Position numbers and translations under genes: made by a program. From Streptantibioticus rubrisoli (GTDB lineage Bacteria > Actinomycetota > Actinomycetes > Streptomycetales > Streptomycetaceae), in the NCBI RefSeq assembly GCF_024436055.1, contig NZ_JANFNH010000015.1, positions 1 to 64,000 on the forward strand: a stretch of 64,000 bases of DNA. The letters run 5' to 3'. A model generated the notes under the pieces. The model made no database searches and was not told the DNA's origin. It worked only from the letters and a program-made list of their open reading frames with translations. Within the stretch, counting starts at the first letter, position 1, and every line of letters begins with the position of its first letter. This document shows, one piece after another, positions 1 to 64,000 of the stretch.

Positions 1-145
1 CTGCCGCGCTGCGGCTGCGTGGGTGGGGGTTTCCCGCTCGCCCACCCGTTTGCCCTGGGCCTTCGCGGTGCCGTTGCGCTCGGTGGGGGCGGGTTTGGGG
101 TCCCTGCTGCGCTGCGGGTGCGCGGGTGGGGGTTCCCGGCCGCCC
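1..145. repeat. Imperfect direct repeat upstream of enoyl-CoA hydratase gene
   Basis: Two related GC-rich copies (about 1-44 and 104-145) share the pattern ctgcggNtgcgNgggtgggg followed by a run of C. The region before the first gene holds no convincing coding frame; short G-rich intergenic repeats of this style are common in Streptomyces. Function is unknown. Confidence 0.5.
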
Positions 146-229
146 GATTTTGGGGAGTGACCCGGCGGTCGTTCCCTGCGATGATCCTCCCGTTTACGAT
201 CGTTAACACTTGGCCGGGAGGGCGGACGC

Positions 230-1027
230 ATGACGGAGCAGCGGTACGGGGAATGGGTGGCCGTGCGGCCGTACGGAGAGCACGTCGCCGAGCTGGTGCT
301 GGACCGGGTCAAGGCGATGAACGCCATCTCCACCCAGATGGCACGCGGCCTCACCGAGGCCTGCGCGGCGCTCGCCGCAGACCAGGGGGTACGGGCGGTG
401 GTGCTCACCTCCACGCATGAGCGGGCGTTCTGCGTGGGCGCCGACCTGAAGGAGCGCAACTCGCTCACCGACGCCGAACTGGTCCGGCAGCGCCCGGTCA
501 CCAGGGCCGCCTACACCAGCGTCCTTGAGTTGCCGATGCCGACGATCGCCGCGGTGCACGGCTTCGCGCTGGGCGGCGGGTTCGAACTGGCGCTGTCCTG
601 CGATGTGATCGTCGCGGACAGCACGGCGGAAGTCGGGCTTCCGGAGGTCTCGGTCGGCGTCATCCCCGGTGGCGGCGGCACACAGCTCCTGCCGCGCCGG
701 GTCGGTGCCGCCCGCGCCGCCGAGCTGGTCTTCACCGCCCGCCGGGTGGGCGCCAAGGAGGCCGCCGAGCTGGGCCTGGTCGACGTGCTGAGCGAGGAGG
801 GCGGCGACCGCCAGGACGCGCTGGCGCTGGCGGAGCGGATCGCCGCGAACTCCCCGGTGGGCCTGCGCGCGGCCAAGCGCGCGCTGCGGCTGGGGCAGGG
901 GCTGGGGCTGCGTGAGGGGCTTGAGGTGGAGGACGCGGCCTGGCGTTCGGTCGCCTTCTCCGCGGACCGGGCGGAGGGGGTGCGGGCCTTCAACGAGCGG
1001 CGCAAGCCGGTGTGGCCCGCGTCGTAG
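230..1027 (+). CDS. Enoyl-CoA hydratase/isomerase family protein
   Basis: The 265-residue protein has the crotonase fold signatures. The oxyanion-hole segment AFCVGADLKER lies near residue 67, and the second oxyanion region HGFALGGGFELALSCD lies near residue 110. The family hydrates or isomerises 2-enoyl-CoA thioesters in fatty-acid or amino-acid degradation in the cytosol; the exact substrate cannot be read from sequence. Length is normal for a single-domain crotonase. The ATG at 230 is preceded by a ggaggg-like ribosome site. The glutamate in PEVSVGVIPGGGGTQ is consistent with a hydratase-type active site. It stands as a single gene before the GGDEF gene. Substrate assignment is uncertain. 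Confidence 0.9.
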   Translation: MTEQRYGEWVAVRPYGEHVAELVLDRVKAMNAISTQMARGLTEACAALAADQGVRAVVLTSTHERAFCVGADLKERNSLTDAELVRQRPVTRAAYTSVLELPMPTIAAVHGFALGGGFELALSCDVIVADSTAEVGLPEVSVGVIPGGGGTQLLPRRVGAARAAELVFTARRVGAKEAAELGLVDVLSEEGGDRQDALALAERIAANSPVGLRAAKRALRLGQGLGLREGLEVEDAAWRSVAFSADRAEGVRAFNERRKPVWPAS

Positions 1028-1199
1028 CCGCCGGGCGGGTGGGCGAAACCCACCCGCCAGCGCCAGCGGAACCGGAGGACCGGCCCCCCGAACGCCAGCG
1101 CGGGCGCGCTGTAAGTGGGCAGGAGTGCGAGGCTGGGCCCAGCACAGCGCACGGGACGCGAGAAGCCCCCAACGCCAGCGCGAGCGAAGAGGCGGGAGG

Positions 1200-2345
1200 A
1201 TGGGCGCACAGGCCAGTGCCAACCACCGGTTGATGGCCGTAGTCGGGATAGCCCAGGCGGTGGCCACCGCACAGACCCCCCTGGACGTGGCGCGCGCGTC
1301 GATAGGACGCGCCCGCACCGCCCTGGGCGGCTCGTTCGCCGCCGTCTCGGTCTGGGAGCGCGAATCCGGCTGGCTGCGCGTCCTGGTCAACGACGGCGAC
1401 CTCGCCCCCGGCGAGGAACCGCTCCCGCGGCACGAGACCTACCCCGTACGCGACTTCCCCGAAGTCGTCGAGTACCTGCACCGGGAGTGGGCCAGCGGCG
1501 GCGAACCGCACGCCTGGGTGGAGACCGCGGGCCGTCCCGCCCGCACCGGCCCGTACGAGCACCAGCGGATGGCCGACCTACGGCGCAGGGGCCGGGGCTG
1601 CTGCATAGTCGCGCCGATCGTGCTCCACCACCGCGCCTGGGGCGAGCTGTACGTCGCCCGCCGCGCGGGCGACCCCGTGTTCGGCCGCGCCGAAGCCGAC
1701 TTCGCGACCGTGCTCGCGGCGGTGATCGCCGCCGGGGTGGCGCAGACCGAGCGCCTTGAGGAGGTGCGTCGGCTGGCGTTCACCGATCCGCTGACCGGAC
1801 TGGCCAACCGCCGCGCGGTGGACGCCCGGCTGGAGGAGGCGCTGGAACGGCACCGGAGGCTGGGCGCCGTGGTGAGCCTGGTGGTCTGCGACCTCAACGG
1901 ACTGAAGCGGGTGAACGACAGCCTCGGCCACGAGGTCGGCGACCGGCTGCTGGTGGGCTTCGGCTCGGTGCTGTCGATGTGCGGCGAGCGGCTGCCGGGA
2001 AGCCTCGCCGCCCGGCTCGGCGGCGACGAGTTCTGCCTGCTGGCCGAGGGCGCGAGCGCGGCCGACGTGGAGCGGGCCGCGGAGGAGCTGTGCGCCCGGG
2101 CGAGGTGGCTGGGCCTGGGCGACGGGGTGGCCGTCGGCATCGCCTCCACGGACACCGAAGCAGGCCCCGTGCGCACCGCCCGGCGGCTGTTCCGGCTGGC
2201 CGACGCGGCCCAGTACCGGGCCAAGGCGCAGCGGTCCGCCAAGCCCGTGGTGGCCGGACGCGCGGTGGCCGAGCTGGCCGACGCGCCACCCCGTACGCCC
2301 GCGGAGCGGCGCAGTTTCCGCGGCCGTCGGCAAACCGAGTCGTGA
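1200..2345 (+). CDS. GAF-GGDEF domain protein, probable diguanylate cyclase
   Basis: The protein is 381 residues with an N-terminal sensory GAF-like domain (about 10-190) and a C-terminal GGDEF domain (about 200-350). The catalytic signature RLGGDEF is intact, and the FTDPLTGLANRR start motif of the domain is present. GGDEF enzymes condense two GTP into cyclic di-GMP, which in Streptomyces restrains development through BldD. There is no EAL domain and no membrane segment, so a soluble sensor is likely. The start was placed at the ATG at 1200 because gggagga lies directly before it and the upstream in-frame stretch looks non-coding. The ligand of the GAF domain is unknown. Confidence 0.85.
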   Translation: MGAQASANHRLMAVVGIAQAVATAQTPLDVARASIGRARTALGGSFAAVSVWERESGWLRVLVNDGDLAPGEEPLPRHETYPVRDFPEVVEYLHREWASGGEPHAWVETAGRPARTGPYEHQRMADLRRRGRGCCIVAPIVLHHRAWGELYVARRAGDPVFGRAEADFATVLAAVIAAGVAQTERLEEVRRLAFTDPLTGLANRRAVDARLEEALERHRRLGAVVSLVVCDLNGLKRVNDSLGHEVGDRLLVGFGSVLSMCGERLPGSLAARLGGDEFCLLAEGASAADVERAAEELCARARWLGLGDGVAVGIASTDTEAGPVRTARRLFRLADAAQYRAKAQRSAKPVVAGRAVAELADAPPRTPAERRSFRGRRQTES

Positions 2346-2372
2346 CAGCTGGCGATTCACTCTTTAGGGTGC

Positions 2373-3953
2373 GTGAATATGAATATGCACAACGTGGTCT
2401 TGGGGCCGTCCGGAACAACCGCTGACGACGTGCTGGCCGTGGCCCGTGGCACGGCCAGGGTCGAGCTGTCGCAGCAGGCGCTGGCCGCAATCGCCGCCTC
2501 GCGCGCGGTGGTTGACGCACTGGCCGCCAAGCCGGATCCGGTCTACGGGGTCTCCACCGGCTTCGGCGCGCTCGCCGTCATGCACATCGGCCCCGATCTG
2601 CGGGCCCAGCTCCAGCGCTCCATCGTGCGCTCGCACGCCGCGGGGATGGGCCCGCGGGTGGAGCGCGAGGTGGTACGGGCGCTGATGTTCCTGCGGCTGA
2701 AGACGCTGGCGTCCGGGCACACCGGGGTGCGGCCGGTGGTCGCCGAGACGCTGGCGGCGCTGCTGAACGCGGGGATCACGCCCGTTGTCCACGAGTACGG
2801 CTCGCTGGGCTGCTCCGGCGACCTGGCGCCGCTGTCGCACTGCGCGCTCACCCTGATGGGCGAGGGCAGCGCCGAGGGGCCCGACGGTGTGGTCCGGCCG
2901 TCCGCCGAACTGCTCGCGGAGCACGGCATCGAGCCGGTGGAGCTGCGCGAGAAGGAGGGCCTGGCGCTGCTCAACGGCACCGACGGCATGCTCGGCATGC
3001 TGCTGATGGCCTGTGCCGACCTGGCCCGGCTGTTCACCTCCGCCGACATCACCGCCGCCCTGACTCTTGAGGCACTGCTCGGCACCGACAAGGTGCTGGC
3101 GCCCGAACTGCACGCCATCCGCCCGCACCCCGGGCAGGCGGCCAGCGCCGAGAACATGCGCCGGGTGCTGGCCGGGTCCGGGTTGACCGGACACCACCAG
3201 AGCGGCTTCGCCGGGGAGTCGGCGGCCCCGCGGGTGCAGGACGCGTACTCGGTGCGGTGCGCGCCGCAGGTCGCCGGTGCCGGACGGGACACCCTCGCGC
3301 ACGCCCGGCTGGTGGCGGAACGGGAGTTGGCGGCCGCGGTCGACAACCCCGTTGTGCTGCCGGACGGACGGGTGGAGTCCAACGGCAACTTCCATGGCGC
3401 GCCGGTGGGTTACGTCCTCGACTTCCTCGCGATCGCCACGGCCGACCTGGGCTCGATAGCCGAACGGCGCACCGACCGGCTGCTGGACAAGAACCGTTCG
3501 CACGGCCTGCCGCCGTTCCTCGCCGACGACCCGGGCGTCGACTCCGGACTGATGATCGCCCAGTACACGCAGGCCGCGCTGGTCAGCGAGAACAAGCGGC
3601 TGGCGACGCCCGCGTCCGCCGACTCCATCCCCTCGTCGGCGATGCAGGAGGACCACGTCTCGATGGGCTGGTCCGCGGCGCGCAAGCTGCGGCACTCGGT
3701 GGACAACCTGGCCCGCATCCTGGCGGTGGAGCTGGTCGCGGCCACCCGCGCGATCGAACTGCGCGAGCACGCCGGTACCGGGCTGACCGCCGCGCCCGCC
3801 TCTCGTGCGGTGCTGGCCGCCGCCCGCGAGGCAGGCGTCCAGGGACCGGGCGAGGACCGCTTCCTTGCCCCCGACCTGGCCGCCGCCGAGGCCTTCGTAC
3901 GCTCCGGCGCACTCGTCCGCGCCGCGGAGTCCGTCACGGGACCGCTGGCGTAG
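2373..3953 (+). CDS. hutH: Histidine ammonia-lyase
   Basis: The 526-residue protein removes ammonia from L-histidine to give urocanate, the first step of histidine utilisation. The MIO prosthetic group forms from an Xaa-Ser-Gly triplet; here it is Cys147-Ser148-Gly149 in GSLGCSGDLAPLSH, a Cys-for-Ala variant of the usual ASG. Other lyase signatures include VYGVSTGFGAL near residue 55, LLNGTDGM near 203 and the QEDHVSMG segment near 425. Length matches the family (500-530). The GTG at 2373 gives MNMNMHN; an in-frame ATG six bases on is an alternative. In Streptomyces hutH is usually a lone gene rather than part of a hut operon, as here. Confidence 0.95.
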   Translation: MNMNMHNVVLGPSGTTADDVLAVARGTARVELSQQALAAIAASRAVVDALAAKPDPVYGVSTGFGALAVMHIGPDLRAQLQRSIVRSHAAGMGPRVEREVVRALMFLRLKTLASGHTGVRPVVAETLAALLNAGITPVVHEYGSLGCSGDLAPLSHCALTLMGEGSAEGPDGVVRPSAELLAEHGIEPVELREKEGLALLNGTDGMLGMLLMACADLARLFTSADITAALTLEALLGTDKVLAPELHAIRPHPGQAASAENMRRVLAGSGLTGHHQSGFAGESAAPRVQDAYSVRCAPQVAGAGRDTLAHARLVAERELAAAVDNPVVLPDGRVESNGNFHGAPVGYVLDFLAIATADLGSIAERRTDRLLDKNRSHGLPPFLADDPGVDSGLMIAQYTQAALVSENKRLATPASADSIPSSAMQEDHVSMGWSAARKLRHSVDNLARILAVELVAATRAIELREHAGTGLTAAPASRAVLAAAREAGVQGPGEDRFLAPDLAAAEAFVRSGALVRAAESVTGPLA

Positions 3954-4086
3954 CGCCCTTCCGGCGGATCAACCGGCGGTCGCGGTCAGTTCGGCACCGC
4001 CGGTCCTCGCCGTCTCTCGTTGTTCGTCGTCGCGGCGCAGACACCTCCCGCCGGGACGGCGAGCGCTTCACGGCGCGCGACAGCGG

Positions 4087-4120
4087 CCCTCAAAGGAGCG
4101 AGACCCTCAAAGGAGCGAGA
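4087..4120. repeat. Exact 17-bp tandem duplication at the 3' end of the LAXTG gene
   Basis: The unit ccctcaaaggagcgaga occurs twice in direct succession (4087-4103 and 4104-4120). The duplication covers the stop codon of the minus-strand surface-protein gene, so one copy lies outside the coding frame. It looks like a recent slippage duplication. Confidence 0.8.
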
Positions 4121-4403
4121 CCCCGCGCCGCCGCGAGGCCACCAGCAGCGCCGCACCGGCGGCGAGGAAGGTCGAACCGCCCACCAGGTAGGGCGTCGTG
4201 TTGATGCTCCCGGTGTCCGCCAGGTTCATGGCGCCCGCTGACCTGCGCTCACCCACAGCGGCCGTGCGCGCCGTGGCCGTGTGGTGATGCGTGACCGCGT
4301 GCCCGACCGGCCCCGTGGCCGACGCCGACGGGACGAAACAGAGGGCCGCGAGCAACCCGCCCGCGACGGCCGTGGTGGTGGTGAGCGATCGGCGCGAGGC
4401 CAT
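4107..4403 (-). CDS. Short sortase-anchored (LAXTG) cell-wall protein
   Basis: The 98-residue protein has an N-terminal signal peptide (MASRRSL..., hydrophobic core 12-25, likely cleavage after PSASA near residue 29). A short histidine/threonine-rich middle follows, then a C-terminal sorting signal: LADTG, a hydrophobic helix (YLVGGSTFLAAGAALLVA) and the basic tail SRRRG. LAXTG is the motif of class E sortases in Streptomyces, so the mature ~40-residue peptide is probably linked to peptidoglycan. The ATG at 4403 has aaggggg just upstream and excludes an implausible N-terminal extension. No partner domain is recognised, so its role at the surface is unknown. Confidence 0.8.
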   Translation of the reverse strand: MASRRSLTTTTAVAGGLLAALCFVPSASATGPVGHAVTHHHTATARTAAVGERRSAGAMNLADTGSINTTPYLVGGSTFLAAGAALLVASRRRGVSLL

Positions 4404-4549
4404 GGAACCCCCTTGCGAATACGGTGACTTCACCGTGGGCACCGATGGTAGTGAGATTTCCCGACCGCAGAAAAGTGCCGTGGTGATACCTGGCCGCCCC
4501 TCGCCGTGTCCGACCACGCTCCGCTGCCGGGCCGCCTACTCTCCGTCGC

Positions 4550-4897
4550 ATGACTACGGAGTACGACAGCAGCGGCAACGGCGAGGCCCCGGCCCGGTAC
4601 ATCCGCCTCCAGGTGGACCTCGTCATGGAGATCACCGACACCGACGAGCTGACCCGGGCAGCCGTTGAGCAGATCGACGGCGACGAGTTCATGCCGGACG
4701 ACGAGCGCGCCCACGCCAGGGACGCCGTGCAACGCGACGAGGCCGAGGCGCTGGCCTATCTCATCGACCCGTTCGGCCTGGTCAACGGCGTCTCCGGGGT
4801 CGAACTCGTCCAGGCGTCATGGAGCAGCGCGCATGCCGAGTACGACCCGGAGTCCGACGAGTGGGACCTGTACGAGGAGGAGATGGGCGAGGAGTAG
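4550..4897 (+). CDS. Conserved small acidic hypothetical protein
   Basis: The 115-residue protein is strongly acidic, with clusters such as DEFMPDDERAHARDA and a C-terminal DEWDLYEEEMGEE. No domain, membrane segment or signal peptide is visible. Codon use is typical of the chromosome, with high third-position GC, and the reading frame is open between two well-supported genes. It is divergent from the LAXTG gene, with 146 bp between starts. Similar acidic orphan proteins are widespread in Streptomyces; I cannot assign a function. Confidence 0.75.
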   Translation: MTTEYDSSGNGEAPARYIRLQVDLVMEITDTDELTRAAVEQIDGDEFMPDDERAHARDAVQRDEAEALAYLIDPFGLVNGVSGVELVQASWSSAHAEYDPESDEWDLYEEEMGEE

Positions 4898-5016
4898 CGA
4901 CCCGTTCCGGGACGACCGGCGGTTGCCCCGGAACGTGTCATTCCTCACAGTGCCTTGTGGGGCGGAACGGACTTAACGGGGGTAGGTGTCCCCATCCGTA
5001 CGAGAGGTATGAACGG

Positions 5017-6288
5017 ATGGAGATACGTGTGAAGTCGCCGCAGAGCGGTACCGATGCCACCCTTGAGCAGCACCGCGGGTGCGGTGCGCGCCGTCGGCTG
5101 GCCGCGGTGTCCGTGATGGTCGGCGGTGCGCTGCTGCTCACCGCGTGCGGGGGGCCCGGCTCCGCGGAGTCCAAGACGGCCGCGGCGGACGCGGCCGCCG
5201 CCAAGGACGCCTCGACCGCCAGGATCGCCATCTCGCCCAAGGACAACGCGACCAACGTCGGCATCAACAACGACGCCAAGGTCGCGGTGAGCGACGGCAC
5301 CCTGACCAAGGTGTCGATGACCGAGGTCGACAGCGGCAAGACGGTGCCGGGCAAGATAGCCGCCGACGGCAGGAGCTGGAAGCCGGACGGCCAGTTGGCC
5401 CGGGCCACCGCGTACCGGATATCCGCCGCCGCCAAGGACGCCAACAACCGTCCGGCGACCGCCAATTCGACGTTCACCACGGTCTCGCAGGCCAACAGCT
5501 TCATCGCGTACTACACGCCGGACGGTGGCTCCACCGTCGGTGTGGGCATGCCGGTCTCGATCAACTTCGACAAGGCGATCAGCAACAAGAAGGACGTCCA
5601 GTCCCACATCAAGGTCAGTTCGAGCAGCGGCCAGCAGGTGGTCGGCCACTGGTTCGGTGACCAGCGGCTGGACTTCCGCCCGCAGGACTACTGGAAGGCC
5701 GGTTCCACCGTCACCCTGAAGCTGAACCTGGACAACGTGCCGGGCGCCAAGGGGATCAGCGGCGTGCAGAACAAGACCGTCACGTTCAGGATCGGTCACT
5801 CCCAGGTCTCCACGGTCGATGTGAACACCCAGACCATGACGGTGGTCCGGGACGGCAAGACCATCAAGACCATTCCGGTGTCCACCGGCAGCCCCGAACA
5901 CCCCACGTACAACGGGCAGATGGTGATCTCGGAGAAGTTCGAAACGACCCGGATGGACGGCAAGACGGTCGGCTTCGGCGGTGAGTACGACATCCCCGAC
6001 GTGCCGCACGCGATGCGGCTGAGCACCTCGGGCACGTTCATCCACGGCAACTACTGGTCCGACAAGTCCGTCTTCGGCTCCACGGCCACCAGCCACGGCT
6101 GCATCGGCCTTGGTGATGTGCGCGGTGGCGGCGACCCGGGCACGGACGCGTCGTGGTTCTACAACAACTCCCAGGTCGGCGACCTGGTCGTGGTGAAGAA
6201 CTCGCACGACAGCACCGTCGCCCCCGACAACGGCCTCAACGGCTGGAACATGTCCTGGGCGAACTGGAAGGCCGGAAGCGCGCTGTAG
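5017..6288 (+). CDS. L,D-transpeptidase lipoprotein (YkuD family)
   Basis: The 423-residue protein is an exported peptidoglycan cross-linking enzyme making 3-3 bridges. A signal sequence (about 24-43) ends in the lipobox LLTAC, lipidated at Cys44, so it should be anchored to the outer face of the membrane. Bacterial Ig-like domains follow (about 70-270), and the YkuD catalytic domain covers about 280-400. The active-site signature is TSHGCIGL with catalytic Cys362, preceded by the conserved FIHGNYW histidine. This domain order matches mycobacterial LdtMt2-type enzymes. The ATG at 5017 was chosen because cgagaggt lies 8 bases upstream and the resulting N-terminus is a proper lipoprotein signal. 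Confidence 0.93.
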   Translation: MEIRVKSPQSGTDATLEQHRGCGARRRLAAVSVMVGGALLLTACGGPGSAESKTAAADAAAAKDASTARIAISPKDNATNVGINNDAKVAVSDGTLTKVSMTEVDSGKTVPGKIAADGRSWKPDGQLARATAYRISAAAKDANNRPATANSTFTTVSQANSFIAYYTPDGGSTVGVGMPVSINFDKAISNKKDVQSHIKVSSSSGQQVVGHWFGDQRLDFRPQDYWKAGSTVTLKLNLDNVPGAKGISGVQNKTVTFRIGHSQVSTVDVNTQTMTVVRDGKTIKTIPVSTGSPEHPTYNGQMVISEKFETTRMDGKTVGFGGEYDIPDVPHAMRLSTSGTFIHGNYWSDKSVFGSTATSHGCIGLGDVRGGGDPGTDASWFYNNSQVGDLVVVKNSHDSTVAPDNGLNGWNMSWANWKAGSAL

Positions 6289-6380
6289 CCCTCCCGGCGG
6301 GCCGTCGAGAACGAGGGACGCTCCTGCTCGCTACGGCGAGCAACCTCCACGTTGCGGTCCGGCGGTCGGGCGAGGGCCGG

Positions 6381-6556
6381 ATGTTCTTCACCTACCTACG
6401 GCGTGAGTCGCGATCGCGCTGGGGCTCGCCCTCGGCATCGGCCCGCTGGTCACCGTCTCCTGCCTCGCCACCGGCACCAGGCAGGCGAAGGGCCGGGTCG
6501 TCCAGTCCCTCTACGGCCGCGGCACCGACCGACCGCGACGTTCGGTCAGTCGGTGA
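6381..6556 (+). pseudogene. Truncated, frameshifted remnant of an FtsX-like ABC permease
   Basis: An ATG at 6381 begins MFFTYLRRE, then the match continues one frame over as AIALGLALGIGPLVTVS and later GRVVQSLYGRGTD, ending at a TGA at 6554-6556. This is the recognisable N-terminus of Streptomyces MacB/FtsX-type permeases (short cytosolic start, first membrane helix, then the QSLYGVGTD region). Only ~55 residues of an expected ~400-800 survive, with a frameshift near 6405. It abuts the convergent pobA gene, so the rest was probably lost by deletion. Confidence 0.65.
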
Positions 6557-7739
6557 GCTTGCCGATGTAGAGCTCGCAGAACGCCGTCGCGGCGCTGGGC
6601 GAGTCCAGCAGCCGCCGCAGTCGGGCCTCGGCGGTTCGGGCCTGGAACGGATCGGGGTGCGTCGCCCCGTGCAGCACGTCGGCGAACCACTGGGAGAACT
6701 CCTGGTACTGCCACACCCGGCGAAGGCACCGCGCCGAGTACTCGGCGAGCCCGCGCTCGTCACCGTCCCGCAGCCGCGCGGTGAGCGCCTCGCTGAGCGC
6801 GAACGCGTCGTTGAGCGCGAGGTTCATGCCCTTGGCGCCGATCGGCGCCACCAGGTGGGCGCTGTCCCCGGCGAGGTGCAGCCTGCCGTGGGACATGGGC
6901 TCCACGACGTAGTTGTGCATGCCGAGCACCTGCCGCTCGATGATCCGGCCCTCGCTGATCGGCGCGCCCGGCACCGCCAGCCGCGCGTGCAGCTCGCGCC
7001 AGACGCGTTCGTGGCTCCAGTTCGCCGTGTCGTCGCCGGGCGGGCACTGCAGGTAGAAGCGGGTGACCTGCGGGGTACGGGCCATATGGGCGGCGAAACC
7101 GCGCGGATGCAGGCCGAAGACGACCCCGTCGGCGGACGGCGGCGCCTCAACGAGCAGCGCCAGCCAACCGATTCCGTACTCACGGCTGGCGACCACATGC
7201 TCCCCGGCCGGTAGGTGGCGGCGGCTCACTCCGCGTGCGCCGTCGCAACCGGCGAGGTACGCGCACTCGACACGGTGCCGCTGCCCGGTGTTCGCGTCGG
7301 TGTACGTGACGGAGGGGCGGTCGGTGGTCAGGTCGTGCAGTCGCACGTCGTCGACCTCGAACCGGATGTCGCCGCCGAGCGCGTCGGCGTACTGGGCCAC
7401 CAGGTCGGTGACCAACTCCTGCTGCGGGTAGACGAAATGGTGCTGCCCGGTCAGCTCGGCGTAGCGGACCTGGTGTCGGCGCGCGTCGAAGCGGAACTCG
7501 AACGAGCCGTGCCGACCGGCCAGTTGGAGCAGCCGTTCGGCGAGCCCGTACCGCTCCAGTTCGCGTACCGCCCACTCCTCCAGGAACCCGGCGCGCGGAT
7601 GCCGTTCGATGAACTCCCGGCTGCGCGCCTCCAGTACGACGCAGTCGACGCCCCGCTGGCGCAGCAGGTTCGCCGTGCACAGCCCGGCGGGACCGGCACC
7701 GATGACCGCGACCTGAGTGCGGGTGGTTACCGTGGTCAT
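6546..7739 (-). CDS. pobA: 4-Hydroxybenzoate 3-monooxygenase
   Basis: The ~397-residue flavoprotein hydroxylates 4-hydroxybenzoate to protocatechuate using NADPH, FAD and O2, feeding the beta-ketoadipate pathway. An N-terminal Rossmann motif AVIGAGPAGL binds ADP of FAD. The DG motif CDGARGVSRRHLP lies near residue 160, and the GD motif LAGDSAHLVAPIGAKGMNLA lies near 285. Length matches the ~394-residue Pseudomonas enzyme. The ATG at 7739 was preferred to a GTG 18 bases upstream because a gaagg site precedes it and the start lies just before the FAD fold. It is convergent with the permease stub and divergent from the DUF2165 gene. No pca genes or PobR are next to it. Confidence 0.9.
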   Translation of the reverse strand: MTTVTTRTQVAVIGAGPAGLCTANLLRQRGVDCVVLEARSREFIERHPRAGFLEEWAVRELERYGLAERLLQLAGRHGSFEFRFDARRHQVRYAELTGQHHFVYPQQELVTDLVAQYADALGGDIRFEVDDVRLHDLTTDRPSVTYTDANTGQRHRVECAYLAGCDGARGVSRRHLPAGEHVVASREYGIGWLALLVEAPPSADGVVFGLHPRGFAAHMARTPQVTRFYLQCPPGDDTANWSHERVWRELHARLAVPGAPISEGRIIERQVLGMHNYVVEPMSHGRLHLAGDSAHLVAPIGAKGMNLALNDAFALSEALTARLRDGDERGLAEYSARCLRRVWQYQEFSQWFADVLHGATHPDPFQARTAEARLRRLLDSPSAATAFCELYIGKLTD

Positions 7740-7807
7740 CCGTATGCCAGCCTTCACTTTGGTCGGGGCATGTCAGCGGGGAAGTATGCCGTAGAAGGGG
7801 AGACACG

Positions 7808-8338
7808 GTGGCGGGGAGTAGTGGGCGGGGCGTGCTGCGGACGTTGGGCGGGTTGCCCGCCGCGGCGACGGCGGTGACCGGGACGGTCGGGCTCTACATG
7901 GCGCTGGTGGCGTTCGGGAACATCACCGACTTCGGCACCAACCAGCAGTTCGTACGGCATGTCCTCGCGATGGACACCACGTTCCACGACAAGGCGCTGA
8001 TGTGGCGGGCGATCACCTCGCACGCCGTCGCGGACACCGCGTATGTGGCCATCATCGCCTGGGAGACGCTCAGCGCGCTCGTGCTGATCGCGGCCACGGT
8101 GCTGTGGGCCCGCGCGGTGCTGCGCGACGGCGACCCCTCCCGTGCCCGGGGCGCGAGCACGCTGGGCCTGGTGATGGTGCTGCTGCTGTTCGGCGCGGGC
8201 TTCGTCGCGATCGGCGGCGAGTGGTTCTCCATGTGGCAGTCGAAGGCCTGGAACGGCCTGGACGCCGCCTCCCGCGACATCCTGCTGGCAGGCGTCTCCC
8301 TGATCGTGGTCCGGCTGCCGCACCGCGACGGCGACTGA
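7808..8338 (+). CDS. DUF2165-family small integral membrane protein
   Basis: The 176-residue protein has four predicted membrane helices (about 12-34, 68-92, 118-140, 155-172). It carries the DUF2165 signatures FGNITDFGTNQQFVRHV and GEWFSMWQSKAWNG. The family is of unknown function; members are predicted small integral membrane proteins. The start is a GTG at 7808 following gggagacacg. It is transcribed away from pobA with 68 bp between the two starts, so a shared promoter region is possible, but no functional link is evident. Confidence 0.85.
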   Translation: MAGSSGRGVLRTLGGLPAAATAVTGTVGLYMALVAFGNITDFGTNQQFVRHVLAMDTTFHDKALMWRAITSHAVADTAYVAIIAWETLSALVLIAATVLWARAVLRDGDPSRARGASTLGLVMVLLLFGAGFVAIGGEWFSMWQSKAWNGLDAASRDILLAGVSLIVVRLPHRDGD

Positions 8339-8347
8339 GCCGCCCGC

Positions 8348-8533
8348 TCAGCCGCGCACTTGCCACCAACGCCAGCACCGGGCGGCCGCGTGGACGATCC
8401 CACCGATCGCCGCCGAGGCCGCCAGCCGCTGCCAGTCACCCATGTCGTCCGGCAGCGCCACCGAGCCGCCGACCCCGACCGCAAGTGCCGCCGTGGGAAC
8501 GGAGTATGACGGGGCGTGGAGCTTCGCGTTCAT
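8348..8533 (-). CDS. Small hypothetical protein
   Basis: A 61-residue frame begins at an ATG at 8533. It has a moderately hydrophobic N-terminal half (TAALAVGVGGSVAL), a second hydrophobic patch (LAASAAIGGIVHAAA) and a tryptophan-rich C-terminus (RCWRWWQVRG). It is convergent with the DUF2165 gene, whose stop is 10 bases away. Codon bias is consistent with coding, but length and composition make it hard to separate from chance. A small membrane peptide is possible. Confidence 0.4.
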   Translation of the reverse strand: MNAKLHAPSYSVPTAALAVGVGGSVALPDDMGDWQRLAASAAIGGIVHAAARCWRWWQVRG

Positions 8534-8656
8534 GCGGACCACCATAGGACGAGCGCGGACCTCGGGATCCGGCCCCCTCCCGGTGAGCGGCCCGGCGCGG
8601 TTTCGACCTATCCTTGAAGGTGTACGGAGCCAGAGGGCCAGAGGAAGCGAAGCCCC

Positions 8657-9022
8657 ATGTCCGGTCTAGTCAACAAGAGCCTTGACTCGCCTGACGAGGT
8701 GCGCCCCTTCGAAGAAGGCAAGGGACAGCTGGAACTCGTCACCGTCGAAGGTGGCGGCGCCGTCGGGCGGGCCACCTTCCAGCCCGGCTGGCAGTGGTCC
8801 AAGCACGTCAAACCGATCGCCCAGACCGAAAGCTGCCAGGCCGCGCACACCGGGTACACCGTCTCGGGACACATGAAGATCGTCATGGACGACGGCGAGG
8901 AGACGGTGATGGGCCCGGGAGACTTCACCATCATCCCGCCCGGCCACGACGCCTGGGTCGTCGGTGACGAACCTTGCGTCGTCGTGGACTGGCAGGGCTA
9001 CGTCGATTACGCGAAGCGGTAG
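8657..9022 (+). CDS. Cupin-domain protein
   Basis: The 121-residue protein is a single small beta-barrel of the cupin_2 class. The two cupin motifs can be placed: GWQWSKHVKPI...HTGYTVSGHMKIVM (about 38-78) and GPGDFTIIPPGHDAWVVGD (about 88-108). Histidines in both motifs could bind a metal. Small cupins of this type may be enzymes or binding proteins, and nothing nearby fixes the substrate. The ATG at 8657 is preceded by gaggaagcga. The last 16 bases of the gene also form the tail of a truncated minus-strand gene, suggesting that a deletion ended here. Confidence 0.85.
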   Translation: MSGLVNKSLDSPDEVRPFEEGKGQLELVTVEGGGAVGRATFQPGWQWSKHVKPIAQTESCQAAHTGYTVSGHMKIVMDDGEETVMGPGDFTIIPPGHDAWVVGDEPCVVVDWQGYVDYAKR

Positions 9023-9162
9023 CGGGCCTCGACGCCACGGGGGCTGGCAAGGTCGACCAGCTGGCCTACCAGACGTTCAACTTCCGCCACCACATGGGCG
9101 GGCACGCCGCTCGCGACGGGCTCGTGATCCGGATCGTACTCCCAGCGCCAGTCCGTGCTCAC
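9007..9162 (-). pseudogene. Truncated partner of the DUF6247-type gene (possible toxin remnant)
   Basis: A GTG at 9162 overlaps the stop of the upstream gene (GTGA) and opens a 51-residue frame starting MSTDWRWEYDPDHEPVASG and continuing through an AHVVAEVERLVGQLVDL helix. It then runs into sequence shared with the cupin 3' end and stops. The start resembles the N-terminus of the short protein often encoded directly after DUF6247 genes in Streptomyces (possibly RelE/ParE-like, from memory). The expected C-terminal half is missing, so the gene is probably broken by deletion. Confidence 0.55.
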
Positions 9163-9511
9163 TGGGCTGTGAGGCCGATGGCCGCATGGGCCTCGTCCAG
9201 GATGCGTCCGATCTCAGAGGCGGCCTGCCGTGCCTGGGCCGCGTCGCCTGACTCGGCGGTGTCTTCCCAGCGGCGGGGTCTGCCGCCAGTTTCGGCTGTC
9301 GCTGGATGTGGACATAGACGGCCCATTGGGCGATGAACCGCTGGAGCGGCGCCAGAGCAGAGCCCTGCCGGGACTGGTCGGCCGCTTGGTCCAACTCCCG
9401 GGTGAACGCCGGTAGTGTGGCAGGCGCGATCTGGCTGATGGCCTGCCGCAGCGCTGCGACAGTGGCAGGGGGCTGGGGGATGAGCGGGTGCCCAGCGGCG
9501 GAGGTGGTCAT
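9159..9511 (-). pseudogene. Frameshifted DUF6247-type gene (possible antitoxin)
   Basis: The frame from ATG 9511 (gggagt upstream) reads MTTSAAGHPLIPQPPATVAALRQ and runs to about 9275. Beyond there the same frame becomes low-complexity, whereas the neighbouring frame continues smoothly as RRWEDTAESGDAAQARQAA, then IGRILDEAHAAIGLTAQ and a stop at 9159-9161. Both halves fit one DUF6247-like protein of ~117 residues, so a single-base indel near 9270-9280 splits it. It is translationally coupled (GTGA) to the truncated downstream gene. A sequencing error is the alternative explanation. Confidence 0.6.
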
Positions 9512-9712
9512 GGTTACTCCCACGGGCGCGATCCTGAGCCCAGGCGTCAGCTCATCGGCCATGAACGACTTCTCCCCGCTCGAACGAGTGAGGCAGAAGC
9601 GATACAGCTGCTCACGTAAACCGCTCGGGCTCACGCCTCGTTGGGTGGCTTGGACGAGGCCGACCCCGGCTCCGGGCGGGTGACACGGCAGGCGCCCGGC
9701 GACGGGGGCGGT

Positions 9713-9824
9713 CTACTTGTCCGTAGCTTCCGGGGCGGGCGCTACACCCACCGGGCACGAGACCCCCGTCCCCCCGATCCCGCAGTAGCCCGCCGGGTTC
9801 TTGTCCAGGTACTGCTGGTGGTAC
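9713..9824 (-). pseudogene. Displaced native 3' end of msrA
   Basis: On the minus strand this segment encodes [18 protein letters not shown], then [18 protein letters not shown] and a stop at 9713-9715. It matches the C-terminus of MsrA but has no start or body. The msrA body lies 5.95 kb to the right, so this is the original chromosomal tail cut off by insertion of the element. It ends at the att core 9810-9824. Confidence 0.88.
9810..9824. other. Left attachment-site core
   Basis: The 15-bp core tactgctggtggtac lies within the displaced msrA tail, 42 bp before the integrase start. It is identical to the copy at 15760-15774, while bases on both sides differ between copies. In msrA it encodes the VPPAV/YHQQY region on the minus strand. 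Confidence 0.85.
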
Positions 9825-9866
9825 AACTCCCCTCCAGGCAACAATAGTTGTGAGAGGGGAGCCGCT

Positions 9867-11357
9867 ATGGCCGAGGCAGCACAGTCCGTCCCCGTAGTGT
9901 CCTACGCACGCATATCCGCCGACACGGCCAGGGACGGCCACGGGGTCGAAGATCAGCACAGGGTGAACGACGAGACGGCCGCGCGCCTGGGCTGGACCAT
10001 CGTCCACCGCTACACGGACAACGACTTATCCGCAGCGAAGGCGAGCGTTGTACGACCGAGCTTCGAAGCGATGTTGAAGGCGCTCAAGGTCGGGCAACTA
10101 CCGGACGGTCAGCAAGTACGAGGCGCGATCGTTGTTGCGGACGACCGCCTCACACGGCGAGCGGGCGACTATGAACGCTTCGTGGACGCCCTCACCTACG
10201 ATGAGGGTCGCGTCTACGCAGACGCGAAGGGGCCGAAGAACCTCTACAGCGAAGACGTAGAGTCCATGGGCCTTTTCGGCGTGGTCATCTCCAAGATGGA
10301 GGTACGCAAAATGCAGCGGCGGACGCGTCGCTCACACCGGCGCCGAGCCGAGCAGGGGATTCCCGTTGGTGGAAAAAGGCCGTTCGGATGGAAGGACGAC
10401 AAGCTCACGCTAGCACCGGAGGAGGCTGCTCTCCTTGCCGAGGCCGCGCGGGATTTGATTGCCGGGCGCTCCCTGCACTCCATTCAACTTGAATGGCGAG
10501 AGAAGGGGGTGCGCACGGTCCACGGTAAAGAGTGGGGAAGCCGTTCCCTCAAGTTGGCACTGTGGAACCCGCGGCTGTGCGGTTGGCGTAAGCACAATGG
10601 TGAGCTAGTCCGTGATGCCAATGGTGTCCCAGTGCAGGGGAAGTGGGAGCCTATCATCACACCGAAAGAGTGGATGGCTATTGATGCCCTCTTCTCATCG
10701 CGGGTTGGGCCGAACGCCAAGGCCGATGGCACGATCACGGACTATAGGACCCCGTCACACTTGCTGACTGGGATACTCCGGTGCGGCAAGCCCAAGGCTG
10801 ATGGGCAGATCTGCAACGCGCCGCTACGGGTGAGCACCAGGCCCGACCTGTCCGGCGGGTACATCTACCAGTGTCCGAGCAAGTCCATGGGCGGATGCGG
10901 CGGGACGGCCCGTAACGGGGCGAAGGTCGATGAGTACATCACTGAAGCCGTCTTGGCCAAGCTCGAAGAGAGGGCAGCCGCCACCCGCAAGGAAGACGCC
11001 GATTGGGGTGGGGAAGAGGAGCTGAACCGGCTGGTCACTAAGCGGCAAAAGATGCTGCAAGCGTGGCAGCAGGATCTAGTTTCCGACGAACTCTTCTTCC
11101 CTGAGAACCATAAGCTTGAGACCAGGATCAAGGAGCTGCGGGCCGAGCGCACACGGCACGCGTTGCAGAGGCAGCGAGCCGCAATCGTTGATGGTGATAT
11201 CCGTGCGCGCTGGAACTCTGAGAAGTTCGATATGGCGCAGAAGCGAGCGCTAATCCGAGAGGCGATGCATGCGGTGATCGTGTTGCCTGTCGGCGGAGGA
11301 GGGAGGCGGGCGTTCAACCCGGATCTTCTCGTCCCCAAGTGGAAAGAAGACTTCTAG
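9867..11357 (+). CDS. Large serine recombinase (integrase)
   Basis: The 496-residue protein belongs to the phiC31/TG1-type large serine integrases. The N-terminal resolvase domain (about 8-150) has YARIS with nucleophile Ser17 and the [15 protein letters not shown] segment. A recombinase domain follows (about 165-275, starting GKRPFGW). A zinc-ribbon domain with four cysteines ([11 protein letters not shown]...[11 protein letters not shown], about 310-355) and a coiled-coil region (about 390-445) complete the expected order. The enzyme should catalyse attP x attB integration at msrA. The start at ATG 9867 has gagagggga upstream. An ACAA-TAG-TTGT inverted repeat (9841-9851) lies before it. It contains one TTA codon (residue 54), so translation may need bldA tRNA. 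Confidence 0.95.
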
Positions 11358-11366
11358 CCGTTACAG

Positions 11367-11402
11367 GCAAAAGGGGCGCTGAACGATCGGCGCCCCTTTT
11401 GC
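11367..11402. terminator. Bidirectional terminator between int and the minus-strand operon
   Basis: A perfect 13-bp stem (11367-11379 with 11390-11402; gcaaaaggggcgc) encloses a 10-base loop and is flanked by A and T runs within the stem ends. It separates the convergent integrase and small-gene transcripts. Confidence 0.9.
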
Positions 11403-11575
11403 TATGCGGCTTTTTTGATCTCTGGTGGCTCCGTATCTGGAGGCTCACCGCGTACCTTCGTTTCGGTTAACTCCAGGCCGAGGATCTTGGAGATGCGTTG
11501 CCAGCGCTCTTCACTCCACGCCGGAGCCTTAGCGGCTTGCATCCGGCCCCATTCGCGGGCGCTGAGGTCACTCAT
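11402..11575 (-). CDS. Small element protein downstream of rep (candidate directionality factor)
   Basis: The 57-residue protein begins MSDLSAREWGRMQAAKAP and has a charged helical centre (SEERWQRISKILGLEL) and an acidic/basic tail. The ATG at 11575 overlaps the rep stop codon by 8 bases, with agagg just before it, so it is translationally coupled to rep. pSAM2 has xis in the rep-xis-int order; by position this could play an excision role for the serine integrase. No recognisable DNA-binding fold is visible, and the role is an inference from place only. Confidence 0.7.
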   Translation of the reverse strand: MSDLSAREWGRMQAAKAPAWSEERWQRISKILGLELTETKVRGEPPDTEPPEIKKAA

Positions 11576-13058
11576 CCTCTGGCCACCTGCCCCCGAAGTC
11601 GGCCAGTGCTGCACGAGCCTCTTCGCGGTTGCGGGCGATGTCGTCGGCGATGCTTCTCGCCATCAGCGCTTCGCCGGGGGTGTGGCCGGAGCCGACGAAC
11701 CGCCAGGACGACTCTTTGACCGCGTTGGGATCGTCGCCCACTCCGGCGGAGCGCCGCTTATGCTCGGCCCGCTCGGCGCGTAGTGCGCTGTAGGTGGTGG
11801 AGTAGCGCCGGGACTTGGTGAGGATGTGGCCCCGGTAGCCGAGGCTGTGAGCCCACAAGCGCAGCCTCAGCGGCTCCAGCTCCGGCAGGGCGCCCAGACG
11901 CCAGCAGGTAGCCATCAAGGCCCGCAGATGGCTACTCACGGGCGCCCGCTGGATCTCCTCCAGGCCGTGCACGTGGTGATCGAGCCCGGAGGCTGTATCC
12001 CCTGCCCCCTTGGTGACGTACTTCGCGACATATCCGGCGACCGCCTCATCCGACAGCCCGTCGCCATCGGCGAATTCTCCGATGGGGCGCACGTCGATCT
12101 GTTGGCCCCAACCGACGCGTTCCAGGCCGTAGGCGTCGGATTCCGGAATGGCCACGTAGGAGGACCGTGCAGCCTGATACACAGCCTCAGTGATTAATTC
12201 GGCAGTTGCCCAGCCTGGCGGAGGCGAATCAGGGCCGTCGGGACCGTCGAGGCGGACCACTGCGTGAAAGTGCACGGCCGCCCGCTTTTGGTATTCGGCA
12301 ACTTTGGCGAACGACACCACGAGGTGGTGACCAAGCTCGCTACGTGGAATGCCACGCGACGCCGCCAGGTGACGCCGTACCGCCGTCGTGAAGCGGTCCC
12401 ATAGCCGTCCGGCGTGAGCGTGCCAGAGCACGTGTCCCACGTAGTCATAGCAAGCAGCGCATAACGGTTTGCCGATCAGTTCATCGTTATCTGAATGTGC
12501 CAGGTTGCAGCCGAGTGGTTCGCCGTGTTCGCACAGGGGAGCACCACGTCGGAACCGGCACACCTCGCCGGGGCCGGTAGCACGGTGGACCGGACCGAAG
12601 GACGGAGCCGTCAAGGTCACGAACAGTCGAGGATGGCCGCGCACCTGTTCTGGCAGGGACTTGCCCCCGGACAGGCCCGAGCGCACCAGGTGGTACGTAT
12701 CCCCGGCATGCAGTCGTGAGCACGGTTCGCACACCGAGGCACGGCGGTTGCCGCACCGCACGGCCAGGCGATCCCCCGGTTCGTCGGTCGTCGAGTAGGA
12801 GACTAGTATTTCCCCGGTCGATGCGTCACGGGTGACGCTATAGCCGGACAGGTAGACAGGGTGCGCGCACCCGCCTATGTCCCGTATCTGTTCGAGCCAC
12901 CGCTGGTACCCAGGGTCGTTCGCTAGGCGAATCAAATCCCGCATGGTTTCCGGCAGTGCGCGTATGCGTGCTTCCCGCTCCAGTTCGGCGGAACGTGTAG
13001 CCGGATCGCTGAAGTGGGCGTGAGTGGGTTGAGAATCGGCATTGGATATGCCGGACAC
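11568..13058 (-). CDS. RepSA-like rolling-circle replication initiator
   Basis: The 496-residue protein is of the Streptomyces plasmid/AICE replication-initiator class. A cysteine-rich N-terminal region has CGNRRASVCEPC (near 110) and CEHGEPLGC...CAAC (about 180-215), which could bind zinc. The HUH metal motif is VHFHAV at 263-265. The catalytic tyrosine motif is probably VAGYVAKYVTKGAG near residue 327. The GTG at 13058 was chosen because ggagg lies 7 bases upstream; the upstream in-frame extension is low-quality. It contains one TTA codon (residue 288). It should nick at a double-strand origin and support replication of the excised circle. Confidence 0.9.
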   Translation of the reverse strand: MSGISNADSQPTHAHFSDPATRSAELEREARIRALPETMRDLIRLANDPGYQRWLEQIRDIGGCAHPVYLSGYSVTRDASTGEILVSYSTTDEPGDRLAVRCGNRRASVCEPCSRLHAGDTYHLVRSGLSGGKSLPEQVRGHPRLFVTLTAPSFGPVHRATGPGEVCRFRRGAPLCEHGEPLGCNLAHSDNDELIGKPLCAACYDYVGHVLWHAHAGRLWDRFTTAVRRHLAASRGIPRSELGHHLVVSFAKVAEYQKRAAVHFHAVVRLDGPDGPDSPPPGWATAELITEAVYQAARSSYVAIPESDAYGLERVGWGQQIDVRPIGEFADGDGLSDEAVAGYVAKYVTKGAGDTASGLDHHVHGLEEIQRAPVSSHLRALMATCWRLGALPELEPLRLRLWAHSLGYRGHILTKSRRYSTTYSALRAERAEHKRRSAGVGDDPNAVKESSWRFVGSGHTPGEALMARSIADDIARNREEARAALADFGGRWPEDE

Positions 13059-13210
13059 GAGGCATCCTCCAAAGCATGTAGTCGTTGACCTTACGGTGAA
13101 CCATGCGAGGCATGGATAGTTCCTTCCTTGGCTTGCCGAGAGGCAGCGCGGCACCCAGCGCGGGTGACATGACTTTTCCGCTCTCCATAGTCCCACGCGC
13201 CTCTAACAAT

Positions 13211-13231
13211 TTCAGCGAATAATCGGCTGAA
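13211..13231. promoter_or_regulatory. Inverted repeat upstream of rep
   Basis: ttcagc (13211-13216) and gctgaa (13226-13231) form an inverted repeat around an AT-rich centre, about 150 bp upstream of the rep start, in a short lower-GC stretch. It could be an operator for the element's GntR repressor or part of the replication control region. No regulator match can be shown from sequence alone. Confidence 0.4.
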
Positions 13232-13269
13232 TTAGTTCCCCACAAAGGAACTTGACTTAGCGTCAGGAT

Positions 13270-13876
13270 GCCGCGCGGCAGGGATGTCACCAGCCGCCGC
13301 AGGCCGCCCGCCCCAGCGCCGATGCGCAGCGACCCGACCCCAGCCGGAGCCTGGGGCGTCGTGGCGGAAACTGTCTTTACTGGATCAAGTGCGCCGCGCC
13401 TGCGGCGCGCCGCCCGCCCGCCAGCCCGCCCGGCGTGCGACCTTCGGCCGGTCCGGTCGGGCGCGGGCGGTCGGCGACCGCAGTCGCGGCCCTTGACCGT
13501 ACGACCACCCGCCAGGCGACCAGGCCGACCACGGCAGGCCGTTGCATATCAGCCCGGGCCGATGGGCCATTGCGGCTGTGAGCACCTGGCCGTGCGGGAT
13601 CCACGCCAGCCCGTGCCATGGGTGGCCATCTGGCCGGGGGACGCTGACAGGTCAGAGGATCGTGGCTGATGGGGCGGCCCGTGCCCCACGTGGAAGCGCG
13701 GGCGTTCTCTGAGCCGCCTATTCGCCGTGAGGACAAGCGCCGTTGGCGCCAACGGTCGAGAGCGCATCCCTCAGAGACGGGAGGAGTGGCTGGTGTGGGC
13801 GGGGGTTGCTCGCGCACACGCGTGCGTGATCGTTCGGCACCCCCGCCGTCGTGCTTGACTTTCTGTGGCTCAGGAC
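13270..13876. other. Gene-free structured region, candidate replication origin
   Basis: About 600 bp between rep and the GntR gene lack a convincing gene; open frames here are Arg/Pro-rich and have no start signals. It includes a palindromic gcgccgcgcctgcggcgcg tract near 13388-13410. It also includes a nested hairpin: a 9-bp outer stem ggcgggggt (13798-13806) with acccccgcc (13839-13847), and an inner stem cgcac (13813-13817) with gtgcg (13822-13826). The hairpin sits just after the GntR gene, so it may act as its terminator. As the only large non-coding part of the element, the region is also the best place for dso/sso. Confidence 0.4.
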
Positions 13877-14602
13877 TCAGGGGTGATACTCGTAACCGAT
13901 GGTCAGCCGAGGCGGGAGACACCACTCCCCGTACTCGATTATTCCCTCGTCGTCCCCGAGACGTGTTGCTCCGGCGAGGATGGCTGTTCCAACGGCTATG
14001 CCCAGTCCGTTCGCCTCACGCTGATCAGCCGTGCGGGCGTGCTGATCGTCGCGCCCAACCGTCAACGTGCGTCCCGTGACCTCAAGGATGCGCATGAGTA
14101 GATCATCATGCTTTGCCGGTGCAGTGCTGAGTAGGTCCGGCACAAGCGCCGCGAACGAGGCGGGATACCAGTTGACCCCGAAGGAGAGTCGTACGCTTCC
14201 GCGAGCAGTGATGTACTCGCGCCGGACTACTTGATCGCCGTCCTCCAAATCGAAGATGTCGCCCACGTAAGAGGGCGGACGGACGATGGACGCAGAGGTG
14301 ATCTCTACGGTCTCGCCTTCCATCAGAATCCCACGGAGACGCGTAGCGCGAGCCAAGCGGTCACGTCCGCTTGAGCCAACTGACGGAGCGTCGGAGACGA
14401 AGGTCCCGCGCGGACTGGTCCTGATCAGATTCTCGGAGGCCAGTTGTCCCAGGGCGCGCTGGATAGTCGTTACAGCGACGCCATGCTGTGAAGCCATGGC
14501 CTTGTTGCTGGGCAGTCGCGTGCCCGAGGCCAACTCTCCACCGTAGATCTGTCGCCGGTAGTGGTCAGCGATGTCTGCGTAGGTGCGCAGCGCGTCTGGC
14601 AT
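13877..14602 (-). CDS. GntR-family transcriptional regulator (HutC/UTRA type)
   Basis: The 241-residue protein has an N-terminal winged helix-turn-helix (about 5-72: YADIADHYRRQIYGGELASG, LPSNKAMASQHGVAVTTIQRAL, RTSPRGTFV). A UTRA-like effector domain covers about 90-235 (EITSASIVRPPSYVGDIFDLE, VRREYITARGSVRLSFGVNW). pSAM2-type elements use a GntR protein (KorSA) to silence transfer and replication activators, and this gene occupies that role here. The ATG at 14602 is preceded by aggagag. The divergent promoter region carries several palindromes that may be its operators. Confidence 0.9.
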   Translation of the reverse strand: MPDALRTYADIADHYRRQIYGGELASGTRLPSNKAMASQHGVAVTTIQRALGQLASENLIRTSPRGTFVSDAPSVGSSGRDRLARATRLRGILMEGETVEITSASIVRPPSYVGDIFDLEDGDQVVRREYITARGSVRLSFGVNWYPASFAALVPDLLSTAPAKHDDLLMRILEVTGRTLTVGRDDQHARTADQREANGLGIAVGTAILAGATRLGDDEGIIEYGEWCLPPRLTIGYEYHP

Positions 14603-14650
14603 GTCGTCTCTCCTGATCGTCACGCGTGAGGGTAGTCCGCTCACCGTTCC

Positions 14651-14701
14651 CCTTGTAGTCCAAGGTATCTCGCTCATACAGTGAGGTACTTCACTTGCAA
14701 G
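14651..14701. promoter_or_regulatory. Operator-like palindromes between gntR and the small-gene operon
   Basis: Three palindromes lie close together: CCTTG-tagtc-CAAGG (14651-14665), AGTGAgGTACtTCACT (14680-14695) and cttgcaag (14694-14701). The second resembles the symmetric 16-bp operators of HutC-type GntR proteins. They lie between divergent starts at 14602 and 14723, as expected for autoregulation plus control of the operon. Confidence 0.6.
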
Positions 14702-14722
14702 GTAGGAGGTGGGGAGACAGGT

Positions 14723-14947
14723 ATGTCCGCACCCAGAAGCACACCGTTAGACATTGCGGAGCATGCAGCTCGCGAGCTACGCGAGGCGATCACCATGACT
14801 GGCGTTGCTGCGCCGATGCTCCTGATCGGTGGTCAAGCGAACATAGACGAACCGAGAGTTCAACTTGGTGGCACGGACGCAGATGCAGCGCTTGAGCTTG
14901 CTAAGTGGATCAGGGCGCACGCCACAGGAGAGGGGTGCGCGCGGTGA
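14723..14947 (+). CDS. Small element-encoded hypothetical protein
   Basis: The 74-residue protein begins MSAPRSTPLDIAEHAARELREA and continues with GVAAPMLLIGGQANIDE and an amphipathic C-terminal helix (DADAALELAKWIRAHA). The ATG at 14723 has ggagg and gggga sites upstream, better supported than an ATG 42 bases earlier. It is the first gene of a two-gene operon divergent from gntR; its stop overlaps the next start (GTGA). I do not recognise a family; small genes like this follow the GntR regulator in many Streptomyces integrative elements. Confidence 0.75.
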   Translation: MSAPRSTPLDIAEHAARELREAITMTGVAAPMLLIGGQANIDEPRVQLGGTDADAALELAKWIRAHATGEGCAR

Positions 14948-15483
14948 GTGCAGCAGTCTGGGCAGAGGGCTACTTCAAGAAGGATCCGATCTCGGACGGG
15001 CGTACCTCGCCACGTTCCTACCGACTGACGTATGGGGATACGGACCAGAGCTTCTATCAGGCCCGTCGCGCTCTGCTTGCCATGGCCAGGGTTGTCAGCA
15101 CACTCAACCTGACACCAACCGAGCGCCACGCATGGCGGAGTTGGTACACGTTGGCCAACCACAGGGCCACGATCAAGCGCCTACATGAAGGCAAGGTGTT
15201 CGAGTTCGGTATCAGCAGCAACGGAAGGCAGATCATCTTCCGCATCACACCTACCGTTGATCAAGAGCGTGCGCAGGTGGCTAGGCGGTACATTAAGTAC
15301 CACTGTGACCGCTGCTGTGCCCTAATCGACATCTCCGCCCTCAACCGCAAGCCATGCGTGCTGACCGACTTGTTCGGCAACAACGTCGAAGTGGCCACGG
15401 AGTTGGTCTGTAAGGACGAGACGGCTTGTAGGGCGCGTAGGTGCCAGAGGGAGTCCGAGGCTCAACGTCGGAAGTTGCTCTAG
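14944..15483 (+). CDS. Element-encoded hypothetical protein with cysteine clusters
   Basis: The 179-residue protein starts at the GTG at 14944, overlapping the previous stop by 4 bases. Residues 60-110 resemble a compact alpha/beta region (TPTERHAWRSWYTLANHRATI, VFEFGISSNGRQIIFRITP). The C-terminal third has paired cysteines (HCDRCCALID, RKPCVL, LVCKDETACRARRC) that may form a zinc site. No known domain is recognised. It is followed at once by a strong terminator, closing the element's right-hand operon. Confidence 0.78.
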   Translation: MSAAVWAEGYFKKDPISDGRTSPRSYRLTYGDTDQSFYQARRALLAMARVVSTLNLTPTERHAWRSWYTLANHRATIKRLHEGKVFEFGISSNGRQIIFRITPTVDQERAQVARRYIKYHCDRCCALIDISALNRKPCVLTDLFGNNVEVATELVCKDETACRARRCQRESEAQRRKLL

Positions 15484-15497
15484 CAAGTCCATGAACC

Positions 15498-15537
15498 GCC
15501 CCGCCCGGCGCTCATCCCCCGAAGCGCCGGGCGGGGC
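15498..15537 (+). terminator. Strong rho-independent-like terminator of the element operon
   Basis: A perfect 15-bp stem (15498-15512 with 15523-15537; gccccgcccggcgct) encloses a 10-base loop, 14 bp after the stop at 15483. Confidence 0.9.
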
Positions 15538-15625
15538 TTATCTCTGTCCGAACCCAGCATGAGGAAGCGCCGCAAGCTACACGCACAACTCGATCTCCCT
15601 CAGCCCCGAGGCCGAACCACGTACG

Positions 15626-15663
15626 CCGACGCCCCCGGAAACCTCAACGGCCGGGGGCGTCGG
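15626..15663. terminator. Terminator downstream of msrA, carried by the element
   Basis: A perfect 13-bp stem (15626-15638 with 15651-15663; ccgacgcccccgg) encloses a 12-base loop. It lies 11 bp beyond the msrA stop and inside the element, so the element brings both a replacement tail and a terminator. Confidence 0.85.
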
Positions 15664-15674
15664 TCTGTCCGGCA

Positions 15675-16334
15675 TCAGCCCTCAGCCGGAGCTACGCCGA
15701 TCGGGCAAGAAACGCCCGTCCCCCCAATCCCGCAGTACCCGGTTTTGTTGCGGTCGAGATACTGCTGGTGGTACGGCTCCGCCGGGTAGAAGGGGGCGGC
15801 GGGGGCGATCTCGGTGGTGATCGGGCCGTAGCCCGCCTTGGACAGGGTGGACTGGTAGGCGTCGCGGGAGGCGGTCGCGGCGGACTGCTGGGCGGGGGAG
15901 TGGGTGTAGATCGCGGAGCGGTACTGGGTGCCGATGTCGTTGCCCTGGCGGAAGCCCTGCGTGGGGTCGTGGGACTCCCAGAAGACCTTCAGCAACTGCT
16001 CGTAGGAGACCACGGCCGGGTCGAAGACGACGCGGACGGCCTCCGTGTGGCCGGTCTGGCCGCCGCAGACCTCCTCGTAGCTGGGGTTCGGGGTGTGCCC
16101 GCCCTGGTAGCCGACGAGCGTGGTCCACACACCGGGCGTCTGCCAGAACCGGCGCTCCGCGCCCCAGAAGCAGCCCAGGCCGAAGTCCGCCACCTCGAGG
16201 CCCTGCGGGTACGGTCCGGCCAGCGGGTTGCCCAGTACGGTGTGCCGCTCGGGCAGCGGGAACTGCGGCTCGGCGTGGCCGGGCAGGGCCTCCTCGGCGG
16301 TCGGCAGCTTGGTCTTGAAGCGGTTCAGGAACAT
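15675..16334 (-). CDS. msrA: Peptide-methionine (S)-S-oxide reductase, with element-derived C-terminus
   Basis: The 219-residue protein reduces methionine-S-sulfoxide in damaged proteins. The catalytic motif GCFWG contains Cys55; [12 protein letters not shown] and the EPYHQQYL segment are also conserved. The C-terminal [13 protein letters not shown] region carries the likely resolving cysteines. The last ~32 codons (15675-15774) come from the integrated element and end PIGVAPAEG, replacing the native [13 protein letters not shown] tail now at 9713. Both tails keep every cysteine, so the hybrid should be active. It is divergent from metB with a 99-bp intergenic region. Confidence 0.95.
15760..15774. 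other. Right attachment-site core
   Basis: This copy of tactgctggtggtac lies inside the current msrA reading frame. Bases to its right belong to the chromosomal msrA body and bases to its left to the element. Seven bases, ttgttgc (15745-15751), to its left are the complement of gcaacaa at 9838-9844 beside the left core, as expected for the arms of an attP site. Confidence 0.85.
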
Positions 16335-16433
16335 CGGCTGGTCTCCTCACTGCGTGCGCTCTCCACCAGAACGTAACGCCGGGCCTGGGGATTCCGGCGA
16401 GCGCACCGGGTCCGGCGCATTACGCTCGGGCAC

Positions 16434-17594
16434 ATGAGCGACCAGCACACCGAGCGGCAGCACAGTTTCGAGACCCTCGCCATCCACGCGGGCCAGCCCG
16501 CCGACGCGCAGACCGGCGCCGTCGTCACCCCCATCTACCAGGTGTCCACCTACAAGCAGGACGGCGTGGGCGGCCTGCGCTGCGGCTACGAGTACAGCCG
16601 TTCCGCCAACCCCACCAGGACCGCGCTGGAGGAGAACCTCGCCGCCCTGGAAGGCGGTCGGCGCGGCCTCGCCTTCGCCTCCGGGCTGGCGGCCGAGGAC
16701 TGCCTGCTGCGCACCGTCCTGGTGCCCGGTGACCACGTGGTGATCCCCAACGACGCCTACGGCGGTACGTTCCGCCTGTTCAGCAAGGTCGTCGAGCGCT
16801 GGGGCGTGCAGTGGTCGGTGGCCAACACCTCCGACCCGGCCGAGGTGCGCGCCCAACTGCGGCCCAACACCAAGGTGGTCTGGGTGGAGACGCCCAGCAA
16901 CCCGCTGCTCGGCATCACGGACATCGCGGCGGTCGCCGACATCGCCCGCGGCGCGGGCGCGCTGCTGGTGGTCGACAACACCTTCGCCAGCCCCTACCTC
17001 CAGCAGCCGCTGGCGCTCGGCGCGGACGTGGTGGTGCACTCCACCACCAAGTACATGGGCGGGCACTCCGACGTGGTCGGCGGCGCCCTGGTCACCACGG
17101 ACGCCGAACTCGGCGAGCGGCTGGCGTACCACCAGAACGCGATGGGCGCGGTGGCCGGGCCGTTCGACGCCTGGCTGGTGATGCGCGGCATCAAGACGCT
17201 GGCGGTACGGATGGACCGGCACAGCGCCAACGCCGCGCGCATCGCGGAGATGCTGGTCAACCACCCCAAGGTGACCCAGGTGTTCTACCCCGGGCTGCCC
17301 GAGCACACCGGCCACGAGGTGGCCGCCAAGCAGATGCGGGCGTTCGGCGGCATGATCTCGTTCCGGGTCACCGGCGGCGAGGAGGCGGCCGTCGAGGTGT
17401 GCAACCGCGCGAAGCTGTTCACCCTCGGAGAGTCGCTGGGCGGCGTGGAGTCGCTGATCGAGCACCCGGGTCGGATGACCCACGCCTCGGCCGCGGGCTC
17501 CGCCCTGGAGGTCCCCTCCGACCTGGTCCGGCTGTCGGTCGGCATCGAGTCCGTGGACGACCTGCTGACGGACCTCACCGAGGCCCTCGGGTAA
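16434..17594 (+). CDS. metB: Cystathionine gamma-synthase / gamma-lyase family enzyme
   Basis: The 386-residue PLP enzyme belongs to the Cys/Met metabolism family. The cofactor lysine is Lys206 in HSTTKYMGGHSDVVGG. The phosphate-binding and active-site tyrosine region YEYSRSANPTR lies near residue 54, and the PSNPLLG motif lies near 152. In Streptomyces this member is usually annotated as cystathionine gamma-synthase, joining O-acyl-homoserine and cysteine; gamma-lyase activity (reverse transsulfuration) cannot be excluded. The ATG at 16434 is used. Its last 20 bases overlap the convergent membrane-protein gene. It is divergent from msrA, fitting a sulfur amino-acid theme. Confidence 0.92.
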   Translation: MSDQHTERQHSFETLAIHAGQPADAQTGAVVTPIYQVSTYKQDGVGGLRCGYEYSRSANPTRTALEENLAALEGGRRGLAFASGLAAEDCLLRTVLVPGDHVVIPNDAYGGTFRLFSKVVERWGVQWSVANTSDPAEVRAQLRPNTKVVWVETPSNPLLGITDIAAVADIARGAGALLVVDNTFASPYLQQPLALGADVVVHSTTKYMGGHSDVVGGALVTTDAELGERLAYHQNAMGAVAGPFDAWLVMRGIKTLAVRMDRHSANAARIAEMLVNHPKVTQVFYPGLPEHTGHEVAAKQMRAFGGMISFRVTGGEEAAVEVCNRAKLFTLGESLGGVESLIEHPGRMTHASAAGSALEVPSDLVRLSVGIESVDDLLTDLTEALG

Positions 17595-17868
17595 CCACGG
17601 GCGCGATCCCCCAACTCCCCAGGGGCGGCGGGGCACTTGGCGGCGTGGGCCACCGTGCCGCCACCCACACGCCCAGTGCCACCGCCGCCGCGAGCAGTAC
17701 CGCGCACAGCGCGAGCCGCAGCAGTCGGCGCCGGTGCAGCACGCGGCGGCCCCGGGCCGCCGCGCGGTCCGCCAGATCGGCCGGGACCGGCGGACGCGGT
17801 GCCGCGAGCATCCGCCGGACCTCGGCCTCCTTGCGGTCCGGCAGCGGTCCGCTGACCGCCCCGCTCAC
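17575..17868 (-). CDS. Small single-pass membrane protein downstream of the sigma-like gene
   Basis: The 97-residue protein has a charged cytosolic N-terminus (DRKEAEVRRMLAAPRPPVPADLADRAAARGRRVLHRRR), one membrane helix (LLRLALCAVLLAAAVALGVWVA, about 49-70) and a proline-rich outer tail. It starts at a GTG at 17868 with ggagcc upstream. It follows a sigma-70-like gene in the same direction, as in anti-sigma pairs, but no zinc-binding anti-sigma motif is present. The C-terminus overlaps the metB 3' end. Confidence 0.7.
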   Translation of the reverse strand: MSGAVSGPLPDRKEAEVRRMLAAPRPPVPADLADRAAARGRRVLHRRRLLRLALCAVLLAAAVALGVWVAARWPTPPSAPPPLGSWGIAPVVTRGPR

Positions 17869-17877
17869 GCCAGGCTC

Positions 17878-18033
17878 CGCACTTGGGTGTTGGCGGTGCC
17901 CGTCCCGCATGGGGTGCGCGTTTGGGCGCTGGCTGGGCCTGTGATGCCTGGGTCGCGTGTTTGGGTGCGGGTTGTGCCTGCGGTGTCTGGGTGGCGTGCC
18001 TCGGCGTTGGCCGTACCCGCCGTACCCGCCGCA
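17878..18033. repeat. Four 39-bp imperfect tandem repeats
   Basis: Four consecutive 39-bp units start at 17878, 17917, 17956 and 17995, each opening cgNNNNtggg/cgg and containing gNNNtggg blocks; the second and third are the most alike. They fill the gap between the sigma-like gene and the membrane-protein gene. The period is 13 codons and a minus-strand frame shows a repeated QAQPAP pattern, but that frame has no usable start. Confidence 0.7.
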
Positions 18034-18103
18034 CACCGGCCCTGGGATCGGTCGCTGACCGCCTCGGCCGGGCCCCGGTCCCGGCGCTGCGGCGAGCGGC
18101 CCC

Positions 18104-18532
18104 TCACGTCCGGCTCCGCATCGCCGCCACCGCCCGCAGGCACAGCGTGCGCAGCCGCTCCGGGGGCAGCCCGAGCTGGGCCGCGGCCTGCTCCTCGGGC
18201 ACGCCCTCGTAGAGCCGTAGCACCAGCACCAGCCGCTCCCGGGGCGGCAGCCGGTCCAGCAGGCCGCCGCGCGGGCGCCGGTAGCGCCAGGCGCGGTGCG
18301 CGAACCGGGCGGCCAGCTCCTGCCGGGTGTGGGCGTACGGGTCGTCGCCGCGCATCCGGAACCAGTCCGCGTAGGTCCGGGCCAGCGCCGCCACCAACAG
18401 CCGCTCGCCCTCGGCGGGGTCACCGGTCAGCAGGGTGGCGGCGTGCAGCAGCCGCCCCGCCGCGCCCGCAGTGAACGTCTCGAACTCCCGGGCCCTGCGG
18501 CGCTCTTGGGCCTCGTGGCGCGCTCCCACCAT
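18104..18532 (-). CDS. Sigma-70-like (ECF-type) regulator, short
   Basis: The 142-residue protein has a degenerate region-2-like N-terminus (EFETFTAGAAGRLLHAATLLTGDPAEGERLLVAAL, about 17-50). It also has a clear region-4 helix-turn-helix (LDRLPPRERLVLVLRLYEGVPEEQAA, AQLGLPPERLRTLCLRAVAAMRSR, about 95-142). ECF sigma factors are usually 160-200 residues, so this is short and may be a specialised or partly inactive member. The ATG at 18532 has gggggaag upstream. The membrane-protein gene lies 235 bp downstream on the same strand, across the 39-bp repeats. Confidence 0.8.
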   Translation of the reverse strand: MVGARHEAQERRRAREFETFTAGAAGRLLHAATLLTGDPAEGERLLVAALARTYADWFRMRGDDPYAHTRQELAARFAHRAWRYRRPRGGLLDRLPPRERLVLVLRLYEGVPEEQAAAQLGLPPERLRTLCLRAVAAMRSRT

Positions 18533-18616
18533 GCTTCCCCCGGCCCGGGTGCCTGCACGCTTCGCGTGCTATGGGACGGCACGTGATGCGGGGCGGTCAA
18601 GAGCCGCGCGGGGCTG

Positions 18617-19102
18617 TTACGACTCCCCGCCGCCGGAGGCCGTGTGGTAGTCGGACAGCGCGGTGTTGAAGCGGGCGAGCAGCTCGGTGAACTGCTCCCG
18701 CTCGTCCTGTGTCCACTCCGCGGTGACGACCTCCATCAGCGCGCACCGCGAGGCCCGCACCTCCTCCAGGCGGCCACGGCCGCGCGGGGAGAGTGCCAGC
18801 ACGACGGCGCGGCCGTCCTCGGGGTGGGAGGTGCGTTTGACCAGTCCGGACTCGACCAGCGGCGCCACCTGGCGGGTCACCGTGGAGGAGTCGATTCCCA
18901 TGCCCTCGGCGAGCGCCTTGACGCCCATGGGGCCTTCCCGGTCCAGCCGGTTCAGCAGCAGATAGGCCGCACGGTCCATCGAGTTGCGCGCCTTGCCCAC
19001 ACCACCGAGGCGGGTCTGCTCGGCGCGCCGCGCGAAGAGGGCGACCTGGTGCTGAAGGCGCTCGAAAAGCGCGGCAGATGTCATGTCAACGGAGGTCGGC
19101 AT
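18617..19102 (-). CDS. MarR-family transcriptional regulator
   Basis: The protein is 161 residues with a winged helix-turn-helix in the centre: DRAAYLLLNRLDREGPMGVKALAEGMGIDSSTVTRQVAPL (about 45-85), then the wing GLVKRTSHPEDGRAVVLALS. The family binds DNA as dimers and often responds to phenolic ligands. The ATG at 19102 is used; an ATG at 19084 is equally possible and neither has a strong ribosome site. It is divergent from ilvA, sharing a ~150-bp promoter region. Confidence 0.88.
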   Translation of the reverse strand: MPTSVDMTSAALFERLQHQVALFARRAEQTRLGGVGKARNSMDRAAYLLLNRLDREGPMGVKALAEGMGIDSSTVTRQVAPLVESGLVKRTSHPEDGRAVVLALSPRGRGRLEEVRASRCALMEVVTAEWTQDEREQFTELLARFNTALSDYHTASGGGES

Positions 19103-19255
19103 GTCGGAAGGGTACGCGGACGGGGGGTTCCCCGTACCCCTGCCGCCCAAACATATGGTCCGACAGCCGGACAGCCGCTCATTCCTACCGCATTCGTCCG
19201 TGATCCCTACTGCATCCGTACTGCGTTCGAGCCCCTGGGTGCCATGCTTGGCCGC

Positions 19256-20473
19256 ATGGTCGACAAGTCTGCTTCCGTCACTCTCGACGACGTGCGCAAC
19301 GCCCAGAAGACGCTGTCAGGCGTGGCCCGGGTGACCGCCTTGGAGGGCAGCCGCCATCTGTCCGCCCTCGTGGGCGCACCGGTGCACTTCAAGTGCGAGA
19401 ACCTGCAACGCACGGGTTCGTTCAAGCTGCGCGGCGCCTATGTGCGGATCGCGGGCCTGTCAGAGGAGGAGCGCGCGGCCGGTGTGGTGGCGGCCAGCGC
19501 GGGCAACCACGCGCAGGGGGTGGCGCTGGCCGCCGCGCTGCTCGGGGTGCGGGCCACCGTCTTCATGCCGGTCGGCGCCCCGCTGCCGAAGGTGGCGGCC
19601 ACCCGTGACTACGGTGCCGAGGTCCGGCTGCACGGACAGGTGGTGGACGAGACGCTGCGCGCCGCGCAGGAGTACGCGAGCGGCACCGGTGCGGTCTTCA
19701 TCCATCCCTTCGACCACCCCGACGTGGTGGCCGGGCAGGGCACGGTGGGCCTGGAGATCCTGGAGCAGTGCCCGGAGGTGCGCACCGTCGTGGTGGGCGT
19801 CGGCGGTGGCGGTCTGGCGGCCGGGATCGCGGTGGCGGTCAAGGCGCTGCGGCCGGATGTGAGGGTGGTGGGGGTGCAGGCGGCGGGCGCGGCGGCGTAT
19901 CCGCCGTCGCTGGCGGCGGGGCGGCCGGTGGCCGTCGAGGCACCGGCGACCATGGCCGACGGCATCCGGGTCGGGCGGCCGGGGGACGTGCCGTTCCGGA
20001 TAGTGCGTGAGCTGGTGGACGAGGTGCGCACGGTCTCGGAGGACGCGCTGTCGCGGGCGCTGCTGCTCTGCCTGGAGCGGGCGAAGCTGGTGGTGGAGCC
20101 CGCGGGGGCGAGCCCGGTGGCGGCGCTGCTGAGCGAGCCGGCCGCCTTCGAGGGGCCGGTGGTGGCGGTGCTGTCGGGCGGGAACGTGGACCCGTTGCTG
20201 ATGCAGCGGATCCTGACCCACGGCATGGCGGCGGCCGGGCGGTATCTGTCGCTGCGGCTGCGCCTCACCGACAGCCCGGGGGCGTTGGCGCTGCTCCTGG
20301 GGGTGTTGTCAGAGGTGGACGCTAACGTCCTGGATGTGAGCCATGTACGGACCGATCCGCGCCTGGGGCTCACGGAGGCGGAGGTGGAGCTGCATCTGGA
20401 GACGAAGGGGCCGGAGCACTGTGCGCGGGTGGCCCAGGCGCTGAGCGAGGCGGGGTACACCGTCATCGGCTGA
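19256..20473 (+). CDS. ilvA: Threonine ammonia-lyase (threonine dehydratase)
   Basis: The 405-residue PLP enzyme converts L-threonine to 2-oxobutyrate plus ammonia. The Schiff-base lysine is Lys57 in TGSFKLRGAY. The substrate loop ASAGNHAQG lies near residue 82, and the phosphate-binding glycine loop VGGGGLAAG lies near 183. A C-terminal ACT-like domain (SLRLRLTDSPGALALLLGVLSE, about 330-400) points to the single-ACT short form. The ATG at 19256 is used; an ATG 12 bases upstream is possible. 2-Oxobutyrate also feeds propionyl-CoA and so methylmalonyl-CoA, the extender used by four PKS AT domains here. Confidence 0.92.
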   Translation: MVDKSASVTLDDVRNAQKTLSGVARVTALEGSRHLSALVGAPVHFKCENLQRTGSFKLRGAYVRIAGLSEEERAAGVVAASAGNHAQGVALAAALLGVRATVFMPVGAPLPKVAATRDYGAEVRLHGQVVDETLRAAQEYASGTGAVFIHPFDHPDVVAGQGTVGLEILEQCPEVRTVVVGVGGGGLAAGIAVAVKALRPDVRVVGVQAAGAAAYPPSLAAGRPVAVEAPATMADGIRVGRPGDVPFRIVRELVDEVRTVSEDALSRALLLCLERAKLVVEPAGASPVAALLSEPAAFEGPVVAVLSGGNVDPLLMQRILTHGMAAAGRYLSLRLRLTDSPGALALLLGVLSEVDANVLDVSHVRTDPRLGLTEAEVELHLETKGPEHCARVAQALSEAGYTVIG

Positions 20474-20515
20474 GCGAGGGTGGGAGCCCGGACGCGTACC
20501 GACAACAGAAACGGG

Positions 20516-20558
20516 TTGACGCGATATATCGCGAGCTGGAATACTCGCGATGCATCGC
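20516..20558 (+). promoter_or_regulatory. Promoter with two perfect palindromic operators for the ABC exporter
   Basis: A -35 TTGACG (20516-20521) and -10 GAATAC (20539-20544) are 17 bp apart. A perfect 14-bp palindrome cgcgatatatcgcg (20520-20533) overlaps the -35/spacer, and a perfect 12-bp palindrome gcgatgcatcgc (20547-20558) covers the likely start site. This arrangement suits repression by a dimeric TetR- or PadR-type protein. The exporter start lies 150 bp further on. Confidence 0.75.
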
Positions 20559-20707
20559 AATGCAGCCGTGCGGGTCGTGGTACCCGGAATTCCGGGCGAT
20601 AGTGGCACATGTCGCCCCGGCGGCTGACGGCGCCGCAGCGTGTGGTGCGGCGCCTTTCGATCACGTACAGCGCCGAATACGTAGCCGATCCCCAGGGGGT
20701 AACTCCT

Positions 20708-21724
20708 ATGCCAGGTGCCATTTATGCCGAAGGTCTGGTGAAGACCTTCGGTGAGGTACGGGCGCTGGACGGCGTCGATCTCGACGTCCCGGAAGGCACC
20801 GTGCTCGGTCTGCTCGGCCCCAACGGGGCCGGGAAGACCACCGCGGTAAGGGTTCTGACCACGCTGCTGCGGCCGGACAGCGGCCGCGCCCGGGTGGCGG
20901 GCATCGACGTCCTCAAGCACCCCAACGAAGTACGCCGGTCCATCGGCCTGTCCGGTCAGTTCGCCGCCGTCGACGAGTACCTCACCGGCCGGGAGAACCT
21001 CCAAATGGTCGGCCAGCTCTACCAGATGGGTGCCAAGGCCGCCAAAGCCCGCGCCGGTGAACTGCTGGACCGGTTCAACCTCTCCGACGCCGCCGACCGG
21101 CCCGCCAAGACGTACTCCGGCGGTATGCGCCGCCGTCTCGACCTGGCCGCCGCACTCGTCGTGCGGCCGCCGGTGATGTTCATGGACGAGCCGACCACCG
21201 GCCTCGACCCGCGCAACCGCCAGCAACTGTGGGACGTGATCAAGGAGTTGGTCTCCGGCGGCACCACGCTGCTGCTCACCACGCAGTACCTGGAGGAGGC
21301 CGACAACCTCGCGCACGACATCGCGGTGATCGACCACGGCCGGGTCATCGAACGCGGCACCTCCGACCAACTCAAGGCCCGCACCGGCGGCGAACGCGTC
21401 GAAGTCGTCGTCCAGACACCTGAGATGATCGAACCGGCGGCGGCGATCCTGCACAGGTTCAGCGCCAAGGGGCTCAACAAGGCCGAGGCCACGGTCGATC
21501 GGCACACCCGGCGGGTCACCGTCCCGGTCACCGGTGGCGCCAAGCTCCTCGCGGAGGTCATCCGCGAACTCGACACGCACGGCATAGAGATCGACGACAT
21601 AGGACTGCGCCGCCCCACCCTTGACGACGTCTTCCTCGCCCTCACCGGCCACGCCGCCGAGGACGCTCCCGCCACGGACGCCGAAAGCCCCGCCGCGCAG
21701 CGAGCCGAGGAGGCCGCCAAGTGA
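20708..21724 (+). CDS. DrrA-like ABC transporter ATP-binding protein
   Basis: The 338-residue protein is an ATPase of the daunorubicin-resistance (DrrA) class that powers drug or lipid export. Walker A GPNGAGKTT is at 37-45, the ABC signature YSGGMRRR near 139 and Walker B VMFMDEPTTGLDP near 156. The H-loop in a typical protein is LTTHxxxEA; here the region reads LLTTQYLEEAD, with Gln in place of His as in DrrA proteins. A C-terminal DrrA-type extension follows (about 230-338). The ATG at 20708 is preceded by agggggtaac. It overlaps the permease gene by 4 bases (GTGA). Confidence 0.93.
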   Translation: MPGAIYAEGLVKTFGEVRALDGVDLDVPEGTVLGLLGPNGAGKTTAVRVLTTLLRPDSGRARVAGIDVLKHPNEVRRSIGLSGQFAAVDEYLTGRENLQMVGQLYQMGAKAAKARAGELLDRFNLSDAADRPAKTYSGGMRRRLDLAAALVVRPPVMFMDEPTTGLDPRNRQQLWDVIKELVSGGTTLLLTTQYLEEADNLAHDIAVIDHGRVIERGTSDQLKARTGGERVEVVVQTPEMIEPAAAILHRFSAKGLNKAEATVDRHTRRVTVPVTGGAKLLAEVIRELDTHGIEIDDIGLRRPTLDDVFLALTGHAAEDAPATDAESPAAQRAEEAAK

Positions 21725-22581
21725 CCGCCAGCACCGAGAGCTTCACCCACAGCCGTGCGCCGCGCCCCTCCGGCGGCCCGGCCCAGGCCGTACGCGACTC
21801 CCTGGTGGTCGCCAAACGGAACCTGATCCGCATGGTGCGAATACCTGAAGTGGTCATCTTCGGGCTCATCCAGCCGATCATGTTCGTGGTGCTGTTCAGC
21901 TATGTGTTCGGCGGTGCGATCCCGGTGCCCGGACATCCGGGCAACGATCCGTCGGTCTACCGCGAATACCTGATGGCGGGCATCTTCGCGCAGACTGTGA
22001 CGTTCGCCACGGCGGGCGCCGGTGCGGGCATCGCCGACGACATGCACAAGGGCCTGATCGACAGGTTCCGTTCGCTGCCGATGTCCCGGGGCGCGGTGCT
22101 CACCGGACGCACCCTGGCGGATCTTGTGCAGACGGCGCTGACCATGCTGGTGCTGATCGTGGTGGCGGTGATCGTCGGCTGGCGGATCCACGACGGCTTC
22201 CCCAGGGCGCTGGCCGGGATCGGGCTGCTGCTCCTGCTGGGGTACGCGTTCTCCTGGATCGGCGCGCTGATCGGGCTGTCCGTACGGACGCCGGAGGCGG
22301 CCACCTCCGGGGGGTTGATCTGGCTGTTCCCGTTGACGTTCATTTCGAACGCGTTCGTGCCGACCAGCAATATGCCCGCGTTCCTCCGGCACGTCGCCGA
22401 CTGGAACCCGTTCAGTGCCACCGTGCAGGCGGCTCGCCAACTGTTCGGCAACCCGCAGGGGGCGGCGTCGAACGCCTGGCCGATGCAGCATCCCGCGCTG
22501 GCCTCGCTGCTGTGGTCGCTGCTGATCATCGCGGTCTTCCGCACGCTCGCGGTACGCAAGTACCGCTCCGCGACGGCCTGA
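21721..22581 (+). CDS. DrrB-like ABC-2 transporter permease
   Basis: The 286-residue membrane protein has about six helices: around 42-64 (VVIFGLIQPIMFVVLFSYVFGG), 90-112, 138-162, 170-192, 200-222 and 252-275. A short cytosolic N-terminus precedes RNLIRMVRIPEVV. It matches the ABC-2/DrrB permease fold and pairs with the upstream ATPase, whose stop it overlaps. The exporter may remove an antibiotic or lipid. The macrolide cluster starts ~6 kb away, but nothing shows that this pump serves it. Confidence 0.92.
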   Translation: MTASTESFTHSRAPRPSGGPAQAVRDSLVVAKRNLIRMVRIPEVVIFGLIQPIMFVVLFSYVFGGAIPVPGHPGNDPSVYREYLMAGIFAQTVTFATAGAGAGIADDMHKGLIDRFRSLPMSRGAVLTGRTLADLVQTALTMLVLIVVAVIVGWRIHDGFPRALAGIGLLLLLGYAFSWIGALIGLSVRTPEAATSGGLIWLFPLTFISNAFVPTSNMPAFLRHVADWNPFSATVQAARQLFGNPQGAASNAWPMQHPALASLLWSLLIIAVFRTLAVRKYRSATA

Positions 22582-22598
22582 TGCCGGACGGGTAAGCG

Positions 22599-22632
22599 GA
22601 AGCCCCGGACCGCACGGGGGGTCCGGGGCTTC
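22599..22632. terminator. Terminator between the exporter operon and greA
   Basis: A perfect 13-bp stem (22599-22611 with 22620-22632; gaagccccggacc) encloses an 8-base loop. It lies between the convergent permease and greA genes and should stop both transcripts. Confidence 0.9.
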
Positions 22633-22650
22633 GGCGGGGCCGGGGGCGGC

Positions 22651-23151
22651 TCAGGCCGCGCCGTACGGCTTGGCGTCGAGGATCTTCACCGACGCCTTCT
22701 TGCCGTTCGGCAGCTCGTACTCGGCCTCGTCACCGGCCTTCTTGCCGTTGACCGCCGCGCCCAGCGGGGACTGCGGCGAGTAGGTCTCGACGTCCGAGGA
22801 GATGCCCTCGCGGGACCCCAGCAGGAAGGTCACGGTGTCATCGGGGTCGCCGTCGAAGGCGATCGTGACCACCATGCCGGGCGCGACCACGCCGTTGTCT
22901 GCGGGCGCCTCGCCGACCTTCGCGTGCTGGAGCAGCTGGGTCAGCTGGCGGATCCGCAGCTCCAGCTTCCCCTGGTCCTCGCGCGCCGCGTGGTAACCGG
23001 CGTTCTCCTTGAGGTCGCCCTCCTGGCGGGCTTCCTCGATCTTTGCCACGATCTCGGCGCGGGCGGGACCCGACAGGTGCTCCAGCTCGGCCTTGAGCTG
23101 GTCGTACGCCTCCTGGGTGAGCCAGGTGACGTTGTCGCTGGTCTGGGTCAC
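22651..23151 (-). CDS. greA: Transcription elongation factor GreA
   Basis: The 166-residue protein rescues backtracked RNA polymerase by stimulating transcript cleavage. The N-terminal coiled coil (about 10-80) carries the conserved acidic tip region EARQEGDLKENAGYHAAREDQG, and the C-terminal FKBP-like domain (about 90-166) ends with SPLGAAVNGKKAGDEAEY. Length is slightly above the E. coli protein (158). The GTG at 23151 was chosen for the gaggag site 6 bases upstream, removing an Arg/Ser-rich false extension. Confidence 0.94.
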   Translation of the reverse strand: MTQTSDNVTWLTQEAYDQLKAELEHLSGPARAEIVAKIEEARQEGDLKENAGYHAAREDQGKLELRIRQLTQLLQHAKVGEAPADNGVVAPGMVVTIAFDGDPDDTVTFLLGSREGISSDVETYSPQSPLGAAVNGKKAGDEAEYELPNGKKASVKILDAKPYGAA

Positions 23152-23375
23152 AGGTGCTCCTCGTCGGTACTCGGCTTGCTGCTTACTTGTGCTGCTTGTC
23201 TTCAGTCCTACTGCCTGGCTCCGGCTCGTTCCAGCTGGTTCCAGATGCACTTAACGCCCTTCCGACAGCCTGCGGCCGTGCGGACGGGCGAAACCACGAG
23301 CGTAACAATTACCGCCGACGACCGGGAGAAGGAAGCCGTTAAATTCCGCCCCGCGCCGGTCCGGCACCGAGGGCG

Positions 23376-23786
23376 TCAGTGCTGGTCAGCGGCCTTGCAG
23401 CGGAGAAGTTCGGCGGTGGTTCCGCGCGCCGTGGTGCGGATCGTCACGGTGGTGTCCACCGTGGTGGCCGGACCTGCGACGGTCACGTCCTTGCGGCCCA
23501 CCTCGGACTGGTCCGCACCCTGCGAGCGCAGGGTGCACACGGCGGTCTGGCCACTGTCCTTGTGGACCTCCAGATGGGCCCGCACCGCGCTGTCGGAGAG
23601 CACCTCGAAGGTGACCACCTGGCCGCTGACCGTGTTGGTGGCCAGGTACCACCAGCCACCGATGCCCACGCCCAGCAGCAGCGCCCCGCCCAGCACGCCA
23701 CCCAGCAGCTTCAACCGCCGGTCGGTGGACGCGCTGTCCGCGCGCCCGTAGCGCCCCTCGGGCAACCGGTCGCGCACCGCGCTCAT
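23376..23786 (-). CDS. DUF4307-family membrane protein
   Basis: The 136-residue protein has a short basic N-terminus, one membrane helix (LLGGVLGGALLLGVGIGGWWYLA, about 27-49) and an extracytoplasmic beta-rich domain (QVVTFEVLSDSAVRAHLEVHK, CTLRSQGADQSEVGRKDV). The two cysteines of the outer domain (CTLR and the C-terminal LLRCKA) could pair. The family has no known function and in actinobacteria is commonly found beside mca, as here (divergent). Confidence 0.87.
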   Translation of the reverse strand: MSAVRDRLPEGRYGRADSASTDRRLKLLGGVLGGALLLGVGIGGWWYLATNTVSGQVVTFEVLSDSAVRAHLEVHKDSGQTAVCTLRSQGADQSEVGRKDVTVAGPATTVDTTVTIRTTARGTTAELLRCKAADQH

Positions 23787-23910
23787 GATCGATCCTCCAG
23801 CGAAGGGGCCACGGAATTATTCACGCCCCCGCGTCGGTCACTATAGAGGGCGTCGCTAGACCTACTGACCCCGCTCCCGTAGCCATTCCTTCAGCGTGAG
23901 GACCTTTGCC

Positions 23911-24786
23911 TTGACCGATCAGCTGCGACTGATGGCCGTGCACGCGCATCCCGACGACGAGTCCAGCAAGGGCGCGGCGACGATGGCCAAGTACGTGTCC
24001 GATGGCGTGGACGTGCTGGTGGCCACCTGTACCGGTGGTGAGCGCGGCTCCGTGCTGAACCCCAAGCTCCAGGGGGACCCTTACATCGAGGAGCACATCC
24101 ACGAGGTGCGGGCCAAGGAGATGGACGAGGCCCGGCAGATCCTGGGCGTCAAGCAGGCCTGGCTCGGCTTCGTCGACTCCGGGCTGCCCGAGGGCGACCC
24201 GCTGCCGCCGCTGCCGGAGGGCTGCTTCGCACTGCAGGACGTCGAGGAGGCCGCGGGCGCGCTGGTCAAGCTGATCCGGGAGTTCCGGCCGCATGTGATC
24301 ACCACGTACGACGAGAATGGCGGGTACCCGCACCCCGACCACATCATGACCCACAAGATCTCCATGGTGGCCTTCGACGCCGCCGGGGACCCGGAGCGTT
24401 ACCCGGGTACGGGCGAGCCGTGGACGCCGCTGAAGCTCTACTACAACCAGGGCTTCAACCGGGCACGCACCGTCGCGCTGCACGAGGGGCTGCTGGCCCG
24501 GGGCCTTGAGTCGCCGTACGGGGAGTGGCTGGAGCGCTGGGAGAAGATGGACCGCCCGGACCGGGAGATCACCACGTTCGTGCCGTGCGCCGACTTCTTC
24601 GAGATCCGCGACAAGGCGCTGCTCGCGCACGCCACGCAGATCGACCCCGACGGGTTCTGGTTCCACGTGCCGATGGACGTGCAGAAGGAGATCTGGCCGA
24701 CCGAGGACTACGAGCTGGCCAAGTCCCGGGTGGACACCACATTGCCGGAATCGGACCTCTTCGCGGGTGTCCGTGAGGCGGGGTAG
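23911..24786 (+). CDS. mca: Mycothiol S-conjugate amidase
   Basis: The 291-residue protein cleaves mycothiol S-conjugates to release mercapturic acids, a detoxification route specific to actinobacteria. The zinc motif AVHAHPDDESSKG lies near residue 10, and the second metal histidine is in YPHPDHIMTHK near 142. GGERGSVLNPKLQGD is typical of Mca rather than MshB. The TTG at 23911 is chosen because gagga lies 8 bases before it and the N-terminus then matches family members; a GTG at 23896 is an alternative. The small membrane protein gene follows after 3 bases. Confidence 0.93.
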   Translation: MTDQLRLMAVHAHPDDESSKGAATMAKYVSDGVDVLVATCTGGERGSVLNPKLQGDPYIEEHIHEVRAKEMDEARQILGVKQAWLGFVDSGLPEGDPLPPLPEGCFALQDVEEAAGALVKLIREFRPHVITTYDENGGYPHPDHIMTHKISMVAFDAAGDPERYPGTGEPWTPLKLYYNQGFNRARTVALHEGLLARGLESPYGEWLERWEKMDRPDREITTFVPCADFFEIRDKALLAHATQIDPDGFWFHVPMDVQKEIWPTEDYELAKSRVDTTLPESDLFAGVREAG

Positions 24787-24789
24787 ACA

Positions 24790-25008
24790 ATGGTTCTCGT
24801 GAACGCTTCCTTGGCTCCGGCGGCCGCGCATCTGGTGCAGCTCGCCGACTTCGACCAGAACAAGGTGACGCCGGGCCTGATCGGGTTCGTCGTCTTCGCG
24901 GCGATCGGCGCGGCCGTGTGGCTGCTCATGAAGAGCATGAACAAGCAGTTCGGGAAGATCGACTTCGAGGAGGCGCCCTCCTCGAAGTCGATCAAGAAGG
25001 AGGGTTAG
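24790..25008 (+). CDS. Small conserved membrane protein downstream of mca
   Basis: The 72-residue protein has one clear membrane helix (LIGFVVFAAIGAAVWLLM, about 30-47) followed by a charged cytosolic tail (KSMNKQFGKIDFEEAPSSKSIKKEG). It starts 3 bases after the mca stop, so it is co-transcribed; a GTG at 24799 is an alternative start. Similar small proteins follow mca in many Streptomyces. Its 3' end overlaps by 4 bases the convergent NTPase-TPR gene. Confidence 0.85.
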   Translation: MVLVNASLAPAAAHLVQLADFDQNKVTPGLIGFVVFAAIGAAVWLLMKSMNKQFGKIDFEEAPSSKSIKKEG

Positions 25009-28000
25009 GTCTGGGGGACTTCGTCCCCCAGACCCCCGACCGACAACCTGTCGCGTGACGCGCGTGTCGGGGTCATGCCCAGACGCCACACCTCCCAGGG
25101 CTCGCCCGGCTGGAGGCCGCGTTGGAGGATCAGCGACCAGGACTGGGCGTACTCCTCCAGTGACGGGTCGCGGCCCTCGTGCCCGCTGGCCAGCAGCGCC
25201 GCCAGGTCCTCCTGGGCGGTCTTCGCGCCCGGCCCGGACAGCAGCGGCAGCACGGTGCAGCGCAGGAAGCGGGCCCAGTCCTCGCCCCGGCGGTCGCCGA
25301 CGCTGACGAACAGCCGCCCGGCCTCCTCGGTCAGCTCCAGCGCCTCCTGGAACCGGCCGTTGCCCGCGTCGATCACCGCCAGCTCCAGGCAGGACCAGGC
25401 CTCTCCGTGCGGGACGCCCACCTTGCGGAAGTCCTGCCGGGCGTCCTGCAGCAACTGCCGGGCGAAGCCGCTGTTGCGCAGGTTGCCGACCTGCCGGGCG
25501 CGCTGGTCCCGGGTGAGCCGCCCCGAGTGGTGGCGGGCGCAGGCCAGCCCGTACAGATCGCGCATCCGGTTGAACATGGTGCGGGCCCGCTCCAGCGAGC
25601 GCAGCGCCTCGTCCGCGTCGCCCGCCTCCTCCTGCGCCTGGCCCAGGTAGTACAGCGTCCACGCCTCGCAGCGCGCGTCCTCGTTCTCCCGGTGCCTGCC
25701 CAGCGCCTCGTGCAGCGCCTGTACGGCCTCCGCCGCCGCGCCCCGCACCAGCAGGGCGCGGGCCAGCTGGGTCAGCGTCCAGGCGGTGCCGCGCTGGTCG
25801 TGGGTGACCTCGTACTCGCGCTGCGCCTCGTGCAGCGCCTGCTGCGCGCGCTCCACGTCGCCGAGTTGCAGATAGACCTGCCCGAGCTGCATGTGCGCCC
25901 ACGCCTGGCCGTGCGTGCTCTCGCTCTCCTGGTGCAACTCCAGCGCGGTCAACAGGAGTTCACGCGCCTGTTCCACCTGCCCCATGTCGCGCAGCACCGC
26001 CGCCAGGGCGTGCTGGGTCCAGGCGCGGTCGCCGCGCAGCGCGTCGGTGTTCTGCAGCTCCAGCGCCTCGCCCAGCTTGGCCGCCGCCTCCCGCAGGTTG
26101 CCCTGGTGGTGCAGGGTGATGCCCAGGCTGCACAGCGCGCGGGCGGCGCCCGCAGGATGCTGCGCCTCGAAGTACAGGTTGACCACCGACGTCAGCGTGG
26201 AGCGCGCCCGGTCCAGCTCGCCGAGCTGCCGCGCCGCGATACCGGTGCGCCACTGCACCGACCGCACCAGCAGCCCCTGGTCGACCTCCTGCGTCAACTC
26301 GCTGATCTCGCCCAGCCGGTAGAGGTCGCCGCGCAGCAGGCAGTAGTCGCACAGCGCGCCCAGCAGATGCAGCACCGCCGCCTGGTCCACGCCCTCCGCG
26401 CGGCGCACCGTCGCCGTGATGAAGCCCGACTCGTCGTCCAGCCAGCGCAGCGCCTGGTCCAGTGAACGGAAGCCGTGCGAGCCGACCGCGCCCTTGACGA
26501 ACGAGTCGGCCCGGGTGGAGGTCTTTCCGTCGACCAGCCGGATCACCGAGTCGGCCAGCTCCGAGTAGGTGCGGATCAGCCGTTCCTGCGCGGCGGTCTG
26601 CTCGTCCGGCTGCTCCTCGTCCAGCAGCCTGGCCTGCGCGAAGCCGCGCACCACATCGTGCAGCCGGTAGCGGCCGCCCCGGACGTGTTCGATCAGTCCG
26701 GCGTGTGCCAACTCCTCCAGCCTGCGCCCGGCTTCCTTCTCGTCGGTGTCCAGCAGCGCGGCGGCCGCCGCCGCGCCCAGGCTGGCCCGACCGGCCAGCG
26801 CCAGGCGGCGCAGCAGACGGCGGGAGACCTCGGACAGGTCGCGGTAGCGCAGTGCCAGCGCCCGCTCCAGCGGATCCACCGGCCCGTACACATCGAGGTC
26901 GTCGGCGAGCCCGCGCAGTGTACGCGCGCCCAGCGAGGACCCGGCGATGGTCAGCGCCAGCGGCAGCCCGCCGCACAACCGCCGCACCCGCTCGGCCGAC
27001 TGCGGGTCCTCCGCGACCGCGTCGCCCGCCAACTCCCGTAGCAGCTCCCGGGCTTCCGGCTCGTCCAGCGCCTCGACCGGCAGGTCGTGCACCCACGCGG
27101 TGGTGGAGTCCAGCTCCAGCGGGGCGGCCGTGGTCACCAGGATCAGGCTCTCGGAGCGCTCCGGGATCAGGGCGCGCACCTGCTCGGCGTCGCAGGCGTC
27201 ATCGAGGATGATCACCGCGGGCGTGTCGGTGAGGTGCTTTTGGTACTGCTCGCCCAACCGCCGCAAGTGCTGTTCCTGGTTGGGCCGTTCGCGGAACAGC
27301 AGTTGCTCGCGGGGCGCGCCGAGCCGGTTGAGGATGTGCAGCAGCGCCTCCCGCGTGGTCAGCGGCGGCTGGTCGACGGCTCCGCCGCGCAGCGGAACCA
27401 GGCAGGCGCCCCGGAACTGGTCCTTCAACTGCTCGGCGGCGCGCACCGCGAGCGCGCTGCGGCCGGAGCCGGTCGGGCCGCAGAGCATCACCACGGTCGG
27501 CTTGGTCTCGATGGCGGCGCGGGCCTGCTGCACCCACTGGCTGATCCGTGCCAGATGGCCGCGCCGCCCGGTGAACGGCCCGTCGCCCTGCGGCAGCAGC
27601 TCGAACGACTGGGCCAGCAGGGCGCGTTGCCGGGCGGCGGCGCTGCGGTCGCTCCGCTTGGCCTGGGCGGGAACGGAGGACTTCGCCGTCTTCTTCAGTA
27701 TCGGCGTGGCGGGCGGGGCCACCCGCTGCTGCTCCAGGAACGGCCGCACCCCTCGTCGCTCCAGCGCCACCAGCCACTGCTGCCGCAACTGCTCCAGGTC
27801 GCCGGGCTGTTCGCCCCCGCGCCTCTGGACGACCGACCGGGCACCGCTGACCGCCGCGGCCGCCACGGCCACCGCCACCCCGGTCAGCAGCGAGCCGCCC
27901 GCCGACAGCCCCTGCCCGAGGTCCACCGCGAACGCGGTCACCCCGCACACCCCGGCCAGCAGCACGGGCGCCCCCGCCGTGCCGGGGCGCGGTGCCACAG

Positions 28001-28235
28001 CCCCGGCCTCGGCGGCGCGCCGGTACGCGGCGTACTCCTCGGCGGCGTTCGCCGCGATGTCGTCGAGCGCGGCGCGCCCCCGCTCCAGCAGCGCGTTCGC
28101 GTCCACCTGGCGCTTGGAGCGGGTGGCGCGCTGGGTCTCCTCGGTGACGGCGCGCTGGAGCAGCCGCTCCGCCTCGGCCCGGTCCGGTGCGGCGAGCGCG
28201 GGCGGCCCCCCGGCGGTCGGATTGGGTTGGTTCAC
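25005..28235 (-). CDS. Large NTPase-TPR signalling protein (NB-ARC/STAND-like)
   Basis: The 1076-residue protein has an N-terminal helical part with two adjacent membrane helices (PVLLAGVCGVTAFAVDLGQG and SLLTGVAVAVAAAAVSGA, about 90-135). A P-loop NTPase domain of the NB-ARC type follows: Walker A-like MLCGPTGSGRSALA near 250, Walker B AVIILDDACDAEQV near 340 and GGLPLALTIAGSSLG near 425. A winged-helix region and about ten tetratricopeptide repeats (about 580-1070) complete it. STAND proteins act as ligand-gated switches; in actinobacteria their targets are mostly unknown. The GTG at 28235 has aagggggaag upstream. It stands alone, 110 bp from rmlA. Confidence 0.85.
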   Translation of the reverse strand: MNQPNPTAGGPPALAAPDRAEAERLLQRAVTEETQRATRSKRQVDANALLERGRAALDDIAANAAEEYAAYRRAAEAGAVAPRPGTAGAPVLLAGVCGVTAFAVDLGQGLSAGGSLLTGVAVAVAAAAVSGARSVVQRRGGEQPGDLEQLRQQWLVALERRGVRPFLEQQRVAPPATPILKKTAKSSVPAQAKRSDRSAAARQRALLAQSFELLPQGDGPFTGRRGHLARISQWVQQARAAIETKPTVVMLCGPTGSGRSALAVRAAEQLKDQFRGACLVPLRGGAVDQPPLTTREALLHILNRLGAPREQLLFRERPNQEQHLRRLGEQYQKHLTDTPAVIILDDACDAEQVRALIPERSESLILVTTAAPLELDSTTAWVHDLPVEALDEPEARELLRELAGDAVAEDPQSAERVRRLCGGLPLALTIAGSSLGARTLRGLADDLDVYGPVDPLERALALRYRDLSEVSRRLLRRLALAGRASLGAAAAAALLDTDEKEAGRRLEELAHAGLIEHVRGGRYRLHDVVRGFAQARLLDEEQPDEQTAAQERLIRTYSELADSVIRLVDGKTSTRADSFVKGAVGSHGFRSLDQALRWLDDESGFITATVRRAEGVDQAAVLHLLGALCDYCLLRGDLYRLGEISELTQEVDQGLLVRSVQWRTGIAARQLGELDRARSTLTSVVNLYFEAQHPAGAARALCSLGITLHHQGNLREAAAKLGEALELQNTDALRGDRAWTQHALAAVLRDMGQVEQARELLLTALELHQESESTHGQAWAHMQLGQVYLQLGDVERAQQALHEAQREYEVTHDQRGTAWTLTQLARALLVRGAAAEAVQALHEALGRHRENEDARCEAWTLYYLGQAQEEAGDADEALRSLERARTMFNRMRDLYGLACARHHSGRLTRDQRARQVGNLRNSGFARQLLQDARQDFRKVGVPHGEAWSCLELAVIDAGNGRFQEALELTEEAGRLFVSVGDRRGEDWARFLRCTVLPLLSGPGAKTAQEDLAALLASGHEGRDPSLEEYAQSWSLILQRGLQPGEPWEVWRLGMTPTRASRDRLSVGGLGDEVPQT

Positions 28236-28345
28236 CGTTCTTCCCCCTTGGTCAGCGGCCCACTTGTGTCCTGCAGTGTCCCGCCTGACGCGGGTGAACG
28301 CGACAGTCCACGAGGGTGTGTTCCGGCTCCGCGAGATCGTTGGGG

Positions 28346-29221
28346 TCAGGTACCGGCCAGTTCCATAAGGTAGTCGCCGTAGCCGGAGGCGGAGTTGGCG
28401 ATGAACTCCTTGCCGAGCGTGGCGAGTTGCTGCTCGTCGATGAACCCCATGCGGAAGGCGACCTCCTCTATGCACGCCAGTCGTATGCCCTGGCGCTTGG
28501 CGAGGACCTGTACGAACATCGCGGCGTCCATGAGGCTTTCGTGAGTGCCGGTGTCGAACCAGGCGCAGCCTCGGCCGAGGTCGACCAGTCGGGCCTTGCC
28601 CCGCTCGACGAAGATCCGGTTCAGGTCGGTGATCTCCAACTCCCCGCGGGCCGAGGGCTTCAGCCGGGTCGCGAGGTCGGCGGCCTCGTTGTCGTAGAAG
28701 TACATTCCGGTGACCGCCAGGTTGGAGCGCGGAGCCGTGGGCTTCTCCTCCAGTGAGGTGACCCGGCCCGCGTCGTCGACGGTGGCCACGCCGTACCGTC
28801 GGGGGTCCGCCAGGCGGTATCCGAACAGGGTGCAGCCGTCGAGCCGGGTGCGCTCCCGGCGCAGCGTCTCAGTGAGCGCGTTCCCGTAGAAGATGTTGTC
28901 GCCCAGGATGAGGGCGAACCGCTCGTCGCCGATGAAGTCGCGCCCGATCCGCAGCGCGTCGGCGAGGCCGCGCGGCCGGTCCTGGACGGCGTAGCTCAGC
29001 TCAAGCCCCAACCGGCTGCCGTCACCGAGGAGTTGACGGTAACTCTCGATGTGCTCCGGGTTGCTGATGATGAGGATCTCCCGGATCTGCGCCAGCATCA
29101 GCACGGACAGCGGGTAGTACACCATCGGCTTGTCGTAGACGGGAAGCAGTTGCTTCGACGATACGGCGGTGATCGGGTGCAGCCGGGTGCCCGATCCTCC
29201 CGCCAGGAGTATTCCGCGCAT
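28346..29221 (-). CDS. rmlA: Glucose-1-phosphate thymidylyltransferase
   Basis: The 291-residue enzyme makes dTDP-glucose from glucose-1-phosphate and dTTP, the first step to all dTDP-deoxysugars. It starts with the nucleotidyl-transfer motif LAGGSGTRLHP and has the downstream KQLLPVYDKPM lysine segment, LGDNIFYG with the metal aspartate near 110, and EEKP near 161. Length is the family norm. The ATG at 29221 has ggag upstream. It follows rmlB on the same strand with 55 bp between, so one operon is likely. Position beside a PKS indicates sugar supply for the polyketide rather than cell-wall rhamnose, although no rmlC/D is seen. Confidence 0.96.
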   Translation of the reverse strand: MRGILLAGGSGTRLHPITAVSSKQLLPVYDKPMVYYPLSVLMLAQIREILIISNPEHIESYRQLLGDGSRLGLELSYAVQDRPRGLADALRIGRDFIGDERFALILGDNIFYGNALTETLRRERTRLDGCTLFGYRLADPRRYGVATVDDAGRVTSLEEKPTAPRSNLAVTGMYFYDNEAADLATRLKPSARGELEITDLNRIFVERGKARLVDLGRGCAWFDTGTHESLMDAAMFVQVLAKRQGIRLACIEEVAFRMGFIDEQQLATLGKEFIANSASGYGDYLMELAGT

Positions 29222-29276
29222 GAACTGTCTCCGTTTCGGTTGCCCGCTGTGCGGGAGGCCGGGCCGCGGGGCCGCC

Positions 29277-30269
29277 TCAGGCCGGTTGTGCCGCGGCGGT
29301 GGCGTCGCACAGCGGCTGCCACCACTGCGGGTTGTCGCGGTACCAGGTGATCGTTTGGGCGAGTCCGGTCTGGAACGGAACCTTCGGCGCGTATCCCAGG
29401 GCCCGCAGCTTGCCGTCGTCCATCGAGTAGCGGCGGTCGTGCCCGGCCCGGTCGGGCACGTGCCGGATGCGCTCCTCGTCGGCGCCGCAGGCCTCCAGGA
29501 TGAGCTGGGTGAGCCGCAGGTTGGTCAGCTCCTCACCGCCCGCGATGTTGTAGACCTCGCCCGGTTTCCCCTTTTCCAGCACGAGTTGGATGCCGCGGCA
29601 GTGGTCGTCCACGTGCAGCCAGTCGCGAACGCACAGTCCGTCCCCGTACAGCGGGACCGACCGGCCACGCAGCAGGTTCGTCACGAACAGCGGGATGACC
29701 TTCTCCGGGAACTGGTACGGCCCGTAGTTGTTGCTGCACCGGGTGATGCTCACGTCGAGGCCGTAGGTGCGGGCGTAGGAGCGCGCCAGGAGGTCGGCGC
29801 TCGCCTTCGTCGCGGCGTAGGGCGAGTTGGGCAGCAGCGGGCTGTGCTCGGTCCATGAGCCGGTGTCTATCGAGCCGTACACCTCGTCGGTCGATACATG
29901 GACCACCCGCCCGACTCCGGTCCGCCGTGCGGCCTCGAGTACGGTGTGGGTGCCGGTGACGTTGGTCCGTACGAAGTCGTCGGCGCCGGAGATCGAGCGG
30001 TCGACATGGGTCTCGGCGGCGAAGTTGACCACGGCGTCGTGGCCCGGCAGCAGTTCGGTGAGGAGCGGGCCGTCGCAAACATCACCTTGAACGAAGGTGA
30101 AGCCAGGGTGAGTTCGGACGGGGTCGAGGTTCGCCGGGTTCCCCGCGTAGGTGAGCTTGTCCAAGGCGGTCACCTGGACCTCGCCCGCGGCGGCGTAAGC
30201 GCCGGTCAGGAGCTTGCGAACGTAGTTGGAACCGATGAATCCGGCCGCACCGGTGACGAGTAGACGCAC
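29277..30269 (-). CDS. rmlB: dTDP-glucose 4,6-dehydratase
   Basis: The 330-residue extended short-chain dehydrogenase converts dTDP-glucose to dTDP-4-keto-6-deoxyglucose, the branch point for macrolide sugars. The NAD motif TGAAGFIGSNY lies at residues 6-16. The catalytic segment STDEVYG lies near 122, and the active-site YAATK lies near 150. TRCSNNYGPYQFPEK is specific for this family. The GTG at 30269 has aggagc upstream. It is the first gene of a rmlB-rmlA operon transcribed away from the methyltransferase, with a ~680-bp intergenic control region. Confidence 0.96.
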   Translation of the reverse strand: MRLLVTGAAGFIGSNYVRKLLTGAYAAAGEVQVTALDKLTYAGNPANLDPVRTHPGFTFVQGDVCDGPLLTELLPGHDAVVNFAAETHVDRSISGADDFVRTNVTGTHTVLEAARRTGVGRVVHVSTDEVYGSIDTGSWTEHSPLLPNSPYAATKASADLLARSYARTYGLDVSITRCSNNYGPYQFPEKVIPLFVTNLLRGRSVPLYGDGLCVRDWLHVDDHCRGIQLVLEKGKPGEVYNIAGGEELTNLRLTQLILEACGADEERIRHVPDRAGHDRRYSMDDGKLRALGYAPKVPFQTGLAQTITWYRDNPQWWQPLCDATAAAQPA

Positions 30270-30948
30270 AGGGGCTCCTAAGACCTGGGTGAGCGGTTGC
30301 TTCCTGGGCGAGCGCTCCTGGCTCGCCGCCGCAGGGGGCTATCCGCCTGTGTGGTGGTAGATGCCTTGGTTGGAGGGTTGGCTACGGAATCGTGAGGCTT
30401 GTGCTGTCGCCCCGGCGCGCGCCCGGTCGGCGGATCCGATGGGCTCCGAGGGACTCCGAGGGGCTCTGATGGAAGGGGTCCGCTGGGCCGGGTGCCTGTC
30501 CGGTCACTCTGTGTGAGCAGGGAGTGGCGGCGGCCAGGGCGCCGTTTTCCGTGGTGACGGTCGCATCTCCCGGGATGCGGCGATCCGGCCCGGCGCGCGT
30601 TTCGCCAGGCCCCGAGAGCCGCTACCCCCTTTCGGCACCCTCGGGCTTCCGCTGTCGCGCGGCAACTGTCTGTGTTGGCCAATCATCATTTGGCCCGCAT
30701 TCGGTTGCGTACCACACACATTAACGCTGGCGCGGCTCTCAGTGTAGGTGGGGCAGCCCCCGGGCGCGCCGGTGGACGTGGCCCTGGCGGCCCGTATGTA
30801 TGTTGCGTGTGTCACTAGTCGGCCAACCGGTATTTTTTTAATCGGCCGTTCGGTCTTTTTTGATCGATTGACACCCCTGGAGGCCGCTGTTAGGGTCAAG
30901 AAGGTAAAGTTATTGGCTGCTTGGTTCTAAACGGGGGATGGTTTGACT
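30270..30948. promoter_or_regulatory. Divergent control region of the sugar genes, with a consensus promoter
   Basis: About 680 bp without a convincing gene lie between the divergent rmlB and methyltransferase starts. A vegetative-type promoter faces right: -35 TTGACA (30868-30873), 17-bp spacer, -10 TAGGGT (30891-30896). Upstream of it two ~20-bp direct repeats begin tcggcc and end cggt plus a T run (30819 and 30842, 23 bp apart, ~16 of 20 bases shared). Their spacing of about two helical turns suits an activator site. No regulator gene is visible in this part of the cluster. Confidence 0.65.
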
Positions 30949-31758
30949 GTGCAGACCTACGACCTTTATGCCGACCTAATGAAGAGGGTCCTGGCGAACA
31001 TCATCTACGAGGATCGCCCCACATTTCCGTATGGGATGAATGTCCTCGACAAGAATCAAGCGGACACGATGAAGCCGGGCGCGGAAGGCGCGGAGGAAAA
31101 GCGCGGAACGTTTGAGGTGGACCACCGTGCGGGCGGTCTGGACGTGCCGACGGTCGCCCACACCATGATCGGAATGCGGCGCCTGAACAACATCCAGGAG
31201 TGCGTGGAGCAGGTGCTCCGCGACGGCGTTCCCGGCGACTTCATCGAGACGGGGGTCTGGCGCGGTGGCGCCTGCATCCTGATGCGCGCGCTGCTCAAGG
31301 CGCATGGTGTGACCGACCGGAACGTATGGCTCGCCGACTCGTTCGCCGGTGTTCCGGTGACCTCCGAGGGCAGCCACCCGCTCGACCAGGACATGGAATT
31401 CCACAACCTGAACTGGGTGTTGGCCTGCTCCGAGGAGCAGGTGCGGGAGAACTTCTCCCGTTATGGCCTGCTCGACGACCAGGTCAAGTTCCTGCCCGGC
31501 ATGTTCGCCGACACGCTGCCGAGCGCGCCGATCGACCGGCTCGCGATCCTGCGGATCGACGGCGATCTGTACGAGTCGACCATGGACGCCCTGGTCAACC
31601 TGTACCCCAAGCTCTCCGTCGGCGGATTCGCGATCTTCGACGACTACGCGATCCCGGCCTGCAGGCAGGCCGTGCAGGACTACCGGCGTGAGCACGGCAT
31701 CGACGAGCCGATCGAGACCGTGGACGTCACGGGCGTCTACTGGCGCCGCAAGCACTGA
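30949..31758 (+). CDS. TylF/MycF-family sugar O-methyltransferase
   Basis: The 269-residue SAM-dependent enzyme belongs to the macrocin-O-methyltransferase family. The family hallmark VAHTMIGMRRLNNIQECVE lies near residue 65, and the SAM site FIETGVWRGGACILMRA lies near 98. Metal/acid residues sit in ILRIDGDLYESTMD and FDDYAIPACRQAV. The C-terminus YWRRKH matches TylF and MycF. Homologues methylate a sugar hydroxyl on a 6-deoxyhexose of a macrolide (such as javose to mycinose). The GTG at 30949 is preferred because gggggatgg lies at proper distance; a TTG at 30943 is possible. Its presence predicts an O-methylated sugar on the product. Confidence 0.92.
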   Translation: MQTYDLYADLMKRVLANIIYEDRPTFPYGMNVLDKNQADTMKPGAEGAEEKRGTFEVDHRAGGLDVPTVAHTMIGMRRLNNIQECVEQVLRDGVPGDFIETGVWRGGACILMRALLKAHGVTDRNVWLADSFAGVPVTSEGSHPLDQDMEFHNLNWVLACSEEQVRENFSRYGLLDDQVKFLPGMFADTLPSAPIDRLAILRIDGDLYESTMDALVNLYPKLSVGGFAIFDDYAIPACRQAVQDYRREHGIDEPIETVDVTGVYWRRKH

Positions 31759-31924
31759 TCGCGGTCCTGACCGGCCCGGCTGGGCCTGGTTCGGCCTGGT
31801 CTGATCCGCTCGCCTTGCGTTTACGGACCGTGCTGATCGTGTACAGCCTTCGCAGGTGCACGGCGGAAAGCGTCGCCGTGCATCGTGGCCACTGTACGCG
31901 GACTCCCGGTATCTTTTTCGGACC

Positions 31925-31956
31925 TCGTTTCCCCGTTTCCTCGTTTCCTCGATTTC
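31925..31956. repeat. Four 8-bp tandem repeats in the gap before the aminotransferase
   Basis: tcgtttcc, ccgtttcc, tcgtttcc and tcgatttc follow each other directly. They lie in a 400-bp gene-free gap (31759-32165) of lower GC than the flanks. The gap probably holds the promoter of the aminotransferase-PKS operon, although I see no clear -35/-10 pair. Confidence 0.6.
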
Positions 31957-32165
31957 TGCCCGTAGCGCGCGAAATGCGTGCCGATGGTGGCGACCGCTGC
32001 ACTCGATGGCGAGTCGGCGTTCCAGCCGCATTGCGGATCGTCTGATTCCACGGGACTTCGCCTGTTTTCCTGGCCGCAGTCCGCGTATTCGAGGGCGCCG
32101 CATGATGTATTGCCTGCCATAAATGCCGCGCGTGCGCCCACGCATGCGCCGGGGGAGGTGCGACC

Positions 32166-33395
32166 GTGAAACGCAATATTGGCGACCTTGCTATATTCGG
32201 CGGCTCTGCGGCATTCCTGCAGCCGCTTTATGTGGGACGGCCCAACATCGGTGACCGCGCTCGCTTCTTCGACCGCATGAACTGGGCGCTGGACCACCAG
32301 TGGCTGACCAACGGCGGGCCGCTGGCGCGCGAGTTCGAGCAGCGGGTCGCGGAACTGGCCGGGGTCCGTTACTGCGTGTCAACCTGCAACGCCACCGTCG
32401 CCCTGCAACTGCTCGCCCGAGCCGCGGAGCTGACCGGCGAGGTCATCATGCCGTCGCTCACGTTCCCCGCGACCGCGCACGCGTTCCGCTGGCTGGGCCT
32501 GACACCGGTCTTCTGCGACATCGACCCGAAGACCGGCTGCATGGACCCCGCACTGGTCGAAGCGGCGATCACCCCCCGTACCAGCGCCATCGTCCCGGTC
32601 CACCTGTGGGGTCGGCCGTGCGCGGTCGACGAGTTGGCGAAGGTGGCGGCCGACCACGGCGTGAAGCTGTTCTACGACGCCGCGCACGGCCTCGGCTGCA
32701 CGTCGCAGGGGCGGCCGATCGGCGGGTTCGGCCAGGCCGAGGTGTTCAGCTTCCACGCCACCAAGGTGGTCAACGCCTTCGAGGGCGGCGCGGTGGTGAC
32801 CGACGACGAGGAACTGGCCAACCGGATCCGCGCGATGCACAACTTCGGTTTCGTTCAGGGCCGGGTGTCCACGGAGGCAGGCACCAACGGGAAGATGACC
32901 GAAGCCGCCGCCGCGATGGGCCTGACCTCACTCGACGCCTTCGAGGACACGGTACGCCGCAACGAGGCCAACTTCGGCACCTACCAGTCGGAGCTTGCCG
33001 GTCTCGCCGGGCTGAAGGTCGTCGACTTCGACCGCGACGAGCGCAACAACTACCACTACCTGATCGTCGAGATCGACGCCGGGATCACCGGCATCCACCG
33101 TGACCTGCTCGGCGACGTGCTCAGGTCCGAAAACGTGGTGTGCCAGCGGTACTTCTCGCCCGGGTGCCACGAGATGGAGCCCTACCGCTCCGAGCAGCCG
33201 GTGACCCTCCCACACACCGAACAACTCGCGCGGAAGGTGCTCGCCCTGCCCACCGGCCCCACCGTCTCCCGCGAGGACATCCGACGGGTCTGCGACGTCG
33301 TACGGCTCACCGTCACACGCGGGCACGAGGTGACCCGCAGGGCGAACGAACGGGCCGCAGCCGTGGTCGGCGGCGAAGGCGAGGAGGACAAATGA
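32166..33395 (+). CDS. DegT/DnrJ/EryC1-family sugar aminotransferase (DesI-like)
   Basis: The 409-residue PLP enzyme belongs to the dTDP-keto-sugar aminotransferases. The cofactor lysine is Lys200 in [28 protein letters not shown] binds phosphate near residue 77, and YDAAHGLG carries the PLP aspartate near 170. The HATKVxNAFEGGA pattern recalls C-4 aminotransferases such as DesI acting on dTDP-4-keto-6-deoxyglucose, the RmlB product. It may therefore open a desosamine-, chalcose- or 4-amino-sugar route. The regiochemistry is inferred. The GTG at 32166 has gggggagg upstream. Its stop overlaps the first PKS start (ATGA), so sugar and polyketide genes are co-translated. Confidence 0.9.
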
Positions 33396-36300
33396 CGACC
33401 GGCAGTGTGCCAGGGACCACCGCCCGGCCCGATGACATCGCCGTGGTCGGACTGTCCTGCCGACTGCCGGGCGCGGCCGATCCGGACGCGTTCTGGCAGC
33501 TGCTCATCGGCGGCCGGAGCGCGGTCACCGAGACCCCGTCCACCAGGTGGGACACGGACACCGCGGCGCAGGCGGATCCGGCCGTCAGGTTCGGCGCGTT
33601 CCTGGACCGGGTCGACACGTTCGACGCGTCGTTCTTCGGCATCTCTCCACGTGAAGCCGAAGCCATGGACCCGCAGCAACGGCTCATGCTGGAACTCGGC
33701 TGGGAGGCGCTCGAAGACGCGGGCATCGTGCCGCGCGACGTCCGGGGCAGCCAACTCGGCGTCTTCGTCGGCGCGGCATCCGACGACTACGCCAAACTGC
33801 TGCACCGCGGCGGTGCCGAGGGCATCACCCAGCACACACTGACCGGCTCGCACCGCAGCGCCATCGCCAACCGGCTCTCCTACTTCCTCGGCGCGCACGG
33901 CCCGAGCCTGGTCGTGGACACCGCCCAGTCCTCCGCGCTGGTCGCCGTCCACCTCGCCTGCGAGAGCCTGCGCCGCGGCGAGTCCACTGTGGCGCTTGCC
34001 GCCGGGGTCAACCTCAACCTGGCACCTGAAAGCGCCCTGGGCGCCGCCAGGTTCGGCGGCCTGTCACCGGACGGCCGCAGCTTCACCTTCGACGAGCGCG
34101 CCAACGGCTATGTGCGCGGGGAGGGCGGCGGCGCGGTACTACTCAAACCGCTCGCCGCGGCCGTCGCCGACGGCGACCACATCTACTGCGTCATCCGCGG
34201 CAGCGCCACGAACAATGACGGCGGCACCGAGAGCCTGACCGTGCCCAGCCCCGCCGCCCAGCAGGCGGTGCTGCGCGAAGCGTGCCGCCGGGCCGGAATC
34301 GCCCCGACGGACGTGCAGTACGTGGAGCTGCACGGCACCGGTACCCCAGTAGGCGACCCCATCGAAGCGGCGGCGCTGGGCGCGGTGTTCGGCGTGGACC
34401 GGCCGACCACGGAACCGCTGCTGGTGGGCTCCGCGAAGACCAACGTCGGCCACCTGGAGGGCGCCGCGGGCATCGTCGGCCTCGTCAAGGCCGTACTGAG
34501 CGTTGCCCACCGGGAACTGCCGCCGAGCCTGAACTTCCAGCAGCCGAACCCGCACATCCCGCTGGCGGAGCGGAACCTGCGGGTGCACACCGAGTTGGGC
34601 GGCTGGCCGTCGCCGGACAGGCAACTGGTCGCCGGGGTAAGTTCCTTCGGCATGGGCGGCACCAACTGCCACGTGCTGCTCACGGAGTGGGCGCCCGCGC
34701 CCGTCGAGGCCGCCGCACACACCCCTTCCGTGCTGCCCTGGGTGCTGTCGGCGCGAAGCGAGCCCGCCCTGCGGGCACAGGCGCAACGGCTGCTCACCCA
34801 TCTCGACTCGACGCCCGATGCCCAACCGGCCGACGTCGCCTACTCGTTGGCGACCTCCCGTACGGCATTCGAGCACCGCGCGGTACTGCTCGGCGCGGAC
34901 CGCGAGGAGTTCCGCATTGGGCTCGCCGCACTGGCCGACGGGCGGCCGACGGCCGGGGTGCTGCAGGGCAAGGCAGCCCCCGGCCCGGTCGCGTACCTGT
35001 TCAGCGGCCAGGGTTCGCAGCGAGCCGGGATGGGCCGCGAACTCTACGGCGAACTACCGGAGTTCGCCGCCGCATTCGACGAAGTCTGTGCCGCGCTGGA
35101 CGCGCACCTGGACCGTCCGCTCAAGCAGCTCGTGTTCGACGGTGATGCGGAACTGCTCGACCAGACCGGTTACACCCAACCAGCGCTGTTCGCCGTCGAG
35201 GTGGCGCTGTTCCGGCTGTTCGAGCAGTGGGCACCGCGTCCCGACTACGTGGCCGGTCACTCCATCGGCGAGCTGACCGCGGCGCACGTCGCCGGTGTGC
35301 TGTCCCTGCCGGACGCCGCCGCCCTGGTGGCCGCGCGCGGCCGGTTGATGCAGGCGTTGCCCACCGGTGGGGCGATGGTGGCCGTACAGGCATCCGAGGA
35401 CGAGGTCCTGCCCCTGCTGTCCCCCGAGGTGAGCATCGCCGCGGTCAACGGCCCTGCCGCCACGGTGCTCTCCGGCGCCACCGACGCGGTTGTGGAGGCC
35501 GCCGCCCAACTCGCCGCGCAAGGGCGGAAGACCAAGCGGCTGCGGGTCAGCCATGCCTTCCACTCGCCGCTGATGGACGCCATGTCGGCGGACTTCCGCC
35601 AGGTGGCCGAGGGACTGACCTTCCACCGCCCGGTGCTTCCGGTGATATCCAACGTCACCGGCCGCCCGGCCGCCGACGACGAACTGCGCTCGCCCGACTA
35701 CTGGGTGCGGCATGTACGGGAGACCGTCCGGTTCCTCGACGGTGTCCGATGGCTGGCGGGCCAGGGCGTGACCACTTTCGTGGAACTCGGCCCCGACGGC
35801 ACGCTCACCGGAATGGCCAGGGACTGCGCACCCGGTGCCTCCTGCGTGCCCGCGCTTCGGGCCGACCGGACCGAGCCGACCGCGCTGAGCGCCGCGATCG
35901 GCGCCCTGCACATCGGCGGCCTGGATCCGAACTGGCAAGCCGTGTTCGCCGGTTCTGGCGCACGCCGGGTCCCGCTGCCCACGTACGCCTTCCAGCGGCG
36001 CCGCTACTGGGCGGACGTGACGGCAGCCGACGCCCCGGGGCAGGTGAACCCGCCTGTCGAGCAAGAAACCGCCCCGCCGCGGCAGCGCATCGACCAACTG
36101 CCGGAGTCCGAACGTGCCCGCGCGATCCTGGACTTGGTGCGCACCCGGATCGCGGTTGTGCTCGGCCATGACACGGGCGAGGAGATCGAGGTCGATCGGC
36201 GGTTCCGGGACCTCGGCTTCACCTCGCTGACCTCCGTCGAGCTACGCGACCAGCTCAGCGCGGCAACCGGTCTCGCCCTCAGCCCGACCCTGCTGTTCGA

Positions 36301-39300
36301 CTTCCCGACCCCGCAGGCCGTCGCGGACCGGCTCCTGGCCGAACTGTTCGGCACCGTAACCGAGACCGACGGCGCCGAGCCAACGGCGGTATCCACGGAC
36401 GAACCGGTAGCGATCGTGGGAATGGCATGCCGCCTCCCCGGTGGCGTCGCATCCCCCGAGGACCTGTGGCGCCTGGTCGTCACCGACGGCGACGGGATCT
36501 CCGAATTCCCCACCGACCGCGGCTGGGACATCGAGGCGCTGTACGACACGGACCCGGACCAGCCTGGCAAGACCTACACGCGGTACGGCGGATTCGTGCA
36601 TGACGCGGGCGAGTTCGATCCGGCGTTCTTCGGTATCTCGCCGCGTGAGGCGCTGGCGATGGACCCGCAGCAGCGACTGCTGCTCGAAACCTCGTGGGAG
36701 GCGCTGGAACGAGCCGGAGTCGCCCCGGCCACACTGCACGGCAGCAGGGCCGGTGTCTTCGTCGGCGCCATGTCCCAGGAGTACGGCCCCCGGCTGCACG
36801 AAGGCGCCGACGGACACGACGGCTACCTGCTCACCGGCAACACGGTCAGCGTCGCCTCCGGCCGGATCGCCTACACGCTCGGCCTCGAAGGCCCCGCGGT
36901 GACGGTGGACACGGCGTGCTCCTCGTCGTTGGTGGCATTGCACCTCGCCGCACAGTCACTACGGCAGGGCGAGTGCACCTTCGCCCTCGCCGGTGGCGCC
37001 GCGGTCATGTCCAGCCCCGGCATGTTCGTCGAGTTCAGCCGCCAGCGCGGACTCGCCGCCGACGGCCGGTGCAAGGCGTTCTCCGCGTCGGCCGACGGCA
37101 CCGCCTGGGCCGAGGGCGTGGGCATCCTGGCACTGGAGCGGTTGTCCGACGCGCGTCGCAATGGGCATCCGGTGTTGGCGGTGTTGCGTGGTTCGGCGGT
37201 GAATCAGGATGGGGCGTCGAACGGTTTGACGGCGCCGAATGGTCCTTCGCAGCAGCGGGTGATCCGCCAGGCGTTGGCGAACGCCGGGCTTGGTGCGTCG
37301 GATGTGGATGTGGTGGAGGCGCACGGCACCGGCACCCGGCTCGGTGATCCCATTGAGGCGCAGGCGTTGCTGGCGACGTATGGCCAGGGTCGTGAACGTC
37401 CGTTGTGGCTGGGATCGTTGAAGTCGAACATCGGGCACGCGCAGGCCGCCGCTGGTGTGGCCGGGGTGATGAAGATGGTTCTGGCGATGCGGCATGGTGT
37501 GCTGCCCAAGACGTTGCATGTGGATGAGCCGACACCTCAGGTGGATTGGTCTGCGGGTGCGGTGTCGTTGCTGACGGAGCAGGTTGAGTGGCCGGAGACG
37601 GGGCGGCTGCGGCGGGCTGCGGTGTCGTCGTTCGGGATCAGCGGGACGAATGCGCATGTGATCCTCGAGGAGGCGCCTGTTGTTGAGGCGGCTGGGGTCG
37701 TGGTGGGCGACGCGCCTGTGCCGTGGGTGGTGTCGGGTAAGAGTGAGGCTGCGTTGCGTGCGCAGGCCGCTCGGCTGTTGGCCTTTGTGGACTCTGCTTC
37801 GGGGTTGAGTCCGGCGGATGTGGGTTTGTCGTTGGCTGTGGGTCGTGCGGTTTTTGAGTATCGGGCTGCGGTGGTTGCGGCTGACGTGGCTGGCTTGCGG
37901 GCTGGTTTGGCGGCGTTGGCGGATGCGGGTGCGGCGCCGGGTGTGGTGCAGGGCACCGCGGCGGATGAGCGTGCGGTGTTTGTGTTTCCGGGTCAGGGTT
38001 CGCAGTGGGTGGGTATGGCGGTGGGTCTGTTGGGCTCGTCGTCGGTGTTTGCGGAGTCGATGCGGGCGTGTGCGGGGGCGTTGGCGCCGTTTGTTGAGTG
38101 GTCGTTGCTGGATGTGTTGGGTGATGCGGCGGCGTTGGAGCGGGTTGATGTTGTTCAGCCTGTGTTGTTTGCGGTGATGGTGTCGCTGGCGGCGTTGTGG
38201 CGTTCGTATGGGGTGGAGCCTGCCGCTGTGGTGGGGCATTCGCAGGGTGAGATCGCGGCGGCGTGTGTGTCTGGTGCGTTGTCGTTGGAGGATGCTGCGC
38301 GGGTTGTGGCGTTGCGTAGTCGGGCGTTGCTGGCGTTGTCGGGCCGGGGTGGGATGGTGTCGGTCTCGCTGCCGGTCGCTGAGGTTACTGGGCGTGTGGA
38401 GCGTTGGGGTGGTCGGGTTTCTGTTGCTGCGGTGAACGGGCCGGGCTCGGTGGTGGTCTCTGGTGATGTCGATGCCCTTGATGAACTTCTTGCCGAAGCG
38501 GAGGCGGACGGGGTTCGGGCGCGTCGGATTCCGGTGGATTATGCGTCGCATTCGGCGCATGTGGAGGAGATCCGCGACGAACTCCTGACCGTCCTGGCCG
38601 ATATCACTCCGCGTACTTCCGAGGTGCCGTTCTACTCCACGGTGAGCGTCGAGCGGATCGACACCCGTGTGCTGGATGCCGACTACTGGTACCGCAACCT
38701 GCGCCAGACGGTCCGGTTCGAGGAGACCGTTCGCTTGCTGGCGGAGCAGGGGCACCGGTTGTTCGTGGAGTCCAGCGCACACCCGGTACTGACCGTCGGC
38801 ATCCAGGAAACATCGGAAGAGCTCGTGGCCCTGGGTTCGTTGCGTCGTGATGAGGGCGGCCTGGACCGCTTCTTGCTGTCGCTGGCCGAGGCCCATGTGC
38901 ACGGTGCCAGCGTCGACTGGGCGACCGTCTTCCCCGGCGCCCGCCGCGTCGACCTTCCGACATACGCGTTCCAACGCCAGCGCTACTGGCTGGAGTCTCG
39001 CGGTTCGCAGGCCGTGGACGTGACATCGGTCGGACTGCGCGAGGCCGGGCATCCGCTGCTGGGCGCGGCGGTGGAGCTGCCCGATTCCGGCGGTGTGGTG
39101 TTGACCGGTTTGTTGTCCCTGGCCACCCATCCGTGGCTGGCCGATCACGGTGTGCGGGACTCGGTGCTGTTGCCGGGCACGGCATTCGTGGAGCTTGCCA
39201 TCCGCGCCGGTGACCAGGTGGGCTGCGACCAGGTGGCGGAGCTGACGCTTGAAGCGCCGTTGGTGCTGCCGGAGCGTGACGGCGTCGCGATACGGGTATC

Positions 39301-42300
39301 GGTCGGCGCCGACGACGGAACCGGGGCACGCCCGCTGGCCGTACATGCCCGGCGCGAGGACGACTCGCTGGAGCCGCAATGGATCCGGCATGCCACCGGG
39401 GTGCTGACCAGCGGCCCGGCCGACTCCTTCGACCTCAGCGTCTGGCCGCCCACGGGTGCGGTCGCGGTGGACTGGGACGGCGGTTACGACCGCTGGACGG
39501 AGCTGGGTTACCGCTACGGTCCCGCGTTCCAGGGCCTGAAGTCGTGGTGGCGCCTGGGCGATGACGTGTTCGCCGAAGTGGCGTTGTCACCTGAACTCGC
39601 CCCGGACGCCAGCCGGTTCGGCCTGCATCCCGCGCTGTTGGACGCCGCCCTGCACGCCGTGGTGGCGCAGGGGTCGGAGTGCCGTTTGCCGTTCACCTGG
39701 AGCGGGGTGTCGCTGCAGGCGACCGGTGCCACAACGGTGCGCGTCATGATCTCTCCCACAGGACCGGACGCGGTGTCGTTGCGGTTGGCCGATGTCACCG
39801 GACGCCCGGTGGCATCGGTTGAGTCCTTGGCTCTGCGGCCCATGGCGGCCGACCAGGCGCGAACCGGGCTGCCCGACGCGCTGTTCCGGGTGGAGTGGAC
39901 CGAGCTGGCGCCGCCGTCACAGCCTGTGGGCCGGACCGGGTCGTGGGCGCTGGCCGGTGCCGATGAGTTCAAGCTCGGCGTGGCGCTTGGCGCCCTCGAC
40001 ACCTTCCGTGACCTCGAATCGCTCCCCGATGGGGCCGCGCCGGATGTGGTGCTGGTTACCTGTGTCGGCGACTTCGGGCAGCCCGTCGCGGAGGCAACAC
40101 ACCGTGCCGTCGCGCGTGCGCTCGAACTGGTCCAGGCGTGGCTGGCCGATGAGCGGTTCGCCGACTCGCGGCTGGTCTTCCTCACCCGTGGCGCGGTGGC
40201 CGCTGAGCCCGGGAAGGGTGTGCTCGACCTGGTCAACGCCCCGGTGTGGGGGCTGGTCCGGTCGGCACAGGCGGAGAATCCCGGCCGGTTCGTGCTCGTC
40301 GACCTCGATGACCACGATGTGTCCGCCGCTGCCCTGCCCACCGCACTGGCCAGCGGTGAGCCCCAACTGGCCATACGAGAAGGAGCGTTGCACGCACCAC
40401 GGCTGGCCCGGCCAACCGCGTACGAGACGCTGACGCCACCGCAGGACGCGGCGACATGGCGGCTGGACATCACGGACAAGGGCACGCTGGAGAACCTGGC
40501 GCTGGTTGGCCTTCCGGAGGCCGCGAGGCCGCTGGAGACCGGCGAGGTGCGCGTCGACATGCGCGCGGCCGGTGTGAACTTCCGTGATGTGGTGCTGGCC
40601 CTGGGCATGGTTCCCGACCAGGAAGTGCTGGGCAGCGAGGGTGCGGGCGTTGTGCTGGAGGTCGGGCCGGGGGTGACCGGTCTCGCTCCTGGCGACCCGG
40701 TGATGGGCCTGTTCACCGGTGCGTTCGGCCCGGTCGCGATCACCGATCGGCGGCTGGTGGTCAAGATGCCGTCCGGCTGGTCGTTCACGCAGGCGGCTTC
40801 GGTGCCGGTGGTGTTCCTCACCGCCTACCACGCGCTACGGCACGACGCCGGGTTGCGTGCGGGTGAGTCGGTGCTGATCCATGCCGCCGCGGGTGGTGTG
40901 GGTATGGCCGCGGTGCAGCTTGCGCGGCATTGGGGCGCCGAGGTGTTCGGTACCGCCAGTCCTGGTAAGTGGGATGTGCTGCGTTCACTGGGCTTCGACG
41001 ACGAGCACATCGCGTCCTCGCGCACCCTCGACTTCGCGGACAAGTTCCCCTCGGGCCTGGACGTGGTGCTGAACTCGCTGGTCAGGGAGTTCGTGGATGC
41101 CTCATTGCGGTTGCTGAGGGACGGCGGCCGGTTCGTCGAGATCGGCAAGACGGATATTCGCGAAGCGGACGAGGTCGCCGCCGCGCGCCCTGGTGTCCAC
41201 TACCGCGTCTACGACCTGTTGACCACCGATCCCGACCTGGTCGCCGAGATGTTGGGTGAGTTGGTGGTGTTGTTCGGTCGTGGTGTGTTGCGGCCGTTGC
41301 CGGTGCGGGTTTGGGATGTGCGGCGTGCTCCGGAGGCGTTGCGGTTTTTGAGTCAGGCGCGGCATGTGGGCAAGTTGGTGTTGACGGTGCCGCGTGCGTT
41401 GGACCCGGATGGTACGGCGTTGATCACGGGTGCGACTGGTGTGTTGGGTGGGTTGGTGGCCCGGCATCTGGTGGTTGAGCACGGTGTTCGGCGGTTGTTG
41501 TTGGTGGGTCGGCGTGGGATGGATGCGCCGGGTGCGGCGGAGTTGGCCGCGGAGCTGTCCGGGCTTGGTGCGGTGGTGACGGTGGCCGCGTGTGATGTGG
41601 CGGATCGGGAGCAGCTTGCCGGGTTGCTTGCGGGGATTCCTGTGGAGCATCGGTTGACTGCGGTGGTGCATGCCGCGGGTGTGTTGGATGACGGTGTGGT
41701 GGGGTCGTTGACCGCGGAGCGGTTGGGTGCGGTGTTGCGGCCGAAGGTGGATGCTGCGTGGAATTTGCATGAGTTGACGGCTGGGTTTGATCTGTCGTTG
41801 TTTGTGTTGTTTTCGTCGGTGTCTGGGTCGTTGGGTGGTGCTGGGCAGGCGAATTACGCGGCGGCGAATGTGTTTCTTGATGGGTTGGCTGTGCATCGTC
41901 GTGCGCGGGGTTTGTCGGGTGTGTCGTTGGCGTGGGGGTTGTGGGCTCGGTCGAGTGGGATGACGGGGCATCTTGGTGATGTTGATGTGCAGCGGATGAC
42001 GCGGGTTGGTGTGGGTGCGTTGTCGGTCGCGGAGGGTCTGGCGTTGTTCGACGCGGCCATCGACCGGCCGGAAGCCACCCTCGTACCAATGCGCCTAGAC
42101 ACCCGGGCACTGCGGGCACAGGACCAGGTGCCAGCGCTGCTGAGCGGGATCGTCCGCGGCACCACCCGACGTACCGCCACCGTCGCGACCGAGTCGGCGG
42201 ACGCCTCCTCGCTGGCCGGGCGACTGGCCGCGCTGCCCGAAGCCGACCGCCGCCAGCTGGTGTTGGACCTGGTGCGCGAGCACACCGCCACCGTGCTGGG

Positions 42301-42718
42301 ACACGGCACCGCGTCCTCGGTGGACGCCGGTCAGGCATTCAAGGAACTGGGCTTCGACTCGCTGACCGCGGTCGAACTGCGCAACCGTCTCAACGCGGCC
42401 ACCGGCCTGCGGCTGCGCGCCACCTTGGTTTTCGACCATCCCACCCCGGCCGAGCTCGCCGACCACCTGCGGGCCGAACTGCTCCCGGAGGAGGCGCCCG
42501 CAGCCGCCTCGGTGCTGACCGACCTGGACCGGCTGGAACGCGGCTTCGCCGCACTGGACCCGGACGACGGCCTCCGTGCCGAAGTGCGGACGCGACTACA
42601 GGGCCTGCTGTCGAACGCAGCGGAAGTCACCGAGGACGCGGGAGTCGCGACCCGTCTGGAGTCGGCGACCACCGATGAGCTTTTCGACTTCATCGACAGC
42701 GAACTGGGGATGTCATGA
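33392..42718 (+). CDS. Type I polyketide synthase: loading module + module 1
   Basis: The protein is 3108 residues. The loading module has a KSQ domain (about 14-433) in which the active-site cysteine is Gln179 (DTAQSS), making it a malonyl decarboxylase. Its AT (about 535-860) has GHSIGE and HAFH, specific for malonyl-CoA, and its ACP carries phosphopantetheine on Ser945. Module 1 has a KS (1003-1430, Cys1176), an AT with GHSQGE and YASH (1717-1720) for methylmalonyl-CoA, and a DH (His1919; the usual Gly of HxxxGxxxxP is Asp). An ER (NADPH motif [11 protein letters not shown]), a B-type KR (LDD; Tyr2822) and an ACP (Ser2990) complete it. The product should be 2-methylbutyryl-ACP made from acetate. 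A C-terminal docking segment ([14 protein letters not shown]) leads to the next protein. The start overlaps the aminotransferase stop. Confidence 0.95.
37136..38213 (+). repeat. Module 1 copy of a KS(3' half)-AT block shared with module 6
   Basis: From gagcggttgtccgac onward this segment is nearly identical in DNA to 62923-64000, with one 3-bp length difference in the KS-AT linker. Third codon positions switch to many T and G-ending codons (ttg, gtg, ggt, ttt), unlike the C-rich upstream KS. The match is still running where the window ends. Confidence 0.85.
37975..38990 (+). repeat. Methylmalonyl-AT block, copy 1 (module 1)
   Basis: The ~1-kb AT block starting gcggtgtttgtgtttccggg is almost identical to the blocks in module 2 (44436-45240), module 5 (59218-60240) and module 6 (63763-64000). 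Copies 1 and 5 match on past the AT into the linker ending at the [11 protein letters not shown] region. Confidence 0.85.
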
Positions 42719-42762
42719 CCGGCTACTGCCGGGCGGATCGGAACGTCGAGGAGTTCGGGTAG

Positions 42763-52035
<9,273 letters not shown>

Positions 52036-52073
52036 CTGGGCAGCGAAACGTTTTCTTTAGGGGGCAGGCGTAA

Positions 52074-55000
52074 ATGGCGAACGAAGACAAGCTGCGGTAC
52101 TTCCTCAAGGAAGTCACCACCGAGCTTCACTCGACCCGTCAGCGCCTGCGCGAACTGGAGTCAGAGGAGCAGGAACCCCTCGCCGTCGTTGCGATGAGCT
52201 GCAGGTATCCCGGCGACGTGAAGTCCCCGGAGGACCTGTGGCGGTTGGTCGACGAGGGCCGGGACGCCATCACCGCATTCCCGGACGACCGCGGCTGGGA
52301 CGTCGAGGCGCTGTACGACCCGGACAGCGAGCGGCCCCGCACGTCGTATGCGCGGGAGGGCGGTTTCGTCACCGATGTCGCTGACTTCGACGCCGAGTTC
52401 TTCGGTATCTCGCCGCGTGAGGCGCTGGCGATGGATCCGCAGCAGCGGTTGCTGCTGGAGGCGTCCTGGGAGGTCTTCGAACGCGCTGGGATTGACCCGG
52501 CTTCGGTGCGCGGCAGCCGGACCGGGGTGTTCATCGGAGTGTCCTTCTCCGGCTACGGCGCGAGCATGCACCGTGCGGCGGATGGCACTGAAGGCCACTT
52601 GCTGGCCGGGAACGTGACGAGCGTGGCGTCCGGCCGGATCGCCTACACCTTCGGCTTCGAAGGGCCTGCGGTGACCGTCGACACCGCCTGCTCGTCCTCG
52701 CTGGTTGCCCTGCACCAAGCCGGTCAGGTGCTGCGGCAGGGCGAATGCGGACTGGCGCTGGTCGGCGGGGTGACGGCGATGCCGACGCCCACCGTCTTCA
52801 CCGAGTTCAGCCGTCAGGGCGGGCTCGCTCCGGACGGTCGGTGCAAGTCGTTCGCCGAGGCGGCCGACGGCACCGGCTGGGGCGAAGGCGTCGGCATGCT
52901 GCTCGTGGAACGACTTTCTGATGCCCAGCGCAACGGGCACCCGGTGCTGGCCGTGGTGCGTGGGACCGCGATCAACCAGGACGGGGCGAGCAACGGCCTG
53001 TCCGCACCGAGTGGCCCGGCCCAGCAGCGGGTGATCCGCCAGGCGCTGGCCAACGCCGGGCTCACGCCGTCCGATGTCGACGCTGTCGAGGCGCACGGCA
53101 CCGGGACCAGGCTCGGCGACCCGATTGAGGCGCAGGCGTTGCTGGCCACGTATGGGCAGGGCCGTGAACGCCCGTTGTGGTTGGGGTCGTTGAAGTCGAA
53201 TATCGGACACACCCAGGCCGCCGCGGGTGTGGCGGGTGTGATCAAGATGGTGCAGGCGATGCGGCATGGTGTGTTGCCGAAGACCTTGCATGTGGATGCG
53301 CCCTCGTCGCATGTGGACTGGTCTGCGGGTGCGGTGTCGTTGCTGACGGAGCGGGTTGCCTGGCCGGAGATGGGGCGGCCGCGTCGGGCTGGGGTGTCGT
53401 CGTTCGGGGTCAGTGGCACGAACGCGCATGTGATCTTGGAGCAGGCTCCTGCCGAGGACGAAGTCGCCTTGGACGAGGGGGCGTTGTCTGGTCCGGTGCC
53501 GTGGGTGGTGTCGGGTAGGAGTGAGGCTGCGTTGCGTGCGCAGGCGGCGCGGTTGGTGTCGTTCGTGGACTCTTCGCCGGGGTTGGGCCTGGTTGATGTG
53601 GGTTTCTCGTTGGCGACGACGCGTGCCGCGTTGGGGCATCGCGCGGTGGTTGTGGCGCGGGATGCTTCCGGGTTCCGGGAGGGGCTTGTCGCGTTGGCTT
53701 CGGGCGAGGTGGCGCCTGGGGTGGTGCGTGATGTGGTGTCCGAGGGCCGGTTGGCGTTCTTGTTCAGCGGTCAGGGGTCGCAGCGGGTGGGGATGGGGCG
53801 TGAGTTGTATGCGGCCTATCCGGTGTTCGCGGATGCGTTTGATGCGGTGTGTGAGCACTTTGAACTGCCGTTGAAGGATGTGCTGTTCGGCGACGATGCG
53901 GGGTTGCTGGATCAGACGGCGTATACGCAGCCTGCGTTGTTCGCGGTTGAGGTGGCGTTGTTCCGGTTGGTGGAGTCGTGGGGGCTGCGGCCGGACTTCC
54001 TGGCTGGGCATTCGGTTGGGGAGTTGGTGGCGGCGCATGTGGCGGGTGTGTTGTCGCTGGAGGATGCGTGTGTGTTGGTGGCGGCTCGTGGCCGGTTGAT
54101 GCAGGAGCTGCCTTCGGGTGGTGTGATGGTGGCGGTGCAGGCGGCGGAGGATGAGGTTGCGCCGCTGCTGGTTGAGGGTGTGAGCATTGCCGCGGTCAAC
54201 GGGCCGATGTCGGTGGTGGTCGCGGGGGATGAGCCCAAGGTCTTGCAGATCGCTTCCGCCTTTGAGGGGCGGGGTCGTAAGGCCAAGCGGTTGCCGGTGA
54301 GTCATGCGTTTCATTCGCCGCATATGGACGGCATGTTGGAGGCCTTCCGTGCGGTGGCGGCGGGGTTGTCGTATCAGGCCCCGCGGATCCCGATCGTCTC
54401 GAATCTGACCGGTGCTGTGGTCGGTGTCGAGGAGATTGGTACTGCGGAGTTTTGGGTTCGCCATGTCCGCGAGGCGGTGCGTTTCGCTGATGGCATTGCG
54501 GAGTTGGAGGCCCAGGGTGTCGCGACGTTCGTGGAGCTGGGTCCTGATGGTGCGTTGAGTGCGCTGGTGCGGGAGTGTTGCGCCGGGGATGGTGTGGCGG
54601 CGGTGGCGGCTTTGCGTAAGGGCCGTGGTGAGGTCCGCTCGTTGCTGGCTGCGGTTGGCGCGGCGTTCGTGCGTGGTGTGGTGGTGGATTGGGCGCGGGT
54701 GTTGGGGGGTGGTCGGCGGGTTGATCTGCCGACGTATGCCTTCCAGCGGGAGCGGTACTGGTTGGATTCGGGTGCGGATGTGGCGGGGGTGGAGTCGGCG
54801 GGTTTGGTGTCGGCGGGGCATCCGTTGCTGGGTGCGGCGGTGGAGTTGCCGGAGGGGTTGGTTTTCACCGGGCGGTTGGCGGTTTCCACGCATGGGTGGT
54901 TGGCCGATCACTCGGTGATGGGTTCGGTGTTGTTGCCGGGCACGGCGTTCGTGGAGTTGGCTGTGCATGCCGGTGCCCGGGTCGGCTGTGGCTTGGTGGA

Positions 55001-57500
55001 GGAGCTGACCCTCGAAGCCCCGTTGGTGCTGCCCGAACGAGGTGGCGTCCAACTACGCGTCACCATAGGCGAACCGGATGAGTCCGGCCGATGCTCGCTC
55101 CGCATCCACTCGCGTCCCGAGAACGGCGCGACGCTGTGGACCCGCCACGCCAGCGGCGCACTGAGTGCCGCCGTGCAGCCGGTGCCCGGCGAGTCGGGCG
55201 CATGGCCGCCCGCTGATGCTGAAGCCGTCGACCTCGACGGTCTCTACGACGACCTCGCCGAGGCCGGACTCGACTACGGCCCGGCGTTCCGCGGACTGCG
55301 CGCGGTGTGGCGGCACGGCGACGAGGTGTTCGCCGAAGTCGCCCTGCCGCAGGAGAACCAGGCCGACGCCCGCCGGTTCGGACTGCACCCCGCACTGCTC
55401 GACGCCGCACTGCACGCCGTCCGGCTGGGTGACTTCTTCGCCGGTTCCGACGGTGCGCGCCTGCCCTTCGCCTGGCGTGACGTGAGCCTGCACACCGTGG
55501 GCGGCAGCGCCTTACGCGTACGCATTTCGCCCGCGGGCCGGGACGCGGTGTCGCTGGCCGTTTCGGACCAACTCGGTCGGCCGATCGCCTCCGTTGAGTC
55601 GCTGGCGTTGCGGCCGATCTCGGCCGAGCAGCTTCGCGCGGCCGACGCGGCGACGCGCGATGCGCTGTTCCGCGTCGACTGGGCGGGCGTGCCGACGCCA
55701 CCGGCCACGACGAGCCGTTGCGCGGTCATCGGGGCAGAGGACTTCGGGCTCGATGCCGCCCGGTACGCGGACCTGACGTCCCTGGCGACCGATGCGGCCG
55801 CGCCGGACCTGGTGTTCGTCGCGGGCGAACCGGGCGACGACGCGCATGCGGCGGCCCATCGGGCGCTGGGGGTGGTGCGGGAGTGGCTGGCCGAGGAGCG
55901 GTTCGCCTCGTCCCGGCTGGTCGTGCTGACCCGGGGCGCGGTGGCGACGGGCACCGATCGGGACGTCACCGATCTCGGCGGCGCCGCGGTGTGGGGCTTC
56001 CTCCGCGCGGCACAGGCGGAACACCCGGACCGGTTCGTGCTGGTGGACCTCGACGAGCACGATGCCTCGCGCGCCCTGCTCGCCAGCGCGGCGGTGTCCG
56101 GTGAACCGCAGCTGGCCGTGCGCGAGGGCGCGCTGTACGTTCCGCGGCTGGCCAGGGTGGCACCACCCGCGGAAGGCGTACGGCGACCGCTGAACCCGGC
56201 GGGCACCGTGCTGATCACCGGCGCCACCGGTGCGCTCGGCAGGCATGTCGCCCGGCATCTGGTGACCGCGCACGGCGTGCGGCATCTGCTGCTGACCAGT
56301 CGTCGTGGCCCAGCAGCCCCCAACGCCGCCGAACTCGCTGCGGAGCTTGCTGAGTTGGGTGCCGAGGCGCGGATCGTGGCCTGTGATGCGGCCGACCGGA
56401 ACGAACTGGCCGCACTGCTCGCCGACATCCCCGAAGCGCACCCGCTGACCGCCGTCGTGCACGCGGCCGGTGTGCTGGACGACGGTGTGCTGGAGTCGCT
56501 GACCGCGGACCGGATCGACGCGGTGCTGCGGCCCAAGGCGGATGCGGCGCTGCACCTGCACGAGCTGACCCGCGACCTCGACCTGGCCGCGTTCGTGCTG
56601 TTCTCCTCCGCGTCGGCCACCTTCGGCAGCGCCGGGCAGGGCAACTACGCGGCCGCGAACGCCTTCCTCGACGCGCTGGCCGTCCGCCGCCGGGCGCTGG
56701 GCCTGCCCGCCGTGGCGCTGGCGTGGGGACCGTGGGCGGACGGCGGCATGGTCGATGGGCTGGACGAAGCCGATCGCGCCCGAATGGCACGCCTGGGCAT
56801 GGTGCCGCTCTCCGCGGACCAGGGGCTCGCGCTGCTGGACGCGGCGCGGTCCGTCGACGAGGCGGTGCTGGTGCCGATCCGGCTGGACACCCCTGCCCTG
56901 CGGGCGAAGGCCGGTACGGTACCGGCGTTGCTGCGCGGCCTGATCCGCGGTCCGGCCCGGCCGAAGGCCAGCCCGGCCGAAGGCCCGTCGCTGCGAGAGC
57001 GGTTGGTCAAACTGACCGAGTCGGAACGGGACCGGCTGCTGCTCGACCTGGTACGTACGCACGCCGCCGCGGCCCTCGGGCACAGCACGTCGAACGCGGT
57101 CGACGCCGGGCGCGGATTCCTGGAGCTGGGCTTCGACTCGCTGACCGCGGTGGAGTTGCGCAACGGACTCAGCGCGGCCACCGGGCTGCGGCTGCCGGCC
57201 ACCTTGCTGTTCGACTATCCGACGCCGAACGCACTGCGCGAGCATCTGCGCGCTCAGTTGGCACCGAAGGAACAGTCCGCCAGCGTGCCCGCCCTCGCCG
57301 AACTCGACCGGCTGGAAGCCCTGCTCGCGGACGTACCGGGAGACGACGACGCGCGCACCGCGATCACCACGCGGTTGCAGCGCCTGCTGTCCCACTGGAA
57401 CAGCCCCGGCGAACAACCGGAACACACAACCGACGACCTCCTGTCGGCTAGCGCCGAGGAACTCTTCGACGTACTCGACCGACAGTTCGGCAGGTCCTGA
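52074..57500 (+). CDS. Type I polyketide synthase: module 4
   Basis: The protein is 1808 residues: docking coiled coil ([20 protein letters not shown]); KS (Cys206); AT with HAFH at 744 (malonyl-CoA); DH with intact [10 protein letters not shown] (His946) and the [10 protein letters not shown] aspartate; B-type KR (LDD, Tyr1525); ACP (Ser1689); and a C-terminal docking segment. It should install a trans double bond. There is one TTA codon at 55512-55514 (residue 1147, between DH and KR), so full synthesis of this protein may require the bldA leucyl-tRNA. The ATG at 52074 is 38 bp after the previous stop; the spacer has gggggcaggcg. Confidence 0.95.
53742..54761 (+). repeat. Malonyl-AT block, copy 2 (module 4)
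   Basis: This is the partner of 48913-49944. It shares the T/G-ending codon signature and the same sequence through HAFH to the YAFQRERYW end of the AT. Confidence 0.85.
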
Positions 57501-57546
57501 CGTGATCAACGCACACCGCCCCACCGCCGCAAGGAGCTGACGCCAG

Positions 57547-60500
57547 ATGTCGAACGAGGAGAAGCTTCTCGATTACCTCAGGCGTGCCACCGTCGACCTC
57601 GGCGAGGCCCGCCGCCGCGTCCAGGAGCTTGAGGCGGGAGAACAGGAACCCATCGCCATCATCGGCATGAGCTGCCGCTACCCGGGCGGGGTGAACTCCC
57701 CGGAGGGTCTCTGGCAGTTGGTGGCCAACGGCGGCGACGCGATCTCGCCGTTCCCGACCGACCGCGGCTGGGACCTGGCCGCGCTCTACGACCCGGACCC
57801 GGACCACACCGGCACCAGCTACGTGCGGGAGAGCGGGTTCCTGCACGACGCAGCCGAGTTCGACCCAGCACTCTTCGGCATCTCACCGCGTGAGGCGGCG
57901 GCGATGGACCCGCAGCAGCGGTTGCTGCTGGAGATCTCCTGGGAGGCCTTCGAGCGGGCCGGGATCGCGCCGACCTCGCTGTCCGGCAGCCGGACCGGTG
58001 TGTTCGCCGGACTGATGTACCACGACTACGCGACCCGGCTGCACGAGATACCGGACGGCGTCGAGGGCTACCTCGGCACGGGCAACTCGGGCAGCGTCGT
58101 CTCCGGGCGGGTGGCCTACACCTTCGGCCTGGAAGGCCCCGCGGTCACCATCGACACGGCGTGCTCGTCATCCCTGGTGGCCCTGCACCTGGCCGCCCAG
58201 TCACTGCGCAAGGGCGAATGCACGCTGGCGCTGGCCGGTGGCGTCACCGTGATGTCCACCCCGGCCGCGTTCGTGGAGTTCAGCAGGCAGCGCGGGCTGG
58301 CCGCGGACGGCCGCTGCAAGTCCTTCGCAGGCGCGGCGGACGGCACCGCATGGTCCGAGGGTGCGGGGATGCTGCTCGTGGAGCGGTTGTCCGACGCCCA
58401 GCGCAACGGGCATCCGGTGCTGGCCGTGGTGCGCGGCACCGCGGTGAACCAGGACGGTGCGAGCAGCGGCCTGACCGCGCCCAACGGCCCCGCGCAGCAG
58501 CGCGTGATCCGCCAGGCCCTGGACAGCGCCGGGTTGACCGCCCAGCAGGTCGACGTGGTGGAGGCGCACGGCACCGGAACCACTCTCGGCGACCCCATCG
58601 AGGCACAGGCGATCCTGGCCACGTACGGGCAGGATCGCGAACGCCCGGTGTGGCTCGGCTCGTTGAAGTCCAACATCGGGCACTCCCAGGCCGCGGCCGG
58701 GGTGGGCGGCGTGATGAAGATGGTTCTGGCGATGCGGCACGGTGTGCTGCCGAAGACGCTGCACGTGGACGAGCCGACGCCCAAGGTCGACTGGTCGGCC
58801 GGTGCCGTCTCCCTGCTGACCGAGCCCACCGAGTGGCCGCAGACCGGCGAGCCGCGCCGGGCGGGTGTCTCTTCGTTCGGAGTCAGTGGCACCAACGCGC
58901 ATGTCGTGCTTGAGCAGTCACCGGTGGCGGAGCCGGAGCCGGAACCGGAGCCGGTCGCGACCGTCGCGCCGTGGGTGCTTTCCGGCGCGACAGAGCAGGC
59001 ATTGCGTGCCCAGGCCGCCCGTCTGCTGTCCTTCGCGGCCGCCACGACAGGGTTGAACCAGGTGGACGTGGGCTTCTCGCTGGCGACCGGCCGGGCCGCG
59101 CTCGAACACCGGGGCGCGGTGGTTGCGTCCGACCTGGACGCTCTCCGCGCCGGTCTTGCGGCCCTGGCGACCGGGGACGCGAACGGTGCCGTACGGGGTG
59201 TTGCCGCGGCGGATGAGCGTGCGGTGTTTGTGTTTCCGGGTCAGGGTTCGCAGTGGGTGGGTATGGCGGTGGGTCTGTTGGGCTCGTCGTCGGTGTTTGC
59301 GGAGTCGATGCGGGCGTGTGCGGGGGCGTTGGCGCCGTTTGTTGAGTGGTCGTTGCTGGATGTGTTGGGTGATGCGGCGGCGTTGGAGCGGGTTGATGTT
59401 GTTCAGCCTGTGTTGTTTGCGGTGATGGTGTCGCTGGCGGCGTTGTGGCGTTCGTATGGGGTGGAGCCTGCCGCTGTGGTGGGGCATTCGCAGGGTGAGA
59501 TCGCGGCCGCATATGTGTCTGGTGCGTTGTCGTTGGAGGACGCTGCGCGGGTTGTGGCGTTGCGCAGTCGGGCGTTGCTGGCGTTGTCGGGCCGGGGTGG
59601 GATGGTGTCGGTCTCGCTGCCGGTCGCTGAGGTTACTGAGCGTGTGGAGCGTTGGGGTGGTCGGGTCTCTGTTGCTGCGGTGAACGGGCCGGGCTCGGTG
59701 GTGGTCTCCGGTGATGTCGATGCCCTGGATGAACTTCTTGCCGAAGCGGAGGCGGACGGGGTTCGGGCGCGCCGGATTCCGGTGGATTATGCGTCGCATT
59801 CGGCGCATGTGGAGGAGATCCGCGACGAACTCCTGACCGTCCTGGCCGATATCACCCCGCGCACTTCCGAGGTGCCGTTCTACTCCACGGTGAGCGTCGA
59901 GCGGATCGACACCCGTGTGCTGGATGCCGACTACTGGTACCGCAACCTGCGCCAGACGGTCCGGTTCGAGGAGACCGTCCGCCTGCTGGCGGAGCAGGGG
60001 CACCGGCTGTTCGTGGAGTCCAGCGCACACCCCGTACTGGCGATGGGCATCCAGGAAACATCGGAAGAGCTCGTGGCCCTGGGTTCGTTGCGTCGTGATG
60101 AGGGCGGCCTGGACCGCTTCTTGCTGTCGCTGGCCGAGGCCCATGTGCACGGTGCCAGCGTCGACTGGCCGACCGTCTTCCCCGGCGCCCGCCGTACCGA
60201 CCTCCCGACATACGCCTTCCAACGCCAGCGCTACTGGCTCGAAGCAGGCACCCCCGCCGGGACGGTGAACGCGGGCGACGCCGAGTTCTGGCGCGCGGTG
60301 GAGCGCGAAGACCTGGAGCGTGTGGCGGACACGCTGAACGTGGACGGCGCTGACCCGCTGAGCAAGGTGCTGCCCGCCATGTCCGCCTGGCGTAGGGCCC
60401 GCGCCGAGGAGTCCACGGTGAACTCCTGGCGATACGGCGTCGCCTGGCATGCGATCGCCGAGGCGACCGCTCCGCGGCTGTCGGGGAACTGGCTCGTGGT

Positions 60501-63500
60501 GCGGCAGGCCGGGCGGTCCGACGAGTGGGCGTCCGCCACCGTCGCAGCGTTGACCAAGCATGGCGCGCACGTGGTTGAGGCTCATGTGGCCGATGTCGAC
60601 CGGGAGGCGCTGCGAGCCGTTCTGCCGTCCGACATCGAGCTGTCCGGTGTGCTGTCCCTGCTCGGTCCGGCCGAGGAGCCGCACTCACTGCACCCCGTGT
60701 TGTCCATCGGTGTGGCCGGAACGGTCGCGCTGGTGCAAGCGCTCGGGGACGCCGGGATCGACGCGCCCTTGTGGTGCGTCACCCGGGGCGCGGTTGCCGT
60801 GGGCGGCTCCGACCGGGTGTCCAGCGCGGTGCAGGCACAGGTGTGGGGGCTCGGCCGGGTTGCGGCCTTGGAGCACGCAGAGCGCTGGGGCGGTTTGGTG
60901 GACCTGCCCGAGGCGATCGATGATCGGGCGCTGACCCGACTGGTCGGTGTGCTGGCCGACGCCGGTGACGAGGATCAGCTAGCGGTGCGCTCCGCCGGTG
61001 TGTTCGTGCGTCGACTCCGGCCCGCTCCGGTAGCGGAGCGCGCTGTCCGCAAGTGGCGGCCGTCCGGCACCGTACTGGTCACCGGCGGAACCGAACCGCT
61101 GGGTGCGCGGGTCGCGCAGTGGCTGGCCCAACAGGGCGCGGAACACCTGCTGTTGACCAGCCCCGGCCCCCGGGACACCACCGGGCTTGAGACTGAGCTG
61201 GCCGAGCTGGGTGCGAAGGTCACCGTCGCCGTCTGCGACGTGACCGACCGGGACGCGGTGGCACGGCTGCTGGCCTCGGTCCCCGCCGAGTACCCGCTCA
61301 CCGCGGTGGCGTACTCCTCTCCCGCCGCGGAGATGTCCGCGCTCGCCGAGACCCAACTCGCCGACTTCGCATCGGTGTTGTCTTCCCGGGTCTCCGGCGC
61401 CACACACCTGGACGAACTGCTCGACCACGAGTCGCTGGAAGCCGTTGTCTTCTTCTCCTCGGTTGCCGGGGTCTGGGGCAGCGGCCGTCAGGGTGCGTAC
61501 GCGGCGGGCAACGCGTTCCTGGATGCGTTGGCCGAGCGGCGGAGGGCCGCTGGCGCGCGGGTGATCTCGGTGGCCTGGAGCCCGTGGCAGGGCTCGGAGA
61601 CCGCCGCCGACGAGGCCGGTGCGGAGTTCCTGCGCAAGCGCGGGTTGCGGGCGATGGCACCTGACCTGGCGCTCACCGTGCTGCAACAGGTTCTCGACCA
61701 CGACGAGCCGTTCGTCGCGGTGGCGGACGTGGACTGGGACCGGTTCCTGCCGGGGTTCACCGCACTGCGGCCGAGCCCGTTGTTCGCCGAACTGCCCGAC
61801 GTGCAGCGCATCGCGGCCGCGGCAGAACAAGGCAGCGCGGAGCAGTCAACTACCGCTTCTGAGCTGGTGCGCAGCCTGTCCGGACTGGCTGAGTCGGAGC
61901 AGCAGCGGATCGTCCTCGATCTGGTGCGCGGCCACTTGGCGGCCGTGCTCGACCACGCCACCCCGGACGCTGTGGCCGTCGAACGCGCCTTCCGCGAGTT
62001 GGGCTTCGACTCGCTGACCGCGGTGGACCTGCGCAACCGGCTCAACACCGCCACCGGTCTCAAGCTGCCCGCCACGTTGGTGTTCGACTACCCGACCCCG
62101 GTGGCGCTCGCCGAGTTCCTGCGCGCCGAACTCGTCGGTGCGGGCCGTGCGGTCGCCGCGGTGGCGACCGTCGCGCCGGTGGACGACGAGCCGATCGCGA
62201 TCGTCGGCATGGCCTGCCGCTTCCCCGGCGACGTGCGCACGCCGGAGGAACTGTGGCAACTGGTGGAGGGCGGCCACGACGCGGTGTCCGGACTGCCGGA
62301 GAACCGCGGCTGGGACCTCGACGCGTTCTACGACCCAACCCGCCAGCGGCCCGCCACCTCCTACGTTCGGCACGGCGGATTCCTGCATGACGCGGATGAG
62401 TTCGATCCGGCGTTCTTCGGTATCTCGCCGCGTGAGGCGCTGGCGATGGACCCGCAGCACCGGTTGCTGCTGGAGACATCGTGGGAGGCGTTCGAACGGG
62501 CCGGAATCGAACCGGCGTTGATGCGCGGCAAGCAGGTCGGGGTGTTCGCCGGGACCAACGGCCAGCACTACATGCCGCTGCTGCAAGGTGGCCAGGAGGC
62601 CTTCGACGGCTATCTGGCGACCGGTAACGGTGCGAGTGTGTTGTCGGGCCGGGTTTCGTACACGTTCGGTCTCGAAGGCCCTGCGGTGACGGTGGACACG
62701 GCGTGTTCCTCGTCGTTGGTGGCGTTGCATCTGGCGGCGCAGGCGTTGCGGCAGGGTGAGTGTGAACTGGCGTTGGCCGGTGGTGTGACGGTGATGTCGA
62801 CCCCGGACATGTTCTTTGAGTTCAGCCGCCAGAACGGGCTGTCCGAGGACGGCCGCTCCAGGGCATTCGCCGCTGAGGCGTCCGGCTTCGGTCTAGCCGA
62901 GGGCGCGGGGATGCTGCTCGTCGAGCGGTTGTCCGACGCGCGTCGCAATGGGCATCCGGTGTTGGCGGTGTTGCGTGGTTCGGCGGTGAATCAGGATGGT
63001 GCGTCGAACGGTTTGACGGCGCCGAATGGTCCTTCGCAGCAGCGGGTGATCCGCCAGGCGTTGGCGAACGCCGGGCTTGGTGCGTCGGATGTGGATGTGG
63101 TGGAGGCGCACGGCACCGGCACCTCCCTCGGTGATCCCATTGAGGCGCAGGCGTTGCTGGCGACGTATGGCCAGGATCGTGAACGTCCGTTGTGGTTGGG
63201 GTCGTTGAAGTCGAACATCGGGCACGCGCAGGCCGCCGCTGGTGTGGCCGGGGTGATGAAGATGGTCCTGGCGATGCGGCATGGTGTGCTGCCCAAGACA
63301 CTGCATGTGGACGAGCCGACACCTCAGGTCGATTGGTCTACCGGTGCGGTGTCCTTGCTGACCGAGCAGGTTGAGTGGCCGGAGACGGGGCGGCTGCGGC
63401 GGGCTGCGGTGTCGTCGTTCGGGATCAGCGGGACGAACGCGCATGTGATCCTCGAAGAGGCGCCTGTTGTTGAGGCGGCCGGGGCCGAGGTGGGCGACGC

Positions 63501-64000
63501 GCCTGTCCCGTGGGTGGTGTCGGGTAAGAGTGAGGCTGCGTTGCGTGCGCAGGCGGCCCGGCTGTTGGCCTTTGTGGACTCTGCTTCGGGGTTGAGTCCA
63601 GCGGATGTGGGTTTGTCGTTGGCTGTGGGTCGTGCGGTTTTTGAGCATCGGGCTGCGGTGGTTGCGGCTGACGTGGCTGGCTTCCGTGCTGGTTTGGCCG
63701 CGTTGGCGGATGCGGGTGCGGCGCCGGGTGTGGTGCAGGGTGTGGCTGGTGCCGGTGACCGTGCGGTGTTTGTGTTTCCGGGTCAGGGTTCGCAGTGGGT
63801 GGGTATGGCGGTGGGTCTGTTGGGCTCGTCGTCGGTGTTTGCGGAGTCGATGCGGGCGTGTGCGGGGGCGTTGGCGCCGTTTGTTGAGTGGTCGTTGCTG
63901 GATGTGTTGGGTGATGCGGCGGCGTTGGAGCGGGTTGATGTTGTTCAGCCTGTGTTGTTTGCGGTGATGGTGTCGCTGGCGGCGTTGTGGCGTTCGTATG
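57547..64000 (+). CDS. Type I polyketide synthase: module 5 and start of module 6 (partial)
   Basis: The gene is open to the window end, at least 2151 residues. Docking coiled coil ([16 protein letters not shown]). Module 5: KS (Cys206), AT with YASH at 748 (methylmalonyl), a degenerate KR and ACP (Ser1489). The KR NADPH loop reads GGTEPLG instead of GGTGxLG and the VVHTAGV strand is AVAYSSPAA, though the QGAYAAGN tyrosine remains. It resembles the redox-inactive KR of the pikromycin ketone module, so a keto group should persist. Module 6: KS (Cys1720) and the first part of an AT that matches the methylmalonyl type. The ATG at 57547 has aaggag upstream. Remaining domains and any thioesterase lie outside the window. 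Confidence 0.95.
59218..60240 (+). repeat. Methylmalonyl-AT block, copy 3 (module 5)
   Basis: This segment is nearly identical to copy 1 in module 1, including the post-AT linker ([19 protein letters not shown]). The start is sharp after a KS-AT linker unrelated to module 1. Confidence 0.85.
62923..64000 (+). repeat. Module 6 copy of the KS(3' half)-AT block shared with module 1
   Basis: This is the partner of 37136-38213. The methylmalonyl-AT part begins at 63763 and is cut by the window end. Confidence 0.85.

Follow-up and report, generated by a model that had tools for sequence, protein, structure and literature searches.

A 5,950 bp element of the RepSA type lies within the 3' part of msrA in the window (the whole stretch of Streptantibioticus rubrisoli DNA analysed, 64,000 nucleotides), and it was very likely inserted there by its own large serine integrase, using an attP of about 50 bp with a predicted exchange at the dinucleotide TG (positions 9819-9820 / 15769-15770). 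The predicted attP partly overlaps the msrA tail that the element carries, so that insertion would not break msrA. Features of the element and of its junctions are given in Table 1.

Table 1. Features of the msrA element and its predicted attachment sites in the window.
Feature	Position	Strand	Basis
Displaced native msrA 3' end (...APEATDK stop)	9713..9823	-	42/45 bases against G002 msrA
attL core repeat TACTGCTGGTGGTAC	9810..9824	.	Reverse complement encodes MsrA YHQQY
Predicted attP right half (P'): TG, inner region, outer arm GCAACAA (9838-9844)	9819..9844	+	Window sequence and attP symmetry
Large serine integrase, 496 aa	9867..11357	+	Pfam Resolvase, Recombinase, Zn_ribbon_recom; phrog_95
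Conserved small protein beside RepSA, 70 aa	11402..11614	-	Matches in 32/52 loci
RepSA replication initiator, pSAM2 type	11568..13196	-	PF20199, E 1.4e-156
GntR/UTRA regulator	13877..14677	-	PF00392 and PF07702
Open frame of unknown function, 88 aa	14681..14947	+	Pfam and PHROG searched
Open frame of unknown function, 192 aa	14905..15483	+	Weak LssY_C match below cut-off
Present msrA reading frame: 5' part chromosomal (from 15771), 3' end supplied by the element (15675-15770, LDRNKTGYC...)	15675..16334	-	Translation and Pfam/NCBIfam
Predicted attP left half (P): outer arm TTGTTGC (15745-15751) to TG (15769-15770)	15745..15770	+	Window sequence and attP symmetry
attR core repeat	15760..15774	.	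Same 15-bp core

The integrase gene starts 42 bp past the attL core, and its product has an N-terminal Resolvase domain (PF00239) followed by Recombinase (PF07508) and zinc-ribbon (PF13408) domains, all above the cut-off, with a PHROG match to a phage integrase family; the nearest solved structure by sequence was 9iu2, a weak match. The 70-aa protein gave no match in Pfam, NCBIfam or PHROG; it contains a conserved AREWG..QAA..P.WS..KW.RI motif and is encoded near RepSA in nearly all matching loci, and our guess is that it could be a directionality factor or a regulator. Rfam gave no match at positions 9000-16500, and promoter and terminator scans yielded results at chance level. With regard to the AICE criteria, the RepSA initiator and site-specific integration with flanking repeats are present and the TraB translocase is absent. 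Since no FtsK match was obtained with Pfam in the six element frames, and none of the 19 FtsK_SpoIIIE matches in the genome lay on the contig holding the window (C11), the element was taken to have no TraB, and it is therefore regarded as a TraB-less derivative and not filed as a full AICE. A RepSA gene together with an integrase is shared with pSAM2-type actinomycete integrative and conjugative elements, and three Streptomyces integrase relatives (L019, L026 and L029) also encode a TraB-like protein of the FtsK family, as found with eight crudely picked FtsK-family query frames of which only the one from L136 gave matches, so that a non-match in a relative does not equal absence. The window element differs from the pSAM2 type in having a serine and not a tyrosine integrase, and in having no TraB. 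According to the accessible part of one survey, serine integrases occurred in 19 of 144 AICEs (PMC3218068).

The 15-bp core corresponds to the YHQQY codons near the end of MsrA. In a genome of the same genus (G002), msrA is uninterrupted and free of the element, and the two chromosomal flanks are exactly 15 bases apart, the length of the core; identity was 93% for the right flank (2,059 bases) and 91% for the displaced 3' end (69 bases). The native MsrA end (LDKNPAGYC...) has been left at attL, and the element supplies the end LDRNKTGYC...; over 45 bases, the displaced end agreed with msrA of G002 and of a second genome (G001) at 42 and 41 positions, respectively, compared with 31 and 32 for the supplied end. 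Since the left half of attP continues the msrA frame and a complete substitute C-terminus comes after it, the reading frame of msrA stays open. Out of 61 genomes of the family searched, msrA was found in 31 (E 1e-60), and 29 genes besides the window's own were fetched. In none of these 29 other genomes was an element gene located within 1.5 kb of msrA, and each contained one core-like site; the residues RN[KIV] were found in none of the 27 genes that could be read, and two more gave no match to the motif. On the side past the displaced msrA end, window positions 8000-9740 did not align to the 1.5 kb beyond msrA in G002 or G001, so that msrA may border a variable region on this side.

The core occurs twice in the window, and joining the element's ends over it produces a span of 50 bp centred on T-G, in which the outer arms TTGTTGC and GCAACAA form a perfect 7-bp inverted pair; core, arms, length and central TG are all exactly as claimed in the initial annotation. 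Read on the opposite strand, the left half gives the MsrA residues QQYLDRNK. By chance, inverted runs of 7 bp or more about some core dinucleotide arose in 2.1% of 20,000 trials when flanks were shuffled and in 4.1% of 20,000 when window flanks were paired at random, and the window attP alone had 11/24 symmetric matches about TG and 10/24 about the next centre (position 8). Given a chance of 2-4% for such arms, the single locus cannot settle the attP: the arms and the TG are real, taken alone they are weak and only suggestive, and the case is carried by the comparative data.

One scan produced 52 integrase relatives, 26 of which lie at the same msrA codons, with a 3' end of msrA on the side of the integrase. 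The second msrA end was present in the same locus for 18 of the 26 (19 attL/attR pairs with the window), and was obtained by genome search for the other 8, on the same contig (L019, L026, L029) or on another contig (L028, L032, L035, L043, L054). Three msrA ends are found in tandem in L026, and the one with YHQQY was used; the second end of L029 looks native. Symmetry was counted in 22 of 27 attPs (L029, L022, L024, L025 and L027 were left out), 5 of the 22 joining pieces from different contigs; the sequences are related, and the counts do not represent independent events. At E 1e-40, the phage collection yielded no relative of the integrase; one was found among the plasmids, in a Nonomuraea record of 11.9 Mb. 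The integrase tree carries no weight here (L064 was excluded for a frameshift, the frame of L012 was wrong and L068 formed a long branch).

Multiple msrA 3' ends in tandem were observed in L051 (849, 4787, 5725, 8931, 14792), L033, L064, L040, L043 and L142, which suggests repeated insertions (accretion) at msrA. Five loci (L020, L022, L023, L025, L027) hold very short msrA elements of about 2.4-3.7 kb; these encode an integrase and gave no RepSA match. Eleven other relatives are apparently inserted in an aldo/keto reductase gene (supported by Pfam PF00248 for L052 only, and judged from very little sequence for L037). At nine of these loci attR was sought, and it was found for five (L052, L053, L036, L050 and L047, that of L050 being on another contig) and not for L063, L044, L059 or L042; L041 had no close match. 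Integrases of L045, L049, L046, L048, L055-L058 and L061 lie in other genes, taken by eye to be rtcB, a symporter, metE, a GH18 chitinase and an HNH gene; the metE guess, for L048, had no Pfam match. Repeat searches for attR at non-msrA loci gave nothing useful.

A direct repeat could also arise if the conserved YHQQY codons belonged to a partial duplication of msrA, the arms being there by chance, which would be in keeping with a core that is a conserved protein motif and with the single-locus arm chance of 2-4%. We regard such an origin as very improbable, given that the integrase gene starts beside the repeat in 26 relatives, that a relative (G002) has the empty site, that the arm is absent from 27/27 displaced ends and from 27/27 msrA genes of other genomes, and that a second target gene shows the same architecture.

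For insertion by the integrase, the position of the exchange was approached from the junctions and from attP symmetry. Taken at face value, the 19 attL/attR pairs have only core positions 4-7 in common, a block that excludes TG 10/11; when six altered attLs were set aside, the block common to the remaining 13 pairs comprised positions 4-11. The altered attLs differ at core position 8 (L021), 9 (L024), 10 (L025 and L027) or 11 (L022 and L031), and the attL of L028 also differs at position 10. In four attLs (L022, 8743; L024, 856; L025, 8932; L027, 6318), 1-2 bp are lost at or beside the predicted dinucleotide, with attR cores intact; these losses possibly reflect imprecise joining or later decay, and would lock the element in place. 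The six altered attLs may represent changes in an unselected attL after or during integration. Among 15 attPs, the axis at 10/11 was the best of 47 centres (mean 12.4/26, relative to 9.87 for the next and 10.6 for the best single-base axis), and its symmetry was reached by 23 of 5000 column permutations in which relatedness was kept. For the 22 attPs the mean symmetry was 12.0/24 at TG 10/11, followed by 8.32 at position 7, and in 19 of them TG 10/11 alone ranked first among 14 axes (L020 and L038 showed ties, and L023 favours another axis). Symmetry at 10/11 was absent from attB, the best centres of which were -11 and 7, with coding constraint as a confounding factor. Within the range 4-11 common to the 13 pairs, symmetry picks out the axis at TG 10/11, and the crossover in attP is very probably located there.

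The same integrase, acting on the same msrA target, might instead make its exchange to the left of TG 10/11 (at TG 4-5, GC 5-6, CT 6-7 or TG 7-8), as the face-value overlap of the 19 pairs and the rank of centre 7 as second-best axis in both attB and the 22 attPs would allow. This is unlikely, since mean symmetry (of 24) was 6.0 at position 4, 5.77 at 5, 2.59 at 6 and 8.32 at 7, compared to 12.0 at 10, TG 7-8 itself is excluded at face value by L021, and the pairs that exclude TG 10/11 are those carrying an altered, unselected attL. The aldo/keto reductase group also argues against a leftward exchange: there the common TT sits exactly on the axis, and in the msrA group the GC of the right arm is found at the matching distance. 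The five aldo/keto reductase attPs are symmetric about TT at 15, 11, 14, 19 and 17 of 26 matches, respectively (mean 15.2/26, next axis 9.0), a mean reached by none of 20,000 permutations. In two of the five attL/attR pairs (L036 and L047), TT alone is common at the junction, and the other three pairs have 8-12 bp in common. By sequence, this group would pin the crossover dinucleotide TT onto the symmetry axis, and the same geometry would centre the msrA group on TG. The proposal of a large serine integrase attP with TG crossover is supported by the integrase domains, the empty site in G002, the relatives at the msrA site, the symmetry in 19/22 attPs and the TT group.

The left outer arm of attP lies within the restored msrA reading frame. 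GCA was found at offsets 18-20 in 23 of the 27 element-supplied ends (exceptions L022, L028, L029 and L054), in 0 of the 27 displaced ends and in 0 of 27 msrA genes of other genomes. The right attP half contains the same motif in 19/27 cases, the others being shifted or divergent, and 8/27 right half-sites do not have GC at offsets 18-19. The supplied ends vary in protein sequence (HRNKNGYC, DRNINGYC, SSSKNPNGYC) and mostly keep the DNA motif, and the natural reading would be that integrase binding shapes msrA codons. Conservation of GCAACAA for the residue needs of MsrA, as opposed to integrase binding, would be consistent with an arm that is coding and with most supplied ends reading RN[KIV]. 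It appears improbable, given that the ends of L019, L026 and L027 read S[SG]SKNP with GCA still at offsets 18-20 (L028, with SDSKNP, has none there), that neither displaced ends nor the msrA genes of other genomes carry the arm, and that the motif recurs in the right arm, outside msrA. Favouring integrase binding, we consider it probable that a predicted outer binding motif is written in the frame of the target gene, so that the att site dictates MsrA amino acids; that different lineages have arrived at one DNA motif, equally far from the crossover, via different residues (HRNK/DRNK or SSSKN); and that the site geometry was kept when related integrases moved to other genes.

In the mechanism proposed, the attP of the circular form, about 50 bp long, would consist of two half-sites flanking TG. 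Each would comprise an inner region and, at offsets 18-24, a motif of the GCAACAA type, the place contacted by the zinc domain of related enzymes and presumably bound by this integrase as well. The integrase would pair attP with the YHQQY codons of msrA, cut both sites to leave 2-base overhangs at TG, and then swap strands. After insertion, the msrA frame would stay open through the supplied C-terminus, and the native end would be left at attL. The repeats, the empty site in G002, the exchange of msrA ends, the recurrence among relatives and the symmetry axis are seen in the sequences themselves; cleavage at TG, binding of the arms by the integrase, present mobility of the element and activity of the altered MsrA are inferred.

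Among large serine integrases, Bxb1 and phiC31 use a short attP that has an outer motif and, at its centre, a non-palindromic dinucleotide. The window integrase has the domain order of the A118/LI, Bxb1 and phiC31 enzymes, and its predicted attP is built in the same way. For A118/LI, the accessible part of PMC3783163 places the zinc-domain motif at half-site positions 16-24, in agreement with offsets 18-24 here, and about 5 bp nearer the centre in attB of large serine integrases. The window integrase differs from A118/LI, Bxb1 and phiC31 in belonging to a different lineage, as judged by the phage collection result, in having msrA as target, and in that one attP half lies in coding sequence which restores the target. 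Exchange of target 3' ends is described, in the accessible part of PMC4701971, for rumA-inserted streptococcal elements that have a single serine integrase; in that case the end exchanged with rumA is that of the integrase gene itself, whereas the window element brings a homologous msrA end. A Streptomyces element, AICE03 of strain RLB3-6, is inserted in rlmN with an 11-bp repeat (PMC9513070, accessible text); both elements lie in a protein-coding gene with a repeat, their targets differ (rlmN and msrA), and they are likened by target and repeat only. Many islands restore their target gene, according to the accessible part of a 2026 paper (PMC12884075). In the main texts covered, no report of msrA or methionine sulfoxide reductase as an integrase target was found, and term matches in the main texts of PMC10083194, PMC12884075, PMC4111918, PMC7460540 and PMC9513070 did not show msrA as a target; within this scope, the annotation's suggestion of a new integration system targeting msrA is a fair one.

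Within the literature covered, the element represents a new target and a new family inside a known kind of system, and its interest lies in the overlap of attP with codons and in retargeting among related integrases. It offers a predicted integrase together with its attP and attB, for gene-preserving insertion into a gene that many actinobacteria possess. The clade provides natural attP/attB pairs at msrA, at the aldo/keto reductase gene and, probably, at several others, and such pairs make the choice of target by serine integrases, and its change, directly testable.
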